Shown one piece after another: positions 1 through 64,000 of a DNA stretch of 64,000 bases. The stretch is from Streptomyces sp. SJL17-4 (GTDB lineage Bacteria; Actinomycetota; Actinomycetes; Streptomycetales; Streptomycetaceae). The notes under the pieces are model-generated. The model was not told the origin of the DNA. It saw only the letters and a program-made list of their open reading frames with translations, and made no database searches. The position numbers and the translations under genes are program-made. Numbering within the stretch: the first letter of the stretch is position 1; every line of letters begins with the position of its first letter. The DNA lies in contig NZ_CP104578.1 in assembly GCF_036826855.1 (NCBI RefSeq), forward strand, positions 1,922,001-1,986,000. The letters are read 5' to 3'.

Positions 1-500
1 CGGTCGGCGCGCGCGTGCACGATCGTGCGGGTGAGACCCGGATCGTCGGAGTCGATGACGAACGTGTCCCAGTCCTGGCCGACCAGAACGATCCGCCCTC
101 CGGGCACGACAACCCTGCGGGCCTCCGCCAACGCCCTCTCCGGTTCGGCCAGTTCATGGAACACCTTGTCCGCCCGGTAGCCGTCCACCGAGGCGTCCGG
201 CAGCGGCAGTCCGGAGGCCCCCGCGATGCGGAAGTCCGCCCGGGGCCACCGGCGGCGGGCGACGGCGATCATCCGTTCGCTCGGGTCCACGCCGACGGCC
301 GTCACACCCCCCTCGGCCAGTTCCGCCACGGCTCGTCCGGCGCCGCAGCCCACGTCCACCACGGACGTTCCGGGTTCGGCGCCGAGCAGGCCGTAGGACA
401 AGGCCCTCAGTTCCCCGGCGCCCGGCAGGCGATCGGCTGCGTCGAGCCGTGCGACGAGGTCGTCCGGTGACGGGCGCGTCAGTTCCGTGTCTCTGGTCAT
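1..500 (-). CDS. SAM-dependent methyltransferase (partial, 3' end outside window)
   Basis: Reading leftward from an ATG at 500, the protein begins MTRDTELTRPS and stays open to the window edge, so the C-terminus is missing. Residues around 45-60 carry the class I methyltransferase glycine motif VVDVGCGAGRAVAEL, followed by the acidic SAM-ribose region AVGVDPSERM, then a hydrophobic VVPGGRIVLVGQDWD stretch. This is the Methyltransf_11/25 fold seen in small-molecule or quinone-type methyltransferases; the substrate cannot be told. It is divergent from a MerR regulator with less than 80 nt between the likely starts, so the regulator may control it (inference). Confidence 0.8.
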   Translation of the reverse strand, partial: MTRDTELTRPSPDDLVARLDAADRLPGAGELRALSYGLLGAEPGTSVVDVGCGAGRAVAELAEGGVTAVGVDPSERMIAVARRRWPRADFRIAGASGLPLPDASVDGYRADKVFHELAEPERALAEARRVVVPGGRIVLVGQDWDTFVIDSDDPGLTRTIVHARAD

Positions 501-576
501 GAGCGCAAGGCTGGGGCTTAATGTCGACATGAAGTCAAGCGAGCACAGCGTGCTTGAGGGCGGGGAGCCTGCGGCG

Positions 577-981
577 ATGAGCATCGGCGCCCTCGCCGAA
601 CGCTTCGGTCTGGCCACGCATGTGTTGCGCCACTGGGAGGCGATGGGGCTGCTCGCTCCCGCACGTGACGCCGTCGGCCACCGCCGCTACCGCACCGCCG
701 ACCTCGCACGTGTCGCCGTCATCCTGCGTGCCAAGGAGGCGGGGCTGTCCCTGGACACCATCCGTTCTCTGGTCGCCACCGCCGATACCGCGAAGCGCCG
801 GGACACCCTCCGCGAGGAGGCCGAGACGCTTCGTTCCCGCATCGCGGCCGCGCAGGCCTCGCTCGAACTCCTTGAATGCGCCCTCGGCTGCGACCGGGAG
901 GACATCAGCCGGTGCGCCCATGTCCAGCGGACGGTGGCAGACCGCGTCGGCACGGACGCCGCCGCTCCCCGCCCCGTCTGA
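577..981 (+). CDS. MerR-family transcriptional regulator
   Basis: The 134-aa product starts MSIGALAERFGL, exactly where the MerR winged-helix domain normally begins, with THVLRHWEAMGLL as recognition region and HRRYRTADLARV as wing. A helical segment (about residues 70-110) would form the dimer coiled coil. The tail has cysteines in CALGCDREDISRCAHVQ, which could bind a metal or a thiol-reactive signal (inference). I chose ATG 577 because GGGGAG lies 9 nt upstream; an in-frame ATG at 529 without a clear ribosome site would add 16 residues. It is divergent from the methyltransferase gene. Confidence 0.82.
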   Translation: MSIGALAERFGLATHVLRHWEAMGLLAPARDAVGHRRYRTADLARVAVILRAKEAGLSLDTIRSLVATADTAKRRDTLREEAETLRSRIAAAQASLELLECALGCDREDISRCAHVQRTVADRVGTDAAAPRPV

Positions 982-1017
982 GACCGTCCGCCCGCCCGCT
1001 GTTCACCCGGCCTCGGG

Positions 1018-1494
1018 TCACCCGGCCTCGGCGCGCCGCTGCCGTCCCAGGTGGACCGTCGACCAGACGAGCGCCAGCAGGAAGAGCACGGCACCGGCGC
1101 CGAACACGACGGTGCCCACTGCCGCCCCACCGCCGCCGACGTCGTCCGCGGAAGCGGCCACCCGCGGATCGTCCTCCCGGTACCGGACGGTCAGACGTTC
1201 ACCGACGACGTTCTTCCCGTGACTGCTCCCCACCGGAAGGTCCGCCACCACGGTCCGCCCCTCGGCCTCGAACCTGACCTTGCATCCCCCCAGGAAGCAC
1301 CCCGAGCCGGCGGCCACCAGCGTCGCGTCGGCCTGTCGGCCGTCCTGGAGGGAGCGCAGGTGCTGGGCCGCCGGAAGCATCACGAGGCCCGACAGAGCCG
1401 CCAGCAGCACTGTGAGCACCAGCGCGAACACGATCGCCGCACGTGGTCCCAGGACTCCCTTGCCCGCGTTCGTCTCGGCGTTCAGGTCATCCAC
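1018..1494 (-). CDS. Two-TM membrane protein, DUF3592-like
   Basis: A product of about 158 aa with one hydrophobic segment near the N-terminus (AAIVFALVLTVLLAALSGLV) and a second near the C-terminus (VFGAGAVLFLLALVWSTV). The extracytoplasmic-looking middle contains the paired cysteines of GSGCFLGGCKV and the pattern VGERLTVRYREDDPRVAA. A short beta-rich domain with V-x-V-RYxxDDP between two TM segments is characteristic of DUF3592 proteins, whose function is unknown. The start is uncertain: GTG 1494 is used here, and a TTG at 1521 would add nine residues. Nothing in the neighbourhood fixes its role. Confidence 0.7.
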   Translation of the reverse strand: MDDLNAETNAGKGVLGPRAAIVFALVLTVLLAALSGLVMLPAAQHLRSLQDGRQADATLVAAGSGCFLGGCKVRFEAEGRTVVADLPVGSSHGKNVVGERLTVRYREDDPRVAASADDVGGGGAAVGTVVFGAGAVLFLLALVWSTVHLGRQRRAEAG

Positions 1495-1542
1495 CCCCTT
1501 CGGTCGTCTCTCTCTGATCAACGTACCCGTGCGGTCCGGAGG

Positions 1543-1980
1543 TCAGGAGCCGAGGTCCAGCTCGGCCCGCACGGTCTTCCCTACCGGTACGCGGTCGAGC
1601 ACCTCCCACCGGGCCGCCAGCGCCGCGACGAGCAGCAGGCCGCGCCCGCCCTCGTCGAGGGGCCTCGGGGCGACGGTGGCCGGACGCCGCTCGCCCCGGG
1701 TGTCGGAAACGTCGATCCGGAGCCGCAGCCCGGGTGTGTACGCGAGCGTCAGCTCGAAGTCCCGCCCGGGGACGCGGCCGTGGGTGACGGCGTTGGCGGC
1801 GAGTTCGGCGACGAGCAGCGCGGCGGCGTCGGAGACTTCGGAGCCGTACGGGATGTTCCAGCGGTCGAACTGGTGGAGAGCGAGCCGACGGGCGAGGCGG
1901 GCGCCGCGCGGGGTCGAGCTGAAGCGCTGGGTGAACACACGTACGGTGACGGTGGCTTCGCGGGTCACGGGGGAGGTCAT
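1543..1980 (-). CDS. RsbW/SpoIIAB-like ATP-binding protein
   Basis: A 145-aa single-domain protein with GHKL/HATPase_c_2 motifs: the N-box in VAELAANAVTHGR, the ATP-contact segment IDVSDTRGERRP and the glycine lid DEGGRGLLLVAALA. This family acts as anti-sigma/anti-anti-sigma-type serine kinases, and Streptomyces has many orphan copies. It is divergent from an XRE regulator followed by a DUF397 gene. The trio of ATPase, XRE-DUF5753 and DUF397 is the recurrent arrangement of whiJ/abaA-like developmental loci in Streptomyces. I infer a regulatory, not metabolic, role; the kinase substrate is unknown. Confidence 0.85.
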   Translation of the reverse strand: MTSPVTREATVTVRVFTQRFSSTPRGARLARRLALHQFDRWNIPYGSEVSDAAALLVAELAANAVTHGRVPGRDFELTLAYTPGLRLRIDVSDTRGERRPATVAPRPLDEGGRGLLLVAALAARWEVLDRVPVGKTVRAELDLGS

Positions 1981-2026
1981 GGGGCCAATGTGGCGGCGCC
2001 CGGGGGGTGTTGCCAGCTCAGAAACT

Positions 2027-2046
2027 CGTACGCTGCGCAGCGTACG
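2027..2046. promoter_or_regulatory. Perfect 20-bp palindrome, candidate operator
   Basis: CGTACGCTGCGCAGCGTACG reads identically on both strands. It lies in the 149-bp gap between the divergent starts of the ATP-binding protein (1980) and the XRE regulator (2130). Position and symmetry suggest the binding site of the XRE protein or a second regulator controlling both promoters. No binding data are visible from sequence. Confidence 0.55.
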
Positions 2047-2129
2047 GGTTCACACTCTGGACTGTACCGGTAACTATCAGTGAGCCTGGTTGCGTTCAGC
2101 ACGAGCACACGGGTACGGGAGGTGGCGGG

Positions 2130-2963
2130 GTGACGGACGAGGTTCCCAAGGGAAGTGAACCGGAGACGTCGGAGAGCCTGAAGGCTTTCGGGGAGGTGGT
2201 CAAGGTCCTCCGCAAGCGGGCGGGCCTGACGCAGGAGCAGTTCGCCCCACTGGTGGGCTACTCGGTCCCGATGGTCGCCTCGATCGAACAGGGCCGGCGG
2301 CTGCCGTCCAAGGGGTTCGTGGACCGGGCGGAGGAGGTGCTGGACGCGTTCGGGGTGATCCGGGCGGCGGCGAAGCATCTGACGCGCAAGGCGGGCTTGG
2401 CGAAGTGGTTCGAGGGGTGGGCGGAGCTGGAGCCCCTGGCGGTGACGCTGTACACGTTCGAGCCTCGACTCGCGCCAGGACTGCTCCAGACAACCGCCTA
2501 CGCCCGGACTCTCTTCGAGAAGCAGCTCCCAGCGATGAGCGATGACAAGATGGAGTCGAGCTTGGTCGCCCGCATGGAGCGCACGCGCATCCTCACGGAA
2601 CACCCGGAGACGATCTTCAGCTTCGTCATCGAGGAGCACGCCCTGCGCCGTCAGGTGGCCACCCCGGAGATCATGCGCGAGCAGATCGACCACATCATCG
2701 AACTCAGCTCACGGCGCAACGTCGACATCCAGATCATGCCGCAATCGCGCGGTCACCACGCGGGTCTCGACGGCCCCCTGTGCCTCCTGGAGACCGAGGA
2801 GAACGCCTGGTACGCGTACAGCGAGGGCCAAGGCACCGGCCAGCTCATCTCCGACCCCAAAGTGGTCAGCATCCTCCAGCAGCGATATGCCAGGATGCGG
2901 ACACAGGCTCTGTCCCCTGAGGAGTCCGTGAGCCTGCTGCGGGAGATCCGAGGAGCACTATGA
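2130..2963 (+). CDS. XRE-family regulator with DUF5753 domain
   Basis: A 277-aa protein with an N-terminal helix-turn-helix (about residues 18-70: KVLRKRAGLTQEQFAPLVGYS, VPMVASIEQGRRLPSKGFV) and a C-terminal DUF5753 region (from about residue 95). The latter includes the typical LEPLAVTLYTFEPRLAPGLLQT and the late segment FSFVIEEHALRRQV. GTG 2130 is preferred because GGGAGGTGG sits just upstream; the frame is open further 5' but lacks a better start. It overlaps the next gene by ATGA, so the two are translationally coupled. Such XRE/DUF397 pairs are known in Streptomyces as WhiJ-like or Scr1/Scr2-like regulators of development and antibiotic production. Confidence 0.88.
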   Translation: MTDEVPKGSEPETSESLKAFGEVVKVLRKRAGLTQEQFAPLVGYSVPMVASIEQGRRLPSKGFVDRAEEVLDAFGVIRAAAKHLTRKAGLAKWFEGWAELEPLAVTLYTFEPRLAPGLLQTTAYARTLFEKQLPAMSDDKMESSLVARMERTRILTEHPETIFSFVIEEHALRRQVATPEIMREQIDHIIELSSRRNVDIQIMPQSRGHHAGLDGPLCLLETEENAWYAYSEGQGTGQLISDPKVVSILQQRYARMRTQALSPEESVSLLREIRGAL

Positions 2964-3199
2964 GCACCACTGAACTGGCCTGGTTCAAGAGCAGCTACAG
3001 CACCGGCGACGGCGGCAACTGCGTCGAAGTCGCCCTCTCCTGGCACAAGTCCACGTACAGCAGTGGCGACGGCGACAACTGCGTAGAAGTCGCCTCCTGC
3101 CCCTCCACCGTCCACGTCCGCGACTCCAAGACCCCCACTGGCCCCCAGCTCGCCCTCTCCCCCATCACCTGGACGGAGTTCCTCGCCGAACTGGGTTGA
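2960..3199 (+). CDS. DUF397 protein with internal duplication
   Basis: A 79-aa partner of the upstream XRE regulator, overlapping it by 4 nt. DUF397 proteins usually carry one W-x-KSSYS-x-GDGGNCVEVA block followed by V-x-VRDSK and a W-x-x-F end. Here the first block occurs twice, starting at W8 (WFKSSYSTGDGGNCVEVA) and W28 (WHKSTYSSGDGDNCVEVA), a 20-residue period, before VHVRDSKTP and the terminal ITWTEFLAELG. The duplication is divergent at DNA level, so it is not a sequencing stutter. The role is probably as binding partner or modulator of the XRE protein (family knowledge). Confidence 0.88.
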   Translation: MSTTELAWFKSSYSTGDGGNCVEVALSWHKSTYSSGDGDNCVEVASCPSTVHVRDSKTPTGPQLALSPITWTEFLAELG

Positions 3200-3214
3200 A
3201 CCGGCCGCCTGTTC

Positions 3215-3673
3215 CTAGCCGTTGACGTCGAGCGCCGTCCCGTACAACCGGGTGACCTTCAGCCGGATGACGACCCGGCGCTCGGCGACCAGCTGTTCCA
3301 GGAACGCGTTCTCGTCCTCCGGCTTCGCCGCCTGGGGGATCATGGCGAGCAGTTCCCTGCCGGTCGCATCGCCCGGCATGGTCGTCGTCTCGGAGACCTC
3401 CGCCTCGCCCTCGGCCACGGCGAAGGACCACACGTCGCCGCCCGGGACGTGCACGGCCGCGCGCGGGTCGCGCCGGAGCTGCTTGGCCTTGACGCGGTCG
3501 GCGGTCGTGGAGAACCGCACGACGCGGGCCTCGGGGTCCCAGCTGTACAGCATCGTGGTGAGATGCGGATGACCGCTGCTCTTGTTGGTCGCGAGCGTGC
3601 CGAACTGCTGTGTGCTCAGCAGTTCGGAAAGCTCGTCGTCGGACAGAACGCGGGGTGCGGGACCTTGGCTCAT
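3215..3673 (-). CDS. PPOX-class (F420/FMN-dependent) oxidoreductase
   Basis: A 152-aa split-barrel flavin/F420-binding protein. It has LLSTQQFGTLATNKSSGHPH at the N-terminus, then TTMLYSWDPEARVVRFST, and the phosphate-contacting DRVKAKQLRRDPRAAVHV block typical of Rv1155-like F420-dependent PPOX proteins. ATG 3673 begins MSQGPAPRVLSDDEL; the open frame upstream is longer but is shadow coding of the opposite SDR gene. It converges tail-to-tail with the DUF397 gene with 15 nt between them. The exact substrate is unknown. Confidence 0.82.
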   Translation of the reverse strand: MSQGPAPRVLSDDELSELLSTQQFGTLATNKSSGHPHLTTMLYSWDPEARVVRFSTTADRVKAKQLRRDPRAAVHVPGGDVWSFAVAEGEAEVSETTTMPGDATGRELLAMIPQAAKPEDENAFLEQLVAERRVVIRLKVTRLYGTALDVNG

Positions 3674-3814
3674 GGCCGATGAACCGCCGTGTCCGCCCCC
3701 GGTATTCCGCAGTGCCACACGCGGGCGACCGGAGTGCCGTGTGCCAGGATGCCGGGACCGGTCCCCCTCCGCACAGGGCGTGCCGGTACACGCACGACGC
3801 GAGGAGCGACACGC

Positions 3815-4600
3815 ATGAGCACGACCCCCGGCGGCTACCTCTCCGGCCTCTTCTCCCTCGAAGGGCGCACGGCCCTCGTCACGGGCGGCAGTTCCGGCAT
3901 CGGCCGCGCCATCGCCGGCGCCCTGGCCCGCGCCGGGGCGAGCGTGGTCGTCATGGCCCGCAAGGAGGCCGAGCTCGTCGCGACCGTCGACGAACTGACC
4001 GCCGACGGCTGCCGGGCAGCCTGGGTGAGCGTCGACCTGAGCACGCGCGAGGGGATCAAGGCCGGAGCCGAGCAGGCGGCGGCGGTCTTCGGTGAGCCGG
4101 ACATCCTGGTGAACTCGGCGGGGATCAACCTCCGGCCCCCGTTCGGCGAACTCGCCGAGGAGGTCTGGGACACGACGATGACCGTGAACCTGGAGGCGCC
4201 GTTCCTCCTCGGTCAGCGCTTCGGTCCGGGCATGGCCGAGCGCGGTTTCGGCCGGATCATCCACATCACTTCGCAGCAGGCGCACCGCGCCTTCGTGCAG
4301 AGCGGGGCGTACGGGGTGTCCAAGGGCGCCCTGGAGTCGCTGGCCCGTTCGCAGGCCGAGGCCTGGTCGCCGTACGGCGTCACGGCCAACACTCTGGTCC
4401 CCGGCTTCGTGATGACCCCGCTCAACCAGCGGCTCTCCACCGACCCCGAGAAGGTGGCCGCGCTCGCCGCCCGCACCATGGTCGGCCGCAACGGCCTCGC
4501 CGAGGACTTCGCGGGTGCGGCGGTCTTCCTGGCGAGCGCCTCCTCCGCGTACGTCACGGGCCAGTCGCTCTTCGTCGACGGTGGCTTCTCCGTCCACTGA
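3815..4600 (+). CDS. SDR-family NAD(P)-dependent oxidoreductase
   Basis: A 261-aa classical short-chain dehydrogenase. It has the Rossmann motif TGGSSGIG (about residues 20-27), NSAG in DILVNSAGIN, a catalytic Ser in HITSQQAHRAF, YGVSKGAL as the YxxxK pair, and the C-terminal YVTGQSLFVDGGFS. This layout resembles gluconate 5-dehydrogenase/3-oxoacyl-ACP-reductase-like SDRs; substrate assignment is not possible. ATG 3815 has GAGGAG 8 nt upstream. It is divergent from the PPOX gene, and a short intergenic space of about 170 nt separates it from the GTPase island. Confidence 0.88.
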   Translation: MSTTPGGYLSGLFSLEGRTALVTGGSSGIGRAIAGALARAGASVVVMARKEAELVATVDELTADGCRAAWVSVDLSTREGIKAGAEQAAAVFGEPDILVNSAGINLRPPFGELAEEVWDTTMTVNLEAPFLLGQRFGPGMAERGFGRIIHITSQQAHRAFVQSGAYGVSKGALESLARSQAEAWSPYGVTANTLVPGFVMTPLNQRLSTDPEKVAALAARTMVGRNGLAEDFAGAAVFLASASSAYVTGQSLFVDGGFSVH

Positions 4601-4771
4601 GTGACGGGGACCGCCGGCCCCGGCGACGACCAGCCGCGACAGCCCCTGGCTCCGCCACGCTGCGCAGCCGCTCCGGTACGGGCGGTAATAGCGGTAAACC
4701 CCCTGCACAGCGCCACGACTTCTGCTGAGATGTACCCCCGGCGGGTAGCCGGACGATCATGAGGGACGGGG

Positions 4772-7183
4772 ATGCGACGGGGGTTCGGAGAACGCTTGGG
4801 GCTGCCCAGCGCACTGGGTTCCTTACCCCTCGCCCCGCTCGCACCCGAGTACGGCGAACTGATGGACCATCAGCGCACGGCCGGGTTACGTCACTTCGGA
4901 GAGGCTCTGGTCGGGGACGGCGAGACGCTGTCCTTCCTGGACGGCCTCTTCCTGTGCGCCGGGAACCGGCGGCACCACCTCAGCGCGGCCCGGCTGCGTG
5001 ACCTCGCCGACGCCCATCCGTCGCGGGGCCCCCTCCTGAGGCTCCTCGCCGACATCCAGACCCGCGACGCGGCCGTCCTCCGGCGCGTGCTGCTCCACCA
5101 GCTGATCGGGCTCCTCCAGGAGCCGGGAGCACGGCGGAAGGCCGCCGGGCTCGACCCGGCCGAGGCGGCCCTCCTCGAACAGGCCGTCCCCACCGTGCCC
5201 GTCCTCGACGCACGGCAGCGCAAGGCGGCCGAGTCGCTCGGCGGGCTCTGGCGCCGGCGCCGGTTACGGGCCGCCGCGCGGGCCCTCGACGCCCTGGGCC
5301 CCGCCGCCGTCCGCACCGACCCGGCGCTCTCGCACCTCGCCTCCCGGCTCGCCCGCCGCCTCGGCCGCTGCGACCGCTCGCTCGCCGCCGCACGCGCCAC
5401 CCGGGACACGGAGGCGGCCCGCACCCACTATCTGGACGCCCTCGGAGTGGCCGCCGACGACGACACGGCGACGCGCGGCCTGATCACGCTGGGCCGCCCC
5501 CGGCGCCCCGAGGACGCCCCGCTCACGGCCCGGCTCTCCGGCGACCGGGTCCTCCTCTCCTGGCCGGCGACCGACGGACGGAGCTGGCGCGCGGTCCGTC
5601 TCACCCGGGGCACGGACCGGCCGGCCGTCGTCCCCTCGACCGCCACGACGCCCGGGGCCAGAGGAGCCGCCGTCGACCACAGCCCCCGGCGCGGAACCCA
5701 GGTGCGGTACGCGGTGTTCCCTCTGCTCGACGGCGTCCCCGACGGGCCTCCGCTGGTCTCGGGGCCGCTCCTGATCGCTCCCGACGCCGAGGACCTCACC
5801 GTCACCGACGCGCCCGCGCGGCTCACGGTCCGCTGGACCCGTCCGCCCCGCACCGCCCGTGTGACGGTCGCCCTGCACGCCGCCGACGGCCCGGCGCGCG
5901 GCGGCCCGGCGCCCGGCGGCACGATGCCCGGCGGCACGGTGCTCGCGCGCCACGACGCGGGCGCCGACGGCGACACGCACACCTTCACCGGGCTCCGGCC
6001 CGGCTCCTACCTCGTCCGTGTCGTCTGCCACCACTCCTCTCCCGAGGGCCGGGAGGTGGAGTCCGAGGGAGTACGGGCCGCCGGTGTCGTCCACGTGTGG
6101 CCGGAGCCGCTCACCGCGCTCACCGTGACACCGGACCCCGAGGGAGGCGTCCGGTTCACCGGCCGGGGTGCGGCCGACGCCGAGGTGCGCCTCGTCGCCT
6201 GGACCGGCCCGGCGGGGGCGCCGCCCGAGGGCACCGGTCTGCGCACCGACGCCCTGCCGGCCGCGCTCCCCTGGGCCACGTACGGCACCGCGCACCCGGT
6301 GACGTCGCCCTCCGCCTTCGCGGGGCGGATCGTCGCGGTGGCCGTACTCGGGGAACGGGCCCTCGTCGGCCCGTCCGTCCTGGTCGACATCCCGGCGCCG
6401 GTGACCGGACTCCAGGGCCTGCGCGAGCACGACGGACAGGTGCGGCTCGTCTTCGACTGGCCCGCCGACGCCGGGTCGGTGGAGGTCGAGTGGGAGCAGG
6501 AAGGAGCCCGGGACCGCTCCCGGGTCAGCCGCTCCCGCTTCTTCCGGGAGGGGCTGCGGCTGCCGATCGGTCCGGCCTCCGCCCGGATCGGTGTGCGCGC
6601 CGCCTCCCGCCACGAGCCGCTCGCCGGGCCGTCCGCCGGGCCGGAGGCCGGGTCACCCGCGCCGCCCGCCGGGTCGGAGGCCGGCGCACCCTCCGTGAAC
6701 GCCCCGGACGCCGTGGACCCGACCGTCGTCGTCCGGCGTGCCCCCGCCGTGCTCGTCCTCCCCGGGGACGTCGTCGTCTCCTTCCGGCTGGTGACCCGGC
6801 GCCGGGGCCTCGCGCGCAGGGCGACGCCCGAGGCGGTCGAAGTGACGGTGAAGGGGGCGGACCTTCCCGGCTCCTCCCCCGCCGGCGCCGACCCGCCCGA
6901 CACCGCTGACCGCCCCACCCTCCCCGCTCTCCCCGCCCTCCCCGACCTCGTGCTCGTCGGCCGCGTCGGCGACGCCGCCACCGCGCGCCCCCGGCACCCC
7001 GAGGACGGTGACGTCCTCGTCCGGCTGACCGGGGCGGAGCTGGCCGCCTCGCCGCGCACGGTCCGCGAGCTGCCCGCCGGGCACCTCCGGCCGCCCTACG
7101 CCCTGCGCGCGTTCCTGGCCGGCGAGCACGCCGGCTCCGTACGCCTCGAAGAACCCGCCCTCTCGACCCTGGTGGTGCGCTGA
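4772..7183 (+). CDS. Large Fn3-like beta-sandwich protein, first gene of the GTPase island
   Basis: An 803-aa protein without signal peptide or TM segments. Residues 1-230 are alpha-helical and Leu/Arg/Ala-rich (for example RRRRLRAAARALDALGPAAV). From about 235 onward come repeated beta-strand modules with fibronectin-III-like endings such as HTFTGLRPGSYLVRVV, APARLTVRWTRPPRTARVTV and GLREHDGQVRLVFDWPADAG. Two Pro/Gly/Ala linkers with tandem variation (around 390-400 and 610-640) separate modules. It starts at ATG 4772 after GAGGGACGGGG and ends 1 nt before the GTPase gene, so it heads the operon. I do not recognise a catalytic site. A scaffold or ligand-recognition role in the GTPase system is inference. 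Confidence 0.75.
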   Translation: MRRGFGERLGLPSALGSLPLAPLAPEYGELMDHQRTAGLRHFGEALVGDGETLSFLDGLFLCAGNRRHHLSAARLRDLADAHPSRGPLLRLLADIQTRDAAVLRRVLLHQLIGLLQEPGARRKAAGLDPAEAALLEQAVPTVPVLDARQRKAAESLGGLWRRRRLRAAARALDALGPAAVRTDPALSHLASRLARRLGRCDRSLAAARATRDTEAARTHYLDALGVAADDDTATRGLITLGRPRRPEDAPLTARLSGDRVLLSWPATDGRSWRAVRLTRGTDRPAVVPSTATTPGARGAAVDHSPRRGTQVRYAVFPLLDGVPDGPPLVSGPLLIAPDAEDLTVTDAPARLTVRWTRPPRTARVTVALHAADGPARGGPAPGGTMPGGTVLARHDAGADGDTHTFTGLRPGSYLVRVVCHHSSPEGREVESEGVRAAGVVHVWPEPLTALTVTPDPEGGVRFTGRGAADAEVRLVAWTGPAGAPPEGTGLRTDALPAALPWATYGTAHPVTSPSAFAGRIVAVAVLGERALVGPSVLVDIPAPVTGLQGLREHDGQVRLVFDWPADAGSVEVEWEQEGARDRSRVSRSRFFREGLRLPIGPASARIGVRAASRHEPLAGPSAGPEAGSPAPPAGSEAGAPSVNAPDAVDPTVVVRRAPAVLVLPGDVVVSFRLVTRRRGLARRATPEAVEVTVKGADLPGSSPAGADPPDTADRPTLPALPALPDLVLVGRVGDAATARPRHPEDGDVLVRLTGAELAASPRTVRELPAGHLRPPYALRAFLAGEHAGSVRLEEPALSTLVVR

Positions 7184-7184
7184 C

Positions 7185-8438
7185 ATGACGACGGTGATCT
7201 GCCCGTACTGCTTCGACCGTTCCCAGGCCTCGCGCCTCCCGTACCGCTGTCTGATGTCCCGTACCGGCCTGCGCGGGGGCACCCCCTGCGACCCCGAACG
7301 GGACGACCTGTGGGCGAGCTTCACGGGCGCCGCGGCGCCCCCCGCCGCGTACATGAGGGGTCCGGTGTTCGCCGCCCCCGGCGGCCTCGGCAGGCTGCGC
7401 GGCGGTGGCGGCGGGCGCGCCGAGTGCCCGCGCTGCGGCGTGGCCACGCCCGTGCGGGTGTGCGCGGCCTGCCACAGCGACCTGCCCAGCGACTACTGCG
7501 CCCAGGACAGCCGGATCATCGCGCTGATCGGGGCGAAGGCGTCCGGCAAGAGCACCTATGTGTCGGTCCTCGTCAACGAGTTGAGGCACCGGGTCGGGCA
7601 GGCGTACGGGGCGGCGCTCGCCGCCATGGGCGACGAGAGCCAGAACCGTGACCGCGAGATGGCGGAGGACCTGTACGAGCGGCTGCGGCTGCCCGGCGCG
7701 ACCCGGCCCGCCGCGACCGGGTTCAACGACCCGCTGCTCTACCGCCTGAGCCTGCCGAGGCAGGGCCGCCAGGGCAGCCGGCACACGGCGCTCGTCTTCT
7801 TCGACGCGGCCGGTGAGGACCTCAAGTCGGCCGAGTCGATGACCCGCTACACCCAGTACCTGAGCGCGGCCGACGGCATCGTCCTGCTCGTCGACCCGCT
7901 GCAGCTGGGGGCGGTACGGGACGCCCTGCCCGGGAGCGGCGGGCCGCCCCTGCCCTCCCGCGAGACCCCGGCCCTGCAGATCGCCGCCGACGTCGCCACC
8001 CAGCTGCGCTCGCACCGCCGGAGCGGCTCGCGCGGCCGGGTGGACACGCCGCTCGCCGTCGCCGTCACCAAGACGGACACCCTGCGCTCGCTGGTCGACC
8101 CGCACTCCCCGCTGCTGCGCAACACCCCGCACTCCGGCGGCCGGTTCGACGAGGCCGACCGGCTCGCCGTCCACGAGGAGACCCGGTCGCTGCTGGAGGG
8201 CTGGGACTCGGGGGCGCTCTGGCGGCAGCTGGAGCGGGACTTCTCCACGGTGTCGCTCTTCGGTCTGTCCGCGCTCGGCTCCCCGCCGCCCGCCGACGCC
8301 CCCGCCGACGCGCCCAAGTCCGGTCCCCAGCCCGTCCGCGTCGAGGACCCGATCCTGTGGCTCCTCGGACGGCGCGGCCTCATCCCGGTCGCCAAGCCGC
8401 CGCGCGACGGCGGCGCCAAGGGGGAGTCCACGGCATGA
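7185..8438 (+). CDS. Zinc-finger P-loop GTPase (double-GTPase-type system, member 1)
   Basis: A 417-aa cytoplasmic protein. The N-terminus has a CPYC pair at residues 6-9, and a second cluster CPRC...CAAC...C lies at about 81-105. The P-loop domain follows: Walker A GAKASGKST (116-124), G3-like FFDAAGEDL (about 205-213) and G4-like VTKTD (294-298). The alpha/beta order and TKxD specificity motif point to a TRAFAC-type GTPase. Two such GTPases encoded with a GAP1 protein match the 'double GTPase' arrangement described computationally for actinobacterial conflict systems. It overlaps the GAP1 gene by ATGA. The trigger is unknown. Confidence 0.8.
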   Translation: MTTVICPYCFDRSQASRLPYRCLMSRTGLRGGTPCDPERDDLWASFTGAAAPPAAYMRGPVFAAPGGLGRLRGGGGGRAECPRCGVATPVRVCAACHSDLPSDYCAQDSRIIALIGAKASGKSTYVSVLVNELRHRVGQAYGAALAAMGDESQNRDREMAEDLYERLRLPGATRPAATGFNDPLLYRLSLPRQGRQGSRHTALVFFDAAGEDLKSAESMTRYTQYLSAADGIVLLVDPLQLGAVRDALPGSGGPPLPSRETPALQIAADVATQLRSHRRSGSRGRVDTPLAVAVTKTDTLRSLVDPHSPLLRNTPHSGGRFDEADRLAVHEETRSLLEGWDSGALWRQLERDFSTVSLFGLSALGSPPPADAPADAPKSGPQPVRVEDPILWLLGRRGLIPVAKPPRDGGAKGESTA

Positions 8439-11017
8439 GCCTGCCCCAGATGCACTACACGTCGGCGCCGCCCGGACCGGACGGCTCCGGCTTCCGGTTC
8501 ACCGCGGTCACCCCCGGCGTCCCGTCGTCCGTGCTCCGCGAGGCCGAGCAGCTCGTCGGGTACGAGCCGCCCCGGGACGCCCCGTCACGCCCCACGCCCT
8601 CGGAACTCGCCCTGTTCCCCGAGATGTTCAGCTACACGCGGCTCTCCGACGGCAGTGGACTGCTCAGCCGCACCGTGTACACGGGCGCCGACTACAGCGG
8701 ACGGTGGGGCAACTTCCACGCCCACGCCGTCCATCTGACGGCCGGCGACCGGCTGCCCGGCGACCTGCCGCCCATCGCCGCGTGGGGCGCCCCGCAGTGG
8801 GCGGACCACTCCCCGGAGGACGGCACCCCACCGCCGCTCGACGCCTTCACCCCGGCGCACTCGGCCGGACTCCGGGCGGAGCTCGCGGCCTTCGCCGCCG
8901 CACGGCAGCCCCGGCTCGCGGCCGTCCTTGCCGATCTGCGGCGCCTCGCCGAGTCCCCGCACGCCCCGCAGATCGTCCTGGCCGAGCAGGACACCCGGCG
9001 GGTCGCGCACTGGGTGATGCTGGTGAACGCCGCGCTGCCGCACGAGTTCGCCCGCGGCCTGACGTTCACCACGTACACCCGGCGTCCGCAGCAGGCCCGC
9101 CAGCAGATCATCGGCGTCCACCCGGAGGACGTCAGGTCCGTGGCCGGGCAGCCGCACCGGTACAGCGTGCACGACTGCTCCGATCCCTCGGCGGCCCCGC
9201 CGCCGGTGGCCGACGCCTGGGCACACACGGCGGCGGCCGTCTGGGCCGCCGACGCGTACGAGCTCATCCGGCAGGCGGCCCAGACGGACGGCGCGGAGCC
9301 GTTCGCCTCGGGACCGCTGGCCGCGCTCGCGCTGGCGCGGGGCATCCCGGCAACCGAGGACGCGCGGACCGACGCCGTCGCGTGGGTCCGCGCCCACCCC
9401 GGAGCCCTCGACGAGACGACGCTCACCCGCTTCCTCAGGGCCGTCTGCGAGGTCGGCCCCGGCGCGCCCGAACTCCCCTCGGACACCCTGGCGGACCTTC
9501 TGGGCGCGCTGTACGGACGGGTCCCCGTCGCGCTGACGGCCCCGCTCACCGCGCGGCTCGTCAGCCGGGCCGTACGGGGCGGGACGACGGCCCTGCCGCC
9601 GCTGCCTCCGGGGGCGTTGCCCGAGCCGTACCGGGGCGAACTGGCCGCCGAGTCCGGCGACGAGCTGCGCCGGACGCTCCGGGACCCGCTGACACCGCTG
9701 AGCCGGACCGTCGAACTGCTGCGGGTGGCACGGCTGCTCGGGGTGGCGCACGACGACCTGACGGCCGGTCTCGCCGAGCGGTTCCGCGACGGCCTCCTGA
9801 GCCGGCCCGGCCCCTCCACCGCCGAGGCGCTCCGGGAGACGCTCGCCGAGTCCGGCGCCCTGCGCGACGAGGTGTCCGTCCTGCTCGACTCCCGGGCCTC
9901 CGACGACCCGCCGGGCGTCGCCCGCGCCCTGCGGGACACCGGGCTTCCGGTCGACGGGCCGCCCGGGGCGCTGCCCCACCTCCGGATGTGCGCGGCGGCC
10001 CCGGCGCTCCGGCCGGAGGGCACGGCGAGCGCCGGACAAGCAGGCCAACGGGCGGCCGACGGGGCCGGGGTACGTCCTGCTGACGGGGCCGCGGTACGGG
10101 AGCGCGAGCGGCAGCAGGCGTGGGTCCGAGACCGAAACGGCGAGCTGCACAAGCTGCTCCGGATCGCCGGGGTGTCCCACCTGGAGAACCCCCTCGTGCT
10201 GCGCACGGCGTTCGCGCTGGTCTGGGACGACCGCGTACCGACGGCGGCCGAGGCGTCCCAGCTCCTGAACGAGACGGGAGCCCGGCTGCTCATCGCCGCC
10301 GAGACCTGGGACCAGGTGGTGGCCGCCGCGGTCGACGCGCCCGTCGACGACAAGGAGGCCCCGGCCCTCGCCCGGCAGCTCCTCGCGGCCGCGCCCGACG
10401 CCGTCGGGCGTTCGATCCTGGACGACCTGAGGCTGCTGTCGCTCGTCCACGACATGGAGGAGCGGAAGGGCGACGCCGACCCCGCCCAGGGAGGCTGGAC
10501 GGCCCGGGTCCGGGCCCTCGCCGGCTCCGCCCGCCCGAACGTCCGCAACCGCGCCACGGCCGCACTGGCCCGGCGGCTCATGGGCCCGGACCGGCCGGAG
10601 GGTGAACTCGGGGAGCTGGCCCGCAGCGACGACGGCGACCTCATCGACGCCTACGCCTCGGCGGCCCGTACGCCGGTCTTCCGCAACGTGCTGCGCGCGA
10701 CCCCCGGCCGTGTGGCGGACTGCTTCCTCGCCTGGACCGCCCACGCCGGGGCGAGCCCGCGATGGGACCTGACGCGCCGGGCGCTCCTCGACGAGGTGCT
10801 GCGTCCCGTCGTCCAGGACTTCACCGACGGGGAGGTCTTCTCGGTCGAGCAGGCGCTCGGGCGTCTGTCGGCGAGCCGCGCGGCCGCCTTCCAGGAGTGG
10901 AACCGGCCGTCGGGCGGTCTCGGCCGCCTCTTCCGGCGGCGCGGGCGCAAGCCGACGACGCCGACGACGCCCTGGCGGGGCGACGTCACACCGCCCGAGG
11001 GGAAGCAGGGCCGATGA
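8435..11017 (+). CDS. GTPase-associated protein 1 (GAP1)-like
   Basis: An 860-aa protein starting MSLPQMHYTSAPPGPDG, with GGGGGAG 9 nt before the ATGA overlap start. The N-terminal ~250 residues show features I associate with GAP1-N2 domains: YTSAPPGPDGSGFRFTAV, then FSYTRLSDGSGLLSRTVYTG, YSGRWGNFHAHAV and FARGLTFTTYTRRP. A long helical middle and C-terminal part follows. Such proteins are nearly always encoded beside the island's GTPases and are thought to bind or regulate them (family knowledge from comparative genomics, little biochemistry). A basic tail (GRLFRRRGRKP) ends the protein. Confidence 0.78.
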   Translation: MSLPQMHYTSAPPGPDGSGFRFTAVTPGVPSSVLREAEQLVGYEPPRDAPSRPTPSELALFPEMFSYTRLSDGSGLLSRTVYTGADYSGRWGNFHAHAVHLTAGDRLPGDLPPIAAWGAPQWADHSPEDGTPPPLDAFTPAHSAGLRAELAAFAAARQPRLAAVLADLRRLAESPHAPQIVLAEQDTRRVAHWVMLVNAALPHEFARGLTFTTYTRRPQQARQQIIGVHPEDVRSVAGQPHRYSVHDCSDPSAAPPPVADAWAHTAAAVWAADAYELIRQAAQTDGAEPFASGPLAALALARGIPATEDARTDAVAWVRAHPGALDETTLTRFLRAVCEVGPGAPELPSDTLADLLGALYGRVPVALTAPLTARLVSRAVRGGTTALPPLPPGALPEPYRGELAAESGDELRRTLRDPLTPLSRTVELLRVARLLGVAHDDLTAGLAERFRDGLLSRPGPSTAEALRETLAESGALRDEVSVLLDSRASDDPPGVARALRDTGLPVDGPPGALPHLRMCAAAPALRPEGTASAGQAGQRAADGAGVRPADGAAVRERERQQAWVRDRNGELHKLLRIAGVSHLENPLVLRTAFALVWDDRVPTAAEASQLLNETGARLLIAAETWDQVVAAAVDAPVDDKEAPALARQLLAAAPDAVGRSILDDLRLLSLVHDMEERKGDADPAQGGWTARVRALAGSARPNVRNRATAALARRLMGPDRPEGELGELARSDDGDLIDAYASAARTPVFRNVLRATPGRVADCFLAWTAHAGASPRWDLTRRALLDEVLRPVVQDFTDGEVFSVEQALGRLSASRAAAFQEWNRPSGGLGRLFRRRGRKPTTPTTPWRGDVTPPEGKQGR

Positions 11018-11118
11018 CGGCGAGACGACTGACGTCGGCAGGGCCGATGACGGCGCGAGGTACGACGGCGCGAGGACTGACGTCGGCAGGGCCGACGACG
11101 AGGAGGCGGTCGACATGA
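11014..11118 (+). CDS. 34-aa coupled micro-ORF with internal repeats
   Basis: An ATG at 11014 overlaps the stop of the GAP1-like gene (ATGA), and the stop TGA at 11116-11118 overlaps the ATG of the membrane GTPase, also as ATGA. The 34-residue product begins MTARRLTSAGPMTARG and repeats as ARGLTSAGP; it is Arg/Thr-rich with no hydrophobic segment. The DNA holds 21-bp direct repeats (11027-11047 and 11075-11095). GGGGAAGCAGGG lies just upstream and could serve as ribosome site. It may be a real small protein, or only a coupling device that carries ribosomes to the next gene. Confidence 0.45.
   Translation: MTARRLTSAGPMTARGTTARGLTSAGPTTRRRST
11027..11095 (+). repeat. 21-bp direct repeat pair, 48-bp period
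   Basis: GACTGACGTCGGCAGGGCCGA occurs at 11027-11047 and again at 11075-11095. A related GCAGGGCCGATGACGGCG block also occurs at 11005 and 11039. The repeats fill the junction between the GAP1-like and membrane-GTPase genes and encode the repeated residues of the micro-ORF. Confidence 0.85.
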
Positions 11119-12749
11119 CGGGTGCCGAACTCGCCGGGATCGCCGTCGACGTGCTCGTGGCGATCACGGGCGTGACCGCGTTCCTGGTCTGCGTGGCCTA
11201 CGCCTTCTGGGTGTTCGTCGCCACGGCCTGCCGGAGCGCGGGACGGGCCCTGGGGCCGTTCCGGGCGGGGCGGTCCGACGCGCGGGTCCTCACGATCGGC
11301 ACGGAACCCGCCCACCCCTCGTACTGGCCCCAGCAGTCGTGGATCGACGCGGCCGGCGCCGTGGGCCGCTCCTACCGCGCGCTGTGGACGCTGTGGTGGG
11401 CCCATTGGATGGTCACCGTCGCCGGGCGGCTCCTCCTGGGCCGACGGCCGGCCACGAACGCGCGGGGCGCGAACGCCTTCACCCGCCTCATCCTGCGGCT
11501 GGTGGCACCGGGCACGGCGATCGGCGCGACCGCCGCCGCGCTGCTCGCCGCCGCGCTCCACACCCTCGTCCTCGTCGTGTTCTGCGTCCTCGTCGCCGTC
11601 GTCTGGTCGTCCTGGGTCCTGACCGTCGCCGTCGTACGGGGCGTGGAGCGCGGCTCGCTGCTGCTACGCGGCGTACGGACCGTCTGCCCGCACCCCGGCT
11701 GCCACCGGCCCTTCCCCCTGGCGGCCCACCCCTGTCCGCAGTGCCGCGCGGTCCACACCTCGCTGCGGCCCGGGCGGTACGGGGTGTTCCGGCACGCCTG
11801 CCGGTGCGGTGCCCGGCTGCCCTCCTCGCTCCTCTCGGGCCGCGGCCGGACACCGGCCGAATGTCCCTCCTGCGCACGGCCGTTGCCTCCGTCGGTGGGG
11901 ACCACGCGGGTGGTCCACGTCCCTCTGATCGGCGGCTCCTCCTCCGGCAAGACGATGCTCGTGGCGGCCGTCGTGGCGGGTCTGCGTTCCTGGTCGGAGC
12001 GCGGGAACCTCACCATGGAGTTCGCCTCGGACGCCGACCAGCAGGACGGCGAGGCACTGGACCGGCAGCTCGACCGGAACGACTGGGCCAACAAGACGCA
12101 GGGCGACCAGCGGGCCTGGATGATCCTGGTGGGCAGGGGACGGCGACGGCGCCTGCTCTACCTCTACGACCCCATGGGCGAGTCACTGCAGCAGGCCGAC
12201 CGGGTACGCGAACAGCAGTACCTCGCCCACGCCGACGGCGTCCTCTTCGTCGTCGACGTGCTGGCCGACCGTACGGTACGGCGCACCCTGCACGGCGCCG
12301 ACGACACCCTCGCAGACGGGGCCCGGCCCGCCGCCCAGGGGCCCGTCGACACCTACCAGGGGCTCACCGGCGAACTCGCCGCGCTCACCGGCGGCCGCGG
12401 CGACCTCCCGGTGGCCGTGGTGGTCACCAAACGGGACGTGCTCGACCGCATCGAGGCGCTGCCCGCTCCGGGGGCCCGGGTCGACGAATGGCTCACCGCC
12501 ATCGGCCTCGGCGGGCTCGTCCGCGGCTTCACCCACGACTTCAGAGCGACGGGCTTCTGGGCGGTCAGCGCCTCCGCGGCCACCGGCACCGGCGCCCTGG
12601 ACAGCGAGCGGCGGCGGGCGGCGGAGCCGGTCCTCTGGCTGCTCGCCCGCTCGGGACTGAGGGTCGGCGCGCTGGTCGAGTCGCGGGGGCCGGTCCCCCG
12701 GCAGGGACGCCGCACCGACACCAGGAAGCAGGGGGTACGACAGGGATGA
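11115..12749 (+). CDS. Membrane-anchored zinc-ribbon GTPase (double-GTPase-type system, member 2)
   Basis: A 544-aa protein. TM1 lies at about residues 8-36 and a hydrophobic region with one or two further segments at about 133-175. Cys-rich ribbons follow between 191 and 253 (CPHPGC, CPQC, CRCG, CPSC). The P-loop domain has Walker A GGSSSGKT (273-280), G3-like YDPMGES (351-357) and G4-like VVVTKRD (435-441). GAGGAGG precedes ATG 11115. It matches the second GTPase of the double-GTPase families, the membrane one of the pair. I infer it tethers the complex to the membrane. Confidence 0.8.
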   Translation: MTGAELAGIAVDVLVAITGVTAFLVCVAYAFWVFVATACRSAGRALGPFRAGRSDARVLTIGTEPAHPSYWPQQSWIDAAGAVGRSYRALWTLWWAHWMVTVAGRLLLGRRPATNARGANAFTRLILRLVAPGTAIGATAAALLAAALHTLVLVVFCVLVAVVWSSWVLTVAVVRGVERGSLLLRGVRTVCPHPGCHRPFPLAAHPCPQCRAVHTSLRPGRYGVFRHACRCGARLPSSLLSGRGRTPAECPSCARPLPPSVGTTRVVHVPLIGGSSSGKTMLVAAVVAGLRSWSERGNLTMEFASDADQQDGEALDRQLDRNDWANKTQGDQRAWMILVGRGRRRRLLYLYDPMGESLQQADRVREQQYLAHADGVLFVVDVLADRTVRRTLHGADDTLADGARPAAQGPVDTYQGLTGELAALTGGRGDLPVAVVVTKRDVLDRIEALPAPGARVDEWLTAIGLGGLVRGFTHDFRATGFWAVSASAATGTGALDSERRRAAEPVLWLLARSGLRVGALVESRGPVPRQGRRTDTRKQGVRQG

Positions 12750-12922
12750 CGGTGGTGACCCCGCGCGTGGCGCGGTCCCGCAAGGCGGTCCTGGCGCTGT
12801 TCGTGACGGCCTGCGTCGTGGTGTTCGGGGCGGCCGTGTACGGCGTCCTGTACGCGCTGCCCGGCCTCCTGGAGGAGCTGCGGCTCCTGTGGGAGGAGTC
12901 CCCCCGGTGGGAGGAGTCCTGA
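12746..12922 (+). CDS. 58-aa single-pass membrane protein
   Basis: It starts at ATG 12746 inside an ATGA overlap with the membrane GTPase gene. The product has a basic N-terminus (TPRVARSRKAV), one TM helix (about residues 15-40: LALFVTACVVVFGAAVYGVL) and an acidic Trp-containing tail with the repeated short motif WEES (LLWEESPRWEES). No family is recognised. The coupling to the GTPase gene suggests a small partner in the same membrane complex. A 64-nt gap with its own ribosome site follows before the vWA gene. Confidence 0.65.
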   Translation: MTVVTPRVARSRKAVLALFVTACVVVFGAAVYGVLYALPGLLEELRLLWEESPRWEES

Positions 12923-12986
12923 CGTCTTCCCCTCACTCCCCTTCCCACCATCCGATTGCCACCTACCCACCCACAGGAGGATTCTC

Positions 12987-13679
12987 GTGACCGAGATCCC
13001 CGGCGGCCCCATGGCGAACCGCCCGGTGCACTTCATCTGGCTGCTCGACTGCTCGTACTCGATGCTCGGCGAGAAGATCGGACAGCTGAACTACGCGATC
13101 CGGGAGGCGATCCCGGAGATGCGCTCGGTGGCGCACGACAACCCCGCCGCCCAGCTGCTCCTGCGCACCATCACCTTCTCCACCACCGCCCGCTGGCACC
13201 ACAAGGACCCCGTGGCGGTGGACGACTTCACCTGGCAGGACGTGCAGCCCGACGGCACGACCAACCTGGGCGAGGCCCTGCATCTGGTGGCCGGGGAGCT
13301 GCGTACCCCGCCGATGCCCGAGCGTGCCCTCAAGCCGGTCATCGCCCTGGTCTCGGACGGCGTGCCGACGGACGACTGGCGCGCCGGGCTCAAGGCGATC
13401 GACGCCACCCCGTGGGGCCGCAAGGCGGTGCGGGTCGCCATCGCGATCGGTTCCGACGCCGACCGCAGCGTGCTCCAGGAGTTCCTGGCCAATCCGGAGC
13501 TGCGCCCGCTCGACGCGAACAGCCCCAAGCAGCTGGCCGCCGCCATCCGTTGGGCCTCGACCGCCGCGGTCAAGGCGGCCTCGCAGCCGGTGGCCGGTTC
13601 GGCCGACCCCGCCGTCAAGCCGGCTCCGTACGCGCCGCCCGTCCTCTCCGACGACGACGACGAAGACGACGTGTGGTGA
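12987..13679 (+). CDS. TerY-like vWA domain protein
   Basis: A 230-aa single vWA domain. Strand 1 is followed by the metal-ion MIDAS motif DCSYS (residues 21-25), then the Thr in PDGTTNLGEAL and the Asp of VSDGVPTDDW, so the full metal site is present. A short acidic tail (SDDDDEDDVW) ends the protein. GTG 12987 has CAGGAGG 8 nt upstream. The next two genes are a PP2C phosphatase and a kinase, giving the classic TerY-P triad described by comparative genomics as phosphorylation-linked metal/stress signalling. Here the triad follows the GTPase genes in the same direction. Confidence 0.88.
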   Translation: MTEIPGGPMANRPVHFIWLLDCSYSMLGEKIGQLNYAIREAIPEMRSVAHDNPAAQLLLRTITFSTTARWHHKDPVAVDDFTWQDVQPDGTTNLGEALHLVAGELRTPPMPERALKPVIALVSDGVPTDDWRAGLKAIDATPWGRKAVRVAIAIGSDADRSVLQEFLANPELRPLDANSPKQLAAAIRWASTAAVKAASQPVAGSADPAVKPAPYAPPVLSDDDDEDDVW

Positions 13680-14647
13680 GCAGGCCAGGGGCCTGGGAGA
13701 CCTTCCACGAGAGCGTCCGGGGCGTCAACAAGGCACGGAACCAGGACCGGTGCCTGGTCCAGGGCACCGGCACGGCCCGGGATCCGCTGATCCTCACCGT
13801 CGCGGACGGCCACGGCTCGGCCTCGTACCCCCGGAGCCACGTCGGAGCGCACTACGCGACGGACCTGTTCGCCAACCGCGCGCGCGAGTTCGCGATGTCC
13901 GTGGCCGACCGTGACCGGGCGGGCTGGCGCGGACGGCTGCGCGACTACGCCCGGATCGGGCTGCCGGAGCGGCTGGTCAGGGACTGGCAGAGCGAGGTCC
14001 TCCGTCACTGGGAGCGGAATCCCACCCCGGACGAGGACCCGAAGTCCCCCGGGCCGATCCTGCGGCTGTACGGGTCGACGCTGATCGGCGCGGTCCTCAC
14101 CCCGGACCTCTTCGTCGCCTGGCAGCTGGGCGACGGCGAGCTGACCGTGGTGGACGGCGACGGCGAGGTCCGGCTGCCGCTCGCCCCCGCCCGGGCCGAA
14201 CTCGGCGACGAGACGGCCTCGTTGTGCATGCGCAACGCGTGGCGGTCGGTCCGGGTGCACTGGGAGCCGCTGCCCGATCCGGTACGGGCTCCCCGGCTGG
14301 TGGCGCTGTCCACGGACGGCCTGTCGAAGAGCTTCGTCTCGGACGAGGGCTTCACCGAGTTCGCGGCCGGTCTGCACCGGCGGCTGGCCGAGCGGGGCGT
14401 GCCGGGCGTCGCCGAGGACATCCCCCGGTGGCTGGCCGAGGCGTCCCGGCACTCGGGCGACGACACCACCCTGGTGCTGGCCCGCCGGTCCGCCGAAGGC
14501 CCGGCCACCGACGAGGGCTCGGACGAGAGCCAGGGCGAGAGCCGGGGCGAGAGCCAGGACGAGAGCCAGGACGAGGCCGCGGAGGGCCCGGGAAGCAGCC
14601 CCGTGGACCCGCGGATCCCCTACTGCGAGGAGAGAGAACGACCATGA
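13676..14647 (+). CDS. PP2C-family serine/threonine phosphatase (TerY-P triad)
   Basis: A 323-aa protein starting at GTG 13676 in a GTGA overlap with the vWA gene. PP2C motifs are NKARNQDR (about 18-25), TVADGHGSAS (metal-binding DGHG 44-47), LGDGELTVVDG, STDGLSKSF and the final GDDTTLVLARR, so the metal-binding aspartates are present. The last ~45 residues are a low-complexity tail built from short Glu-Ser repeats (for example GESRGESQDESQDE), with matching near-repeats in DNA around 14520-14575. It is expected to reverse phosphorylation by the neighbouring kinase (family inference). Confidence 0.87.
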   Translation: MSRPGAWETFHESVRGVNKARNQDRCLVQGTGTARDPLILTVADGHGSASYPRSHVGAHYATDLFANRAREFAMSVADRDRAGWRGRLRDYARIGLPERLVRDWQSEVLRHWERNPTPDEDPKSPGPILRLYGSTLIGAVLTPDLFVAWQLGDGELTVVDGDGEVRLPLAPARAELGDETASLCMRNAWRSVRVHWEPLPDPVRAPRLVALSTDGLSKSFVSDEGFTEFAAGLHRRLAERGVPGVAEDIPRWLAEASRHSGDDTTLVLARRSAEGPATDEGSDESQGESRGESQDESQDEAAEGPGSSPVDPRIPYCEERERP

Positions 14648-15987
14648 GCGGCATGCTCGACAGCGGAGACTCACTGATCACGGACGGCGGGCAGACGATC
14701 GTCGTCGACCGGCTGCTCGGCTCGGGCGGCCAGGGCGAGGTGTACCGGGTCGGCCTGCCCGACGGCAGCGTCAAGGCCCTCAAGTGGTACTACCCGGACA
14801 GCGCGACCCCGCAGCAGCGCCGGGTCGTCGAGGACCTGGTGACCCGTGACTTCGACGACGACAGGTTCCTCTGGCCGACGGCCTTCGTCAGTGCGGGGGC
14901 CGACCGCTTCGGCTATCTGATGGACGTGCGGCCGGACCGCTTCCGCGGTCTGCCCGAGCTGTTCCGCCGGACGGTGAGCACCTCCTTCCGGGCCCTGCTG
15001 ACCGCCTGTCTGTACACGGTCGAGGCGTACCAGGCCCTGCATTCCAAGGGGATCGCCTACCGGGACATCTCCTGGGGCAACATCTTCTTCGACCCGGCCA
15101 CCGGCGAGATCCTGGTCTGCGACAACGACAACGCGGTGGTCGAGGGGGACCAGAGCGGGATCTCGGGGACCATGGGCTTCATGGCTCCCGAGCTGGTACG
15201 CGGGGACCCCGGCGCCCAGCCGGGGACCCAGAGCGACCTGCACTCGCTCTCGGTCCTGCTGTTCATGTTCCTGATGAACCACCACCCGCTCAAGGGCGCC
15301 CGCGAGCTGGCGATCCACTGTCTGGACGAGAACGCGGAGCGCAAGCTGTACGGCCGCGAGCCGCTGTTCGTCTTCGACCCGCAGTACACGGACAACCGGC
15401 CCGACCCGGTCGAGCACTCCACCGTGCTCGCCCTGTGGCCGCTGGTGCCGCCCTCCGTACAGGCGCTGTTCGTGCAGAACTTCACGGTCGGGCTGCGGGA
15501 ACCGTCGGCCCGGGTGCGGGAGTCGCAGTGGCGGGACGCGCTGCGGGCCGTCCGTGACGCCGTGGTGGAGTGCGCGAACTGCGGCCGGGAGAACATGACG
15601 GAGCCGGGCTCGGCCACTCCCGGCACCTGCTGGAAGGACGGCTGCCGCAGCGCCCTCGTCCTGCCGCCCCGCCTGGTGGTGACCACCCCGCCGCCGAGGG
15701 CGGAGCGGCACATCATGCTCGGCAGGTCCGCGCGGATCCACCGGCATCACCTGAGCCCCGAGCCCTCGCGGCACGACTACTCGGAGGAGAGCCTGGTGGC
15801 CGAGCTCGTGGAGCATCCGCAGAAGCCGGGGCGCTACGGTCTGGCCAACCGGTCCGCCACGGCCTGGACGGGCACCCGTTCCGACGGCACCACCCAGCAG
15901 GTCGTGCCCGGCCAGACGGTGCCGCTGCGGTCCGGGCTCGCCCTCGAACTGGACGGCGGCGCCAAGGCGGAGGTACGCGCCCGCTGA
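14644..15987 (+). CDS. Atypical protein kinase with C-terminal zinc ribbon (TerY-P triad)
   Basis: A 447-aa protein whose ATG lies in an ATGA overlap with the PP2C gene. The kinase core has a glycine loop GSGGQGEVY (26-34), a Lys in VKALKWY, the catalytic loop YRDISWGN (139-146) and a metal-binding motif CDNDN where canonical kinases have DFG (D160-N-D162). A zinc ribbon CANC...CWKDGC follows at about 309-334, and a beta-rich C-terminus (about 375-447) resembles a small sandwich or FHA-like region. This architecture matches kinases of TerY-P triads. Probable substrates are the vWA protein or the GTPases (inference). Confidence 0.85.
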   Translation: MSGMLDSGDSLITDGGQTIVVDRLLGSGGQGEVYRVGLPDGSVKALKWYYPDSATPQQRRVVEDLVTRDFDDDRFLWPTAFVSAGADRFGYLMDVRPDRFRGLPELFRRTVSTSFRALLTACLYTVEAYQALHSKGIAYRDISWGNIFFDPATGEILVCDNDNAVVEGDQSGISGTMGFMAPELVRGDPGAQPGTQSDLHSLSVLLFMFLMNHHPLKGARELAIHCLDENAERKLYGREPLFVFDPQYTDNRPDPVEHSTVLALWPLVPPSVQALFVQNFTVGLREPSARVRESQWRDALRAVRDAVVECANCGRENMTEPGSATPGTCWKDGCRSALVLPPRLVVTTPPPRAERHIMLGRSARIHRHHLSPEPSRHDYSEESLVAELVEHPQKPGRYGLANRSATAWTGTRSDGTTQQVVPGQTVPLRSGLALELDGGAKAEVRAR

Positions 15988-16017
15988 CGCCCGCCCTCCG
16001 GGGAGCCTGCCAGGGGA

Positions 16018-16347
16018 TCACATGCCGACGATGCCGGCGATCCCCTGGACCAGGGCGAGACCGCCGCTCCCGACGGTCACGTACGGTTCGATGGCGGTGA
16101 ACGCGGACCGGATGCGGCTCCGGTCGGCGGGGCGCCCCTCGCGCTCGGCGGTCACGAGTTCGCCGTGCACCGCCTCGGCCTGCTCGACGGCGGTTCGGGC
16201 CGCCTCCTCGTCGCGGAGCCACTGGACGAGGCGGGCCGCCATCGCCACGGCGCTCGCCGCGTCCGTCCCGTACTGGTGGATCTCCACCCGGCCGTGGTCC
16301 CCGATGTTGCTCCCGGACACCTGGCCGTGGAAGTTGTACGTGTTCAT
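16018..16347 (-). CDS. 109-aa protein with N-terminal GSNIG motif (amyloid-signalling-like)
   Basis: The N-terminus (residues 3-27) reads TYNFHGQVSGSNIGDHGRV followed by EIHQYG, closely matching the C-terminal end of the protein encoded just upstream. A helical central region follows (about 30-75: SAVAMAARLVQWLRDEEAA), and a Gly-rich hydrophobic end (GSGGLALVQGIAGIVGM) that could insert into membrane. Layout of short Gly/Asn motif plus helical, amphipathic tail resembles bacterial amyloid-motif effectors (Bell-type), but I cannot prove membership. It is 14 nt downstream of the 498-aa gene and convergent with the kinase gene (30 nt gap). Confidence 0.7.
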   Translation of the reverse strand: MNTYNFHGQVSGSNIGDHGRVEIHQYGTDAASAVAMAARLVQWLRDEEAARTAVEQAEAVHGELVTAEREGRPADRSRIRSAFTAIEPYVTVGSGGLALVQGIAGIVGM

Positions 16348-16361
16348 GGGTTTCCTCTCGC

Positions 16362-17858
16362 TCAGGGGGTGGCGGTGCCGTGCTGGGCCGGCGCGCCCTG
16401 CTGTCCGCCCGGTCCGTGCTGGTTGACGACGCCGTGGTTGCCGACGTTGCTGCCGTGGATGTCGCCCGAGATGTTGTACGTCTGGGTGCTGATCACCTGC
16501 ACCGCCTGGTCGTACGAGCTGGTGTCCACCCGGTGGTCCTTGAGGAACCGTTCGGTCGCGGTGAGGACGCCGCTCTGGAGCCGGTGCAGGTAGTCCCGGG
16601 AGTCGGCGCGGTCGTTGTGGAGCATCTGGTCCCAGGAGGAGACGCTCTCCCGGATGCTTCCGGTCGCCCCGTGGTCGAAGACGAGCTGCCGCTCGGAGAT
16701 CTCCCTGCGCCAGTTCCTGAGTTCACGGGCCCTGGCCCGGGCGTGGCTCCGCCGCCCGGAGTTGCGTCCCCAGGCTCCCCGCAGGCCGGGCAACCAGGCG
16801 CGCCGGGTGGCGGAGAGCAGCTTCCAGGTCCGCTCGAAGCCGCGGAACGGCAGGGAGCCCACGATGTTGTAGACGGCGTCGTCCACGGGCGGGATGACGA
16901 GGACCAGCACCTCCCAGGAGAGGCTGGGGTGGTGCAGCCGGGCCCGCAGCTGCATGGTCACGATGACCCGGCCGCCGTCGCTGACGCGCTCCAGGCTGAG
17001 GAAGGTCCGCATCCCGGCCCCGGGGGTGAGCAGTCCGGTCCGTACGAGGTCGGCGTCGATCTGGGCGCGGGGGCGGCCCTGCGGTTCCTCCAGGAGCTCG
17101 TCGGCGAGGAGCGGGACGTGGTCGCCGCACACGTAGAGCCGGTTGCGGGCGCGGAGTCCTTCGAGGCCCGCGATCTTCGCCATCTCCTTGGCGACGTAGG
17201 TGTGCAGGTCCACGGCGTCGAAGGGGACGATGGTCAGCTTGCGTCCCGGATTGGCGGGGTCCTCGGCGGGCCGCGAGACGTCGATGGGCTGCCAGACGAC
17301 GTCCTTGATCTTCGTGCCGCTGCCGACGAAGGGGTGAGTGCGGGCGGCGGCGGCCGTGTACGGCACCACGTTGGCCTTGGCGAGTGCCCGGAGCCGGTCC
17401 TCGGCCGCCCGCTCGACGGGCTCGGCGAGGGTCTCGGGGCGTTCGGTGCCCCAGTACACCTCCTGAGCCGCGCTCCAGGCCCCCGACAGGGCGGCGTGGA
17501 CGGCCCACCAGGCTCCGGCGAGGGCGCCGAGCACGATCCCGCCGCCCGCCCAGGGGCCGAGGGCGTTGCCGCTCACGAAGCCCCAGACCAGGACGGCGAG
17601 GCCCGCCCAGAGGGCGAGGAAGAGGCGGGAGAGGAAGCGGTCACGCCGCTCATGGCGGCGCACCGCCGCCCGCGCGTGGCGGGCGAGGGCGATCAGGTGG
17701 ATCCCGAGGGGAAGTCCGAGTGCCGTCATCCGGTCCGCGGTGAGCTCGGTGTCCACCTCGCGGGCGAATCGCTCGTCGAGGTGGACGTGCGCGCACAGCT
17801 GCCGGGTCACCGCGTCCTTGCGGTAGGTCGGAAGCGTCGGTAACTGTCTGCGTGCCAT
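16362..17858 (-). CDS. 498-aa two-TM protein ending in GSNVG motif
   Basis: Start at ATG 17858 is supported by AGGGGGAG upstream. A short cytoplasmic part is followed by a TM hairpin (about residues 76-97 and 103-124), then a ~330-residue cytoplasmic domain. That domain has the conserved-looking FVGSGTKIKDVVWQPIDVS, LTIVPFDAVDLHTYVAKEM, YVCGDHVPLLADELL and a basic region around 375-395. The last 45 residues hold TYNISGDIHGSNVGNHGVV (460-478) and a Gln/Gly/His-rich tail. I recognise no enzyme family. Its motif partner lies in the next gene, so the pair probably act together. Confidence 0.75.
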   Translation of the reverse strand: MARRQLPTLPTYRKDAVTRQLCAHVHLDERFAREVDTELTADRMTALGLPLGIHLIALARHARAAVRRHERRDRFLSRLFLALWAGLAVLVWGFVSGNALGPWAGGGIVLGALAGAWWAVHAALSGAWSAAQEVYWGTERPETLAEPVERAAEDRLRALAKANVVPYTAAAARTHPFVGSGTKIKDVVWQPIDVSRPAEDPANPGRKLTIVPFDAVDLHTYVAKEMAKIAGLEGLRARNRLYVCGDHVPLLADELLEEPQGRPRAQIDADLVRTGLLTPGAGMRTFLSLERVSDGGRVIVTMQLRARLHHPSLSWEVLVLVIPPVDDAVYNIVGSLPFRGFERTWKLLSATRRAWLPGLRGAWGRNSGRRSHARARARELRNWRREISERQLVFDHGATGSIRESVSSWDQMLHNDRADSRDYLHRLQSGVLTATERFLKDHRVDTSSYDQAVQVISTQTYNISGDIHGSNVGNHGVVNQHGPGGQQGAPAQHGTATP

Positions 17859-17932
17859 GCGGACTCCCCCTGTGTGTCACCGCACACCCTAGGGAAGTCC
17901 GCCCACCGTGTCCCCCGGATCGGGGGGAAGGA

Positions 17933-18340
17933 TCAGCTCGGTTCGGTCTCCAGCCGCAGCGAGATCGAGTTGATGCAGTACCGCTGGTCCGTCGGGGTGG
18001 GGTAGCCCTCGCCCTCGAAGACATGTCCCAGGTGCGAGCCGCAGCGGGAGCAGCGGACCTCGGTGCGGAGCATGCCGTGGGAGCGGTCCTCGATCAGCTC
18101 GACGGCGGAGCTGTCCTTCGGGTCGAAGAAGGACGGCCAGCCGCAGTGCGACTCGAACTTCTCGTTCGAGGTGAACAGCTCCGCGCCACAGGCCCGGCAG
18201 GAGTACACGCCCTGGGTGGTGGTGTCCGTGTACTCACCCCGGAAGGCGGGCTCGGTGCCCGCCTGGCGCAGCACCTGGTACTCCGCCGGGGTCAGCTCCG
18301 CACGCCATTGCTCGTCCGGCTTCTCGACGTCGTACGCCAT
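17933..18340 (-). CDS. msrB: Peptide-methionine (R)-S-oxide reductase MsrB
   Basis: A 135-aa full-length MsrB that repairs R-methionine sulfoxide in proteins in the cytoplasm. It has two zinc-binding pairs (YSCRACGAE and VRCSRCGSH), the signature ESHCGWPSFFDP, GHVFEGEG, and the catalytic cysteine in RYCINSISLR near the C-terminus. The first segment KPDEQWRAELTPAEYQVLR is typical of the family. It lies 47 nt downstream of murC on the same strand in the minus direction of the neighbour, and its product is independent of cell-wall synthesis; this neighbourhood is conserved in Streptomyces as I recall. Confidence 0.95.
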   Translation of the reverse strand: MAYDVEKPDEQWRAELTPAEYQVLRQAGTEPAFRGEYTDTTTQGVYSCRACGAELFTSNEKFESHCGWPSFFDPKDSSAVELIEDRSHGMLRTEVRCSRCGSHLGHVFEGEGYPTPTDQRYCINSISLRLETEPS

Positions 18341-18387
18341 GAGCTCGCTCCCTCTGCTGCTTCGACCGGCTCCGCTCTCGGCCGGTA

Positions 18388-19788
18388 CTACTTCGACAGG
18401 TGGTCCAGGTGGTCCAGGATCAGCGGGCCGAGGTCCGTGACGTCGCCCGCGCCCATGGTGAGAACGAGATCGCCGGGGCCGGCCATTCCCGCCACGACCA
18501 GCGGCACCGTCGTCTTGTCGTGGACGGGCATGACGTCGGCGCCCGCCTGCCGCGCGGCGGCGATGATCAGCTCGCTGGTGATGCCCGGGATCGGGTCCTC
18601 GCGGGCCGGGTAGATGTCGAGGACGACGGACGCGTCGGCGAGGGCCAGCGCGTCGCCCATCTCCTTGCCCAGCTCCTGGGTGCGGGAGAAGAGGTGCGGC
18701 TGGAAGACGACCAGGAGGCGGGAGGCCCCGGCGGCGCCGCGCATGGCCTCCAGGTCGGCGGTCATCTCGGTGGGGTGGTGCGCGTACGAGTCGATGACCT
18801 GGACGCCCTTCGCCTCGCCCTTGAGCTGGAGGCGGCGGCCGACGCCGGTGTACGCGGTGAGCGCCTGGGCGAGCTCGGCCGGGTCGATGCCGACGCGGGC
18901 GCCGGCGGCGAGGGCCGCGGCGGCGTTGTGCGCGTAGTGGCGGCCGGGTACGGAGACGGTGAAGGTGTGCTCGACGCCGTCGAGCGCGACCGTCACCTCG
19001 CTCTTCATCCCGTTCGGGACGATCTTCAGGATGCGGGCGTCGGAGCCCTCGGACTCACCGACCGTGACGATGTTCAGACCGTCGCGGTCCGCGACCCGGC
19101 GGGCCAGCTCGCGCGCGCCCGCGTGCTCGCCGACGACCAGGGTGCCGCCGGGGCGGATCTTGGCCGTGAAGGCCTCGAAGGACTCGTAGATCTCGTCCAT
19201 GGAGGCGTAGTTCGCGTGGTGGTCCAGCTCGACGTTGAGGACGATCGCGACCTCGGGGTCGTACTTCTGGAAGCTGCGGTCGCTCTCGTCGGCCTCGGCG
19301 ACGAAGACCTCGCCCTCGCCGTGCAGCGCGTTGGTGCCGGGGCCCGCGAGGTCGCCGCCGATGGCGTACGAGGGGTCGAGACCGAGCTCGGTGAGGGCGA
19401 CGGCCAGCATGGAGGTGGTCGTCGTCTTGCCGTGCGTACCGGCGACGGCGATCGCGCGCAGGCCGTCCATGAGGGAGGCGAGCGCGTCGGAGCGGTGGAC
19501 GACGGGGATGCCGAGCTCGGCGGCGCGCGCCAGCTCGGGGTTGTCGGCGCGGATGGCGCTGGAGACGACGACGGCGGAGGCGTCGTCGGCGAGGTGCTCG
19601 GTGGCGTGCCCGATGTGGACGGTGGCGCCGAGGGCGCGCAGCGACTGGGCGGTCGCGGACTCCTTGGCGTCACTGCCGGCGACCTTGGCGCCGCGCTGGG
19701 CGAGGATCTTCGCGATGCCCGACATTCCGGCACCGCCGATGCCGATGAAGTGCGGCCGTTCCATGGCGGCAGGGATGGCGGGTGCCAT
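18388..19788 (-). CDS. murC: UDP-N-acetylmuramate--L-alanine ligase MurC
   Basis: A 466-aa Mur ligase that adds L-Ala to UDP-MurNAc in peptidoglycan precursor synthesis. It shows the N-terminal UMP-binding Rossmann loop GIGGAGMSGIAKIL, the ATP P-loop GTHGKTTTTSML, EADESDRSF, LNVELDHHANY and the late VIDSYAHHPTEM and FQPHLFSRT blocks, so it is full length. ATG 19788 is supported by GGGGAGAG 10 nt upstream. It is separated from other cell-wall genes, as is usual for murC in Streptomyces. A terminator hairpin lies just upstream, belonging to the preceding gene. Confidence 0.96.
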   Translation of the reverse strand: MAPAIPAAMERPHFIGIGGAGMSGIAKILAQRGAKVAGSDAKESATAQSLRALGATVHIGHATEHLADDASAVVVSSAIRADNPELARAAELGIPVVHRSDALASLMDGLRAIAVAGTHGKTTTTSMLAVALTELGLDPSYAIGGDLAGPGTNALHGEGEVFVAEADESDRSFQKYDPEVAIVLNVELDHHANYASMDEIYESFEAFTAKIRPGGTLVVGEHAGARELARRVADRDGLNIVTVGESEGSDARILKIVPNGMKSEVTVALDGVEHTFTVSVPGRHYAHNAAAALAAGARVGIDPAELAQALTAYTGVGRRLQLKGEAKGVQVIDSYAHHPTEMTADLEAMRGAAGASRLLVVFQPHLFSRTQELGKEMGDALALADASVVLDIYPAREDPIPGITSELIIAAARQAGADVMPVHDKTTVPLVVAGMAGPGDLVLTMGAGDVTDLGPLILDHLDHLSK

Positions 19789-19873
19789 GCGGATCTCTCC
19801 CCGGGGTGCGTCGTGCGTGGAAGACCCCAGCCTAGTGGCTCCCGCCGGGTGGGCCCGGCGGGAGCCGGGCCGT

Positions 19874-19901
19874 GTCCGCGCCCCCTGCACGGGGCGCGGA
19901 C
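19874..19901 (-). terminator. GC-rich hairpin after the 19939-20421 gene
   Basis: An 11-bp perfect stem GTCCGCGCCCC / GGGGCGCGGAC with a 6-nt loop lies between the end of the gene at 19939 and the start of murC. No U-run, as is normal for high-GC hairpin terminators. Confidence 0.55.
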
Positions 19902-19938
19902 GCGGGCCGGGCCGGTCCGCTCGGCGGCTTCCTCGCTT

Positions 19939-20421
19939 CTACTCGGTGGCTTCCTCGCTGTGGGCGAAGAGCTTGAGGACGGGGACCCCCACCTTGTGGC
20001 GGGCCCGGGAGGCCCAGTCCCGGTGGAAGAACTCCTCCACGTAGTGCGGGGCGGTCAGCACGATCACCTCGTCCGCCTCCGACTCCTCGACCACCGCCTT
20101 CATCTTGGTGAGAGGGTGGTCCTCGACGACCTGGCCGACCGCTTCGCAGCCGGCGTCTCTCAACGCCCGGAGCGACTGCTCCAGGGCCAGCTCGGCGGGA
20201 CGCCTGGCCTCCTTGCCCTCCGGTTCATCGCCCTCGCGGGTCGCTTCCTTCAGTTCGCCCATGGCCACGTCGTCGATGGCACGCAGCAGTACATCGGCCT
20301 GGTCACCACGCGGCTGCATCAGAACGATGAAGGACACGCCCTCGTCGCCGTGCAGCGTGGTGACGAATTCCACGTCGACGGATGTCAGGGGCTTCTCGAT
20401 CATCAGAACGCTTGTGAACAC
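19939..20421 (-). CDS. Conserved hypothetical protein, Usp-like C-terminus
   Basis: A protein of about 160 aa. The N-terminal half is VDVEFVTTLHGDEGVSFIVL followed by an acidic/basic helix, and the C-terminal half is ADEVIVLTAPHYVEEFFHRD with VGVPVLKLFAHSEE. The pattern DEVIVLT-x(n)-WASRAR-x-VGVPVLKL resembles the nucleotide-binding end of universal-stress-like alpha/beta proteins; a firm family is not seen. Homologous genes beside murC in Streptomyces have sometimes carried unrelated database names. The start is uncertain: GTG 20421 (GAAGGG 9 nt upstream) or ATG 20403. Confidence 0.7.
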   Translation of the reverse strand: MFTSVLMIEKPLTSVDVEFVTTLHGDEGVSFIVLMQPRGDQADVLLRAIDDVAMGELKEATREGDEPEGKEARRPAELALEQSLRALRDAGCEAVGQVVEDHPLTKMKAVVEESEADEVIVLTAPHYVEEFFHRDWASRARHKVGVPVLKLFAHSEEATE

Positions 20422-20527
20422 CTCAGGAGCCCTTCTGCGGAATCCATCCTTCCCCGTGCTCGCACGGGGTCTGCGACAGTAAGTGTGCCCAGCGGACGGT
20501 AAGCGGAACGACAAATTCCGCCGATTG

Positions 20528-21313
20528 TCAGATCCGACGGTAGCGGCTGAAGAGGAAGCCGTCCTGCTCCAGCAGCGAAGCCATGGCGAAGCGTGTCGGG
20601 ACGGCCACCGAAGGGCCCCCGGCGATCCGCTGGGCGTCACCCGCCGTCATCGTCGGCGAGACGGTCAGACACAGCTCGTCGAGGACTCCCGCCGCCACGA
20701 ACTGGCCGAGCAGCCGGGGCCCGCCCTCGGTCAGCTGCCGCCGGAGCCCGCGCTCCGCGAGCACCGCCTTCGCCCGGGCCGGCTCGACCCCGGCCCCGTC
20801 GCCCGCCACCAGCACCTCGGCGCCCGCCGCCCGCGCGGCCCGCACCCGCTCGGCGGGCGCGGCGGCGCCCGTGAGGATCAGGGTCGGCACCAGCGGCTCG
20901 GTGAAGAGCGGCAGCGAGAAGTCCAGGTTCAGGGAGGCGCTGACCACGGCGATCACCGGGGCCGGTCCCTGTCCGGCGGCGGCGCGGCGGGCCGCGAAGG
21001 CCTCGCGCGCGCGTGCGGGGCGGTAACCCTCCAGGCGCACCGTTTCCGCACCGGCGACGACCACGTCGGCGAGGCCCCGCAGGGTGCCGAAGATCCGCAT
21101 GTCGGCCTCGGAGGAGAGCGGCTGGGAGCGCCCGTCGTGCTGCCCCGCCCCGTCGAGCGAGGAGACCATGTTGGCCCGCAGCCAGGCGCCCTCGCCCTCG
21201 GGCAGCTCCGGGTACGCGTAGGCGTCGGCGAGCGCGTCGAGGGACCAGTCCCCGCCGCCCCCCGCCTCGGTCGTGTGGGCTGTCATGTCCGTCACAGGGA
21301 ACAGGCGTCGCAT
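20528..21313 (-). CDS. RibD C-terminal-type pyrimidine reductase family protein
   Basis: A 261-aa DHFR-fold protein of the RibD_C family: MVSSLDGAGQHDGRSQPLSS near the N-terminus, the segment DVVVAGAETVRLEGYRPAR, and a late TEGGPRLLGQFVAAGVLDEL that contacts NADPH/pyrimidine phosphate. In riboflavin synthesis such proteins reduce a ribosylamino-pyrimidine, but this stand-alone copy has no deaminase domain and no rib genes nearby, so its substrate is open. It is divergent from the ZapE-type gene with only 36 nt between the starts. Confidence 0.87.
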   Translation of the reverse strand: MRRLFPVTDMTAHTTEAGGGGDWSLDALADAYAYPELPEGEGAWLRANMVSSLDGAGQHDGRSQPLSSEADMRIFGTLRGLADVVVAGAETVRLEGYRPARAREAFAARRAAAGQGPAPVIAVVSASLNLDFSLPLFTEPLVPTLILTGAAAPAERVRAARAAGAEVLVAGDGAGVEPARAKAVLAERGLRRQLTEGGPRLLGQFVAAGVLDELCLTVSPTMTAGDAQRIAGGPSVAVPTRFAMASLLEQDGFLFSRYRRI

Positions 21314-21335
21314 CCTTCGAGTCTGACATGGCGCT

Positions 21336-21341
21336 TACAGT
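21336..21341 (+). promoter_or_regulatory. -10-like TACAGT, leaderless start of the ZapE-type gene
   Basis: TACAGT ends 8 nt before GTG 21350, and no Shine-Dalgarno is present, which fits a leaderless mRNA. The two divergent genes share 36 nt, so the promoters must overlap each other or the coding starts. Confidence 0.4.
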
Positions 21342-21349
21342 GGGGAACT

Positions 21350-22435
21350 GTGTCGACCCGTGCCCTCTCCGCAGCCGCATCCACCTCAGCGGCCCCGCTC
21401 TCGCTCTGCTCGCGAGAGCCCCACGTCCCCGCCGACCGGCTCGTCGCGGAGATGGTGCCGCCGCCGCGCTTCGACTCCGTACGGTTCGACACGTACCTCC
21501 CGGACCCGAACCAGCCCAGCCAGACGGACGCCGTCAAGGCGCTGAGCTCCTTCGCCGAGGGCCTGGGCGGAGCGCACGCCTCCGGTGCCGGGAAGCGCCG
21601 CTGGTTCGCCCGGAAGCCGGCCGCCCCGACCGGGCCGCGCGGGGTCTACCTGGACGGCGGGTACGGCGTCGGCAAGACCCATCTGCTCGCCTCGCTCTGG
21701 CACGCGACTCCCGCCGAGCCCGCCCTGAAGGCGTTCGGCACCTTCGTCGAGCTGACCAATCTGGTCGGCGCGCTGGGCTTCCAGCAGACCGTGAAGACCC
21801 TCAGCGAGCACCGCCTCCTCTGCATCGACGAGTTCGAGCTCGACGACCCGGGCGACACCGTCCTTGTCTCCAGCCTGCTCGGCAAGCTGGTCGAATCGGG
21901 CGTGGCGCTCGCCGCCACCTCCAACACGCTCCCCGGCAAGCTCGGCGAGGGCCGCTTCGCCGCCGCCGACTTCCTGCGCGAGATCCAGGGCCTCTCGGCC
22001 CACTTCCGGCCGCTGCGCATCGACGGCGAGGACTACCGCCACCGCGGTCTGCCCGAGGCTCCGTCCCCCTACTCCGACCAGGTCGTCACGGAGACCGCGT
22101 ACGCGACGCCGGGTGCCTCCCTCGACGACTTCCCGCATCTGCTCGAACACCTGGCCAGGGTTCACCCGAGCCGGTACGGCGCGCTCACCGACGACCTCAC
22201 CGCTGTCTGCCTCACCGACGTCCAGCCCGTCCCGGACCAGTCGACGGCCCTCCGCCTCGTCGTCCTGGCCGACCGGCTGTACGACCGCGAGATACCCGTC
22301 CTCGCCTCCGGACTGCCCTTCGACCGACTGTTCAGCGACGAGATGCTGAACGGCGGATACCGCAAGAAGTACTTCCGGGCGATCTCCCGGCTCACCGCGC
22401 TCGCCCGCGACGCCAAGGGGCTGGTGGCGCAGTAG
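21350..22435 (+). CDS. zapE: AFG1/ZapE-family ATPase
   Basis: A 361-aa AAA-type ATPase: Walker A DGGYGVGKTHLLAS, Walker B LLCIDEFELDDPGD, sensor-like ALAATSNTLP, and the C-terminal signature LFSDEMLNGGYRKKYFRAIS. In E. coli ZapE destabilises FtsZ polymers and AFG1 acts in mitochondria; the role in Streptomyces is not established, so the symbol is by homology. GTG 21350 begins VSTRALSAAASTS without ribosome site. The first ~30 residues are Ala/Ser-rich and poorly conserved-looking, so a later start is possible. Confidence 0.88.
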   Translation: MSTRALSAAASTSAAPLSLCSREPHVPADRLVAEMVPPPRFDSVRFDTYLPDPNQPSQTDAVKALSSFAEGLGGAHASGAGKRRWFARKPAAPTGPRGVYLDGGYGVGKTHLLASLWHATPAEPALKAFGTFVELTNLVGALGFQQTVKTLSEHRLLCIDEFELDDPGDTVLVSSLLGKLVESGVALAATSNTLPGKLGEGRFAAADFLREIQGLSAHFRPLRIDGEDYRHRGLPEAPSPYSDQVVTETAYATPGASLDDFPHLLEHLARVHPSRYGALTDDLTAVCLTDVQPVPDQSTALRLVVLADRLYDREIPVLASGLPFDRLFSDEMLNGGYRKKYFRAISRLTALARDAKGLVAQ

Positions 22436-22468
22436 GTTGGAGGCCATACCCGATCGAAAGGGATCACC

Positions 22469-22894
22469 ATGGCCGCAACGCGCAGCGCTCACGCCGTCTG
22501 GGAGGGCGACCTCCTCAAGGGCTCCGGTGTCGTCACGCTCGACTCCTCCGGTCTCGGCAAGTTCGACGTCTCCTGGCCTGCCCGCACCGAGCAGCCGAAC
22601 GGGAAGACCAGCCCGGAAGAGCTGATCGCCGCCGCGCACTCCTCGTGCTTCAACATGGCGTTCTCCAACGTCCTGGCCAAGGCCGGCAACGCGCCGGAGC
22701 GCCTGGAGACCAAGGCCGACGTGACCTTCGTGCCCGGCACGGGCATCACGACCAGCCACCTCACCGTGCGCGGCACCGTACCTGGCCTGGACGCGGACAA
22801 GTTCCAGGAGCTGGCCGAGGACGCCAAGCAGAACTGCCCGGTGAGCCAGGCCCTCACCGGTGTGACGATCACGCTCACCGCCGAACTGGCCTGA
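22469..22894 (+). CDS. OsmC-family peroxiredoxin
   Basis: A 141-aa OsmC/Ohr-type protein that reduces organic hydroperoxides with two cysteines. These are visible in AAAHSSCFNMAFSN (first, peroxidatic Cys about 60) and DAKQNCPVSQAL (second, resolving Cys about 125). It has the N-terminal HAVWEGDLLKGSG and SPEELIAAAHSSC signature; sequence details (FNMA rather than FxGA) fit OsmC more than Ohr. GAAAGG precedes ATG 22469, 33 nt after the ZapE-type gene, so the two may be cotranscribed. Confidence 0.9.
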   Translation: MAATRSAHAVWEGDLLKGSGVVTLDSSGLGKFDVSWPARTEQPNGKTSPEELIAAAHSSCFNMAFSNVLAKAGNAPERLETKADVTFVPGTGITTSHLTVRGTVPGLDADKFQELAEDAKQNCPVSQALTGVTITLTAELA

Positions 22895-22927
22895 CCCCCG
22901 GTCAGAACACGCGCCACATGAGGCAGT

Positions 22928-22984
22928 TGTGACCCGCATGGTTCACGTGTCACCACAGTGCGTGATACACACATGCGGGTCACA
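22928..22984. promoter_or_regulatory. 13-bp inverted repeat upstream of the PhoX-like gene
   Basis: Arms TGTGACCCGCATG (22928-22940) and CATGCGGGTCACA (22972-22984) are perfect complements around a 31-nt spacer. The spacer and flank contain TTCACGTG and TTCACAC elements that faintly recall PHO-box units. It may be an operator for the phosphatase gene or a terminator of the OsmC gene. Confidence 0.5.
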
Positions 22985-23029
22985 CGTCATTTCACACACC
23001 TGTCCGCCAACAGGAAAGTGGGTTGCCTC

Positions 23030-24403
23030 ATGTCCGCAACACGACGTCAGATCCTGTCCCGCACCGGCGCCACCGCCGCCGGGATCGCCTTCACCGGCAC
23101 CCTCTCCGAACTCTTCGCCGGCAGCGCGAGCGCCGCGGCCGGCGGCCACACGGGACGGGCCGGCTACGGCCCCCTCGTCCCCGACCCCGACGGTCTGCTC
23201 GACCTTCCGGCCGGCTTCCGCTACCGGGTCCTCTCCCGGCAGGGCGATCCGCTCCGCTCCGGCGAGGGCCCCGTCCCCAGCAACCCCGACGGCATGGGCG
23301 CCTTCGCCGGCCGTCGCGGCCGCGTGCACCTCGTCCGCAACCACGAGAACCGGGTCACCGGGAAGGTCGGCGTCCCGACCGTCCCCGGCCTGACGTACGA
23401 CCCGGCCGCCAAGGGCGGCTGTACGGCCCTGGAGCTCGACGGCCGGAACGACGTCCTCGGCGAGCGGGTCGCCATCGCCGGTACGGCCGTCAACTGCGCC
23501 GGCGGGCCCACCCCCTGGCGTACCTGGCTGACCTGCGAGGAGACCGAGGACAAGGCCGGGACGAACGGCTACACCAAGGACCACGGCTTCATCTTCGAGG
23601 TCGACGGAGCCGACCCGCACCGCACCGGAGCCGTCCCGCTCACCGCGATGGGCCGCTTCCAGCACGAGGCGATCGCGGTCGACCCGGCGAGCGGCATCGT
23701 CTACGAGACGGAGGACGCCTTCGAGCGCCCCTTCGGCCTCTTCTACCGCTTCCTCCCCCACCGGCCGCTCGGCGGCACCGGCTCGCTGCGCGCGGGCGGC
23801 GCCCTGGAGGCCATGCGGGTCCCGGGCGTCGCCGACCTCTCGGTGATCCAGGAGGCGGGCACCCGTTTCGAGGGGATCGAGTGGGTCCCCGTACCCGACC
23901 CGCAGGCGGCACAGACCCCGATCAGACACCAGGACTTCGGCCCCCGGGGCATCACCCACGCGCAGAAGCTGGAGGGCTGCTACTGGGGCGGCCGCGCCGT
24001 GTACTTCGTGTCCTCCTTCGCGCGCGTGAAGGACGGTTCCGGCGCGACGCACTTCGGCCAGGTCTGGAAGTACGAGCCGCACCGGCGCCGGCTCACCCTG
24101 GTCGTCGTCTTCGGCCCGGACACCGACATCCGGCTGCCCGGCGAATCGCCGGACAACATCTGTCTGGCACCGAGCGGAGGCCTGATGGTCAGCGAGGACG
24201 GCGACGGGGCGCAGCACGTCTACGGGGTGAGCGAGAAGGGCGAGGTGTACGCCGTCGCCCGGGGCGGGCAGAACATCGGCACGCCCGAAGCCCCGGAGTG
24301 GGGCGAGTTCGCGGGCGTCACCTTCTCCCCCGACCGGGGAACGATGTACGTCAACTGCTACACGCCGGGGACGACGTTCGCGGTGACCGGCCCGTGGTGC
24401 TGA
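23030..24403 (+). CDS. PhoX-like (DUF839) secreted phosphatase
   Basis: A 457-aa protein with a twin-arginine signal (TRRQILSRTGATAAG then a hydrophobic stretch ending ASAAAGG, about residues 1-38), so export by Tat in folded form is expected. The mature part has the PhoX/DUF839 pattern: HLVRNHENR, WRTWLTCEETED, GRFQHEAIAVDPASGIVYETED, FEGIEWVPVPDP and SPDNICLAPSGGLMVSEDGDG. PhoX enzymes are Ca/Fe alkaline phosphatases of the cell exterior. ATG 23030 follows GGAAAGTGGG. A polyphosphate kinase gene follows about 100 nt later, giving a phosphate-metabolism pair. Confidence 0.85.
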   Translation: MSATRRQILSRTGATAAGIAFTGTLSELFAGSASAAAGGHTGRAGYGPLVPDPDGLLDLPAGFRYRVLSRQGDPLRSGEGPVPSNPDGMGAFAGRRGRVHLVRNHENRVTGKVGVPTVPGLTYDPAAKGGCTALELDGRNDVLGERVAIAGTAVNCAGGPTPWRTWLTCEETEDKAGTNGYTKDHGFIFEVDGADPHRTGAVPLTAMGRFQHEAIAVDPASGIVYETEDAFERPFGLFYRFLPHRPLGGTGSLRAGGALEAMRVPGVADLSVIQEAGTRFEGIEWVPVPDPQAAQTPIRHQDFGPRGITHAQKLEGCYWGGRAVYFVSSFARVKDGSGATHFGQVWKYEPHRRRLTLVVVFGPDTDIRLPGESPDNICLAPSGGLMVSEDGDGAQHVYGVSEKGEVYAVARGGQNIGTPEAPEWGEFAGVTFSPDRGTMYVNCYTPGTTFAVTGPWC

Positions 24404-24504
24404 GCTGAGGGCGGTGCCCGGCCGCGCGCGCTCGCGGGCGGCCGGGTTCCGTCGCAGGATCGGGGGAGGACGAGCGCACCAGCGGCGGGTGGAAGGGGCA
24501 CGAG

Positions 24505-25383
24505 GTGGCGAAGAAGGACGGCAGCAGGCAGCGGAAGCGGCAGGACGCGTCCTTGCGTGAGCTGCTCCGCGTCCCCGGGGGCGAGCGCGTCGACCTCGCC
24601 GCGTACGACGCCGCCGCGACCCCGGGCGGCCCCGCCGACAAGGCGGCCGGTCTGGCCGCCACGGCCGCCCTCGCACCGCGCCTCGCGGGCCTCCAGGAAC
24701 GCCTCTACGCGGCGAGCACGGCCGGTGACCGCCGGCGCGTGCTCCTGGTCCTCCAGGGGATGGACACCAGCGGCAAGGGCGGCACGGTCAAGCACGTCAT
24801 CGGCCTCTTCAACCCGTCCGGCTGCCGTATCCACGCCTTCAAGGCCCCGACGCCGGAGGAGCGGAGCCACCCCTTCCTCTGGCGGATCATGAAGGCGCTC
24901 CCCGGTCCGGGCGAGATCGGGATCTTCGACCGCTCGCACTACGAGGACGTGCTCATCGCCCGCGTACGGGAGCTGGTCCCGCGCTCCCGGCTCGACCGCC
25001 GCTACGACGAGATCAACCGCTTCGAGGCGTCCCTGGCCGACGACGGCGTGACCGTCGTCAAGGTCTTCCTGCACATCTCGTACGAGGAACAGCGCGGCCG
25101 CCTCCTCGAACGCCTGGACAACCCGGAGAAGCACTGGAAGTTCAACGCGGGCGACATCGAGGAGCGCCGCATGTGGCCGGCGTACCAGAAGGCCTACGCG
25201 ATCGCCCTGGAGCGCTGCACGACGGACGAGGCCCCCTGGTACCTGGTCCCGGCGGACCGCAAGTGGTACCGGAACTGGGCGATCAGCAGGCTGCTGCTCG
25301 AACACCTGGAGGCGCTGGACCCGACGTACCCGCCGGGGGACTTCGACGTGGAAGAGAGCCGGCGGCTGCTACTGGCCACGTGA
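24505..25383 (+). CDS. ppk2: PPK2-family polyphosphate kinase
   Basis: A 292-aa PPK2-type P-loop enzyme, which transfers phosphate between polyphosphate and nucleoside diphosphates/monophosphates. It has Walker A QGMDTSGKGGTVKHV, Walker B EIGIFDRSHYEDVLIARV, the lid KHWKFNAGDIEERRMWPAY, and APWYLVPADRKWYRNW near the end. Length and single domain suggest class I or III; the class cannot be settled by eye. GTG 24505 follows GGAAGGGG. It overlaps the convergent HTH gene by 15 nt at their ends. Confidence 0.9.
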   Translation: MAKKDGSRQRKRQDASLRELLRVPGGERVDLAAYDAAATPGGPADKAAGLAATAALAPRLAGLQERLYAASTAGDRRRVLLVLQGMDTSGKGGTVKHVIGLFNPSGCRIHAFKAPTPEERSHPFLWRIMKALPGPGEIGIFDRSHYEDVLIARVRELVPRSRLDRRYDEINRFEASLADDGVTVVKVFLHISYEEQRGRLLERLDNPEKHWKFNAGDIEERRMWPAYQKAYAIALERCTTDEAPWYLVPADRKWYRNWAISRLLLEHLEALDPTYPPGDFDVEESRRLLLAT

Positions 25384-26847
25384 GCGGCGCCAGCGGGTGA
25401 CCTCCTGGAGCAGGTACGTGTGCGCGCCGAGGTCGAGGAGCCCGAGGCGTCCCCGGTCGTCCAGGGCGGTGAGGAATCGGTGGCCCAAGGGGCTCTGGCC
25501 CACGTGGGCCAGATGGACGGCGAATTCCGTCAGGGTCATTCCGTCTTGCGACGACACGGCCAGGTCGAACAGGGCGGCGGCCGGGGCGTCGCCCATCTCT
25601 TCCAGGTCCCGCACGATGGCTCCCCAGGGGCGGAACGACAGCGCGCCCTCGAGAAGGTCCGCAGCCAGGTCGGGCCTCCCGGCCTTCACCAGCTCCACCG
25701 AAGCCCGCAGTCCGTACCGGTCGGCGCGACGCTTCATGCCCAGCGCCAGCTTCAGTCCCGGTAGCTCCGCCAAGGAGCTGCCGTCGGACAGGACCGCCAG
25801 GACGAGGGCGACCGCGTCCCAGTCGCTCCGCGCGCGGCCGACCGCCTCGGCCATCACCCTGTCGCCTCCGTCCTCGCCCATCGCCTGATGGACTTCCGGC
25901 GCGTTCCCCGGGGTGACCCGACCCGCCACGGCGATCGTCCACGTGTCACGGAACCAGGCGCTCTCCAGTCGCGCCACCTCCGGGGCGAGCGCCAGCACGT
26001 CCTCCAACGGCCTCAGCCGTGCGACGTCCACCGCGAACGTTTCCGCGTCGTCCCCCAGCCAGTGCATCAGCTCCATGACCTCCTCCAAGGAGCGTGACCA
26101 GGCCGCCTCGCTCAGCTCCCGGGAAGCCTCCGGGAACCTCGCCTCCTTCCGCAGCACCATCAGCCGGCTCTTGAAGGCCTCCAACGGGAGGTCACCGGTT
26201 CCGGTCCGCGACAGCTCCTCCTCCAGGCGCAATACCGTCTCCCGCAGTTCCAAGCCGTGGCGTTCCGCCTCCTCGCGGAGGTGTTCCGCGTCCCGGAGGT
26301 CCTGGCGGAGCTGGTCGACCTGGCGGAGGAGCGCCTCCTGGGCGCGGGCGAGGGCGGCCCGTTCCGTACCCCAGTCCAGGCGGAGGCGCGTGAGGTCCTC
26401 CGCGACGTCCCGGGCCTCCGCCTCCTTCCTGTCGAGGAGGGCGTGCAGCGCCTCGATGTTGCGGTGGGCACGGTCAGCGTCCCGCCGCGAGCGCGCCAAC
26501 TCGTCCCGCAGGCTCTCCAGCCGGAACTCGTCCGGGTTGCAGACCCGCAGCGCCTCCAGCCTCTGACCGCGAAGAGCCTCCTTGGCCTCCGGCTGGAGCG
26601 GAGCTCCGATGTGCTCCTCGACCTCCTGGACCAGGCGGTCGAGGAAGTCCTGTGGCGCGATGCGGCGGCCGGAGAGATAGCGGGAGACCACCGACTTGTC
26701 CAGGTGGACGCGGTGGGCGTACTGAGCCTGAGGGATGTCCAGCCGCTTGAACAGGCCTGTCAACACGTTGCCCAGCGCGGCAACTTCGGCGACCCCGCCG
26801 CGCTCCATCTCCGACGAACTGCCCTGCGTACGGGCGACTTCGGTCAT
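25369..26847 (-). CDS. cHTH / coiled-coil regulator-like protein
   Basis: A 492-aa cytoplasmic protein. The N-terminus (about 30-75) is a lambda-repressor-like helix-turn-helix: FKRLDIPQAQYAHRVHLDKS followed by VVSRYLSGRRIAPQDFLDRL. A heptad coiled coil spans about 110-215 (Glu/Arg/Leu-rich). The rest is helical repeat-like (LEEVMELMHWLGDDAETF, then SSLAELPGLKLALGMKRRAD) and ends with YLLQEVTRWRRSRGQ. ATG 26847 has GGGGGAGG upstream. Streptomyces carries many such proteins; the effector function is unknown. GGCAACGGTTGCC in the upstream gap may be its operator. Confidence 0.75.
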   Translation of the reverse strand: MTEVARTQGSSSEMERGGVAEVAALGNVLTGLFKRLDIPQAQYAHRVHLDKSVVSRYLSGRRIAPQDFLDRLVQEVEEHIGAPLQPEAKEALRGQRLEALRVCNPDEFRLESLRDELARSRRDADRAHRNIEALHALLDRKEAEARDVAEDLTRLRLDWGTERAALARAQEALLRQVDQLRQDLRDAEHLREEAERHGLELRETVLRLEEELSRTGTGDLPLEAFKSRLMVLRKEARFPEASRELSEAAWSRSLEEVMELMHWLGDDAETFAVDVARLRPLEDVLALAPEVARLESAWFRDTWTIAVAGRVTPGNAPEVHQAMGEDGGDRVMAEAVGRARSDWDAVALVLAVLSDGSSLAELPGLKLALGMKRRADRYGLRASVELVKAGRPDLAADLLEGALSFRPWGAIVRDLEEMGDAPAAALFDLAVSSQDGMTLTEFAVHLAHVGQSPLGHRFLTALDDRGRLGLLDLGAHTYLLQEVTRWRRSRGQ

Positions 26848-26880
26848 CGCACACCTCCCCCTGGGCGTTGCCCCGACACC

Positions 26881-26893
26881 GGCAACGGTTGCC
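26881..26893. promoter_or_regulatory. Short inverted repeat in divergent promoter region
   Basis: GGCAAC-G-GTTGCC lies 34 nt upstream of the HTH/coiled-coil gene and 76 nt upstream of the small membrane-protein gene. A binding site for an HTH dimer at this shared promoter is plausible but untested. Confidence 0.35.
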
Positions 26894-26968
26894 GCTGTCG
26901 CAACGTACCGGACGGGTCCGACGGTGGGGGCTCGCTCATCCAGAACCCGACAGACCCCAAGGAACCCG

Positions 26969-27166
26969 ATGCGTACTCTCCGCTGGGCCCAGCGCGCCCT
27001 CATCGTTCTCGTGGCGATCCTGCCCCTGCTCCTCGTGACGCTCGCCTTCGTACCCGCCCTGCTCGTCCTTCCCTTCCGGCGGGAGCGGGCCGCGCACGCC
27101 GACGCGATGGTGCGTCAGCTCAGCGCGTGGACTCGGGTGCTGCTGCTGTCGAGTCGCGAGCGTTAG
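26969..27166 (+). CDS. 65-aa small membrane protein
   Basis: It starts at ATG 26969 (AAGGA upstream) and reads MRTLRWAQRALIVLVAILPL with a long hydrophobic run (about residues 9-35), then the basic FRRERAAHADAMVRQLSAW and ends LLLSSRER. One TM helix with the basic tail inside the cell is expected. It is divergent from the HTH/coiled-coil gene and ends 26 nt before the deacetylase gene. No family is recognised, and the call rests on start, ribosome site and the clear TM. Confidence 0.55.
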   Translation: MRTLRWAQRALIVLVAILPLLLVTLAFVPALLVLPFRRERAAHADAMVRQLSAWTRVLLLSSRER

Positions 27167-27173
27167 AGACTCT

Positions 27174-27192
27174 GATCGGTTAACTTCCGATC
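27174..27192. promoter_or_regulatory. Inverted repeat with -10-like element abutting the deacetylase start
   Basis: GATCGG-TTAACTT-CCGATC ends directly before GTG 27193. TAACTT (27181-27186) within the spacer is 6 nt before the start codon and could be the -10 of a leaderless transcript; no ribosome site exists. A repressor bound here would cover the promoter. Confidence 0.4.
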
Positions 27193-28110
27193 GTGAACAC
27201 TTCTGTACGAAACCTGGCGGCGCTCGGTCTTCTGGGCGCCGCCCTCGTCGGCTGTGGACGGGGCACCGCCGAAACGCCCCCGGCCCCGCCGGCGAAGGAA
27301 CCGGCCGCCACCGGCAGCCCGTCACCCCGGGCGAGCGCCGCGGCGGCCGGGCCCAAGCCCGCGCGCGTCCCGGCCGCTCCGCCCACCATGGCTCCGGGGC
27401 CGGGCGGACTCACCCCCGTGTACACACGCCGGGCGAAAGCGGGGGAGGCCGCGGGGCCGGGCACGTCGAAGGCCGCGGAAAAGGTCGTCGCCCTCACCTT
27501 CGACGCCGACATGACGGCCGATCAGGGGCCTCGGGCCGCCCAGGGCGAGCGTTTCGACAATCCGCAGCTCATCGCGACCCTGCGCCGGCTCAAGGTGGAC
27601 GCGACCGTGTTCATGACGGGCCGCTGGGCGGAGGAGTACCCGGACCAGGCGAAGTCCATCGGCGTCGACCCGCGCTTCGAGATCGCGAACCACTCCTACA
27701 GCCACTACGCCTTCGCGTCCCCCTGCTACGGCCTCCCGACCGTCGCCAAGCCCGACATGGCGGACGACGTGCAGCGGGCCTTCGACGCGTTCCGCGACGC
27801 CGGGGCGGTGAACGTCGTCCCGTACTTCCGCTTCCCCGGCGGCTGCTACGACGACGCGGCCCTCCGCGCGCTCGCCCCGACCGGTGTCACGGCGGTCCAG
27901 TGGGACGTGGTCAGCGGCGACGCCTTCGCGAAGGACGCGGACGCGGTGGCCGAGCAGGTCCTCGACGGCGTGCGGCCGGGCTCGCTGGTCGTCATGCACT
28001 GCACGCGCAGCGCGGCCCCGGTCACGGAGCAGGCCATCCGCCGCATCGTCCCGGAACTCCGAGCCCGCGGCTACCGCTTCGTGAAGGTCTCGGAACTGAT
28101 GCGCGGGTGA
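27193..28110 (+). CDS. Polysaccharide deacetylase lipoprotein (NodB domain)
   Basis: A 305-aa protein with a lipoprotein signal (AALGLLGAALVGCGR, lipobox Cys about 22) followed by a Pro/Ala-rich spacer. The NodB domain has VVALTFDADMTAD (first motif, D-x-D), NHSYSHYAFASPCYG (metal-binding His pair), RFPGGCYDD and late WDVVSGDAFA plus LVVMHC. It is therefore a carbohydrate esterase family 4 enzyme, probably acting on peptidoglycan or chitin-like substrates outside the membrane. The metal triad is intact. GTG 27193 has no Shine-Dalgarno and may be leaderless. Confidence 0.88.
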   Translation: MNTSVRNLAALGLLGAALVGCGRGTAETPPAPPAKEPAATGSPSPRASAAAAGPKPARVPAAPPTMAPGPGGLTPVYTRRAKAGEAAGPGTSKAAEKVVALTFDADMTADQGPRAAQGERFDNPQLIATLRRLKVDATVFMTGRWAEEYPDQAKSIGVDPRFEIANHSYSHYAFASPCYGLPTVAKPDMADDVQRAFDAFRDAGAVNVVPYFRFPGGCYDDAALRALAPTGVTAVQWDVVSGDAFAKDADAVAEQVLDGVRPGSLVVMHCTRSAAPVTEQAIRRIVPELRARGYRFVKVSELMRG

Positions 28111-28112
28111 CC

Positions 28113-28128
28113 TCCGGCTGTTGCCGGA
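28113..28128. terminator. Small hairpin between convergent genes
   Basis: TCCGGC-TGTT-GCCGGA, right after the stop of the deacetylase gene and before the convergent zinc-ribbon gene. The stem is short, so termination strength is uncertain. Confidence 0.35.
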
Positions 28129-28167
28129 CAGGCCCTAGCCGGAGCAGGCGGTGCGCTCCGCCTCCCG

Positions 28168-28341
28168 TCATTCGCAGACCGGGCACAGCGTGATGCCCTT
28201 CGTGGAATCCGGGTACTCGGTCGGCTCCTGGCACAGCACACAGTCGGCGAAGGGGCCCTCGGCCGCCGCTTCGGGCTTCGGGCCGGGCTCCGGGGTGGCG
28301 CAGTACGACGTGGACTCGGTGGACTCGGTCATGTCGTTCAT
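28168..28341 (-). CDS. 57-aa zinc-ribbon-like small protein
   Basis: It starts MNDMTESTESTSYC at ATG 28341 and ends with two CxxC pairs (DCVLCQEP and LCPVCE), the pattern of a small zinc ribbon at the C-terminus. The region between start and ribbon is Glu/Pro/Ala-rich. A TACGCT hexamer 7 nt before the ATG suggests a possible leaderless start, and CGAAG a weak ribosome site. It lies 14 nt downstream of the ABC-permease gene, so it may also be cotranscribed. The function is unknown. Confidence 0.6.
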   Translation of the reverse strand: MNDMTESTESTSYCATPEPGPKPEAAAEGPFADCVLCQEPTEYPDSTKGITLCPVCE

Positions 28342-28355
28342 GTCTTCGAGCGTAC

Positions 28356-29006
28356 TCACTCCAGGCGGGCCGTGGCCCCGCTCGCGAGGACCGCGCACGC
28401 CGCCGCGAGGAGCACGGCGCCGCCGCAGGCGAGCCACGGCGGGTCGGCGGTCACCGTGCGGGCGCCGGTGATCAGGGCCGTCATCGCGTGCTTCGCCGGT
28501 GAGCCGGTGGTCACCAGGGCGAGCAGCGAGCCCAGGACCAGGGCCGCGACGGACCAGCCGGGGGCCCGGACGAAGGGGCGCGAGGCCAGCGCGCCGACGG
28601 CGGCGCCCGTCAGGGCACAGGCCAGCGCGGCCAGGAGCCCCGTGGTCACCGCGGCGGGCGCGGTGACACCCCGCCGGTCGCCGGTCGCCGTCACCGCGAG
28701 GACCGCGACCGCGCCGACGAGCGCGGGCAGCACGGTCCCGGTGACGAGCGCCGCGAGATGCGCGCGGCCCCGGCCGGCCGTCGCCGCGACGACGTTCCGG
28801 GCCGCGGACGGCTCCTGCGTGACGCAGATCCGTACGGTCCAGGCGGTCACGGGGAGCAGCGCGGCGGCCGTGAAGCCGAGCGCGCCGAGGACCGGCTCAC
28901 CGGCGTTGACGCCGACGCCGAGGAAGGCCGCGTACAGGAGGAGCGGTGCGAGCCAGCGCTGCGAGCGGAGCAGCAGGCCGGTCTGGTAGCGCAGGAGCGC
29001 CGTCAT
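28356..29006 (-). CDS. ABC transporter permease-like membrane protein
   Basis: A 216-aa hydrophobic protein with about six TM helices (for example LAPLLLYAAFLGVGVN, LLPVTAWTVRICV, LVTGTVLPALVGAVAVLAV, AAVTTGLLAALACALTGAAV) in the ABC-2-like style. ATG 29006 lies in the ATGA overlap with the upstream ATPase gene, so the pair is translationally coupled and should form one exporter. The transported substrate is unknown; no drug or peptide genes lie nearby. Confidence 0.72.
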   Translation of the reverse strand: MTALLRYQTGLLLRSQRWLAPLLLYAAFLGVGVNAGEPVLGALGFTAAALLPVTAWTVRICVTQEPSAARNVVAATAGRGRAHLAALVTGTVLPALVGAVAVLAVTATGDRRGVTAPAAVTTGLLAALACALTGAAVGALASRPFVRAPGWSVAALVLGSLLALVTTGSPAKHAMTALITGARTVTADPPWLACGGAVLLAAACAVLASGATARLE

Positions 29007-30046
29007 ACGCGTACGCCTTCGGAGCCGAGGTGGTGGATGTGCCAGGAGGCGGCGAGGAGCGCGCTCAGCAGGGCGTCGGAGTGGGCGGCGTCGACGGTGA
29101 GGACGGTGGTCCCGTCGCCGTCGGGTCCGGGTGCGACGGCGGGGTGACCGGGAAGCCGCTCCGGGGGCGGGAGGGCACGCGGGCCGCCGGAGACGATGAT
29201 CCGCACACGCGGCAGCGTCCCGGGGCTCGCGCCGATCGGCCCGGCGCCCACGCCGAGGTGACCGGCGCCGCCCGCATGGACCGGCCGGGCGCCCGCGCCG
29301 ACGGGACCGACGCCCACGCCGAGGGGACCGGCACCCGCATGGACCGGCCCCGAGCCCACGCCGATCGCGTCGGCGCCCACGCCCACCGGCCCGACGCCCA
29401 CGCCGACGGGACCCGCGCCCGGCCTGACCGGGTTCTCGGCCTCCCTGACCCGTCCCTCCCGCACCTCGTACACCGCGGACGGCTCCCCCTCCAGCCGGCG
29501 CGGGTCGTGGTCGACGAAGACGACGGTTCCGCCGGCCGCCCGGCGTGAGCGGACCGCCGCGTCCAGTTCCGCACGCGCGCCCGTGTCGAGGCCGGTCCAG
29601 GCCTCGTCGAGGACGAGGAGGGACGGGTCGGCGAGAAGGGCCTGGGCCACGGCGACCTTCTGGCTCGTGCCCTTGGAGAGCTCCGCCATGGGCGTACGGG
29701 CGTGCTCGCCCGCGCCGAAGCGATCGAGCCACTCCCCCGCCCGGGTCCGCGCCACCGCCGTGCCAAGACCCTGGACGCGCCCCAGGTGGACCAGATAGTC
29801 GGTGGCCGTGAAGGGCAGCGCGACCGGGAAGCGTTCGGGGACGTACGCCGTGCGGGGCGGGCGGTCCGTGACCCGGCCCGCGGTGGGCGCGTCGACCCCG
29901 GCGACGAGCCGGAGCAGCGTCGACTTCCCGGTGCCGTTCGTGCCGACGACCCGGACGAGGGCCCCGGCGGGCAGGTCGAGGTCCACCTCGCGGAGGATCC
30001 ACGCCCCCCGGAGGCCGTGCCGGCGCCCGACGCGCTCCAGCCTCAA
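29003..30046 (-). CDS. ABC transporter ATP-binding protein with Gly-Val-Pro repeat linker
   Basis: A protein of about 347 aa. Walker A is VGTNGTGKSTLLRLVAG (about 34-50), followed by the signature LSKGTSQKVAVAQALL and Walker B LLVLDEAWTG. The D-loop and H-loop are also present in VVFVDHDPRRLEG. After residue ~200 comes an unusual 65-residue region of imperfect GPVGVGV/PVHAGAG units, then a short VRIIVSGGPRALPPPERL end. Start TTG 30046 overlaps the AIM24 stop (TTGA); a later start is possible. It should power the downstream permease. Confidence 0.8.
   Translation of the reverse strand: MRLERVGRRHGLRGAWILREVDLDLPAGALVRVVGTNGTGKSTLLRLVAGVDAPTAGRVTDRPPRTAYVPERFPVALPFTATDYLVHLGRVQGLGTAVARTRAGEWLDRFGAGEHARTPMAELSKGTSQKVAVAQALLADPSLLVLDEAWTGLDTGARAELDAAVRSRRAAGGTVVFVDHDPRRLEGEPSAVYEVREGRVREAENPVRPGAGPVGVGVGPVGVGADAIGVGSGPVHAGAGPLGVGVGPVGAGARPVHAGGAGHLGVGAGPIGASPGTLPRVRIIVSGGPRALPPPERLPGHPAVAPGPDGDGTTVLTVDAAHSDALLSALLAASWHIHHLGSEGVRV
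29222..29426 (-). repeat. Imperfect GC-rich tandem repeat inside the ABC ATPase gene
   Basis: On the minus strand the repeat encodes alternating GPVGVG, GPVHAG and GPLGVG units, with a recurring GCCCACGCCGA-type core on the plus strand at roughly 30-60 nt intervals. It sits between the ATPase core and the C-terminal segment and is not part of the normal ABC fold. Confidence 0.7.
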
Positions 30047-30717
30047 CCGGAGGACTTCTGCGGGGTCAGCTCGCTGGGCCGGACGACCACGAAGCCCTGG
30101 CCCTCCAGCTTCAGCTGCACCGCCTCGCCCGAGCCGCCGCGGATCATCGAGCCGACGGACTGCGAGCGGTGGAGCGAGGTGTGCAGCTGCTCGCTCCAGC
30201 CGACGACGGCGTCGGTGTCGACGAAGACCGGGGCCTGCGGGGTGACGGGGATGACGATCGGGGTGCCCTCGCACATGAGGGCGACCTTGCCGTATCCGGA
30301 GAAGACGGAGTTGAAGAGGCCGCCGCCGGTCATGCCGGCGCCCTTCACGGTCTTGATCTCGTAGTGGAGGGTGGCGTCGAAGCAGAGCACGTTGCGGCCG
30401 TTGACCGAGAACGCGTCGCCCTGCTCGATCTCGACGATGAAACAGTTCTGCGCCTCGTGCGCGAACCACGCCTCGCCCCGGCCGCGCACGGCCATCAGCG
30501 CCAGCCCCTCGCCGGTGACGGCCCGCTTGAGCAGGCCGCCGATGCCCTGGCCCTTGCGCTCGAACTGGAGGTCGCCGCGGAAGGCGATCATCGATCCCTG
30601 ACGCGCGTGCATCTCGCCGTTGACGGTGTACTTGACCGACTTCGCGTTCTGGAGGGTCATCCCCGGAAAGTCCGCGGTCTCGGCGAGGTGTTCGCCGGTG
30701 AAAAGATCACTCTTCAT
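30043..30717 (-). CDS. AIM24-family protein
   Basis: A 224-aa protein starting MKSDLFTGEHLAE. It has the AIM24 signature features TLQNAKSVKYTVNGEMHARQ, GDLQFERKGQGIGGLLKRAV, EAWFAHEAQNCFIVEIEQGD, and near the end IRGGSGEAVQLKLEG with FVVVRPSELTPQ. AIM24 proteins are beta-barrel-like and of unknown biochemical role; in Streptomyces they often lie in pairs or near membrane genes. Here it heads an operon with an ABC ATPase and permease. An in-frame ATG at 30726 would add three residues. Confidence 0.85.
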   Translation of the reverse strand: MKSDLFTGEHLAETADFPGMTLQNAKSVKYTVNGEMHARQGSMIAFRGDLQFERKGQGIGGLLKRAVTGEGLALMAVRGRGEAWFAHEAQNCFIVEIEQGDAFSVNGRNVLCFDATLHYEIKTVKGAGMTGGGLFNSVFSGYGKVALMCEGTPIVIPVTPQAPVFVDTDAVVGWSEQLHTSLHRSQSVGSMIRGGSGEAVQLKLEGQGFVVVRPSELTPQKSSG

Positions 30718-30776
30718 GAGGGGCATCTTGACCCGGAAGCGCTCATTCCCACAAGAATCGCTCGTGACGGCAGTGG

Positions 30777-30782
30777 CAGAAT
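30777..30782 (+). promoter_or_regulatory. -10-like CAGAAT before the PTH2-like gene
   Basis: CAGAAT lies 6 nt upstream of GTG 30789 and no Shine-Dalgarno is present, suggesting a leaderless mRNA. It lies in the divergent gap shared with the AIM24 gene. Confidence 0.35.
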
Positions 30783-30788
30783 TGCCCG

Positions 30789-31496
30789 GTGAGCAGCAAC
30801 GAGACCGATCTTCGCGATGAGAAGCCCCAGTTCGTCCTGCCGTTGGTCGTACGGATCGAACGGGACGCGCCGCCGTCCCGTACCGACGCCCTGGAGACCG
30901 CCGCACGCGCCGTCCTGGAGATCCTCACCGACGACCGCTCGCTCGGCGAGGGCGAGTGGGCGCAGGCCATGACCGACTGGCAGGACGCCAGGATCCGCAA
31001 GGTGGTGCGCCGGGCGCGCGGCGCGGAGTGGCGGCGCGCGGGCGCGCTCCCGGGGATCACGGTCGAGGGCCTGGAGGCGGAGGTACGGGTCTTCCCGCCG
31101 GTCCCGCTCGACGGCTGGCCCAAGGAGCTGGCGAAGCTCCAGGTGTCGGGCACGGACCTGGACGACCCGGTGGCGCCGGGACCCGTTCCGGACGGGGCGG
31201 TGGTGCTGTGGATCAACCCGGAGCTCGACATGTCGGCGGGCAAGACGATGGCCCAGGCCGGGCACGGGGCGCAGCTGCTGTGGTGGGCGATGGGGGATGC
31301 CGACCGGAAGGCCTGGCACGAGGCGGGCTTCCCGCTCGCGGTCCGCACCGCGTCGGCCGCGGAGTGGCCCGCCCTGACGGCGAGCGGTCTCCCGCTGGTC
31401 CGGGACGCGGGGTTCACGGAGATCGCCCCCGGCCCCACCGTCGTGTCCGAGGGAAGCCCCCTCTTCGCCTCGCACCTCCGGCTGTCCCGGGCCTGA
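30789..31496 (+). CDS. Peptidyl-tRNA hydrolase (PTH2-like) protein
   Basis: A 235-aa protein whose C-terminal half carries the PTH2-type segment AVVLWINPELDMSAGKTMAQ followed by AGHGAQLLWWA. It then runs RTASAAEWPALTASGLPL and VRDAGFTEIAPGPTVV. The usual Lys/Asp-containing PTH2 core (SxGKxxAQxxHA) is recognisable. The N-terminal half (residues 1-110) is a separate, helical-looking region. PTH2 enzymes hydrolyse peptidyl-tRNA; whether this actinobacterial branch does so is not shown. GTG 30789 lacks a ribosome site. Confidence 0.75.
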   Translation: MSSNETDLRDEKPQFVLPLVVRIERDAPPSRTDALETAARAVLEILTDDRSLGEGEWAQAMTDWQDARIRKVVRRARGAEWRRAGALPGITVEGLEAEVRVFPPVPLDGWPKELAKLQVSGTDLDDPVAPGPVPDGAVVLWINPELDMSAGKTMAQAGHGAQLLWWAMGDADRKAWHEAGFPLAVRTASAAEWPALTASGLPLVRDAGFTEIAPGPTVVSEGSPLFASHLRLSRA

Positions 31497-31507
31497 CGGC
31501 CGGTCCG

Positions 31508-31513
31508 TAGGGT
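31508..31513 (+). promoter_or_regulatory. -10-like TAGGGT, leaderless start of epoxide hydrolase
   Basis: TAGGGT is followed by 6 nt (GCGGGC) and then ATG 31520. No Shine-Dalgarno is present, so a leaderless transcript is likely. Confidence 0.45.
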
Positions 31514-31519
31514 GCGGGC

Positions 31520-32833
31520 ATGACGATCTTGGCCGACGAGAGCAGCCGCCACCTCCGCCCGTTCCGTATCGACGTCCCCCAGGAAGAGCTGGACGACCTC
31601 CACGAGCGCCTGGACCGGACCCGCTGGCCCGACGAGCTGCCCGGGGTGGGGTGGGCGTACGGCATCCCCCGCGGATACCTCCAGGAGCTCGTGCGCCACT
31701 GGCGGCACACGTACGACTGGCGGGCGGCGGAGGCCCGGCTGAACCGGTGGCCGCAGTTCACCACCACGATCGACGGGGCCGACGTCCACTTCGCCCACAT
31801 CCGGTCGCCGGAGCCCGACGCGACCCCGCTGATCATGACGCACGGCTGGCCGGGTTCGATCGTCGAGTTCACCGAGGTCGTGGGCCCCCTCACCGACCCA
31901 CGGGCGCACGGCGGCGACCCCGCCGACGCCTTCCACCTGGTGCTGCCGAGCATCCCCGGATTCGGACGCGAGGTCGTGGGCCCCCTCACCGACCCACGGG
32001 CGCACGGCGGCGACCCCGCCGACGCCTTCCACCTGGTGCTGCCGAGCATCCCCGGATTCGGACTCTCCGGCCCCACCCGGGAGACCGGCTGGGAGTTCAA
32101 GCGGGTCGCCGCCGCGTTCGCCGAGCTGATGGAGCGCCTTGGCTACGAGCGGTACGGGGTGCAGGGCGGCGACTGGGGGGCGGTGATCTCCCGGGAGCTC
32201 GGCCGGACCCTGCCCGACCGCGTCATCGGTGTGCACCTGAACCTGCTGCCGAACTCGGCCGTGACGGAGGAACCCCACACGGACGAGCTCGACGCGCTGG
32301 ACCCCGCCGAACGTGCGCGCACCCTTGCCTCCTGGCAGCGGATGCGGGAGTGGAGCCGGGACCGCCAGGGCTACGCCGACATCCAGTCCACCCGGCCGCA
32401 GACCCTCGCGTACGGCCTGACCGACTCGCCGGTCGGCCAGCTGGCGTGGATCGCCGAGAAGTTCAAGGAGTGGACCGACTCCGACACGTGTCCCGAGGAC
32501 GCCGTCGACCGCGACCTGATGCTCACCAACGTGATGCTGTACTGGCTGACCGGCACCGCCGGCTCCTCCGCCCGCATCTACTACGAGCGTGCGCACGCCG
32601 CGTACTGGGGGACGCCCCCGGAGCCCTCCGACACACCGACCGCGCTGGCCGACTTCGCGCACGACAACTTCATCCCCGTACGGCACATCGCCGAGCGGAC
32701 CAACAGGATCGTGCAGTGGACGACGTACGACCGGGGCGGGCACTTCGCGGCCATGGAGCAGCCGGAGCTGCTCGTCGGGGACGTACGGAGGTTCTTCCGG
32801 AGCTTCCGGAGGGCCTCCCCCCGTTCGGCGTGA
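31520..32833 (+). CDS. Epoxide hydrolase family protein with exact internal duplication
   Basis: A 437-aa alpha/beta hydrolase with the N-terminal EHN domain (LRPFRIDVPQEELDDLHERL), oxyanion-hole HGWPGS, nucleophile Asp in GVQGGDWGAVIS, and catalytic His in RGGHFAAMEQP. Between the oxyanion and nucleophile region a 32-residue block starting EVVGPLTDPRAHGGDP and ending PSIPGFG occurs twice in a row. The DNA copies (31873-31967 and 31969-32063) are identical over 95 bp at a 96-bp period, so the frame is kept. Without it the protein would be about 405 aa, near the family norm. The insertion could disrupt activity. Confidence 0.88.
   Translation: MTILADESSRHLRPFRIDVPQEELDDLHERLDRTRWPDELPGVGWAYGIPRGYLQELVRHWRHTYDWRAAEARLNRWPQFTTTIDGADVHFAHIRSPEPDATPLIMTHGWPGSIVEFTEVVGPLTDPRAHGGDPADAFHLVLPSIPGFGREVVGPLTDPRAHGGDPADAFHLVLPSIPGFGLSGPTRETGWEFKRVAAAFAELMERLGYERYGVQGGDWGAVISRELGRTLPDRVIGVHLNLLPNSAVTEEPHTDELDALDPAERARTLASWQRMREWSRDRQGYADIQSTRPQTLAYGLTDSPVGQLAWIAEKFKEWTDSDTCPEDAVDRDLMLTNVMLYWLTGTAGSSARIYYERAHAAYWGTPPEPSDTPTALADFAHDNFIPVRHIAERTNRIVQWTTYDRGGHFAAMEQPELLVGDVRRFFRSFRRASPRSA
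31873..32063 (+). repeat. Exact 95-bp tandem duplication in frame
   Basis: Copies 31873-31967 and 31969-32063 are identical, with period 96 bp, joined by one base. It is so exact that it must be very recent, or an assembly error. Confidence 0.92.
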
Positions 32834-32936
32834 CCGAAATGGAACCTCAAATCAAGCTCTGAACGTGCCCCTCCGTGGATTCGAACCCTGCCGCCGGGGC
32901 CATCAGGTGGGTGACTGAGGACCGAAGGAGGGGGAC

Positions 32937-34376
32937 ATGACGGAACTCGGCATCGGCATCGGCTGGCGTCCCGAGATCGCTGACGCGGTGGAGGGCCTGT
33001 CCGGCATCGACTGGGTGGAGGTCGTCGCGGAGAACATCTGCGCCGACCATCTGCCCGACTCCCTGACCCGGCTGCGCGAGCGCGGCGTCACCGTCGTGCC
33101 GCACGGCGTCTCGCTGGGGCTCGGGGGCGCGGACCGCCCCGACCCGGCGCGGCTCGCCGCGCTCGGCGAGAAGGCGGTGGCGCTCGGGGCGCCGCTGGTC
33201 ACGGAACACATCGCGTTCGTACGGGCCGGGGGGCCGCTCACCGCGACCCCGCAGCTCGAAGCGGGCCATCTGCTTCCCGTGCCCAGGACCTGGGACGCGC
33301 TCGACGTGCTCTGCGAGAACGTACGGATCGCGCAGGACGCGCTGCCCGTGCCGCTCGCCCTGGAGAACATCGCGGCGCTCGTCTCGTGGCCGGGCGAGGA
33401 GATGTCGGAGGGACGCTTCCTGGCGGAGCTGGTGGAGCGTACGGGGGTACGGCTCCTCATCGACGTCGCCAATCTGCACACCAACCACGTCAACCGGGGC
33501 GAGGACCCGGCGCGGGCCCTGTCGGAGCTGCCGGTGGAGGCGATCGCCTACGTGCACGTGGCGGGGGGTGTCGAGCGGGACGGGGTCTGGCACGACACGC
33601 ACGCGCATCCCGTGCCGGGGGCGGTGCTGGACGTGCTGGCGGATCTCGCGTCCCGGGTGACGCCGCCGGGGGTGCTGCTGGAGCGGGACGACGACTTTCC
33701 TCCCGGGGAGGAGTTGGGCGACGAGCTCCGCGCCATCCGGGCGACCCTGACCGGGGCTTCCCGAGTGGCGCGCAGTGGAGCGGGGCACGGGGTGAGGGCA
33801 CCGCGTGGTGGGACGGGGACTGTGCCCACGGCGGCGGCGCAGCCGTTGCTCATCGGGGCCGGTGCCCGGGTCTCGGGTGGGCCGATGCCCGGCGTGGTCC
33901 CCGCGACACCCGCCCCCACGGCACCCGTCGCCCCGACACCCGTCGCCACCGGGCCCGCTCCCCGCGAGGGTGCTCGGCAGCGCGTCGCCGTCGCTCAGGC
34001 CGCCCTGCTGTCCGCGCTCGTCGCCGGGACTCCCGTGCCCGAGGGGTTCGACAGCCGGCGGCTCGGCGTACAGAGCCGGGCGCTCGCGGCCAAGCGGGCC
34101 GGGGTCGTCGCGAAGGTCGCACCGGAGCTCCCCGAGATCCTGGGCAAGGGCTACCGGCCCGCGTTCCTCGCGTACGCCAGATCCCGGCCCATGACCGGCG
34201 GCTACCGCCGGGACGCGCTCGACTTCGCCGAGCATCTCCTTGTCGCGGGGCGGCCGGAGGACCCGGCGGCCCGGCGGCGGCTCACGGAGTGGTGGCAGGA
34301 CCGTTCCGGCAGCCGCCCGCCGGGCCGCGCCACCCGGCTCGTCCGGGCCGCCCGGCACGCACTGGTACGGAAGTGA
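32937..34376 (+). CDS. DUF692 (MNIO-type) protein with C-terminal partner domain
   Basis: A 479-aa protein. Residues 1-270 form the DUF692 TIM-barrel, now called multinuclear non-haem iron-dependent oxidase. Likely iron ligands lie in [53 protein letters not shown] and LLERDDDFP. After a Pro/Ala linker (280-340) comes a helical domain (about 345-479: [16 protein letters not shown] ... [12 protein letters not shown]). I recall this as the SCO6045-type C-terminal domain, analogous in role to RiPP-recognition partners. MNIOs modify cysteine residues of peptides. The next gene, 7 nt away, encodes a Cys-rich tail. Confidence 0.85.
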
Positions 34377-34383
34377 GGTGTTC

Positions 34384-35469
34384 GTGAACGTCCTGGCCGC
34401 GCTCTACTACCTCGCCGGCATCGCCGGCATCACGCTGCTCGTGAGCCGGGTCGTCCGGACCCGAGGCGGACCGGGCGGACCGGTCCACGACCGGTACGAG
34501 GCCGCCTTCCTCAACGGCGGCCCCGCCAGGGTCGTCGACTCCGCCCTGTCCGCCCTCCAGGCGGACGGCAGGCTGGCGATCGGCGGCCCCGGCATCGTGG
34601 CCGTCGTCCGCCCCGTGGCGTACGACCCGGTGGAGCGCGCCGTGCTCCAGGCGCACGCCGCCGCACCGCACGGGGCCCTGCACCACCTTCGGCTCGCCGT
34701 CATGCGGCACCCGGCGGTCCAGGAGATCGGCGACGGGCTCGCGGCGCGCGGGCTCGTCGTCGACCCGGCGACCCGGCGCACCACGGGCCGGTGGTGCGGC
34801 GTGCTCGCCGTCACGGCGTTCGTGCTCTTCCCGGTGTCGATCGTCCTCACGGTCGTGGACTTCGCCGCCACCGTGGACACCGACTCCGGGATGCCGGTCC
34901 CGTTCATCTTCAAGGTGGTGCCGATCCTGCTCGCCGCGCTGGTCACCGCCATCGTCTGCGGGTCGCTCACCGGCCGGCAGATCACCCCGGCCGGGCGGCG
35001 CGCGGTCTTCGCGTTCGGGCGGGCGCACGCCCATCTCGCGGACGCGGGCCTGCTGGTGGCCCTGCACGGGCTGCGGGCGCTGCCCGATCCGGTGCTGCGG
35101 GAGCAGTTGGTGGCCGCCGCCCGGATCTACGGGCCGCCACGGCGGCGCGGACGGGGCGGCCGGCGTCCCCTGCCGCAGTACCAGTACGGCACCTCGGGCG
35201 CGGAGGACGCCTTCGCGGCGGCCACGGTGTGGTGCGCGGGGACCAGTGCCTGTGGCGGCGGAGGTGGCGGAAGCTGGGGCGGAGGCGGGGGCGGAAGCTC
35301 CTGCTCCGGCGGGGGCTCCGGGTCGTCGTGCTCGTCCGGGGCCTGCTCCGGGGGCGGCTCCAGCTGTGGCGGGGGTGGGGGCGGCGGAAGCTCGTGCTCG
35401 AGTTCAAGCTCCAGCTCGTGCTCCAGCTCCAGTTCCAGCGGGAGTTCGTGCTCCAGCTCCAGCAGCTGA
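34384..35469 (+). CDS. TIGR04222-type membrane protein with Cys/Ser/Gly tail
   Basis: A 361-aa protein. It has an N-terminal TM (ALYYLAGIAGITLLVSRVV), a cytoplasmic TIGR04222-like segment (DRYEAAFLNGGPARVVDSAL, then AVQEIGDGLAARGLVVDP), TM2 and TM3 (about 140-160 and 178-198), then a helix region. From residue 284 to the end the sequence is only Cys, Ser, Gly, Trp, Ala and Thr: poly-Gly blocks with single Cys residues (SSC, GSSC, SGAC), nine Cys including WC at 284, ending in poly-Ser. GTG 34384 follows GAGGTG. As the neighbour of a DUF692 enzyme, the tail is a candidate modification substrate (inference). Confidence 0.85.
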   Translation: MNVLAALYYLAGIAGITLLVSRVVRTRGGPGGPVHDRYEAAFLNGGPARVVDSALSALQADGRLAIGGPGIVAVVRPVAYDPVERAVLQAHAAAPHGALHHLRLAVMRHPAVQEIGDGLAARGLVVDPATRRTTGRWCGVLAVTAFVLFPVSIVLTVVDFAATVDTDSGMPVPFIFKVVPILLAALVTAIVCGSLTGRQITPAGRRAVFAFGRAHAHLADAGLLVALHGLRALPDPVLREQLVAAARIYGPPRRRGRGGRRPLPQYQYGTSGAEDAFAAATVWCAGTSACGGGGGGSWGGGGGGSSCSGGGSGSSCSSGACSGGGSSCGGGGGGGSSCSSSSSSSCSSSSSSGSSCSSSSS

Positions 35470-35519
35470 CCGCCCGTTCGTGTGGCGGCTGAGAGCGGGA
35501 AGACCCCGGAAATGACGCC

Positions 35520-35548
35520 GGTGCGGCGCGCGTCATGCGCGCCGCACC
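35520..35548. terminator. GC-rich hairpin after the Cys-tail gene
   Basis: A perfect 12-bp stem GGTGCGGCGCGC / GCGCGCCGCACC with a 5-nt loop, 51 nt after the stop at 35469, between convergent genes. Confidence 0.6.
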
Positions 35549-35669
35549 CGGAGCCGGACCCGGTGTCGCTGGAGCGGCAGGCATGGTCACGCCTGCCGTC
35601 TGATCTTCCGGGTCGAGGGGTGGCGCGCCCGACCGGGAGCCGGGCCACCACCAGGTTTTCGTACGGCCG

Positions 35670-36383
35670 TCAGGCCAGGCCCGCCACCAGGTCGGCGACG
35701 CTCTTGCGGCGACCGGTGTAGAACGGGACCTCTTCGCGGACGTGCATCCGCGCCTCGGAGGCGCGCAGGTGACGCATGAGGTCCACGATGCGGTGCAGCT
35801 CGTCGGCCTCGAAGGCGAGGAGCCACTCGTAGTCGCCGAGGGAGAAGGAGGCGACCGTGTTGGCGCGGACGTCCGGGTAGCCACGGGCCATCTTGCCGTG
35901 GTCGGCGAGCATCCGGCGGCGGTCCTCGTCCGGCAGCAGGTACCAGTCGTAGGAGCGCACGAAGGGGTAGACCGAGACGTAGTCGCGCGGGTTCTCGTCG
36001 GCCAGGAAGGCCGGGATGTGCGACTTGTTGAACTCGGCGGGGCGGTGCAGCGCCATGTTCGACCAGACCGGCTCCAGGGCGCGGCCCAGGCGGGTGCGGC
36101 GGAAGAGGTTGTACGCCTCCTGGAGCTCGTCGCTCGTCTCGGCGTGCCACCAGATCATCACATCGGCGTCGGCGCGCAGACCGGACAGGTCGTACGTGCC
36201 ACGGATGGTGATGTCCTTGGCCGCGAGCTGGTCGAACAGCTCCTGGACCTCGTCGGCGTAGCCGCCGCGGTCCTCGGGGAGAACGTCGCGCAGCTTGAAG
36301 ACAGACCACAGGGTGTAGCGGATGACCTCGTTGAGGTCCTTCGCCTTCTTACCGGCGTTCGGGATCTTTTCGGGCGCACTCAT
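35670..36383 (-). CDS. hemQ: Hydrogen-peroxide-dependent haem synthase HemQ
   Basis: A 237-aa chlorite-dismutase-fold protein (formerly chlorite dismutase): [20 protein letters not shown] near the start, [20 protein letters not shown], then [19 protein letters not shown] with [15 protein letters not shown]. The His before GKMARGYP is the proximal haem ligand. In actinobacteria HemQ oxidatively decarboxylates coprohaem to haem b, the last step of the coproporphyrin-dependent pathway. ATG 36383 begins [11 protein letters not shown]. hemY lies 18 nt upstream of it (in transcription order) and hemE some 5 kb away. Confidence 0.93.
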
Positions 36384-36400
36384 ACGCCTATTCTCGCCCG

Positions 36401-37852
36401 TCACAGGGAGTGCCCCGCACCGGGGTCGGTCCTTTTCGACGTGGCGATGATCTCGTCGGCCGCTCGATGGGCGGAGGCGATGCAGGCGGGGATGCCGACA
36501 CCGTCGTACGCGGCGCCCGCGACACGCAGTCCGGGAAGGGCGGCGACGGCCTCGCGGACCCTCGCCACCCGGTCGAGGTGGCCGACCGGGTACTGCGGCA
36601 GACCGCCGATCCAGCGGGTGACCGTGGTCGCGACGGGCCGGGCGGCGAGCCCGGTGGCGGCGGCGAGGTCCTTGAGGGAGGCCGCGACGAGGTCGGCGTC
36701 CTCGCGGTGGACCTGGTCCTCCTCGCCGTGCCGGCCGACGGAGGTGCGCAGGACGAACAGGTCGGGGGCGCCGTCGGCGGCCCACTGCCACTTCTGCGAG
36801 GAGAAGGTGGAGGCCTTGATCGTGTGGCCGTCGACGGGCGGCACGAGGAACCCGGAGCCGGCGAGAACGGGCATGTCGGAGCGGCGGAAGGCCAGCGTGA
36901 CCAGGGCCATGGAGGCGTACGCGACGGCGTCGAGCTCGGCGGAGGCGGTGGGCGCGTGCGGGGCGAGGAGCGCGGCGGTCGGCCCGGCGGGGGTCGCGAG
37001 GACGACCGCGTCGGCGGCGAGGACCCGGTCGCCGCTGACGACCTGCCAGCCGGTGGCCCCGGTGCGGCGGAGCCCGGTCACGGGGGCGTCGGTGAGGATC
37101 TCGCCGCCCGCGGCGCGGATCGCGTCGGCGACGGCACCGGGCAGGGTGCCGACGCCGCCGTCGACGCCGAGGAAGACGGAGCCGCCGAGACCGGTGGCGG
37201 CGCCCGCCGCGTCGGCGGGGACGGCCGCTCCGGCCCGCTGGACGGCGCGGACGGCGGCGGTGAGCGTCGGGTGGCTGCGGGCGGCCTCGAAGAGCGCGGG
37301 GACGGCGGCCTTCATCGAGATGCGGTAGGCGTCACCGGCGTACACCCCGCCGAGGAGGGGTTCCACGAGCCGGTCGACGACCTCGTGGCCCATGCGGGCG
37401 GCGACGTACGCGCCGATGGCGATGTCGTCGCCGATCCCGGTCGGGGGCAGTTCGGCGTCGAGGCCGATCCGGCGCACGCCCTCCGCGGAGAGCAGGCCCT
37501 CGACGGCGTGGGCGTCGCCGGGGACACCCATGACGTGGCCCTTGGGCATGGGGACGAGTTCGCCCCGGGACCAGACGGACGCGGTGGTCGTGCCCGGGGC
37601 CTGGAGCCGGTCGCCCAGGCCGACGGCCCGGGCGAGGGCGACCGCCTCGGGGCGGCGGGCGAGCAGCGACTCGGCACCGAGGTCCACGGGGGCGCCCGCG
37701 ATCTCCCCGGCGAGCAGCTTGCCGCCGAGCCGCCGTCCCGCTTCGAGGAGGGTCACCCGGTGGCCTGCGACGGCCAGCCGGTGGGCGGCGGCGAGTCCGG
37801 CGATACCGCCTCCGGCGACGACGACATGGGGTCCCGTGGTGTCCGCGTTCAT
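36401..37852 (-). CDS. hemY: Coproporphyrinogen/protoporphyrinogen oxidase HemY (CgoX)
   Basis: A 483-aa FAD enzyme that aromatises coproporphyrinogen III to coproporphyrin III in Gram-positive bacteria. It has the dinucleotide-binding motif [20 protein letters not shown] at residue 10, then [13 protein letters not shown], and a C-terminal [20 protein letters not shown] flavin-binding block. A long central domain [20 protein letters not shown] fits HemY. ATG 37852. It is followed at once by hemQ (18 nt), consistent with a haem operon and with the coproporphyrin branch. Confidence 0.9.
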
Positions 37853-38017
37853 GGGACCACTCTCTCAAATCGCCCCTCGGCTCCCGCTCCGAGGCTCCCT
37901 CTCCCGCCCGCGCCCGTTCCGAGGCCGGACCGTGACCGCATCGCTACCGCCGGAGGGCAACCCGTGCCGGGGGCTCGTACGTCGAACGGGCAACACCTAC
38001 ACCCCTGGGGGGACTCG

Positions 38018-39031
38018 ATGCGGAGCTCACGTACGACGGCGAGAACACGGGCGGCGGCGGGCGCGGTCCTGCTCACGGCCGCGCTGGTCCTGACGGGCTG
38101 CGGGGCCGGCGACAGGGACGCGGGCGGCAAGCGGGACCTCGGCGCGGCCGCTGACGCCAAGGGGGGCGGCACGGCGGCGCGGGGCGCCACCGACGGCTAC
38201 GCCGGATCGGGTGCCGAGAAGGCCCCGTCGGCGTCCTCGAAGGCCCCCGCGCAGCAGCACGTCATCCGCACCGCCTCTCTCTCGGTGGAGGTCGGTGATG
38301 TGACGAAGGCCCTCGCCACGGCCCGTACGGTGACGGCGGGCGCGGGCGGGCACGTCGAGAACGAGGCGACGGAGCGGGTCGAGGGGTACGTCACCTCCCG
38401 CATCGTGCTGCGGGTGCCGCAGGAGCGGTACGACGCCGTCCTCACCGATCTCGCGGGGACGGGGAAGCTGCTGGCCCGGAAGGCGGACGCGAAGGACGTC
38501 ACCGGCCAGGTCGTGGACGTGGAGAGCCGGATCGCCACCCAGCGGGCGAGCGTGGCGCGGGTGCGGGCGCTGATGGACCGGGCGGAGCGGCTGACCGACG
38601 TGGTGACGCTGGAGGGCGAGTTGAGCCGGCGTCAGGCGGACCTGGAGGCGCTGCTCGCCCAGCAGTCCTCGCTGAAGGACCAAACCTCGCTGGCGACGAT
38701 CACCCTGCAGCTCAGCGAGAAGAAGGCTCCGCCGGCCGAGGAGCGCGAGGAGGGCCGGCCCGGCTTCCTCGACGCCCTCGCCGGCGGCTGGAACGCCCTG
38801 GTGGGCGTGGTGACCTGGGTCGTGATCGTCCTGGCGGCGCTCGCCCCGTGGCTCGCGGTCGCCCTGATCGTCTTCGTCGTCTGGTACCGCCTGATCCGCC
38901 CGCGCGTCACCCGCCGGGCCGCCGCCGCGCCCGCGACGGTGCCGGTACCGCGCCCCGGGGAGGCCGGTCCGGAGCGGAACGCCGCCGGGGCGGTGACCTC
39001 TCCGGCGCCTCCGGAGGCGCCCGAGAAGTAG
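38018..39031 (+). CDS. DUF4349 lipoprotein with coiled coil and C-terminal TM
   Basis: A 337-aa protein. A lipoprotein signal (AGAVLLTAALVLTGCGAG, lipobox Cys about 27) is followed by a low-complexity spacer and the DUF4349 domain. This starts HVIRTASLSVEVGDVTKAL and has the helix-rich RASVARVRALMDRAERLTDV with a Gln/Leu coiled coil. A TM near residues 270-300 (VTWVVIVLAALAPWLAVALI) precedes a basic, Pro/Ala-rich cytoplasmic tail. ATG 38018 follows GGGGGG. DUF4349 is of unknown function; its form suggests an envelope sensor or scaffold. Confidence 0.82.
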   Translation: MRSSRTTARTRAAAGAVLLTAALVLTGCGAGDRDAGGKRDLGAAADAKGGGTAARGATDGYAGSGAEKAPSASSKAPAQQHVIRTASLSVEVGDVTKALATARTVTAGAGGHVENEATERVEGYVTSRIVLRVPQERYDAVLTDLAGTGKLLARKADAKDVTGQVVDVESRIATQRASVARVRALMDRAERLTDVVTLEGELSRRQADLEALLAQQSSLKDQTSLATITLQLSEKKAPPAEEREEGRPGFLDALAGGWNALVGVVTWVVIVLAALAPWLAVALIVFVVWYRLIRPRVTRRAAAAPATVPVPRPGEAGPERNAAGAVTSPAPPEAPEK

Positions 39032-39076
39032 CGTCGAGAAGTAGCGTCCGGGAATGGGCGTCGGAGAAGTAGCGTC
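39023..39076 (+). repeat. Three 13-bp repeats carrying -10-like TAGCGT
   Basis: GAGAAGTAGCGTC occurs at 39023-39035, directly again at 39036-39048, and at 39064-39076. The first copy contains the stop codon of the DUF4349 gene. The last places TAGCGT 6 nt before ATG 39082. Confidence 0.8.
39070..39075 (+). promoter_or_regulatory. -10-like TAGCGT, candidate leaderless start
   Basis: TAGCGT ends 6 nt before ATG 39082. GGAGAAG lies 12 nt before the ATG, so a normal ribosome site is also possible. The hexamer is contained in one of the three 13-bp repeats. Confidence 0.35.
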
Positions 39077-39081
39077 GTCCC

Positions 39082-40455
39082 ATGAGCGAACGACTGGTGG
39101 TCATCGGTGGCGACGCGGCGGGGATGTCCGCCGCGTCGCAGGCGCGCAGGCTCAAGGGGCCGGAGGAGCTGGAGATCGTCGCGCTCGAGCGCGGTCACTT
39201 CTCCTCGTACTCGGCCTGTGGCATCCCGTACTGGGTCGGCGGTGACGTCGCCTCGCGCGACGAGCTGATCGCGCGCTCCCCCGAGGAGCACCGGGCGCGC
39301 GCCATCGACCTGCGGATGCGGACGGAGGTGACGTCGATCGACGTGCCCGGCCGGCGGGTCCTCGCACGGGACCTGGACACGGGTACGGAGACCTGGACGG
39401 ACTTCGACAAGCTGGTGGTCGCGACGGGCGCCCGGCCCAAGCGGCCGGCGCTGCCCGGGATCGACGCGCCCGGGGTGCACGGGGTGCAGACCCTGGACGA
39501 CGGGCAGGCGCTGCTCGACTCCCTGGACGCGACGCCGGGTCGGCGGGCGGTCGTGGTCGGCGCGGGCTACATCGGCGTGGAGATGGCCGAGGCGCTCCTC
39601 AACCGGGGCTACGAGGTGACGGTCCTGCACCGGGGCGAGCAGCCGATGGCGACCCTGGATCCGGACATGGGCCGGCTGGTGCACCGGGCGATGGACGGTC
39701 TGGGGATCACGACGGTCGCCTCGGCGGAGGTCACGAAGATCCTCACCGGTGATGACGGGCGGGTCAGGGCGGTGGCGACGGACGAGGCCGAGTATCCGGC
39801 GGACGTGGTCGTCCTGGGCATGGGTGTGGTGCCGGAGACCTCCCTCGCCCGCGCGGCGGGGCTGCCCCTGGGGACCCACGGCGGACTGCTCACCGATCTG
39901 GCGATGCGGGTCCGGGGCCACGAGAACATCTGGGCGGGCGGTGACTGTGTGGAGGTCATGGACCTGGTCTCGGGCCGCGAGCGGTACGTACCGCTGGGGA
40001 CGCACGCGAACAAGCACGGCCAGGTCATCGGGTCCAACGTCGGCGGCGACTACGCGACGTTCCCGGGGGTCGTGGGCACGGCCGTGTCGAAGGTGTGCGA
40101 CCTGGAGCTCGCCCGGACCGGCCTGCGGGAGAAGGACGCGCGGGCGGTGGGGCTGCGGTACGTGGCGGTGACCGTGGAGTCGACGAGCCGGGCCGGGTAC
40201 TACCCGGGGGCCGCGGCGATGACGGTGAAGATGCTGGCCGAGCGGCGCACGGGCCGTCTGCTCGGGGTGCAGATCGTGGGCCGGGAGGGCGCGGGGAAGC
40301 GGGTGGACATCGCGGCCGTGGCGCTGACGGCGGGGATGACGGTGGAGGCGATGACGGCCCTGGATCTGGGGTACGCGCCGCCGTTCTCGCCGGTGTGGGA
40401 CCCGGTCCTGATCGCGGCCCGCAAGGCGACGGCGGCTGTTCGGGCGGCGATGTGA
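39082..40455 (+). CDS. FAD-dependent pyridine nucleotide-disulphide oxidoreductase (CoA-disulphide-reductase-like)
   Basis: A 457-aa flavoprotein: FAD motif VIGGDAAGMSAASQ (about 8-21), a redox-active single Cys in YSACGIPYWVGG (about 43-54), the NAD(P)H motif VVVGAGYIGVEMAEAL, and IWAGGDCVEVMD. The C-terminal dimer domain includes YYPGAAAMTVKML. The single-Cys SACGIPY pattern is that of CoA-disulphide reductases, NADH oxidases and polysulphide reductases. The physiological substrate is not determined. It follows the DUF4349 gene by 51 nt. Confidence 0.88.
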   Translation: MSERLVVIGGDAAGMSAASQARRLKGPEELEIVALERGHFSSYSACGIPYWVGGDVASRDELIARSPEEHRARAIDLRMRTEVTSIDVPGRRVLARDLDTGTETWTDFDKLVVATGARPKRPALPGIDAPGVHGVQTLDDGQALLDSLDATPGRRAVVVGAGYIGVEMAEALLNRGYEVTVLHRGEQPMATLDPDMGRLVHRAMDGLGITTVASAEVTKILTGDDGRVRAVATDEAEYPADVVVLGMGVVPETSLARAAGLPLGTHGGLLTDLAMRVRGHENIWAGGDCVEVMDLVSGRERYVPLGTHANKHGQVIGSNVGGDYATFPGVVGTAVSKVCDLELARTGLREKDARAVGLRYVAVTVESTSRAGYYPGAAAMTVKMLAERRTGRLLGVQIVGREGAGKRVDIAAVALTAGMTVEAMTALDLGYAPPFSPVWDPVLIAARKATAAVRAAM

Positions 40456-40520
40456 CCCGACCGGACCAGCACGCATGGTGACGGTTTGCGGACCATTCTT
40501 CACCATGTGTGACTGATCAC

Positions 40521-41015
40521 ATGATCCGACACGCCGCGCGAGCGCTCTGCGCCGCCACCCTCGTCATCGCCCCGCTCGCTCTGAGCACCCCCGCCCACGC
40601 CGTGACCACGTGCACGGTCAACGGCGCCCCCCGCACCGGCACGACCATCAACGGAACGGCCGGTCCCGACTACATCCGCTGTGCGACCGTCAACGCCGGC
40701 GACACGGTCAACGGCCTGGGTGGTGACGACTACATCGTCGTCACCACCGGCAACCTCAACGGCACCGTCGCCGGCGGCGCGGGCCGCGACTACATCCTGG
40801 TCCAGTCCGGCGTCGTCAACGGCATCGCCGGCGGCGGCGGGGACGGCGACTACATCGCGGTCAACAACACCGTCGCGCCGATGGGCTCGGTCTTCGGCGA
40901 CTCGGGCAACGACTTCCTGCGCGTCGGCGTCAACAACGGTGTCGTGAACGCCGGCCTCGGCCTCGACGTGTGCCGGGTGGGATCCGGCAACCCGCCCGTC
41001 GGCTGCGAGGCCTGA
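40521..41015 (+). CDS. Secreted RTX-like small protein
   Basis: A 164-aa Sec-exported protein: signal peptide MIRHAARALCAATLVIAPLA ending in THAHA-like PAHA, then TTCTVNGAPRTG. The mature part has repeated D-Y-I units (GPDYIRC, GGDDYIVV, GRDYILV, DGDYIAV, GNDFLRV) about 20-25 residues apart, a calcium-binding hemolysin-type parallel beta-roll. Two cysteine pairs (TTC/IRC and VC/GC) may form disulphides. ATG 40521 is used; a GTG at 40509 would add four residues. Without a type I secretion motif it is probably a structural or Ca-binding envelope protein (inference). Confidence 0.75.
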   Translation: MIRHAARALCAATLVIAPLALSTPAHAVTTCTVNGAPRTGTTINGTAGPDYIRCATVNAGDTVNGLGGDDYIVVTTGNLNGTVAGGAGRDYILVQSGVVNGIAGGGGDGDYIAVNNTVAPMGSVFGDSGNDFLRVGVNNGVVNAGLGLDVCRVGSGNPPVGCEA

Positions 41016-41034
41016 CAGCCGCGACCGTCCCTGT

Positions 41035-41060
41035 GCGCCGCCGGGTGGTACCGGCGGCGC
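41035..41060. terminator. Hairpin between convergent RTX-like gene and hemE
   Basis: A perfect 10-bp stem GCGCCGCCGG / CCGGCGGCGC with a 6-nt loop lies in the 66-nt gap between two convergent genes and may serve both. Confidence 0.6.
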
Positions 41061-41081
41061 GCAGTCGCGCGCGACCTGTGA

Positions 41082-42155
41082 TCAGACGGCCGTCCGCGTG
41101 TGGACGTACTCGACGAGCCGGGACAGCGCGTCCGGGTCCATCGACGGCATGACGCCGTGGCCCAGGTTGAAGACATGGCCTTCGAGGTTCTTCGCGGCGG
41201 CCAGGACCTCGTCCGTCTTGGCCTCGACGACCTCGCGCCCGGCGAACAGCACGGCCGGGTCCAGGTTGCCCTGGAGCGCCTTGCCGGGGCCGACGCGGCG
41301 GGCCGCCTCGTCGAGCGGGACGCGCCAGTCGACGCCGACGACGTCCGCGCCGGCCTCCCCCATGAGGCCGAGGAGCTCGCCCGTACCGACGCCGAAGTGG
41401 ATGCGCGGGACGCCGTACCCGGCGACCGCGTCGAAGACCTTCACGGAGGCCGGCATCACCGAGCGGCGGTAGTCGGCCGGGGCGAGGGCGCCGACCCAGG
41501 AGTCGAAGAGCTGGACGGCGGAGGCGCCGGCCTCGATCTGGACCTTGAGGAAGGCCGAGGTGATCTCGGCGAGGCGGTCGAGCAGGTCGGCCCACAGCTG
41601 CGGGTCGCCGTACATCATCGCCTTGGTGCGCTCGTGGCTGCGCGACGGGCCGCCCTCGACGAGGTAGCTCGCGAGGGTGAACGGCGCGCCCGCGAAGCCG
41701 ATGAGCGGGGTGTCGCCCAGCTCCTCGGTGAGCATCCCGATGGCCTCGGTGACGTAGTGGACGTCCTCGGGGGTCAGGTCGCGCAGCCGGTCCAGGTCGG
41801 CGCGGGTCCGGATCGGGTCGGCGACGACCGGGCCGACGCCGGGCTTGATGTCGAGGTCGAGGCCGATGGCCTTGAGGGGGACGACGATGTCGCTGAAGTA
41901 GATCGCGGCGTCGACCTTGTGGCGGCGGACCGGCTGGAGGGTGATCTCGGTGACCAGCTCGGGCCGCATGCAGGACTCGAGCATCGGGATGCCCTCGCGC
42001 ACCTTCAGGTACTCGGGGAGCGAGCGCCCGGCCTGCCGCATGAACCACACGGGGGTGTGCGGCACGGGTTCACGCCGGCATGCCTTGAGGAACGCGGAGT
42101 CGTACGTCCGCGACTGCTTCGTCTGCTGGCCCGTGGGGCGTTCGTTGGCACTCAC
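41082..42155 (-). CDS. hemE: Uroporphyrinogen decarboxylase HemE
   Basis: A 357-aa enzyme that decarboxylates uroporphyrinogen III to coproporphyrinogen III. Family signatures are [54 protein letters not shown], then [11 protein letters not shown] and [19 protein letters not shown] 42155 (VSANERPTG) is chosen; the open frame is longer upstream but not conserved-looking. The product feeds hemY and hemQ elsewhere in the window. Confidence 0.95.
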
Positions 42156-42233
42156 GACCAGAATCTTCGCATGTGGCGGGAAGCCGCTCGTCCGGGCAGG
42201 GTGTCCCTCCCTGCACGGAGGCCCCGTTCCGCC

Positions 42234-42239
42234 TACTCT
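42234..42239 (+). promoter_or_regulatory. -10-like TACTCT before the DUF3000 gene
   Basis: TACTCT ends 7 nt before ATG 42247, with no Shine-Dalgarno, which fits a leaderless start. The gene is divergent from hemE, 91 nt between starts. Confidence 0.4.
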
Positions 42240-42246
42240 TCCCCGC

Positions 42247-42948
42247 ATGGCTGCGGCTCAGGGACATTTTTCCGATCATTCCGACGGTGATCGAGGGACG
42301 GACGAAACGGCGGACAGTACGGAGGCGAACCCGGTTCCACCCGCGTTCCGGCGGGCGGTGGAGGCGTTGCGCTCGGCGCGGCTGCGACCCGAGATCGAGA
42401 TCGACCCGACGAGGCCCCCGCAGCGCCTCGCCCCGTACGCGTACGCGGTGGAGGCGGCCGTCGTGGACGGCGAGGAGGACCTCGCGGACGGGCGGCTCGT
42501 GCTGCTGCACGATCCGGACGGCCACGAGGCCTGGAAGGGCACCTTCCGGCTCGTGACGCTGGTCCGGGCGGAGCTGGAGCCGGAGATGGCGGCGGATCCG
42601 CTGCTGCCCGAGGTGTGCTGGTCCTGGCTGACCGGGGCCATGGAGGCCCGGGGGCTCCCGTACGGGGAGGCGAGCGGGACGGTCACGATGGCGGGCTCGC
42701 ACTACTTCGGTGGTCTCGCGGACCGCAGGCCGGCGACGCAGATCGAGATCCGGGCGTCCTGGACGCCGCGGGAGGGTCTGGGAGGGGTGCCGGACACCGG
42801 GGCGCATCTGGCGGCCTGGTGCGATCTGCTCTGCCAGATCGCGGGGCTGCCGCCCGCGCCGACGGAGCCGGCGACGGGGGCGGCGGGGACGGTGTCGGGT
42901 GCGGGGATCGTCTCGCTGCCCCAGCGGCGGGGGCCGCAGCAGGTCTGA
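42247..42948 (+). CDS. DUF3000 family protein
   Basis: A 233-aa actinobacterial conserved protein: acidic N-terminus ([17 protein letters not shown]), then [59 protein letters not shown], and [20 protein letters not shown]. This is the DUF3000 pattern, of unknown function, conserved beside hemE and RNase D in Streptomyces as I recall. No signal or TM is present. ATG 42247 may be leaderless. Confidence 0.85.
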
Positions 42949-43036
42949 GGGGTGGGATCAAGCCAACCTTCGGAGTGTCCGAACGACGGCTCCGGTACTC
43001 CCTCTCAGGGGTGACGTGAGGGGGCCCGCTCGTAGG

Positions 43037-43048
43037 ATGATCGATCAT
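43037..43048. promoter_or_regulatory. Palindrome ATGATCGATCAT in AT-rich leader
   Basis: A 12-bp perfect palindrome about 163 nt upstream of the LuxR-type regulator start, immediately followed by an unusually AT-rich stretch (43055-43100). Candidate promoter/operator of the regulator gene. Confidence 0.35.
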
Positions 43049-43210
43049 GCGTCCGAATTGCCCTAATTGTTACTCACCAAATCGTGATCTTTCCCTAAAG
43101 GCGGGCGGCCCAGCTGCCGAAGGAGTCAGTGACCCCTTCACAGCACGGGTTCGCCCCCGGCTTCTTCCCCGAGCCGGCTCCGTCCCGCACCCTTCCCCCC
43201 AGGAGGCCTG

Positions 43211-43876
43211 GTGTCCGTTCTCCTCGAGCAGCCCGCAAGCCTGGTCGCCTACCGCCCGAACAAGCCGACGGCCATGGTCGTCGTGGCCGACCCGCGCGTC
43301 CGCTCCACCGTGACCCGCCACCTGTGGGCCCTCGGAGTACGCGACGTGATCGAGGCTTCTTCCATCGCGGAGGCACGTCCCCGCGTCGGCAACCCGCGCG
43401 ACATCTGCGTTGCCGACGTCCACCTGCCCGACGGCAGCGGCCTGACCCTGCTGTCCGAGACCCGCGCCGCGGGCTGGCCCAACGGCCTCGCCCTCTCGGC
43501 GGCGGACGACATCGGTGCCGTGCGCAACGCCCTGGCGGGCGGCGTGAAGGGCTATGTCGTCACCGGCACCCGTACCAACATCGGCCACCCGACCCGACCC
43601 GGCGCGGCCCCCATCGGCGCCGCGGCCGCGCGGCTCGGCCACCGCCGCCCCCCGGGTGCCCCGAGCCACCCGGGCGGCTACCGCGAGCTCTCCGGCCGTG
43701 AGGTCGAGGTGCTCCGGCTCGTCGCGGAGGGCCAGTCGAACAAGGCGATCGGCGTCTCCATGGGCCTCTCGGCCCTCACCGTGAAGAGCCACCTCGCCCG
43801 GATCGCCCGCAAGCTGGGCACCGGCGACCGCGCCGGCATGGTCGCCGTGGCCCTGCGGACGGGGATCATCCACTGA
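43211..43876 (+). CDS. LuxR-family DNA-binding response regulator
   Basis: A 221-aa protein. The receiver-like domain has AMVVVADPRVRSTVTRHLWA, then DICVADVHLPDGSGLTLLSE with the phospho-acceptor Asp in VADVHLPDG, and a C-terminal NarL/LuxR helix-turn-helix: LSGREVEVLRLVAEGQSNKA, then GLSALTVKSHLARIARKLGT. No histidine kinase gene is next to it, so it may be an orphan regulator. GTG 43211 has AGGAGG about 7 nt upstream. A perfect 34-bp palindrome lies 22 nt after its stop. Confidence 0.9.
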   Translation: MSVLLEQPASLVAYRPNKPTAMVVVADPRVRSTVTRHLWALGVRDVIEASSIAEARPRVGNPRDICVADVHLPDGSGLTLLSETRAAGWPNGLALSAADDIGAVRNALAGGVKGYVVTGTRTNIGHPTRPGAAPIGAAAARLGHRRPPGAPSHPGGYRELSGREVEVLRLVAEGQSNKAIGVSMGLSALTVKSHLARIARKLGTGDRAGMVAVALRTGIIH

Positions 43877-43898
43877 CGGAGCGCTCGACGAGAAGCCG

Positions 43899-43932
43899 GC
43901 GCCTGTCGACGGAACGTTCCGTCGACAGGCGC
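43899..43932. terminator. Perfect 34-bp palindrome after response regulator
   Basis: The sequence reads the same on both strands from GCGCCTGTCGACGGAAC through to its complement, centred on AACGTT. As RNA it would form a long perfect hairpin, so a terminator is the simplest view; the DNA symmetry would also suit a dimeric operator just before the RNase D promoter. Confidence 0.5.
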
Positions 43933-43946
43933 TTGCCGTTCACCGA

Positions 43947-43952
43947 TACCCT
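43947..43952 (+). promoter_or_regulatory. -10-like TACCCT before RNase D gene
   Basis: TACCCT ends 6 nt before GTG 43959 without a Shine-Dalgarno, consistent with a leaderless transcript. The large palindrome lies 14 nt further upstream. Confidence 0.4.
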
Positions 43953-43958
43953 TGACAG

Positions 43959-45242
43959 GTGACCGACGCCCAAGAGACCGCAGCAGACACAGCACTGCGC
44001 ACCACCGGGGGCGGCCCCCCGGACGACGATGTCCCTGCGAATGGGCTTCCGATCCCGTTGCTGGAGCCCCGCGAGGGGATTCCGCCCGTCGTCGAGACGG
44101 AGGACGCCCTCGCCGAGGTGATCGCCGCCTTCGCGGCCGCCCGCGGCCCCGTCGCCGTGGACGCCGAGCGCGCCTCCGGCTACCGCTACGGCCAGCGCGC
44201 CTATCTCGTCCAGCTCCGCCGCGAGGGCGCGGGGACCGCGCTCATCGACCCGGTGGGCTGCCCCGACCTCTCGGGGCTCGGCGAGGCGCTCGCCGGGACC
44301 GAGTGGATCCTCCACGCCGCGACCCAGGACCTTCCGTGCCTGCGCGACATAGGCATGCTCCCGACCTCGCTGTTCGACACCGAGCTCGCCGGGCGGCTCG
44401 CGGGCTTCCCGCGCGTCGGCCTCGGCGCGATGGTCGAGTCCGTCCTCGGCTACGCCCTGGAGAAGGGCCACTCCGCCGTCGACTGGTCCACCAGGCCGCT
44501 GCCCGAGCCCTGGCTGCGGTACGCGGCCCTCGACGTGGAACTCCTCGTCGACCTCCGGGACGCGCTGGAGAAGGAGCTCGACCGGCAGGGCAAGCTGGAC
44601 TGGGCGCACCAGGAGTTCGACGCGATCGCCTCGGCCCCGCCCGCCCCGCCGCGCAAGGACCCGTGGCGGCGGACCTCCGGCATGCACAAGGTGCGGCGCC
44701 GTCGCCAGATGGCGGTCGTACGGGAGCTGTGGACGGCCCGTGACGCGGTCGCCCAGCGGCGGGACGTCTCCCCCGGCAAGGTGCTGAGCGACGCCGCGAT
44801 CGTGGAGGCGTCGCTCGCGGTGCCGGTGAACCTGGCCGCGCTCACGGCGCTGCCCGGTTTCGGGCACCGGATGGGCCGCCGTCAGCTGGAGCAGTGGCAG
44901 GCGGCCGTGGACCGCGCCCGCTCCCTGCCCGAGAGCGAGCTGCCCCAGCCCGGCCAGCAGGTGGCCGGCCCGCCCCCGCCGCGCGCCTGGGCGGACAAGG
45001 ACCCGGTCGCGGCGGCCCGTCTGTCGGCGGCGCGCGCGGCGGTCTCGGCCCTCGCGGAGGAGCTGAACCTGCCGCAGGAGAACCTGATCACCCCGGACAC
45101 GGTGCGCCGGGTCTGCTGGGAGCCGCCGACGCCGGCCGACGCCTCGGGCGTGGCCGCCGCTCTGGCGGGGTACGGCGCCCGGCAGTGGCAGGTCGAGCTG
45201 GTGACCCCGCTGCTGGTGAAGGCGCTGACGGTGACCGCGTAA
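43959..45242 (+). CDS. rnd: Ribonuclease D-family 3'-5' exonuclease
   Basis: A 427-aa protein: the DnaQ/DEDD exonuclease domain has VAVDAERASGYRYGQRAYLV (D-x-E motif), WILHAATQDLPCLRDIG, and the YAALDVELLVDLRDAL segment with the last Asp and Tyr. It is followed by an HRDC helical domain (about 225-310, KVRRRRQMAVVRELWTARDA) and a C-terminal second HRDC-like part. RNase D trims 3' ends of tRNA and other RNAs. The leading ~45 residues are disordered. The gene is part of a region with hemE and DUF3000. Confidence 0.9.
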   Translation: MTDAQETAADTALRTTGGGPPDDDVPANGLPIPLLEPREGIPPVVETEDALAEVIAAFAAARGPVAVDAERASGYRYGQRAYLVQLRREGAGTALIDPVGCPDLSGLGEALAGTEWILHAATQDLPCLRDIGMLPTSLFDTELAGRLAGFPRVGLGAMVESVLGYALEKGHSAVDWSTRPLPEPWLRYAALDVELLVDLRDALEKELDRQGKLDWAHQEFDAIASAPPAPPRKDPWRRTSGMHKVRRRRQMAVVRELWTARDAVAQRRDVSPGKVLSDAAIVEASLAVPVNLAALTALPGFGHRMGRRQLEQWQAAVDRARSLPESELPQPGQQVAGPPPPRAWADKDPVAAARLSAARAAVSALAEELNLPQENLITPDTVRRVCWEPPTPADASGVAAALAGYGARQWQVELVTPLLVKALTVTA

Positions 45243-45254
45243 CACCTGTCCGTA

Positions 45255-45287
45255 GAGCCCCCGGCGCCTTCGAGGCGCCGGGGGCTC
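45255..45287 (+). terminator. Hairpin terminator of RNase D gene
   Basis: A perfect 14-bp stem GAGCCCCCGGCGCC / GGCGCCGGGGGCTC with a TTCGA loop, 13 nt after the stop codon. The compact stem and pyrimidine loop are typical of intrinsic hairpins in Streptomyces. Confidence 0.75.
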
Positions 45288-45294
45288 CGCCGTC

Positions 45295-45543
45295 CTACGG
45301 GACCGGGCTGAGGTTGCCGTCGGTGTCCATGTCGAAGACGCCCTGGGTCGAGACCCCATCGCGTGTTGAGGAACGTCGGGAAGCCGGGGTGGTGTGCTGG
45401 AGGTCGAAGCCCGGAAGCACCGGGGTGCTCCGGCCGTGCAGCATGAGAACGGCCTTGCGTTCCGGGAGATGGGGCCCTCCGATCGGCCGGGCGCGCGCGG
45501 GGGCGCGCAACCACCCGGGCGGCATCCTCGATGTGACCTTCAC
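45295..45543 (-). pseudogene. Probable alpha/beta-hydrolase remnant
   Basis: An 82-codon minus-strand frame contains ERKAVLMLHGRSTPVLPGFD, which matches the start of alpha/beta hydrolases (V-L-M-L-H-G-x-S oxyanion strand), and later GVFDMDTDGNLSP like the MDLxGxGLSP turn. Between these the alignment jumps frames: another minus frame gives HHPGFPTFLNT. No complete hydrolase follows on either side. The stretch fills the 420-nt gap between RNase D and the thiolase gene. I read it as a decayed N-terminal fragment; a short functional gene is less likely. Confidence 0.4.
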
Positions 45544-45662
45544 CGCTTAGCCCTCAGGGGCTGGGCAGCCCGGTTACCCGCAAGTAGCATGGGGGAAGCA
45601 AGCGCACGCTTAGGCGTGTGCGGCAGCAGCAGTGCCATCCCGCACCCTGGAGGAGAGCCATC

Positions 45663-46877
45663 GTGCCTCGTAGCGTCAGGGACGTCGTCTTCGTCGACGG
45701 CGTCCGCACCCCGTTCGGCAAGGCGGGCCCGAAGGGCATCTACCACGAGACCCGCGCCGACGACCTCGTCGTCAAGGCCATCCGGGAGCTGCTGCGCCGC
45801 AACCCCGGTCTCGACCCCGCGCAGATCGACGAGGTCGCCATCGCCGCGACCACGCAGATCGGTGACCAGGGTCTGACGCTCGGCCGCACGGCGGGCATCC
45901 TCGCCGGGCTGCCGCAGTCGGTGCCGGGCTACTCCATCGACCGCATGTGTGCCGGTGCGCTCACGGCCGTCACGAGCGTCGCCGGTTCGATCGCCTTCGG
46001 CGCGTACGACGCCGTCATCGCCGGTGGTGTCGAGCACATGGGCCGCCACCCCATGGGTGAGGGCGTCGACCCGAACCCGCGCTTCGTGAGCGAGAAGCTG
46101 GTCGACGAGTCCGCCCTGTTCATGGGCATGACCGCCGAGAACCTGCACGACCGCTACCCGAGCATCACCAAGCAGCGCGCCGACGAGTACGCCGTGCGCT
46201 CGCAGGAGAAGGCCGCCAAGGCGTACGCCGACGGCAAGATCCAGCAGGACCTGGTGCCGATCTCGGTCCGCCGTACCGACGCCTCCACCGGTGAGACCGG
46301 CTGGGGCCTGGTCACCGCCGACGAGCCGATGCGTCCGGGCACCACCCTGGAGTCGCTGGCCAACCTGAAGACGCCGTTCCGCGTCCACGGAAACGTCACC
46401 GCGGGCAACGCGGCCGGTCTCAACGACGGTGCCACCGCCTCGATCATCGCCTCCGAGGACTTCGCCCGCGAGAACGACCTCCCGGTGAAGATGCGCCTCG
46501 TCTCGTACGCCTTCGCCGGCGTCGAGCCCGAGGTCATGGGCTACGGCCCGATCCCCGCGACCGAGAAGGCCCTCGCGAAGGCCGGTCTGTCCATCGAGGA
46601 CATCGACCTCTTCGAGATCAACGAGGCCTTCGCGGTCCAGGTCCTCGCCTTCCTGGAGCACTACGGCATCGCCGACGACGACGCCCGCGTCAACCAGTAC
46701 GGCGGCGCCATCGCCTACGGTCACCCGCTCGCCTCCTCCGGCGTCCGTCTCATGACGCAGCTGGCCCGCCAGTTCGAGGAGAACCCGCAGGTCCGCTACG
46801 GCCTCAACACGATGTGCGTCGGCTTCGGCATGGGCGCCACGGTCATCTGGGAAAACCCCCACTGGGAGGGCAAGTGA
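45663..46877 (+). CDS. fadA: Acetyl-CoA C-acyltransferase (thiolase) FadA
   Basis: A 404-aa thiolase of beta-oxidation: start VPRSVRDVVFVDGVRTPFGK at GTG 45663 (GGAGGAGAG upstream), the acyl-Cys in SIDRMCAGALTAVTSVAG, then GGVEHMGRHPMGEG, the C-terminal INEAFAVQVLAF, GGAIAYGHPLASSGVRL and the second catalytic Cys in NTMCVGFGMGA. It cleaves 3-ketoacyl-CoA into acyl-CoA and acetyl-CoA. It overlaps the multifunctional partner gene by GTGA, so the two subunits are coupled and should form the FadAB complex. Confidence 0.95.
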   Translation: MPRSVRDVVFVDGVRTPFGKAGPKGIYHETRADDLVVKAIRELLRRNPGLDPAQIDEVAIAATTQIGDQGLTLGRTAGILAGLPQSVPGYSIDRMCAGALTAVTSVAGSIAFGAYDAVIAGGVEHMGRHPMGEGVDPNPRFVSEKLVDESALFMGMTAENLHDRYPSITKQRADEYAVRSQEKAAKAYADGKIQQDLVPISVRRTDASTGETGWGLVTADEPMRPGTTLESLANLKTPFRVHGNVTAGNAAGLNDGATASIIASEDFARENDLPVKMRLVSYAFAGVEPEVMGYGPIPATEKALAKAGLSIEDIDLFEINEAFAVQVLAFLEHYGIADDDARVNQYGGAIAYGHPLASSGVRLMTQLARQFEENPQVRYGLNTMCVGFGMGATVIWENPHWEGK

Positions 46878-49012
46878 GCACCACCGCCGAGCTTCTGAAG
46901 GGCGCCGCGGAGCTCTTCCCGGACGAGGTCGTCACCAGCGCCCACGTCCGTCACTTCGAACTGCCCGCCGGTGTCGGTCGGTTCGCGCTGATCACGCTGG
47001 ACAACGGCTTCGACCACACCAAGCCGACCACCTTCGGCCCGCAGTCGCTCGCCAACCTGAACACGGCGATCGACCAGGTCGAGGCGGAGGCCGCGAACGG
47101 TGAGATCGTCGGCGTCGGCATCACCGGCAAGCCGTTCATCTTCGCCGTCGGCGCCGACCTCAAGGGCGTCGAGCTGCTGAAGAAGCACGACGAGGCGCTC
47201 GCCATCGGCAAGGGCGGCCACGACGTCTTCAAGCGGCTTTCCGCGCTCGCCGTCCCGACCTTCGCGTACTACAACGGCGCGGCCATGGGCGGCGGCGTCG
47301 AGGTCGGTCTGCACTGCACCTACCGCACCGTGTCGAAGGCCCTGCCGGCCTTCTCGCTGCCCGAGGTCTTCCTCGGCCTGGTGCCCGGCTGGGGCGGCTG
47401 CGCGATCCTGCCGAACCTGATCGGCGCCGAGAAGGCCGTCTCGGTCATCATCGAGAACTCGCTGAACCAGAACCGTCAGCTCAAGGGCAAGCAGGTCTTC
47501 GAGCTCGGCATCGCCGACGCGCTGTTCGAGGGTGCCGACTTCCTGGAGCAGTCGCTCATCTGGACCGCGTCCGTCCTGAACGGCTCCGTGACCGTCGAGC
47601 GTCCCGCGATCGACCGCGGCGAGGCCTGGGACCAGGCCGTCGCCAAGGGCCGCGCCATCGCCGACTCCAAGGTCCACGGTGCCGCCCCGGCCGCCTACCG
47701 CGCCCTCGAGATCATCGAGGCCGCCAAGGACGGCGACCTGCAGAAGGGCTTCGACGCCGAGGACCAGGCCCTCGCGGACCTGATCATGGGCGGCGAGCTG
47801 CGCTCCGGCATCTACGCCTTCAACCTGGTGCAGAAGCGCGGCAAGCGCCCCGCCGGCGCCCCGGACAAGTCGCTGGCCCGCCCGGTCACCAAGGTCGGCG
47901 TCGTCGGCGCCGGTCTGATGGCGTCCCAGCTGGCCCTGCTCTTCCTGCGCCGTCTTGAGGTGCCGGTCGTCCTGACCGACATCGACCAGGAGCGCGTCGA
48001 CAAGGGTGTGGGCTACGTCCACGCCGAGATCGAGAAGCTGCTCGGCAAGGGCCGCATCAACCAGGACAAGGCCAACCGTCTCAAGGGCCTCGTCTCCGGT
48101 GTCCTGGACAAGGCGGCCGGCTTCGCGGACGCGGACTTCATCATCGAGGCCGTGTTCGAGGAGATGTCCGTCAAGCAGAAGGTGTTCGCGGAGGTCGAGG
48201 CGGTCGCCCCGGCGCACGCGATCCTCGCCACCAACACCTCCTCGCTGTCCGTCTCGGAGATGGCCTCCAAGCTCCAGCACCCGGAGCGCGTGGTCGGCTT
48301 CCACTTCTTCAACCCGGTCGCGATCCTCCCGCTCCTGGAGATCGTCCGCGGCGAGCAGACGGACGACGCCTCGCTGGCCACCGCGTTCGGTGTCGCCAAG
48401 AAGCTGAAGAAGACCGCGGTCCTCACCAAGGACGCCCCGGCGTTCGTCGTGAACCGCATCCTGACCCGCTTCATGGGCGAGATCCAGAACGTCATCGACG
48501 AGGGCACGTCGGTCGAGACCGCCGAGAAGGCGATCGAGCCCCTGGGCCTGCCGATGTCGCCGCTGGTCCTCCTGGAGCTCGTCGGCCCGGCCATCGGTCT
48601 GCACGTCTCCGAGACCCTGAACCGCGCCTTCCCGGAGCGCTTCACCGTCTCGCCGAACCTCAAGCGCGTCGTCGAGGCCGGCAAGCGCGGCTTCTACGTC
48701 TACAACGCCGAGAACGGCTTCAAGCCGGAGCTCGACCCGGAGGTCGCCGCCCTCCTCGTCCAGGGCGACTCCGTCCTGACCGAGGAGCAGGTCCGCGACC
48801 GCGTCCTGGACGCGGTGGCGCAGGAGATCGGCCTGATGCTGGAGGAGGGTGTCGTCGCCGAGGCGCAGGACATCGACCTCTGCCTGATCACCGGTGCGGG
48901 CTGGCCCTTCCACCTGGGCGGCATCACGCCGTACCTGGACCGTGAGGGCGTCTCCGAGCGCGTCAACGGCAAGCGGTTCCTCGCGCAGGGCGTGGCGAGC
49001 GTCCCGGCGTAA
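46874..49012 (+). CDS. fadB: Multifunctional fatty-acid oxidation protein FadB
   Basis: A 712-aa protein with an N-terminal enoyl-CoA hydratase domain (GITGKPFIFAVGADLKGVEL; then YYNGAAMGGGVEVGLHCTYR and LGLVPGWGGCAILPNL) and a C-terminal 3-hydroxyacyl-CoA dehydrogenase: NAD motif VGVVGAGLMASQLALLFLRR at about residue 340, HFFNPVAILPLLEIVRG, and KRGFYVYNAENG. It starts at GTG 46874 in the overlap with fadA. It converts enoyl-CoA to 3-ketoacyl-CoA for the thiolase. A hairpin follows its stop. Confidence 0.95.
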   Translation: MSTTAELLKGAAELFPDEVVTSAHVRHFELPAGVGRFALITLDNGFDHTKPTTFGPQSLANLNTAIDQVEAEAANGEIVGVGITGKPFIFAVGADLKGVELLKKHDEALAIGKGGHDVFKRLSALAVPTFAYYNGAAMGGGVEVGLHCTYRTVSKALPAFSLPEVFLGLVPGWGGCAILPNLIGAEKAVSVIIENSLNQNRQLKGKQVFELGIADALFEGADFLEQSLIWTASVLNGSVTVERPAIDRGEAWDQAVAKGRAIADSKVHGAAPAAYRALEIIEAAKDGDLQKGFDAEDQALADLIMGGELRSGIYAFNLVQKRGKRPAGAPDKSLARPVTKVGVVGAGLMASQLALLFLRRLEVPVVLTDIDQERVDKGVGYVHAEIEKLLGKGRINQDKANRLKGLVSGVLDKAAGFADADFIIEAVFEEMSVKQKVFAEVEAVAPAHAILATNTSSLSVSEMASKLQHPERVVGFHFFNPVAILPLLEIVRGEQTDDASLATAFGVAKKLKKTAVLTKDAPAFVVNRILTRFMGEIQNVIDEGTSVETAEKAIEPLGLPMSPLVLLELVGPAIGLHVSETLNRAFPERFTVSPNLKRVVEAGKRGFYVYNAENGFKPELDPEVAALLVQGDSVLTEEQVRDRVLDAVAQEIGLMLEEGVVAEAQDIDLCLITGAGWPFHLGGITPYLDREGVSERVNGKRFLAQGVASVPA

Positions 49013-49043
49013 CACCCGGCCTCGCGCCCCAGGGCGTACGTGG

Positions 49044-49078
49044 ACGGCCCCGGCACCTTCTCCAGGTGCCGGGGCCGT
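49044..49078 (+). terminator. Hairpin terminator after fadAB
   Basis: ACGGCCCCGGCACCT pairs perfectly with AGGTGCCGGGGCCGT around a TCTCC loop, 31 nt after the fadB stop. Confidence 0.75.
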
Positions 49079-49111
49079 TCGCGTACCGCCGGACGCGCAC
49101 TTCGCGGGGCG

Positions 49112-50206
49112 TCACCCTATGGAGCGCCAGCCCTCCAGGAGCAGACCCTCCGCCGAGGCCTTCTGGCGGGTGGTGATCGGCGCGCCCGAGCCGATCCGGG
49201 CCATCGCGACCAGGCGCCCGTCGAGCCCGCGGGTGAGGACGGCGGCGAGCTCGCCGTGCCGCTCCCCGGTCTCCGACCACTGGATGCCCTCGGTCTCCTG
49301 CTCGCTCGGGTAGGCGGCGAGGGCGAGCCGGCCGTCGGCGGACTGCTGGGCGAGGACCGTGCAGTCGAAGCCGTCGATGAGACAGCGGGTGGCGGCGAGC
49401 CGCCCGGTGCCGACGGCCTTGCCGAGCACCGTCGGCTCCAGGGAGCGCTCCGGCGACCAGGCGCGGACCTGTCCGTCCAGATCGAGGTAGAAGAGCGTGA
49501 CGTGCCCCGAGGGGCCGGTCGTGGCCGCCAGAGTGCCCATGGTCACCGACGCCGGGAGCAGCTCCTCGCGGATCGGCTTGGCGCCGGACTCGCGCTGCAC
49601 GTAACGGACGAGGCCCTTGGCGTGCGAGCTGTACAGCTCGACGAAGCCGGAGCCGTTGGTGACCGCGACCGGCGAGGGGTCGGTCTTGGACCCCATCAGG
49701 TCCCACCAGGGGTGCCAGCCGCCGGCGTCCTTCTGGGCCCGCACGCTCAGTCCGCCGCCGCCGTTGCGCATGAAGGCGTACACGCGGCCCTGGCCGTCCA
49801 CCGCGACGGCGGGGTTGCCGGTCCACGGCCCCTTGCCGTTGGAGTGCCCGATCGAGCGCCATTCGAGGGCGGGGCGGCCGGTCTGGAACTGGACGCTGTG
49901 GACGAGCTCGACGTGGCCCTCTCCCCCGTCGGTGGGACGCAGGGCGACGAGGTGGACGTAGCGGTCGGCTCCCTGGCCGACGGCGAGGAAGGGGGTGAGT
50001 CCGCCGGCCGGTCCGGGGCCGCCGAGCGAGACGGGTCCGCTCCACGATCCGTCGGGCTGCTCGGTCCAGCGCACCACCTCTCCGTCCCTGGGCAGGTAGG
50101 CGCTGAACCGGCCCTCCGCCCCTCTGGTCAGCCAGGCGCCCTGGAGCAGGGGGCCGGTGGAGGAGCCGTGGGAAGGGGCGGTGGGGGCCTGGGATCGAAT
50201 AGCCAT
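49112..50206 (-). CDS. Beta-propeller-like hypothetical protein
   Basis: A protein of about 364 aa, all-beta with regularly spaced W-x-P/S motifs and repeated blocks: LQGAWLTRGAEGRFSAYLPR, then VVRWTEQPDGSWSGPVSLGG, GLTPFLAVGQGADRYVHLVA, GNPAVAVDGQGRVYAFMRNG, and HVTLFYLDLDGQVRAWSPER. The spacing of ~45-50 residues per block suggests a 5-7 bladed propeller of the PLL/tachylectin type. The starting point is uncertain (ATG 50206 or GTG 50221). No signal peptide is evident, so the cellular location is open. Confidence 0.65.
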   Translation of the reverse strand: MAIRSQAPTAPSHGSSTGPLLQGAWLTRGAEGRFSAYLPRDGEVVRWTEQPDGSWSGPVSLGGPGPAGGLTPFLAVGQGADRYVHLVALRPTDGGEGHVELVHSVQFQTGRPALEWRSIGHSNGKGPWTGNPAVAVDGQGRVYAFMRNGGGGLSVRAQKDAGGWHPWWDLMGSKTDPSPVAVTNGSGFVELYSSHAKGLVRYVQRESGAKPIREELLPASVTMGTLAATTGPSGHVTLFYLDLDGQVRAWSPERSLEPTVLGKAVGTGRLAATRCLIDGFDCTVLAQQSADGRLALAAYPSEQETEGIQWSETGERHGELAAVLTRGLDGRLVAMARIGSGAPITTRQKASAEGLLLEGWRSIG

Positions 50207-50316
50207 GGGGGGATCCAGCACTCCGGTCGTCGGAAGGAGTTCGGGTACGAACCGACTGTAGTCGCCCTTCCGAACGGTCCCTTCCGCGCCTGCGGTATCG
50301 CCGCCCTACGGCCCGC

Positions 50317-51831
50317 TCAATACTTCGCTCCCTGGCCTTCGCGCCCGAGCCGGCTGTGACCGCGCCCGTACAGGAAGTACACGACGATGCCGATCGCCAT
50401 CCAGACCGCGAACCGGAACCAGGTCTCGCCGGGCAGGTTGAGCATCAGCCAGAGCGAGGCGGCGATGGAGAGGATCGGCAGCGCGGGCACCCAGGGGGTG
50501 CGGAAGGCACGCGGCAGGTCGGGGCGGGTGCGGCGGAGCACGATGACGCCGAACGCGACGACGACGAAGGCGAAGAGGGTGCCGATGTTCACCAGGGTCG
50601 CGAGCTCGTTGATGCTGGTGAAGCCGGCGACGATGGCGATGATCACACCGAGCAGGATGGTCGGCCGGTACGGGGTCCGGAAGCGCGGGTGCGTCTTGGA
50701 GAAGAAGCGCGGCAGGAGGCCGTCGCGGCTCATCGCGAAGAACACCCGGGTCTGGCCGAGCAGCAGGATCAGACAGACCGTGGTGAGGCCGACGGCGGCG
50801 CCGAAGCTGATCACGCCCGCGTAGAAGGGATGCCCTGCCGCCTTGAAGGCGTCGGCGAGCGGGGCGCTCACGGACAGCTCCGAGTAGTGCTGCATGCCGG
50901 TGACGACCAGCGCGACGGCCACGTAGAGCACGGTGCAGATGAGGAGCGAGCCGAGGATGCCTCGGGGCATGTCCCGCTGGGGCAGCTTGGTCTCCTCGGC
51001 GGCGGTGGCCACCACGTCGAAGCCGATGAAGGCGAAGAACACGACCGAGGCGGCGGTGAAGATGCCCATGACGCCGAAGTTGGTCGGCTCGTAGCCGAAG
51101 ATCGTCTGGACCAGCGGGGAGTCCCAGCTGGAGCCGCCGCCCTCGGGGGTGACGGCCGGCGGGATGAAGGGCGTGTAGTTGTCGCCGACGATGAAGAACA
51201 GACCGGCGACGATCACGATCATCACCACGGTCACCTTGATCGCCACGACGAGCGCGGTGATCCGGGCGGAGAGCTTCATGCCGAGGACGAGGACGACGGT
51301 CAGCACCAGGACGAGGATGAAGGCCAGGATGTCGAAGGTGCCGCCCGGCGCGTCAGGGCCTTGGAGCGCCGCCGGCAGATGCCAGTCGATGTTGTCCATG
51401 AGCGAGCGGACGTATCCCGACCAGCCGACGGCGACCACCGCCGTACCGAGGGCGAACTCCAGGACGAGGTCCCAGCCGATGATCCAGGCGGGCAGCTCGC
51501 CGATCGAGGCGTACGCGAAGGTGTACGCCGATCCCGCCACCGGCACCGTCGAGGCGAACTCGGCGTAGCACAGGGCGGCGAGGGCGCACACGATGCCGGC
51601 GGCGACGAAGGCGAGGGCCGTCGCCGGGCCGGCGTTCTCCTTGGCGACCTTGCCCGTGAGGACGAAGATGCCGGTGCCGATGATGACGCCGACGCCGAAC
51701 ACCGTCAGGTCCCAGGCGGAGAGGGACTTCCGGAGGGCGTGCTCCGGTTCCTCCGTGTCGCGGATCGACTGCTCGACCGTCTTGGTGCGGAAGATTCCGC
51801 TGTTGGCGCGTGGCTGCTGGTCCGTACTCAC
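50317..51831 (-). CDS. APC-superfamily amino-acid permease
   Basis: A 504-aa membrane protein with about 12 TM helices. Landmarks are VFGVGVIIGTGIFVLTGKVA (first TM with unwound GIG motif), TVPVAGSAYTFAYASIGELP, GFDVVATAAEETKLPQRDMP and LGQTRVFFAMSRDGLLPRFF. The cytoplasmic N-terminus is 40 residues. It most resembles the cationic amino-acid transporter branch; the exact substrate is not readable. ATG 51831. It lies between the beta-propeller gene and dxs on the same strand, with a long hairpin separating it from dxs. Confidence 0.88.
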   Translation of the reverse strand: MSTDQQPRANSGIFRTKTVEQSIRDTEEPEHALRKSLSAWDLTVFGVGVIIGTGIFVLTGKVAKENAGPATALAFVAAGIVCALAALCYAEFASTVPVAGSAYTFAYASIGELPAWIIGWDLVLEFALGTAVVAVGWSGYVRSLMDNIDWHLPAALQGPDAPGGTFDILAFILVLVLTVVLVLGMKLSARITALVVAIKVTVVMIVIVAGLFFIVGDNYTPFIPPAVTPEGGGSSWDSPLVQTIFGYEPTNFGVMGIFTAASVVFFAFIGFDVVATAAEETKLPQRDMPRGILGSLLICTVLYVAVALVVTGMQHYSELSVSAPLADAFKAAGHPFYAGVISFGAAVGLTTVCLILLLGQTRVFFAMSRDGLLPRFFSKTHPRFRTPYRPTILLGVIIAIVAGFTSINELATLVNIGTLFAFVVVAFGVIVLRRTRPDLPRAFRTPWVPALPILSIAASLWLMLNLPGETWFRFAVWMAIGIVVYFLYGRGHSRLGREGQGAKY

Positions 51832-51887
51832 TCGTCGTACCTCCCTGCCATGGGGCTGCCCGCCCTCTGGTCAGAATGCACGCGAAA

Positions 51888-51925
51888 GGGCCGATCGGCA
51901 CTCCGAAGAGTGAACCGATCGGCCC
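51888..51925 (-). terminator. Long hairpin downstream of dxs
   Basis: An outer 11-bp stem GGGCCGATCGG / CCGATCGGCCC and an inner CACTC / GAGTG stem with a CGAA tetraloop stack, only 28 nt beyond the dxs stop. Confidence 0.7.
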
Positions 51926-51952
51926 CTGGGTGACGCGGGGTGACGGTGACCG

Positions 51953-53872
51953 TCAGTCGCGGGCGGGCTCCACGGCCTGCGCGCTGCTCTCGAACCTGCC
52001 GTCGAGACGCGAGACCAGACCGGTGACCTGACGGGCGATGTCCGGGGCGGTCAGGCCGATCTCCGCCAGGACCTCGCCGCGGGAGGCGTGGTCCAGGAAG
52101 CGCGGCGGGATGCCGAAGTCGCGCAGCGGCACGTCCACCCCGGCGTCGCGGAGCGCCTGGGCGACGGCCGAGCCGACACCGCCGACGCGGCTGTTGTCCT
52201 CGACGGTGACGACGACCCGGTGGCGCTCGGCGAGCGGGGCGAGGGCCTCGTCGACGGGCTTGACCCAACGGGGGTCGACAACCGTGGTGGAGATGCCGTG
52301 GCGGTCGAGCAGGTCGGCGATCTCCAGGCACATCGGGGCGAGCGCCCCGACGGAGACCAGGAGGACGTCCGGCCGGTCGGAGCCGGGCTCGCGGAGCACG
52401 TCCATGCCGCCGACGCGGCGCAGGGCGGGTACGGCGGGGCCGACGGCGCCCTTGGAGAAGCGGACCACGGTGGGGGCGTCGGTGACCTCGACGGCCTCGC
52501 GCAGCTGGGCGCGGACCTGGTCGGCGTCGCGCGGGGCGGCGAGCCGCAGGCCGGGGACGACCTGGAGGATCGACATGTCCCACATGCCGTTGTGGGAGGC
52601 GCCGTCGGTGCCGGTGACGCCGGCCCGGTCCAGGACGAAGGTGACCCCGCATTTGTGCAGGGCCACGTCCATCAGGACCTGGTCGAAGGCGCGGTTGAGG
52701 AAGGTCGCGTAGACCGCGAAGACCGGGTGCAGGCCTCCGGTGGCGAGGCCGGCGGCGGAGACCGCGGCGTGCTGCTCGGCGATGCCGACGTCGAAGACCC
52801 GCTCGGGGAAGGCCTTGGCGAACTTGTCGAGACCGACGGGCTGGAGCATGGCCGCGGTGATGGCGACGATGTCCGCGCGCTCCTTGCCGAGCGCGACCAT
52901 CTCCTCGGCGAAGACGCCGGTCCAGTCGGCGCCGGAGGAGGCGATGGGCAGGCCGGTGTCGGGGTGGATCTTGCCGACGGCGTGGAAGCGGTCGGCCTCG
53001 TCCTGGAGGGCCGGCTGGTAGCCGCGGCCCTTCTCGGTGAGGCAGTGGACGATCACGGGGCCGCCGAAGCGCTTGGCGCGCGTCAGGGCGGACTCCAGGG
53101 CCTCGATGTCGTGGCCGTCGATGGGGCCGACGTACTTGAGGCCGAGGTCCTCGAACATGCCCTGCGGGGCGATGAAGTCCTTGAGGCCCTTCTTGGCGCC
53201 GTGCAGGGTCTCGTAGAGCGGCTTCCCGACGACGGGGGTGCGCTCCAGGATGTCCTTGCCGCGGGCGAGGAAGCGCTCGTAGCCGTCGGTGGTGCGCAGG
53301 GTCGCCAGGTGGTTGGCGAGGCCGCCGATGGTGGGGGCGTAGGAGCGCTCGTTGTCGTTGACGACGATGACGAGCGGGCGGTCCTTGGCGGCGGCGATGT
53401 TGTTCAGCGCCTCCCAGGCCATGCCGCCGGTGAGGGCCCCGTCGCCGATGACGGCGACGACGTGGTCGTCCTTCTTGAGGACCTCGTTCGCCTTGGCGAG
53501 GCCGTCGGCCCAGCCGAGGACCGTGGAGGCGTGCGAGTTCTCGATGACGTCGTGCTCGGACTCGGCCTGCGAGGGGTAGCCGGAGAGGCCGCCCTTCATC
53601 TTGAGCTTCGAGAAGTCCTGGCGGCCCGTGAGCAGCTTGTGGACGTAGCTCTGGTGGCCGGTGTCCCAGAGGACCTTGTCCTTCGGGGAGTCGAACACGC
53701 GGTGCAGGGCGATGGTCAGCTCGACCACGCCGAGGTTGGGCCCGAGGTGCCCGCCGGTCTTGGAGACGGCGTCCACGAGGAACGTCCTGATCTCGTCGGC
53801 CAGCTGATCCAGCTGTTCCGGGGAGAGCCGGTCCAGATCTCGCGGTCCCCTGATACGGGTCAGCAATGCCAC
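51953..53872 (-). CDS. dxs: 1-Deoxy-D-xylulose-5-phosphate synthase Dxs
   Basis: A 639-aa thiamine-diphosphate enzyme that makes DXP from pyruvate and glyceraldehyde-3-phosphate, first step of the MEP isoprenoid pathway. It has [38 protein letters not shown], the ThDP/Mg motif [40 protein letters not shown] and ending in the transketolase C domain [23 protein letters not shown] 53872 follows AAGGAGG. It is downstream of xylH, separated by a strong hairpin. Confidence 0.96.
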
Positions 53873-54041
53873 CCGTGCCTCCTTGCGTTTGAGCTGGTCG
53901 AGCTTGCCGATTTGTCGAGTCTAATGTTCCGTCTTGGATCGTGGGCATCGGGCCGGGGGGTGAGGCGTCACCCTCACGGCCTACATGTCGCTGATCTGTA
54001 CGGCTCTGTACGGGCGCGTGTACTGCTCCGGACGCGCGGCA

Positions 54042-54069
54042 GCCCGGCGCCGGTTTCCCGGCGCCGGGC
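54042..54069 (-). terminator. Hairpin after the xylH-like gene
   Basis: A perfect 12-bp stem GCCCGGCGCCGG / CCGGCGCCGGGC with a TTTC loop lies 45 nt past the permease stop and before dxs. Confidence 0.75.
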
Positions 54070-54113
54070 GGTGTGGCGAGCGTTACGCGCGCGTGGGCGT
54101 GGCCCTGGTGGCC

Positions 54114-55433
54114 CTAAGCCCGTCCGGCCGTCTTCTGCGTCTTGCGGGAGACCGAGTCGATGATCACGGCGATGAGCAGGACCGCTCCGGTGATCATGTA
54201 CTGGATCGCGTTCGAGGACAGGTTCATCTGGTTGAGGCCCTGGACGATCGACTGGATGACCAGGATGCCGAGGAGCGCCGACCAGACCTTGCCGCGTCCG
54301 CCGAACAGGGACGTACCGCCGATGACCGCCGCGGCGATGCACATCATCAGCTGGTTGCCGCCACCGAGGGAGCGGTCGGCGCCGCCGGTCGCGGAGGCGA
54401 GGAACAGACCGCCGATCGCGCCCATCGTGCCGGAGATCATGAACACCGAGATCCGGATCCACGAGACGTTGATACCGGCGCGGCGGGCGGCCTCGATGCC
54501 ACCGCCGACGGCGAAGACCTGACGGCCGTAGGTGGTGCGGCGGAGCACGAAGTCGGTGACGAGGAGGATCACCAGGAAGATCACCAGGGAGAGCGGCAGG
54601 CCCTGCTCCTGGTTGAAGCCGTACGCGGCGACGAGGACCAGGACCGCGAGGACGGCGGTGCGCAGGATGATCTCGCTCTGCGGGCGGTGCGGCAGCTCGG
54701 CGCCCTTGCGGCGGCGGGAGTCGCGCAGCTGGGCGAGATAGAACGCGGCGACGACGACCACGGCGAGGCCGTAGGCGGCGGCGACGTCGGAGAAGTAGTA
54801 CTTGGTGAGGTCGCCGACGAAGCTGCCGATCGGGGTGGGGATGGTGGACCGGTCGCCCATCACCCAGGTCTGCAGACCGGCCCAGCCGAGGAAGCCGGCC
54901 AGGGTGACCACGAACGCGGGCACGCCGATCTTGGCGAAGACCAGACCGTGGAAGGCGCCGAGCAGGGTGCCGGACAGGATGCCGAGGAGGATCGCGAGGG
55001 AGTCCGGCATGTCGGTGCCGAGGACGCCCCAGACCGAGCCGGCCAGACCCGCCACGGAGCCGACCGCGAGGTCGATCTCGCCGAGCAGCAGCACGAAGAC
55101 GATGCCGACGGCCATGATGCCGGGGCCGACCGCGTACAGCGTGATCTGGTCGAGGTTGTACGAGGTGATGAAGTTGCCGGTGAGCGCCTGGAAGACGATG
55201 CCGATGACGATCAGGCCGACGACGACGGGCAGCGAGCCGATCTCACCGGAGCGGATCTTGCGCTTGAACTCCGTGACGTAGCCCTTGAAGCCCTGCTCGC
55301 GCACGAGGAGGCGGGGGTCGACGGCGGGGATCGCGGCGGCGGCCGGAGCCTCGGTCACCGGGGCCGTCCCGTCGGGGGTACGGGGCTCGGGCACCGCTGC
55401 CTCTTCGCTCGCGGTGGGAGGGGTGTTGCTCAC
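54114..55433 (-). CDS. xylH: Sugar ABC transporter permease, XylH-type
   Basis: A 439-aa inner-membrane protein: a 70-residue Pro/Ala-rich N-terminus, then about ten TM helices (SLPVVVGLIVIGIVFQALTG, LDQITLYAVGPGIMAVGIVF, LLGEIDLAVGSVAGLAGSVW, PAFVVTLAGFLGWAGLQTWV, and near the end IMTGAVLLIAV-like YMITGAVLLIAVIIDSVSRK). The AVGGGIEAARRAGINVSWIR segment is the ribose/xylose-family cytoplasmic coupling loop. GTG 55433 overlaps the ATPase stop as GTGA. The symbol follows from gene order beside a rok7B7-type regulator; the sugar is inferred to be xylose. Confidence 0.87.
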   Translation of the reverse strand: MSNTPPTASEEAAVPEPRTPDGTAPVTEAPAAAAIPAVDPRLLVREQGFKGYVTEFKRKIRSGEIGSLPVVVGLIVIGIVFQALTGNFITSYNLDQITLYAVGPGIMAVGIVFVLLLGEIDLAVGSVAGLAGSVWGVLGTDMPDSLAILLGILSGTLLGAFHGLVFAKIGVPAFVVTLAGFLGWAGLQTWVMGDRSTIPTPIGSFVGDLTKYYFSDVAAAYGLAVVVVAAFYLAQLRDSRRRKGAELPHRPQSEIILRTAVLAVLVLVAAYGFNQEQGLPLSLVIFLVILLVTDFVLRRTTYGRQVFAVGGGIEAARRAGINVSWIRISVFMISGTMGAIGGLFLASATGGADRSLGGGNQLMMCIAAAVIGGTSLFGGRGKVWSALLGILVIQSIVQGLNQMNLSSNAIQYMITGAVLLIAVIIDSVSRKTQKTAGRA

Positions 55434-56215
55434 TTCGCTACCTCCGCGTTGCGGGCCTGACGGCGGGTCACGGCGTTGTCCGTGGCACCGGTGATCGCGG
55501 CGATGATCTCTTCGTGCGTGGTGGTGGCCACCGGGAAGGTGCCGTTGTTGCGGCCCAGGCGCAGCACGGCCACGGTGTCGGCGACGGCCTTCACATCGGC
55601 CATGTTGTGGCTGATGAGGATGACGCCGAGGCCCTGCTCGCGCAGCCGCTCGACCAGGTCGAGGACCTGGGCGGTCTGCTCGACGCCGAGGGCGGCGGTC
55701 GGCTCGTCGAGGATCACGATCTTGGGGTCGCCGACCAGGGCGCGCGCGATGGCGACGACCTGGCGCTGGCCGCCGGAGAGGGCGGCGACGGGGATGCGGA
55801 CGCTGGGGATGCGGATCGAGAGCGTGGAGAGCAGGTCCTTGGCCCGCTTCTCCATGGCGACCTCGTCGAGGACGCTGCCCTTCTTGATCTCGCGGCCGAG
55901 GAACAGGTTGGCGACGACGTCGAGGTTGTCGCAGAGCGCGAGGTCCTGGTAGACGGTCGCGACACCGAGGTTCTGGGAGTCGTGCGGGCGCTGGATCTCG
56001 ACCTGCTCGCCCTCCCACTCGATGACGCCCTCGTCGATCGGGTGCACGCCGGCGATCGTCTTGACCAGCGTGGACTTACCCGCTCCGTTGTCGCCGACGA
56101 GCGCGACGACCTCTCCTGCGTGGACTTCGAGATCGACACCGGAGAGGACCTGAACCGCTCCGAACCGCTTGAAGATCCCGCGCAACGCCAGCACGGGCGC
56201 CTGCGTCTGGGACAC
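55430..56215 (-). CDS. xylG: Sugar ABC transporter ATP-binding protein, XylG-type
   Basis: A 261-aa single ATPase domain: Walker A LVGDNGAGKSTLVKTIAG, signature LSGGQRQVVAIARAL, Walker B IVILDEPTAALG and H-loop VILISHNMADV. Ribose- and xylose-type ATPases are often fused doublets of about 500 aa; this single-domain version is the streptomycete form. GTG 56215 follows AAGGAG with 9 nt spacing. Between this gene and the binding-protein gene is a 312-nt gap with a hairpin. Confidence 0.9.
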   Translation of the reverse strand: MSQTQAPVLALRGIFKRFGAVQVLSGVDLEVHAGEVVALVGDNGAGKSTLVKTIAGVHPIDEGVIEWEGEQVEIQRPHDSQNLGVATVYQDLALCDNLDVVANLFLGREIKKGSVLDEVAMEKRAKDLLSTLSIRIPSVRIPVAALSGGQRQVVAIARALVGDPKIVILDEPTAALGVEQTAQVLDLVERLREQGLGVILISHNMADVKAVADTVAVLRLGRNNGTFPVATTTHEEIIAAITGATDNAVTRRQARNAEVAK

Positions 56216-56527
56216 GTGAACCAACTCCTTCGCCGCCCGCGGGCGGCGGCATGTCGCGCCGCCGGTGCAGCGCCAAAGTTCGAGGGGGGCTGAGCTCGTC
56301 CGGCCCCCGGACCGACAGCGGGGTCTGGGTCGGCCGGGGGCCGGACGGGCAGGGGGACGGATCCGGTCGACGGGCACCTGGCGGTCGGCGGGGGGTTCAC
56401 CCTCTGGCGGGTTTCACCCCCGGCGGGGCCGTTCACCCCGTGGCCGGGGCTTCGGCCTCTGTACGCGGGCCGGTGACGGGATCCGTGACGCCGGGCCCTC
56501 GGGGGCCCGGCGGGCTGGGCTCAGGGG
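56216..56527 (-). other. Intergenic spacer between xylF-like and xylG-like genes
   Basis: A 312-nt gap inside the operon. It holds a hairpin near the xylF end (56489-56512), and three TTCACCC words at 56396, 56413 and 56432, irregularly spaced by 17 and 19 nt. The words are not contiguous, so they do not look like a normal PHO box. I see no open frame with codon bias here. Confidence 0.7.
56489..56512 (-). terminator. Hairpin after the binding-protein gene (attenuator-like)
   Basis: CGCCGGGCCC / GGGCCCGGCG with a TCGG loop, 15 nt beyond the stop at 56528. Such intra-operon hairpins let the binding protein be made in excess over the ATPase and permease. Confidence 0.6.
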
Positions 56528-57592
56528 TTACTTGATGCCCAGTTCCGTGCACTTGGCGGCCAGGTCCGAGGTGCAGAGGTCGGCGGCCTTGTAGATGCCG
56601 TCCTTGATCACCGTGGTCTGGATGTTGGTCTTGTCGACCACGACCGGCGGGAACAGCGTCGACGGCACACCGTCGGTCGCGCCCTGGGCTCCGAGCTCCT
56701 TGCCCTGGAGCAGGTTCACCGCGAACTTGGCGGCCTCGGGGGCCAGCTGGAGCGGCGACTTGTAGATGGTGAAGGTCTGCGAACCGGCGATGATGCGCTG
56801 GATGCCCGCGACCTCGGCGTCCTGGCCGCCCACCGGGATGCCCTTGATGCCGGCGTTCTCGAGGGAGGTGATGACGCCGCCGGCCATGCCGTCGTTGGCC
56901 GAGTAGACCGCGCCGATCTTGTCCTTGCCGACCGAGGAGATCGCGGCGGACATCTTCTCGCCGGCGATCTTCGGGTCCCACTCGCCGGAGGCCTCGTAGG
57001 CGATCTTGCCGACCTTGCCGTCGAGGGCGGTGTGGGCGCCCTTCTTGAAGAGACCGGCGTTCGGGTCCTTCTCGTCACCGTTGATCATCACGACGTTGGC
57101 GGAGGCGGCCTTGGCGCCGAGGGCGGCGAGGAGCGCCTGGCCCTGGAGCTCGCCGACCTTGTTGTTGTCGTGGCTGACGTAGGCGTCGGCGCCCTTGACG
57201 GCGCGGTCGTACGCGACGACCTTGACGCCCTTGGCCTTGGCCTCGGTGACCCAGCCCTCGGCCTTGGTCGCGTCGACCGGGTCGAGCGCGATGACCTTGA
57301 TGCCGTCGGCGATCAGCTGGTCGAACTGCTGCTTCTGCTTGACGACGTCGGAGACCGCGTTGTTGTACACGACCTCGCAGTCGCCGCACGCGGCCTTGAC
57401 GGCCTTCTCGAACTGGGGCTTGTCCAGGGCCTCGTAGCGCGAGGTCTTGTTCTCGGGAAGGAGCAGGCCGATCTTGGTCGAGCTGCCCTTGTCACCGCTG
57501 TCGTCGCCGCCGGCCTGGCCACAGGCGGCGAGCGAGAGGGCCATCGACACCGCGGCCGTGGCTATGACGGCGCGACGCGTCACTGCGTTCAT
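56528..57592 (-). CDS. xylF: Sugar ABC substrate-binding lipoprotein, XylF-type
   Basis: A 354-aa lipoprotein (AVSMALSLAACGQAGG lipobox, Cys about 24) with the periplasmic-binding type I fold: TKIGLLLPENKTSRYEALDK, then QQFDQLIADGIKVIALDPVD and KVVAYDRAVKGADAYVSHDN, which resemble XylF/RbsB binding proteins and the hinge ARG/ASP sugar contacts. GAVYSANDGMAGGVITSLEN lies late. ATG 57592 begins MNAVTRRAVIATAA. The gene lies just after the rok7B7-like regulator gene and likely under its control. Confidence 0.9.
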   Translation of the reverse strand: MNAVTRRAVIATAAVSMALSLAACGQAGGDDSGDKGSSTKIGLLLPENKTSRYEALDKPQFEKAVKAACGDCEVVYNNAVSDVVKQKQQFDQLIADGIKVIALDPVDATKAEGWVTEAKAKGVKVVAYDRAVKGADAYVSHDNNKVGELQGQALLAALGAKAASANVVMINGDEKDPNAGLFKKGAHTALDGKVGKIAYEASGEWDPKIAGEKMSAAISSVGKDKIGAVYSANDGMAGGVITSLENAGIKGIPVGGQDAEVAGIQRIIAGSQTFTIYKSPLQLAPEAAKFAVNLLQGKELGAQGATDGVPSTLFPPVVVDKTNIQTTVIKDGIYKAADLCTSDLAAKCTELGIK

Positions 57593-57683
57593 TGGGGTTG
57601 CCTCCCTGACGAGGCCGCGACGTTGCGGCCGAGGTGGCACGAAGTCAACTCGGCCGTCACACCGACGTCAAGAAGTAAATCCT

Positions 57684-57712
57684 TAACGAGATGACAACGG
57701 TGGTGTTCGTTA
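57684..57712. promoter_or_regulatory. Candidate operator between ROK gene and xylF-like gene
   Basis: TAACGA (57684-57689) and TCGTTA (57707-57712) form an inverted repeat with a 17-nt spacer, right after the ROK gene stop and about 90 nt before the xylF-like start. It is a reasonable place for a ROK-protein operator. The call rests on symmetry and position only. Confidence 0.35.
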
Positions 57713-57713
57713 T

Positions 57714-58925
57714 CTAAGTGAACGCAAGGCGTGAGGCCGGAGCGGCCGTCGGCAGAGCACTCTCCAACAGGGTCGAATCGCCCATTTCACTCAGTACGAG
57801 GGCCAGCGCGCCGAGCACCTCGGCGCGGCCCCCCAGGGCCCCCTGGGCCAGCGAGAGCTGCCGGGCGGCACTGGGGATCGCGTACCGCGACACGGAGTCC
57901 CTGATGGGCGCCAGGACCAGCTCTCCGGCCTCCGCGAGGTCGCCCCCGAGCACCACCCGGCTCGGGTTCAGAAGGTTGCAGAGGTTGGCGATGCCGCTGC
58001 CGATGTGCCGCCCGACGTCGGCGATGACCCGGCGGCAGCCCGGGTCGCCCTCGCGGGCCAGCTGGACGACCCGTTCCATGGTCAGATCGGGGCCGTGGCT
58101 GGGCTGGAGCAGCGGCAGCACGTACCGGGCGGCCGTGAAGGTCTCCAGGCAGCCGCGGTTGCCGCAGCGGCAGACCGGGCCCGACTCGTCGAGCGTGATG
58201 TGCCCGATCTCGCCGGCGGTGCCGCCGGGGCCCCGGTAGACGCGTCCGTCGATGACGAGGCCGGCGCCGACGCCGCTCGCCACCTTGATGTACGCCAGGT
58301 CCTTGACGCCCCGCCCGCTGCCCCAGACCAGTTCGCCGAGGGCGCCGAGGTTGGCGTCGTTGTCGACGTGCACGGGGACGCCGAGGCGGCCGGAGAGCTC
58401 CTCGGCGGGGTTGATCCCGCTCCAGCCCGGCAGGATCGAGGTCGAGCCGAGGGTCCCGGAGGAGACGTCGATGGGGCCGGGGACACCGAGCCCGACGCCG
58501 ATCACCTTGTCGGGGCCGATCCCGGTGGCCAGGATCAGCCGCTTGACCAGGTGCTCCGCCCGGTCGAAGCCCTCGGCGGCGGAGGCGTCCACGTCGAGCG
58601 GCTCCGCCTCCTCGGCGAGCACCTGGTGGGCGAGGTTGCCGACGGCGACCCGGAGGTGGGTGTGGCCGAAGTCCACGCCGATCACGATGCCGGCGTCACC
58701 GGAGAGCGAGACGCTGCGGGCCCGGCGGCCGCCCGCCGAGGTGGGCGTGACGTCGACGGTGCCGCCGTCCTTCAGCTCCCGGACGATGTTGGAGACCGTC
58801 GCGGCGGACAGTCCCGTCGCCCGGGCGATCTCCGCCTGGGTGAGCGAGCCGGCCATGCGCACCGCCCGGACGACCCGTTCGAGATTGGCCCTGTGCAGAG
58901 ACGTCTGCGACCCCGGAGTCTCCAT
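57714..58925 (-). CDS. rok7B7: ROK-family transcriptional regulator, Rok7B7-like
   Basis: A protein of about 403 aa. It has a MarR-like helix-turn-helix (NLERVVRAVRMAGSLTQAEI, then ATGLSAATVSNIVRELK) followed by the ROK sugar-kinase-like domain: ATP/phosphate motif VIGVDFGHTHLRVAVGNL, the GxGxxG region VIGVGLGVPGPIDV and the zinc cluster CRCGNRGCLET (CxCGxxGCxE). It may act as a sugar-sensing repressor/activator. In S. coelicolor the orthologous position is occupied by Rok7B7, reported to affect xylose use, carbon repression and antibiotics. ATG 58925 is used; upstream GTG/ATG starts up to 58958 are possible. Confidence 0.88.
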   Translation of the reverse strand: METPGSQTSLHRANLERVVRAVRMAGSLTQAEIARATGLSAATVSNIVRELKDGGTVDVTPTSAGGRRARSVSLSGDAGIVIGVDFGHTHLRVAVGNLAHQVLAEEAEPLDVDASAAEGFDRAEHLVKRLILATGIGPDKVIGVGLGVPGPIDVSSGTLGSTSILPGWSGINPAEELSGRLGVPVHVDNDANLGALGELVWGSGRGVKDLAYIKVASGVGAGLVIDGRVYRGPGGTAGEIGHITLDESGPVCRCGNRGCLETFTAARYVLPLLQPSHGPDLTMERVVQLAREGDPGCRRVIADVGRHIGSGIANLCNLLNPSRVVLGGDLAEAGELVLAPIRDSVSRYAIPSAARQLSLAQGALGGRAEVLGALALVLSEMGDSTLLESALPTAAPASRLAFT

Positions 58926-59070
58926 CGACTCACTCACTCCCACCGTTTTCTCCAACATGTGAACTCTAAGGGGACGCTTTCGGCTTGCTCCCCGTCAAGA
59001 CCTTGAGTGGCGGAGGGTCTGTGTCACATGACGTCCACGGTCGGTTTCCCGACGTGTCACACAGCGCGCA

Positions 59071-59100
59071 GGGCCCCCGGCGCGGGTGCGCCGGGGGCCC
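59071..59100 (-). terminator. Hairpin after the chitobiose-type permease gene
   Basis: A 13-bp perfect stem GGGCCCCCGGCGC / GCGCCGGGGGCCC with a GGGT loop lies 21 nt beyond the stop at 59122, between the transport operon and the ROK gene. Confidence 0.75.
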
Positions 59101-59121
59101 TGGAGGCTGCGGGAGCGTGGG

Positions 59122-60060
59122 TTACTTCACGGCGCCGGCGGTCAGCCCGGCCACCACCTGCCGCTGGAAGATGATGTACGCGGCGAGCACCGGGAGCATC
59201 GCCATCACCAGACCGGCGAAGAGTCCTGACCAGTCGCCCTTGTAGCCCTGGCTCGTGGCGAGCTGGACCAGGCCCTGGGAGAGCACCTTCTGGTCCTGCT
59301 CGGTGTTGAGCACCGTGGGCAGCAGGTACTGGTTCCACTGGCCGAGGAAGTTGAAGATGCCGACGCTGATGAGGCCCGGCTTCGCCATCGGCAGCATCAC
59401 CTGGAAGAAGGTCCTGGTGTGCGACGCGCCGTCCACGAAGGCCGCCTCCGCCACCGAGGTCGGCAGCGTGCGGAAGAAGGCCGTGAGGAAGAAGACGGTG
59501 AAGGGAAGCGAGTACGCGATGTAGACGAGGATCAGGCCGTGCGGGGTGTTGAGCAGGGCCATGTTCTGCATCACGTAGAAGAGCGGCACGAGCGCCAGGA
59601 TGATCGGGAAGCTCATTCCTCCGATGAAGAGGAAGTAGATGAAGCGGTTCCCGGGGAAGTCGAAGCGGGCCAGCACGTACGCCGCCATCGAGCCGAGGAG
59701 CAGCGTGCCGACGAGCGAACCGCCGACGACCACGATCGTGTTCATGAAGTAGTCGCTCATGTGTGCCTGGGACCAGGCGCGCGACCAGTTCTCGAAGTGC
59801 AGGCTGTCGGGCAGCGACCACGGGGAGGTGAAGATCGCCCGGTCGGTCTTGAAGGAGGTCATGACCGCCCAGAGCAGCGGCATGACGACCATGATCGCCC
59901 AGATGATCAGGACGCCGTGCGAGAAGACGTTGAGGACCGCGCCCTCGCTCTTGGACTCCTTGCGAGGCGTGGGCGCCGCCGTCTTGGCGACCGCGGGCCC
60001 CGCGCCCCCCGAGGGGTCGGGGGACTCGACGCCGGGAGTGACAGTGTCGGTCGTCTTCAT
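59122..60060 (-). CDS. ngcG: Carbohydrate ABC permease, NgcG-type
   Basis: A 312-aa MalG-type permease with six TM helices (for example NVFSHGVLIIWAIMVVMPLL, TIVVVGGSLVGTLLLGSMAA) and the ATPase-coupling EAA loop EAAFVDGASHTRTFFQVMLP. ATG 60060 overlaps the stop of the preceding permease gene by one base (TGATG). The operon order of binding protein, two permeases and no ATPase is normal in Streptomyces, where a shared MsiK ATPase energises such systems. Assignment to chitin-derived sugars follows gene order and similarity to NgcE-type binding proteins (inference). Confidence 0.88.
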   Translation of the reverse strand: MKTTDTVTPGVESPDPSGGAGPAVAKTAAPTPRKESKSEGAVLNVFSHGVLIIWAIMVVMPLLWAVMTSFKTDRAIFTSPWSLPDSLHFENWSRAWSQAHMSDYFMNTIVVVGGSLVGTLLLGSMAAYVLARFDFPGNRFIYFLFIGGMSFPIILALVPLFYVMQNMALLNTPHGLILVYIAYSLPFTVFFLTAFFRTLPTSVAEAAFVDGASHTRTFFQVMLPMAKPGLISVGIFNFLGQWNQYLLPTVLNTEQDQKVLSQGLVQLATSQGYKGDWSGLFAGLVMAMLPVLAAYIIFQRQVVAGLTAGAVK

Positions 60061-60989
60061 CAGAACTCCAGCCGCTCGCGCCGGCCCAGCTTCATCACGA
60101 CGGCCGCGAAGGCCAGGGTGACGAGAAGGAGCGCGACACCGATGGTCGTTGCGTAGGCGGCCTGACCGTCCCGGAACGCCTTCTGGTACACGTACAGCGG
60201 AAGGACGACGGTGGAGTAGTCGGGCCCGCCGCCGTTGGGGCCGACGGTCATGATCTGGACGACGGCGAAGGACTCCGCGCCGAGCGCGAGGATGCCCATG
60301 TAGATCCAGCCGGACTGCACGGTGTCCCAGAGCAGCGGCAGGGTGATCTTGAAGAAGGTCGTGAAGCGGTTGGCGCCGTCGAGCAGCGCCGCCTCGTAGA
60401 AGTCCCTCGGAATGGACGCCATGCCGGCCGAGAAGAGGACGACGAAGAAGCCGACCGTGGACCAGACGAGAACCGCCATCACGCAGATGAGGGCGAGTTT
60501 CGGATCGCCCAGCCAGTCCGGCTGAATACTGCCGAGGCCCACGAGCTTCAGAGCGGAATTGATGGCTCCGCTATTCGGGTTGTAGGCGAACTGGAAGAGC
60601 AGCGCGACGATGGCGATCGACAGCACCTGCGGGAAGAAGTACACGATCTTGTAGAAGGCTGATCCGCGCACGCCGGCGATGGCCGCTCCGCGACGACGCC
60701 GACCGCCGACATTGAGCATGAACGCGAAGAACAGCGCGAGTCCGACGGTCACCAGCGGCAGCACCACCGCGAGGGTCAGACTGTGCTGGAGCGATTTCCA
60801 GAAGATCTCGTCGTCCAGCATTCTGCTGTAGTTGTCGAATCCGACGAACCCGAATTCGGGGCTCAGTCCGCTCCAGTCCGTGAGCGAGTAGTAGATGGAC
60901 TGGATGAACGGCCAGATGACGAAGAGCGCGTAGAGCGCGAGGGGTGCCGCCAGGAACCCCACGATGAAACGGTACTTGCCGTGCTGCAT
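60060..60989 (-). CDS. ngcF: Carbohydrate ABC permease, NgcF-type
   Basis: A 309-aa MalF-type permease: MQHGKYRFIVGFLAAPLALY start at ATG 60989, TM segments including FLAAPLALYALFVIWPFIQS and AVVLPLVTVGLALFFAFML, and the EAA loop EAALLDGANRFTTFFKITLP. A basic loop GGRRRRGAAIAGVRGSAF lies between TM segments. It is one half of the heterodimeric channel with the neighbour. Between it and the binding-protein gene lies a hairpin of probable regulatory use. Confidence 0.88.
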   Translation of the reverse strand: MQHGKYRFIVGFLAAPLALYALFVIWPFIQSIYYSLTDWSGLSPEFGFVGFDNYSRMLDDEIFWKSLQHSLTLAVVLPLVTVGLALFFAFMLNVGGRRRRGAAIAGVRGSAFYKIVYFFPQVLSIAIVALLFQFAYNPNSGAINSALKLVGLGSIQPDWLGDPKLALICVMAVLVWSTVGFFVVLFSAGMASIPRDFYEAALLDGANRFTTFFKITLPLLWDTVQSGWIYMGILALGAESFAVVQIMTVGPNGGGPDYSTVVLPLYVYQKAFRDGQAAYATTIGVALLLVTLAFAAVVMKLGRRERLEF

Positions 60990-61046
60990 TCCTACCGACC
61001 CCGATCTTCCCGCGGAGGCGCGCCGCGGGTGCCGCGCGCGAAGGGC

Positions 61047-61083
61047 CCGGGGCCCGCTCCCGGTCGGCGGGAAGGGGCCCCGG
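61047..61083 (-). terminator. Hairpin between binding-protein and permease genes
   Basis: CCGGGGCCC (61047-61055) pairs with GGGCCCCGG (61075-61083) around a 19-nt loop that itself contains GC-rich pairing. It is 7 nt beyond the binding-protein stop and may limit downstream expression. Confidence 0.55.
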
Positions 61084-61089
61084 CACTGC

Positions 61090-62535
61090 TCACTGGTGCT
61101 TGTAGTGCTTGATCGAGGAGTCCTTGGCCGCTTCGTCGGCGAACTTCTGGATCTTCTTGATCGTCTCGGCCGGGGTCGCGCGGCCGGCCATCATCTCGCC
61201 GATGCCCGCGACACCGATCTTCTCCTTCTGGAGGGCGACGTACCAGTCCTGGAGGCGCGGGTTGACGACGTTCTGGCCGGCCTTCTCCAGGGCCGCGACA
61301 CCCGACTTGAGGCCCGGCGTCAGCTCGATGCCGTCGGTGCCGCCGTTGAACGCGGAGAGGGACTTCACGGACTGCGTGAAGTTCTTGGACGAGGCCTCGC
61401 TGAGCATGATGCGCAGCTGCTCCATGCCGCCCTCGGGGTTGGCCGCCTTGGCCGGGACGATGAACGGCTCGCCGCCGGACGCCCACATGGTGCCGAAGGG
61501 CATCTTGTCGGAGGCGTCGATGCCGCTCGGGGCCGAGACGGCCAGGTCGAAGTCGGCCGGCATCGTCTTGGCCGCCTCGTTCTCGACCCAGGAGCCGTTC
61601 GGGATGAACAGCGCCTTGCCCTCGGTCCAGGCGGTCTGCGACTGGATGTGGTCGAGGCCGGGGGTGCCCTTGAGGATGTAGCCCTTGCGCTGGAGCTCGT
61701 AGTAGGCCTCGAAACAGGTCTTGACCGCGGGGTGCTCCCAGGCCTTCGGCTCCAGGTTGTCGATGGCGTCCAGGACCTCGCGGCCGCCGACCTTGCCGAT
61801 CATCGGGTAGAGCGAGAAGGGCAGGTAGTACGGGTGCTTGCCCGCGTACGTCCAGCCCGCGATGCCCTTCTTCTTGGCCTTCTCGCAGACGGCCAGCATC
61901 TCGTCCCAGGTCTCGGGGTACTTCGCGTCGAGCGAGTCGAGCAGTTTCTGCGAGTACCAGACGCCGTAGACGGTGTACGCGTAGTAGAGGACCCAGACGG
62001 GGGCGCCGTCGAACTGGCCCATCTCGATGATGCCGGGCCGCAGGGTGTCGCGGACCTTCTTGTTCGGGTCGTCGACGGAGGCCGCGTCGAGGAGGGCGGT
62101 GAGGTCGGTCAGCTGCTTCTGGCCGACGAGGACGCCCATGTCCATCTGCTCGGCGCCGGAGTTGTCGATGAGGTCCGGCGGGTTGCCACCGTTGAAGCGC
62201 GGCTGGAGCTCGGTGGTGATCTTCTGGGTGGGCGTGAACTTGACCTTGGCCTTGGGGTAATTCGTCTCGTAGACCTTGATCGCGTCCTTGGCGTACTGCT
62301 GTCCGAATCCGCCGTCGAAGAGGACGAAATCGAGCGGTGCCGACTCGTTCACCCCGAGCGGGTTCTTGTCGGACTTCGTACCCTTCTCGACCTTGCCGTT
62401 TCCGTCGCCGCTGCTGCTCGCGCAGGCGGAGAGGAAGCCCATGGTCGGCACCGAAATCAGGCCGATCGCGGCGGAACGCTTGATCAGGTCGCGACGGCCA
62501 AGGCCCTCATTGGTCTGAGCGGAGGTGGATCCCAT
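61090..62535 (-). CDS. ngcE: Sugar-binding lipoprotein of ABC transporter, NgcE-type
   Basis: A 481-aa lipoprotein that starts MGSTSAQTNEGLGRRDLIKR, with a twin-Arg-like RRDLIKRSAAIG and lipobox GFLSACASS (Cys about 39). The mature part is a class-B binding protein with many Asp/Asn/Trp sugar-contact candidates: TELQPRFNGGNPPDLIDNSG, TYAGKHPYYLPFSLYPMIG, and IPNGSWVENEAAKTMPADFD. It strongly resembles NgcE-type binding proteins, which I recall for N-acetylglucosamine/diacetylchitobiose uptake. ATG 62535 follows GAGGA with 8 nt spacing. A candidate DasR site lies about 150 nt upstream. Confidence 0.88.
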   Translation of the reverse strand: MGSTSAQTNEGLGRRDLIKRSAAIGLISVPTMGFLSACASSSGDGNGKVEKGTKSDKNPLGVNESAPLDFVLFDGGFGQQYAKDAIKVYETNYPKAKVKFTPTQKITTELQPRFNGGNPPDLIDNSGAEQMDMGVLVGQKQLTDLTALLDAASVDDPNKKVRDTLRPGIIEMGQFDGAPVWVLYYAYTVYGVWYSQKLLDSLDAKYPETWDEMLAVCEKAKKKGIAGWTYAGKHPYYLPFSLYPMIGKVGGREVLDAIDNLEPKAWEHPAVKTCFEAYYELQRKGYILKGTPGLDHIQSQTAWTEGKALFIPNGSWVENEAAKTMPADFDLAVSAPSGIDASDKMPFGTMWASGGEPFIVPAKAANPEGGMEQLRIMLSEASSKNFTQSVKSLSAFNGGTDGIELTPGLKSGVAALEKAGQNVVNPRLQDWYVALQKEKIGVAGIGEMMAGRATPAETIKKIQKFADEAAKDSSIKHYKHQ

Positions 62536-62688
62536 GCTCAAGTCCTCGCCTTCATTCAGGACTCAGGCGGTGTACCGGTCGCCCGTACTCACTCGCCACA
62601 GGCGAAGGGCCCCGCCACCGCGGTCATTTGCAGCCGGGTCGTGCAGGCGTCGGGCCGTCGTGTGATGGAACCGACTGGCTGGACGCCG

Positions 62689-62704
62689 ACAGGTATAGTC
62701 CACT
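62689..62704 (-). promoter_or_regulatory. DasR-like (dre) site upstream of ngcE-like gene
   Basis: On the minus strand it reads AGTGGACTATACCTGT, 12 of 16 positions matching the known DasR consensus AGTGGTCTAGACCACT. DasR represses chitin/GlcNAc-use genes in Streptomyces, and the adjacent gene is an NgcE-type binding protein, so the context fits. The right-hand end matches less well. Confidence 0.5.
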
Positions 62705-62824
62705 TCCCTTCGCCTGAGCAAGATCGAAAGCAGGTTTTGACGGCCATCTTTCCCGAGTTGAGACCTCCGGGATAAGCACGCTGGATCTGCGGCGTTTCGT
62801 CCAACCGTTGGCCCTGTAACACCC

Positions 62825-62859
62825 TTGACAGCACATCAGGCCTCCACCTATGGGAGGCC
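62825..62859 (+). promoter_or_regulatory. Sigma-70-like promoter with overlapping inverted repeat
   Basis: TTGACA (62825-62830), 18 nt, TATGGG (62849-62854) face the VCBS gene at 63076. GGCCTCC (62839-62845) and GGAGGCC (62853-62859) form a perfect inverted repeat that overlaps the -10, as an operator would. The predicted leader is about 215 nt long. Confidence 0.5.
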
Positions 62860-63007
62860 GTGTCGCAGCATGGGCGGGACCCCAACCGTACGGAGCGGGT
62901 GAGTGAAGGGGCAAAGGCGGACATACGTCCGTGATCGAAACAGTTGTGTCACAGACCCTCCACCAAGTGAAGATTCCATAAGGAGGATCCGGGATCATAG
63001 AGGTCTC

Positions 63008-63042
63008 GCCGGCGCCCGTCCTCGCGACGGAGGCGCGGCGAA
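63008..63042 (+). other. GC-rich stem-loop in the leader of the VCBS gene
   Basis: CGCCGGCGCCCGTC and GACGGAGGCGCGGCG can pair with one or two mismatches around a CTCGC loop, about 35 nt before the ribosome site of the next gene. It may affect translation or termination in the leader; no riboswitch family is recognised. Confidence 0.35.
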
Positions 63043-63075
63043 CCTGCCTGGTTTCCTATGCGTTTGGAGTAATAC

Positions 63076-63993
63076 GTGGCGAAGTCTTCTCGCCTGAACC
63101 GCACGGGCGTTCTGTCCCGTGTGACGGTCGCGGCGATAACGGCGGCTCTGGTCGGCACGACGACGGCGGCCGCGGCCGCCGACGCGCCGAAGCCCACCAT
63201 CGCCGGCGTCGAGCAGGCGTCCGGCGCAAGCGCCTTCTCGGCCGAGTCGGCCGCCGCCGCCGCTCCGGTGAACTACCTGAACGGCGTCAACAGCGCCGGC
63301 ATCATCTGGCGTTACGAGCCGGTCGGTGGTGGCGCCATCCAGCGCCTCAACACCCAGTCCGGCTCGGGCTGGAACTACGACAAGCACTTCTCGCAGGCCG
63401 ACATGGACGGCAACGGCTCCGCCAACGGCATGTACACCGTCAACCGCGGCAACCTGACCTACACCGCGTTCGGCGGCTCGCCCCGCTTCATCGGTGGCGG
63501 CTGGGGCATCTACAACGAGGTCTTCTCGGCCGCCAACACCGGTGGTGGCGTGGCCGACGACGTCCTCGCCCGCGACAGCTCCGGTGTGCTGTGGCACTAC
63601 CTGGGCAACGGCAACGGCTCGCTGACCCAGCGCTACCGCATCGGCTCCGGCTGGAACGCCTACACCCAGATCGCCGGCAAGGGCGACGTCTCCGGCGACG
63701 GCCGGCCCGACATCGTCGCCCGCGACCGTTCCGGCGTGCTGTGGCTGTACAAGGGCACCGGCAACTACCGGTCGCCCTTCACCACCCGCAGCCGCATCGG
63801 GAGTGGCTGGAACTCCTACAACGCCATCGCCTCCTCGGGTGACCTGAACTTCGACGGCAAGGCGGACCTCGTCGCCCGCGACAGCGCCGGCGCGCTGTGG
63901 CTGTACAAGGGCCGTGGCAGCTCCACGACCCCGTACACCGGCCGCGTGAAGATCGGCACGTCCGGCTGGAACGGCTTCCGCGAGCTCTTCTAG
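63076..63993 (+). CDS. Secreted VCBS/FG-GAP-repeat (tachylectin-like) protein
   Basis: A 305-aa Sec-secreted protein: signal peptide VAKSSRLNRTGVLSRVTVAA to about TTTAAAAADA. The mature part has four to five repeated blocks of about 50 residues: YNEVFSAANTGGGVADDVLA, then IAGKGDVSGDGRPDIVARDR, SGVLWLYKGTGNYRSPFTTR and SSGDLNFDGKADLVARDSAG. Repeats of D-x-D-G-D and LWLYKG type suggest a beta-propeller with Ca-binding turns and perhaps sugar binding. GTG 63076 is preceded by GGAG. The C-terminal end (FRELF) is 7 nt from the window edge, so the gene is complete. Confidence 0.85.
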   Translation: MAKSSRLNRTGVLSRVTVAAITAALVGTTTAAAAADAPKPTIAGVEQASGASAFSAESAAAAAPVNYLNGVNSAGIIWRYEPVGGGAIQRLNTQSGSGWNYDKHFSQADMDGNGSANGMYTVNRGNLTYTAFGGSPRFIGGGWGIYNEVFSAANTGGGVADDVLARDSSGVLWHYLGNGNGSLTQRYRIGSGWNAYTQIAGKGDVSGDGRPDIVARDRSGVLWLYKGTGNYRSPFTTRSRIGSGWNSYNAIASSGDLNFDGKADLVARDSAGALWLYKGRGSSTTPYTGRVKIGTSGWNGFRELF

Positions 63994-64000
63994 TCGCCTT

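Follow-up and report, generated by a model that had tools for sequence, protein, structure and literature searches.

We describe a family of actinobacterial membrane proteins whose C-terminal tails carry short motifs that recur at the N-terminus of the protein encoded adjacently downstream, with the motif pairs co-evolving across many lineages. We hold it to be fairly probable that in this large family a membrane receptor activates a separate soluble effector with the same motif by amyloid-like templating, and that this applies equally to the pair encoded in the window, i.e. the entire 64,000-nucleotide stretch of Streptomyces sp. SJL17-4 DNA that was analysed. More broadly, we lean towards the view that these proteins would constitute an undescribed actinobacterial receptor family for NLR-free prion-like amyloid signalling, with many matched motif classes, exchangeable effectors and one branch wired into a GAP1-N2 GTPase/kinase system.

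A motif-matched gene pair in the window

The pair comprises a 498-aa two-transmembrane (2TM) protein and a 109-aa protein encoded on the same strand, with 14 nt separating the stop of the former ORF from the ATG of the latter (Table 1). The original prediction that these adjacent proteins share a Gly/Asn motif at opposite ends was confirmed at the residues given in the table: TYNISGDIHGSNVGNHGVV and TYNFHGQVSGSNIGDHGRV are identical at 11 of 19 positions, and the pattern proposed for them, TYNxxGx[IV]xGSN[IV]G[DN]HGxV, fits both. The best local alignment between the two proteins scores 72, which none of 5000 shuffles of the small protein reached (mean 33, maximum 68; Gumbel p about 2.5e-5). 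A motif profile (A5) built from 19 typed motif peptides, both window copies among them, recovered the two window genes from the whole 8.54-Mb genome at E=3e-14 and 2e-10; its one further match has E=4.6, and thus this search found no third copy. The restriction of the profile to two genes indicates that the motif is no widespread turn in its own genome, an outcome that the prediction had itself named as refuting it. At E<=10, none of nine motif peptides had a Pfam match, which is a weak test given the HMMER filters. Directly upstream of the pair (17933-19890) lie msrB and a murC-type gene, and these neighbours are retained at L033, L035, L037, L038, L073 and L075, pointing to a stable chromosomal site in those six loci.

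Table 1. Coordinates (nucleotides of the window) of the motif-matched pair and of the convergent gene cluster
Feature	Coordinates	Strand	Evidence
498-aa two-TM protein, proposed receptor/hub, motif at C-terminal end	16362..17858	-	ORF list and AF2
TM hairpin, helices 55-96 and 100-136	17451..17696	-	AF2 secondary structure; hydrophobicity
Mixed alpha/beta soluble domain and long helices, residues 150-457	16488..17411	-	
C-terminal motif TYNISGDIHGSNVGNHGVV, residues 460-478 of the 498-aa protein	16425..16481	-	
109-aa partner, proposed effector	16018..16347	-	
N-terminal motif TYNFHGQVSGSNIGDHGRV, residues 3-21 of the 109-aa protein	16285..16341	-	
Four-helix bundle of the 109-aa protein, residues 30-107	16027..16260	-	AF2
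Ser/Thr protein kinase, convergent with the pair	14644..15987	+	Pkinase 4.9e-15
PP2C phosphatase, start codon uncertain	13670..14647	+	PP2C_2 9.5e-34
Stand-alone vWA protein	12987..13679	+	VWA 4.1e-5
Double-GTPase 2	11115..12749	+	DO-GTPase2 1.7e-12
GAP1-N2/M/C protein, start codon uncertain	8357..11017	+	GAP1-C 1.2e-108, GAP1-N2 2.2e-45, GAP1-M 1.8e-20

In both window proteins the motif is predicted to be disordered and the body to be folded. The AF2 model of the 498-aa protein (mean pLDDT 88) is ordered up to about residue 457, with pLDDT<50 over residues 466-498; that of the 109-aa protein has pLDDT<50 over residues 1-20 and block means of 86-98 from residue 31 onward. The long helical hairpin of the larger protein (residues 55-136) holds its hydrophobic stretch, the first such stretch peaking at residues 79-97, and the positively charged RRHERRDR preceding the first TM segment suggests that both termini, and hence the motif, are cytosolic. 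A Bell/HeLo-like effector domain would be a small helical bundle with a hydrophobic helix that enters the membrane. The four-helix bundle of the small protein may act on the membrane; its last helix is just weakly hydrophobic (the top 19-aa window, residues 90-108, has a Kyte-Doolittle mean of 1.56), so that membrane attack by this protein stays a guess.

PDB fold searches with both models returned no reliable relative for either protein. The 498-aa protein has no PADLOC or NCBIfam match at E<=0.01 and none to a Pfam model above its cut-off; SLATT_fungal was recovered below cut-off (E=0.036) over a soluble helix at residues 362-400. The assignment of this protein as a SLATT 2TM pore former is not supported, as no SLATT profile matched over the 2TM region. 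The 109-aa protein by itself has no match to DUF5955 at E<=0.1. By hhalign, the profile of its class scored 90% against the DUF5955-type partners described below and 91%, 30% and 7.5% against those of classes B, C and F, respectively, with shuffled controls reaching 0.3% at most. In PADLOC, the small protein also shows a weak PglZ match (0.0026), and weak matches to the end of the PDC-M14B models are seen both for it (16018-16347, E 0.006) and for a distant partner (L133:2508-2894, E 0.003).

Co-variation of the two motifs within class A

Matches to the 498-aa protein at E<=1e-40 are found in 34 of 392 genomes of the genus. Class A, as defined here, consists of 33 loci (the window, L033-L052 and L073-L084), and tblastn places the small gene after the TM gene in 32 of them, window included. 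The exception is L051, where the TM gene (14477-15961) has an intact motif and a matched partner was not found within the 19-kb locus; it has either been lost or is encoded elsewhere. The spacing is tight elsewhere, but at L042 an ORF resembling an inositol monophosphatase by eye (about 5347-6169) separates the small gene from the convergent kinase.

The motif itself is variable: besides the GSN[IV]G form of the window, class A has GPSNFG, GNAFG, AG[IV]IGDNGT[IV]N, GSVSGGQNQFG and others, and the two sides vary together. For instance, L035 has TYNFNGIVQGNAFGSQN with TFNFNGPVSGNAFGNDN, while at L048 YNIGSVSGGQNQFG is found identically on the TM side and the partner side. Across 21 non-redundant class A pairs, the true partner scores 63.9 vs 42.2 for other partners; this within-pair excess of 21.75 score units compares with 0.03 +/- 0.83 (maximum 2.13) in 200 control segments of the same proteins. 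With both core distances removed, a partial Mantel test on these pairs gives r=0.68 at the permutation floor of p=2e-4. The own partner ranks first for 12/21 TM tails and 10/21 partners, indicating that tree neighbours are frequently about as good a match. Hence, the co-variation between the two genes that the original prediction had expected across genomes is borne out in class A, as it is by the matching of 78 of 82 pairs at p<1e-3 in the wider family (see below).

It could be argued that the similarity of the two copies stems purely from recent duplication or gene conversion of adjacent genes, with no functional coupling. Identical codons at identical matched residues are indeed in significant excess over 83 loci (66.4% vs 61.2% expected, z 4.4), and some sequence exchange between the two copies is thereby possible. 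However, the excess is small, and side-specific residues persist within class A, with [IF]SG on the TM side in 16/32 and FHG on the partner side in 17/32; moreover, mutually unrelated motif classes are each matched inside their own pair. Copied DNA alone thus appears insufficient, judging from these sequence patterns, to account for the matching, and we regard this explanation as highly improbable.

Matched pairs with unrelated motifs in the wider TM family

Distant relatives of the TM protein are frequent: with the FHA-bearing TM protein of L053 as query, matches at E<=1e-12 were obtained in 81 of 246 genomes of the genus, a count that includes class A. We examined 11 such distant loci (L053-L063) and then 40 more (L118-L157), and found TM tails that match the N-termini of the adjoining downstream partners with very different motifs: NNTGLYAGGDVTVTGSAVGV with NNSGIQAGGDIRIDGSAVAV, IIASHGSRVDSSAVASG with IIATGGSNVVGSAVASG, DNRIRFGNISGSGNRVGH with DNSIRFRNISGNGNHVGH, GDDKRVYVRDNHGALYAHSKH with GDDKRTYVKDNHGTLYAHSKH and STNNFGGNQSVGNNGTQTFG with STNNFGGNQSTGNNGTQTFG. 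In a shuffle test of 82 adjacent pairs (32 of class A, 10 of L053-L063 and the 40 of L118-L157), 78 pairs match at p<1e-3, 80 at p<0.01 and 81 at p<0.05, the 40 later loci having been taken among L053 homology matches, so that this is not a random survey. The four pairs not below 1e-3 are L044 (2.7e-3), L083 (0.041), L145 (0.056) and L155 (1.2e-3); the L145 start used in this test was too short, and its upstream extension gives p=1.7e-6. In addition, five pairs that were either new or corrected match at p<=4.1e-4; four of these, L054 among them, do not belong to the 82.

For class A and L053-L063 the partner was the downstream ORF, with its motif-bearing start picked by eye (the motif starts of L035 and L073 being reset by hand), while third-codon GC served as the automatic criterion for selecting the ORF at L118-L157, the choice at L148 being replaced by hand. 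The set of 82 leaves out L051, which is without a partner, L002 (a repeat of L033), the G001 and G102 loci, G675, G095 and L054. A matched partner was not found at G095, as at L051, and none was seen on contig C158 of G675, the C154 copy of which lies about 400 nt from the contig end.

The motifs were sorted by hand into 16 classes, and one pair of each was compared all-against-all. In 14/16 rows and 14/16 columns the highest score falls to the own partner, ties being counted in its favour, with mean scores of 77 vs 30. The TM cores of these representatives are 23-54% identical, bar one value of 12 (A vs J). Classes D and E illustrate the pattern well: their TM cores are 47% identical, their motifs are unrelated, and each matches its own partner. 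The matched segments are rich in Gly, Asn, Ile and Val and low in charge (G 19.5%, N 14.2%, D+E+K+R 8.7%, P 2.1%).

Certain partners (L151:2390-2905, L154:2971-3546 and L155:2375-2893) have two apparent copies of the matched motif, and their genes have a 4- to 20-nt overlap with the TM gene. HET-s likewise carries two motif copies (PMC8086366), and these partners recall its repeat arrangement.

The family extends beyond the genus, where genomes were sampled thinly. Among 118 genomes of the class, the window TM protein has matches at E<=1e-5 in 4, including one that does not belong to the genus; among 198 genomes of the phylum, the L160 protein has matches at E<=1e-6 in 7, including two from other genera. 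At G527 (L162), a genome more remote within the phylum, the downstream partner again has a matched motif.

Family scans of the 498-aa protein and its relatives recovered no NLR family. The profile scan of TM relatives (A1) located FHA in one member, placed in L053 by alignment, and gave weak DUF6350, DUF7577 and zinc-ribbon matches, the ribbons being N-terminal in some relatives. When TM relatives were scanned singly (PADLOC, NCBIfam, Pfam), L118 alone had matches, each of which lies in its additional FHA domain. An N-terminal FHA domain is present in the TM proteins of classes D and E (L053:3096-4976; L118:2923-4941).

Exchange of the partner body

While the motif stays matched, the body of the partner is exchanged between a small helical bundle, a TIR domain, a PNP_UDP phosphorylase and EAD1. 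Among ten partners scanned, CAP12-PCTIR_TIR was detected at L140 and L153 and PNP_UDP_1 at L149 and L156; L133 and L139 passed the cut-off for DUF5955, L118 and L147 fell below it, and the partners at L151 and L154 had no domain match. Sorting of 83 partners by shared sequence gives seven that are TIR-like and three that are phosphorylase-like. At L160 (G408), which comes from a different family of the class, EAD1 is detected in the partner at 1e-13. TIR, PNP and helical partners bear the matched motif at the N-terminus.

In PADLOC, a TIR-type partner (L143:2279-3016) matches the candidate models PDC-S35, and a phosphorylase-type partner (L149:3095-4009) matches 'Effector' (PN-superfamily) and PDC-M60C; hence, some components of the family may already have been marked as candidates for defence in isolation from the TM receptor.

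Since several partners are effector-type (TIR, PNP_UDP) and the TM protein is constant, this architecture suggests that the downstream protein is likely the effector and the TM protein the receptor, activator or hub. The direction in the original prediction, with the TM protein activating the 109-aa effector, accordingly gains likely support from the TIR and PNP_UDP partners of its relatives. We consider it quite unlikely that the roles are reversed, with the 2TM protein being a membrane-damaging effector and the soluble partner a nucleating sensor or adaptor. Such a reversal would fit the C-terminal position of the motif in BASS effectors, as in the TM protein (PMC7889193), the weak SLATT_fungal match (E=0.036) and an EAD1 partner that could be an adaptor; however, TIR and PNP_UDP partners are effector-type enzymes, the TM protein is the family's constant part, and the below-cut-off SLATT match falls on the soluble helix 362-400 rather than on the TM hairpin.

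Linkage to a GAP1-N2 conflict system

The gene cluster that converges on the window pair combines DO-GTPase and GAP1-N2/M/C proteins with a linked kinase, PP2C phosphatase and stand-alone vWA protein, the composition of the kinase theme of the GAP1-N2 GTPase-centric conflict systems (Kaur 2020, PMC7159879). The section of that work on this theme has no mention of the TM/small pair. All five convergent genes and their layout are kept in 29/33 class A loci, window included, and are missing or partial at L051, L052, L083 and L084. The cluster is nevertheless dispensable for the TM family: by tblastn, L053-L063 are without its five genes, save for one 25% vWA match at L054. The convergent genes probably control when the receptor clusters, and the pair would then represent NLR-free immune signalling of the amyloid type. 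A kinase and a phosphatase convergent with the pair in class A, together with the FHA domain in some TM relatives, suggest that phosphorylation may regulate the input of the TM receptor.

Proposed mechanism

We propose that the receptor, with its 2TM hairpin, alpha/beta cytosolic domain and disordered C-terminal motif, would upon clustering allow its disordered tails to convert to a shared beta (amyloid-like) assembly. This assembly would template the matching N-terminal motif of the effector, and the effectors thus crowded together would act; in the window, the effector would be the predicted four-helix bundle, possibly acting on the membrane.

The matched motifs could instead form a discrete stoichiometric clasp, i.e. 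a two-chain beta-arch or short beta-solenoid that tethers the partner at the membrane and signals by release or rearrangement, with no self-propagating amyloid. Such a clasp, which we deem rather unlikely, would be in keeping with the close pairing of the overlapping or tightly spaced genes, and the disorder of the motif in single chains fits folding upon binding equally well as amyloid. However, the two sides match by similarity and without visible complementarity, which favours in-register homotypic stacking, and the partners at L151 and L154, at least, have two motif copies, as does HET-s (PMC8086366). We favour the templated beta assembly because matching by similarity, low charge, richness in Gly, Asn, Ile and Val, disorder, gene adjacency and effector identity resemble those of amyloid motifs; such traits are described for amyloid signalling motifs (PMC7889193, PMC9815663, PMC12261475), and TIR and PNP_UDP effectors are among their known partners (PMC7889193, PMC9815663).

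Relationship to known systems

The BASS 1-10 motifs occur in NLR/Bell gene pairs, including in actinobacteria (PMC7889193, PMC8086366, PMC9815663, PMC12261475). As in these pairs, a short motif is common to the products of adjacent genes, co-varying in the TM family; small helical-bundle effectors are typical and TIR effectors are also found, again in actinobacteria. In contrast to them, the NLR is replaced by a 2TM protein without a known family, and the ends are reversed: BASS motifs are at the NLR N-terminus and the Bell C-terminus, whereas here they are at the TM C-terminus and the effector N-terminus, assuming that the partner is the effector. The original comparison with amyloid-signalling partners of this type therefore stands for the co-varying short motif in adjacent genes and fails for the NLR and for the placement of the motif. 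With no NLR, the window pair is no standard BASS pair; the TM/partner pair would work like one and by definition is not one. The original prediction is largely upheld, with kinship of the motif itself to BASS or RHIM being conjectural.

The fungal amyloid NLR signalosomes (HET-s, sigma, PP, PUASM; PMC9815663) also have adjacent-gene motif pairs and PNP_UDP effectors but differ from the TM family, which is without an NLR, has other motifs and involves a bacterial membrane protein. The window also resembles the GAP1-N2 conflict systems (PMC7159879) in having DO-GTPase2, GAP1-N2, kinase, PP2C and vWA genes. The EADs, adaptor domains of GAP1-N2-type conflict systems, occur as matched copies, one on a core component and another on the effector next to it (PMC7159879), comparable to the motif copies here, and the L160 partner itself has EAD1. 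However, the EADs are described there as domains, whereas the present element is a motif some 20-30 residues long, for which disorder is predicted in the window pair.

A literature search, with preprints and most subscription journals outside its scope, yielded among the matches listed no paper on the pair or the TM family, judging by title and start of abstract, and no mention of DUF5955; the family is nameless. The new element is the proposed NLR-free membrane receptor.

Implications

A 2021 review (PMC7889193) raises the question whether signalling amyloids exist in fungi and bacteria beyond the NLR pathways, and observes that past searches were biased towards NLR architectures. If our reading is true, the NLR-free TM family answers this question for bacteria, and it offers a direct, testable candidate for a non-NLR signalling amyloid. 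It supplies dozens of natural matched motif pairs on one receptor scaffold, opening specificity, cross-seeding barriers and effector exchange to side-by-side study. Further, it provides a proposed function for DUF5955-type proteins and for a TM family without a Pfam, NCBIfam or PADLOC family of its own in our scans, and the kinase theme of the GAP1-N2 conflict systems gains a putative output arm.
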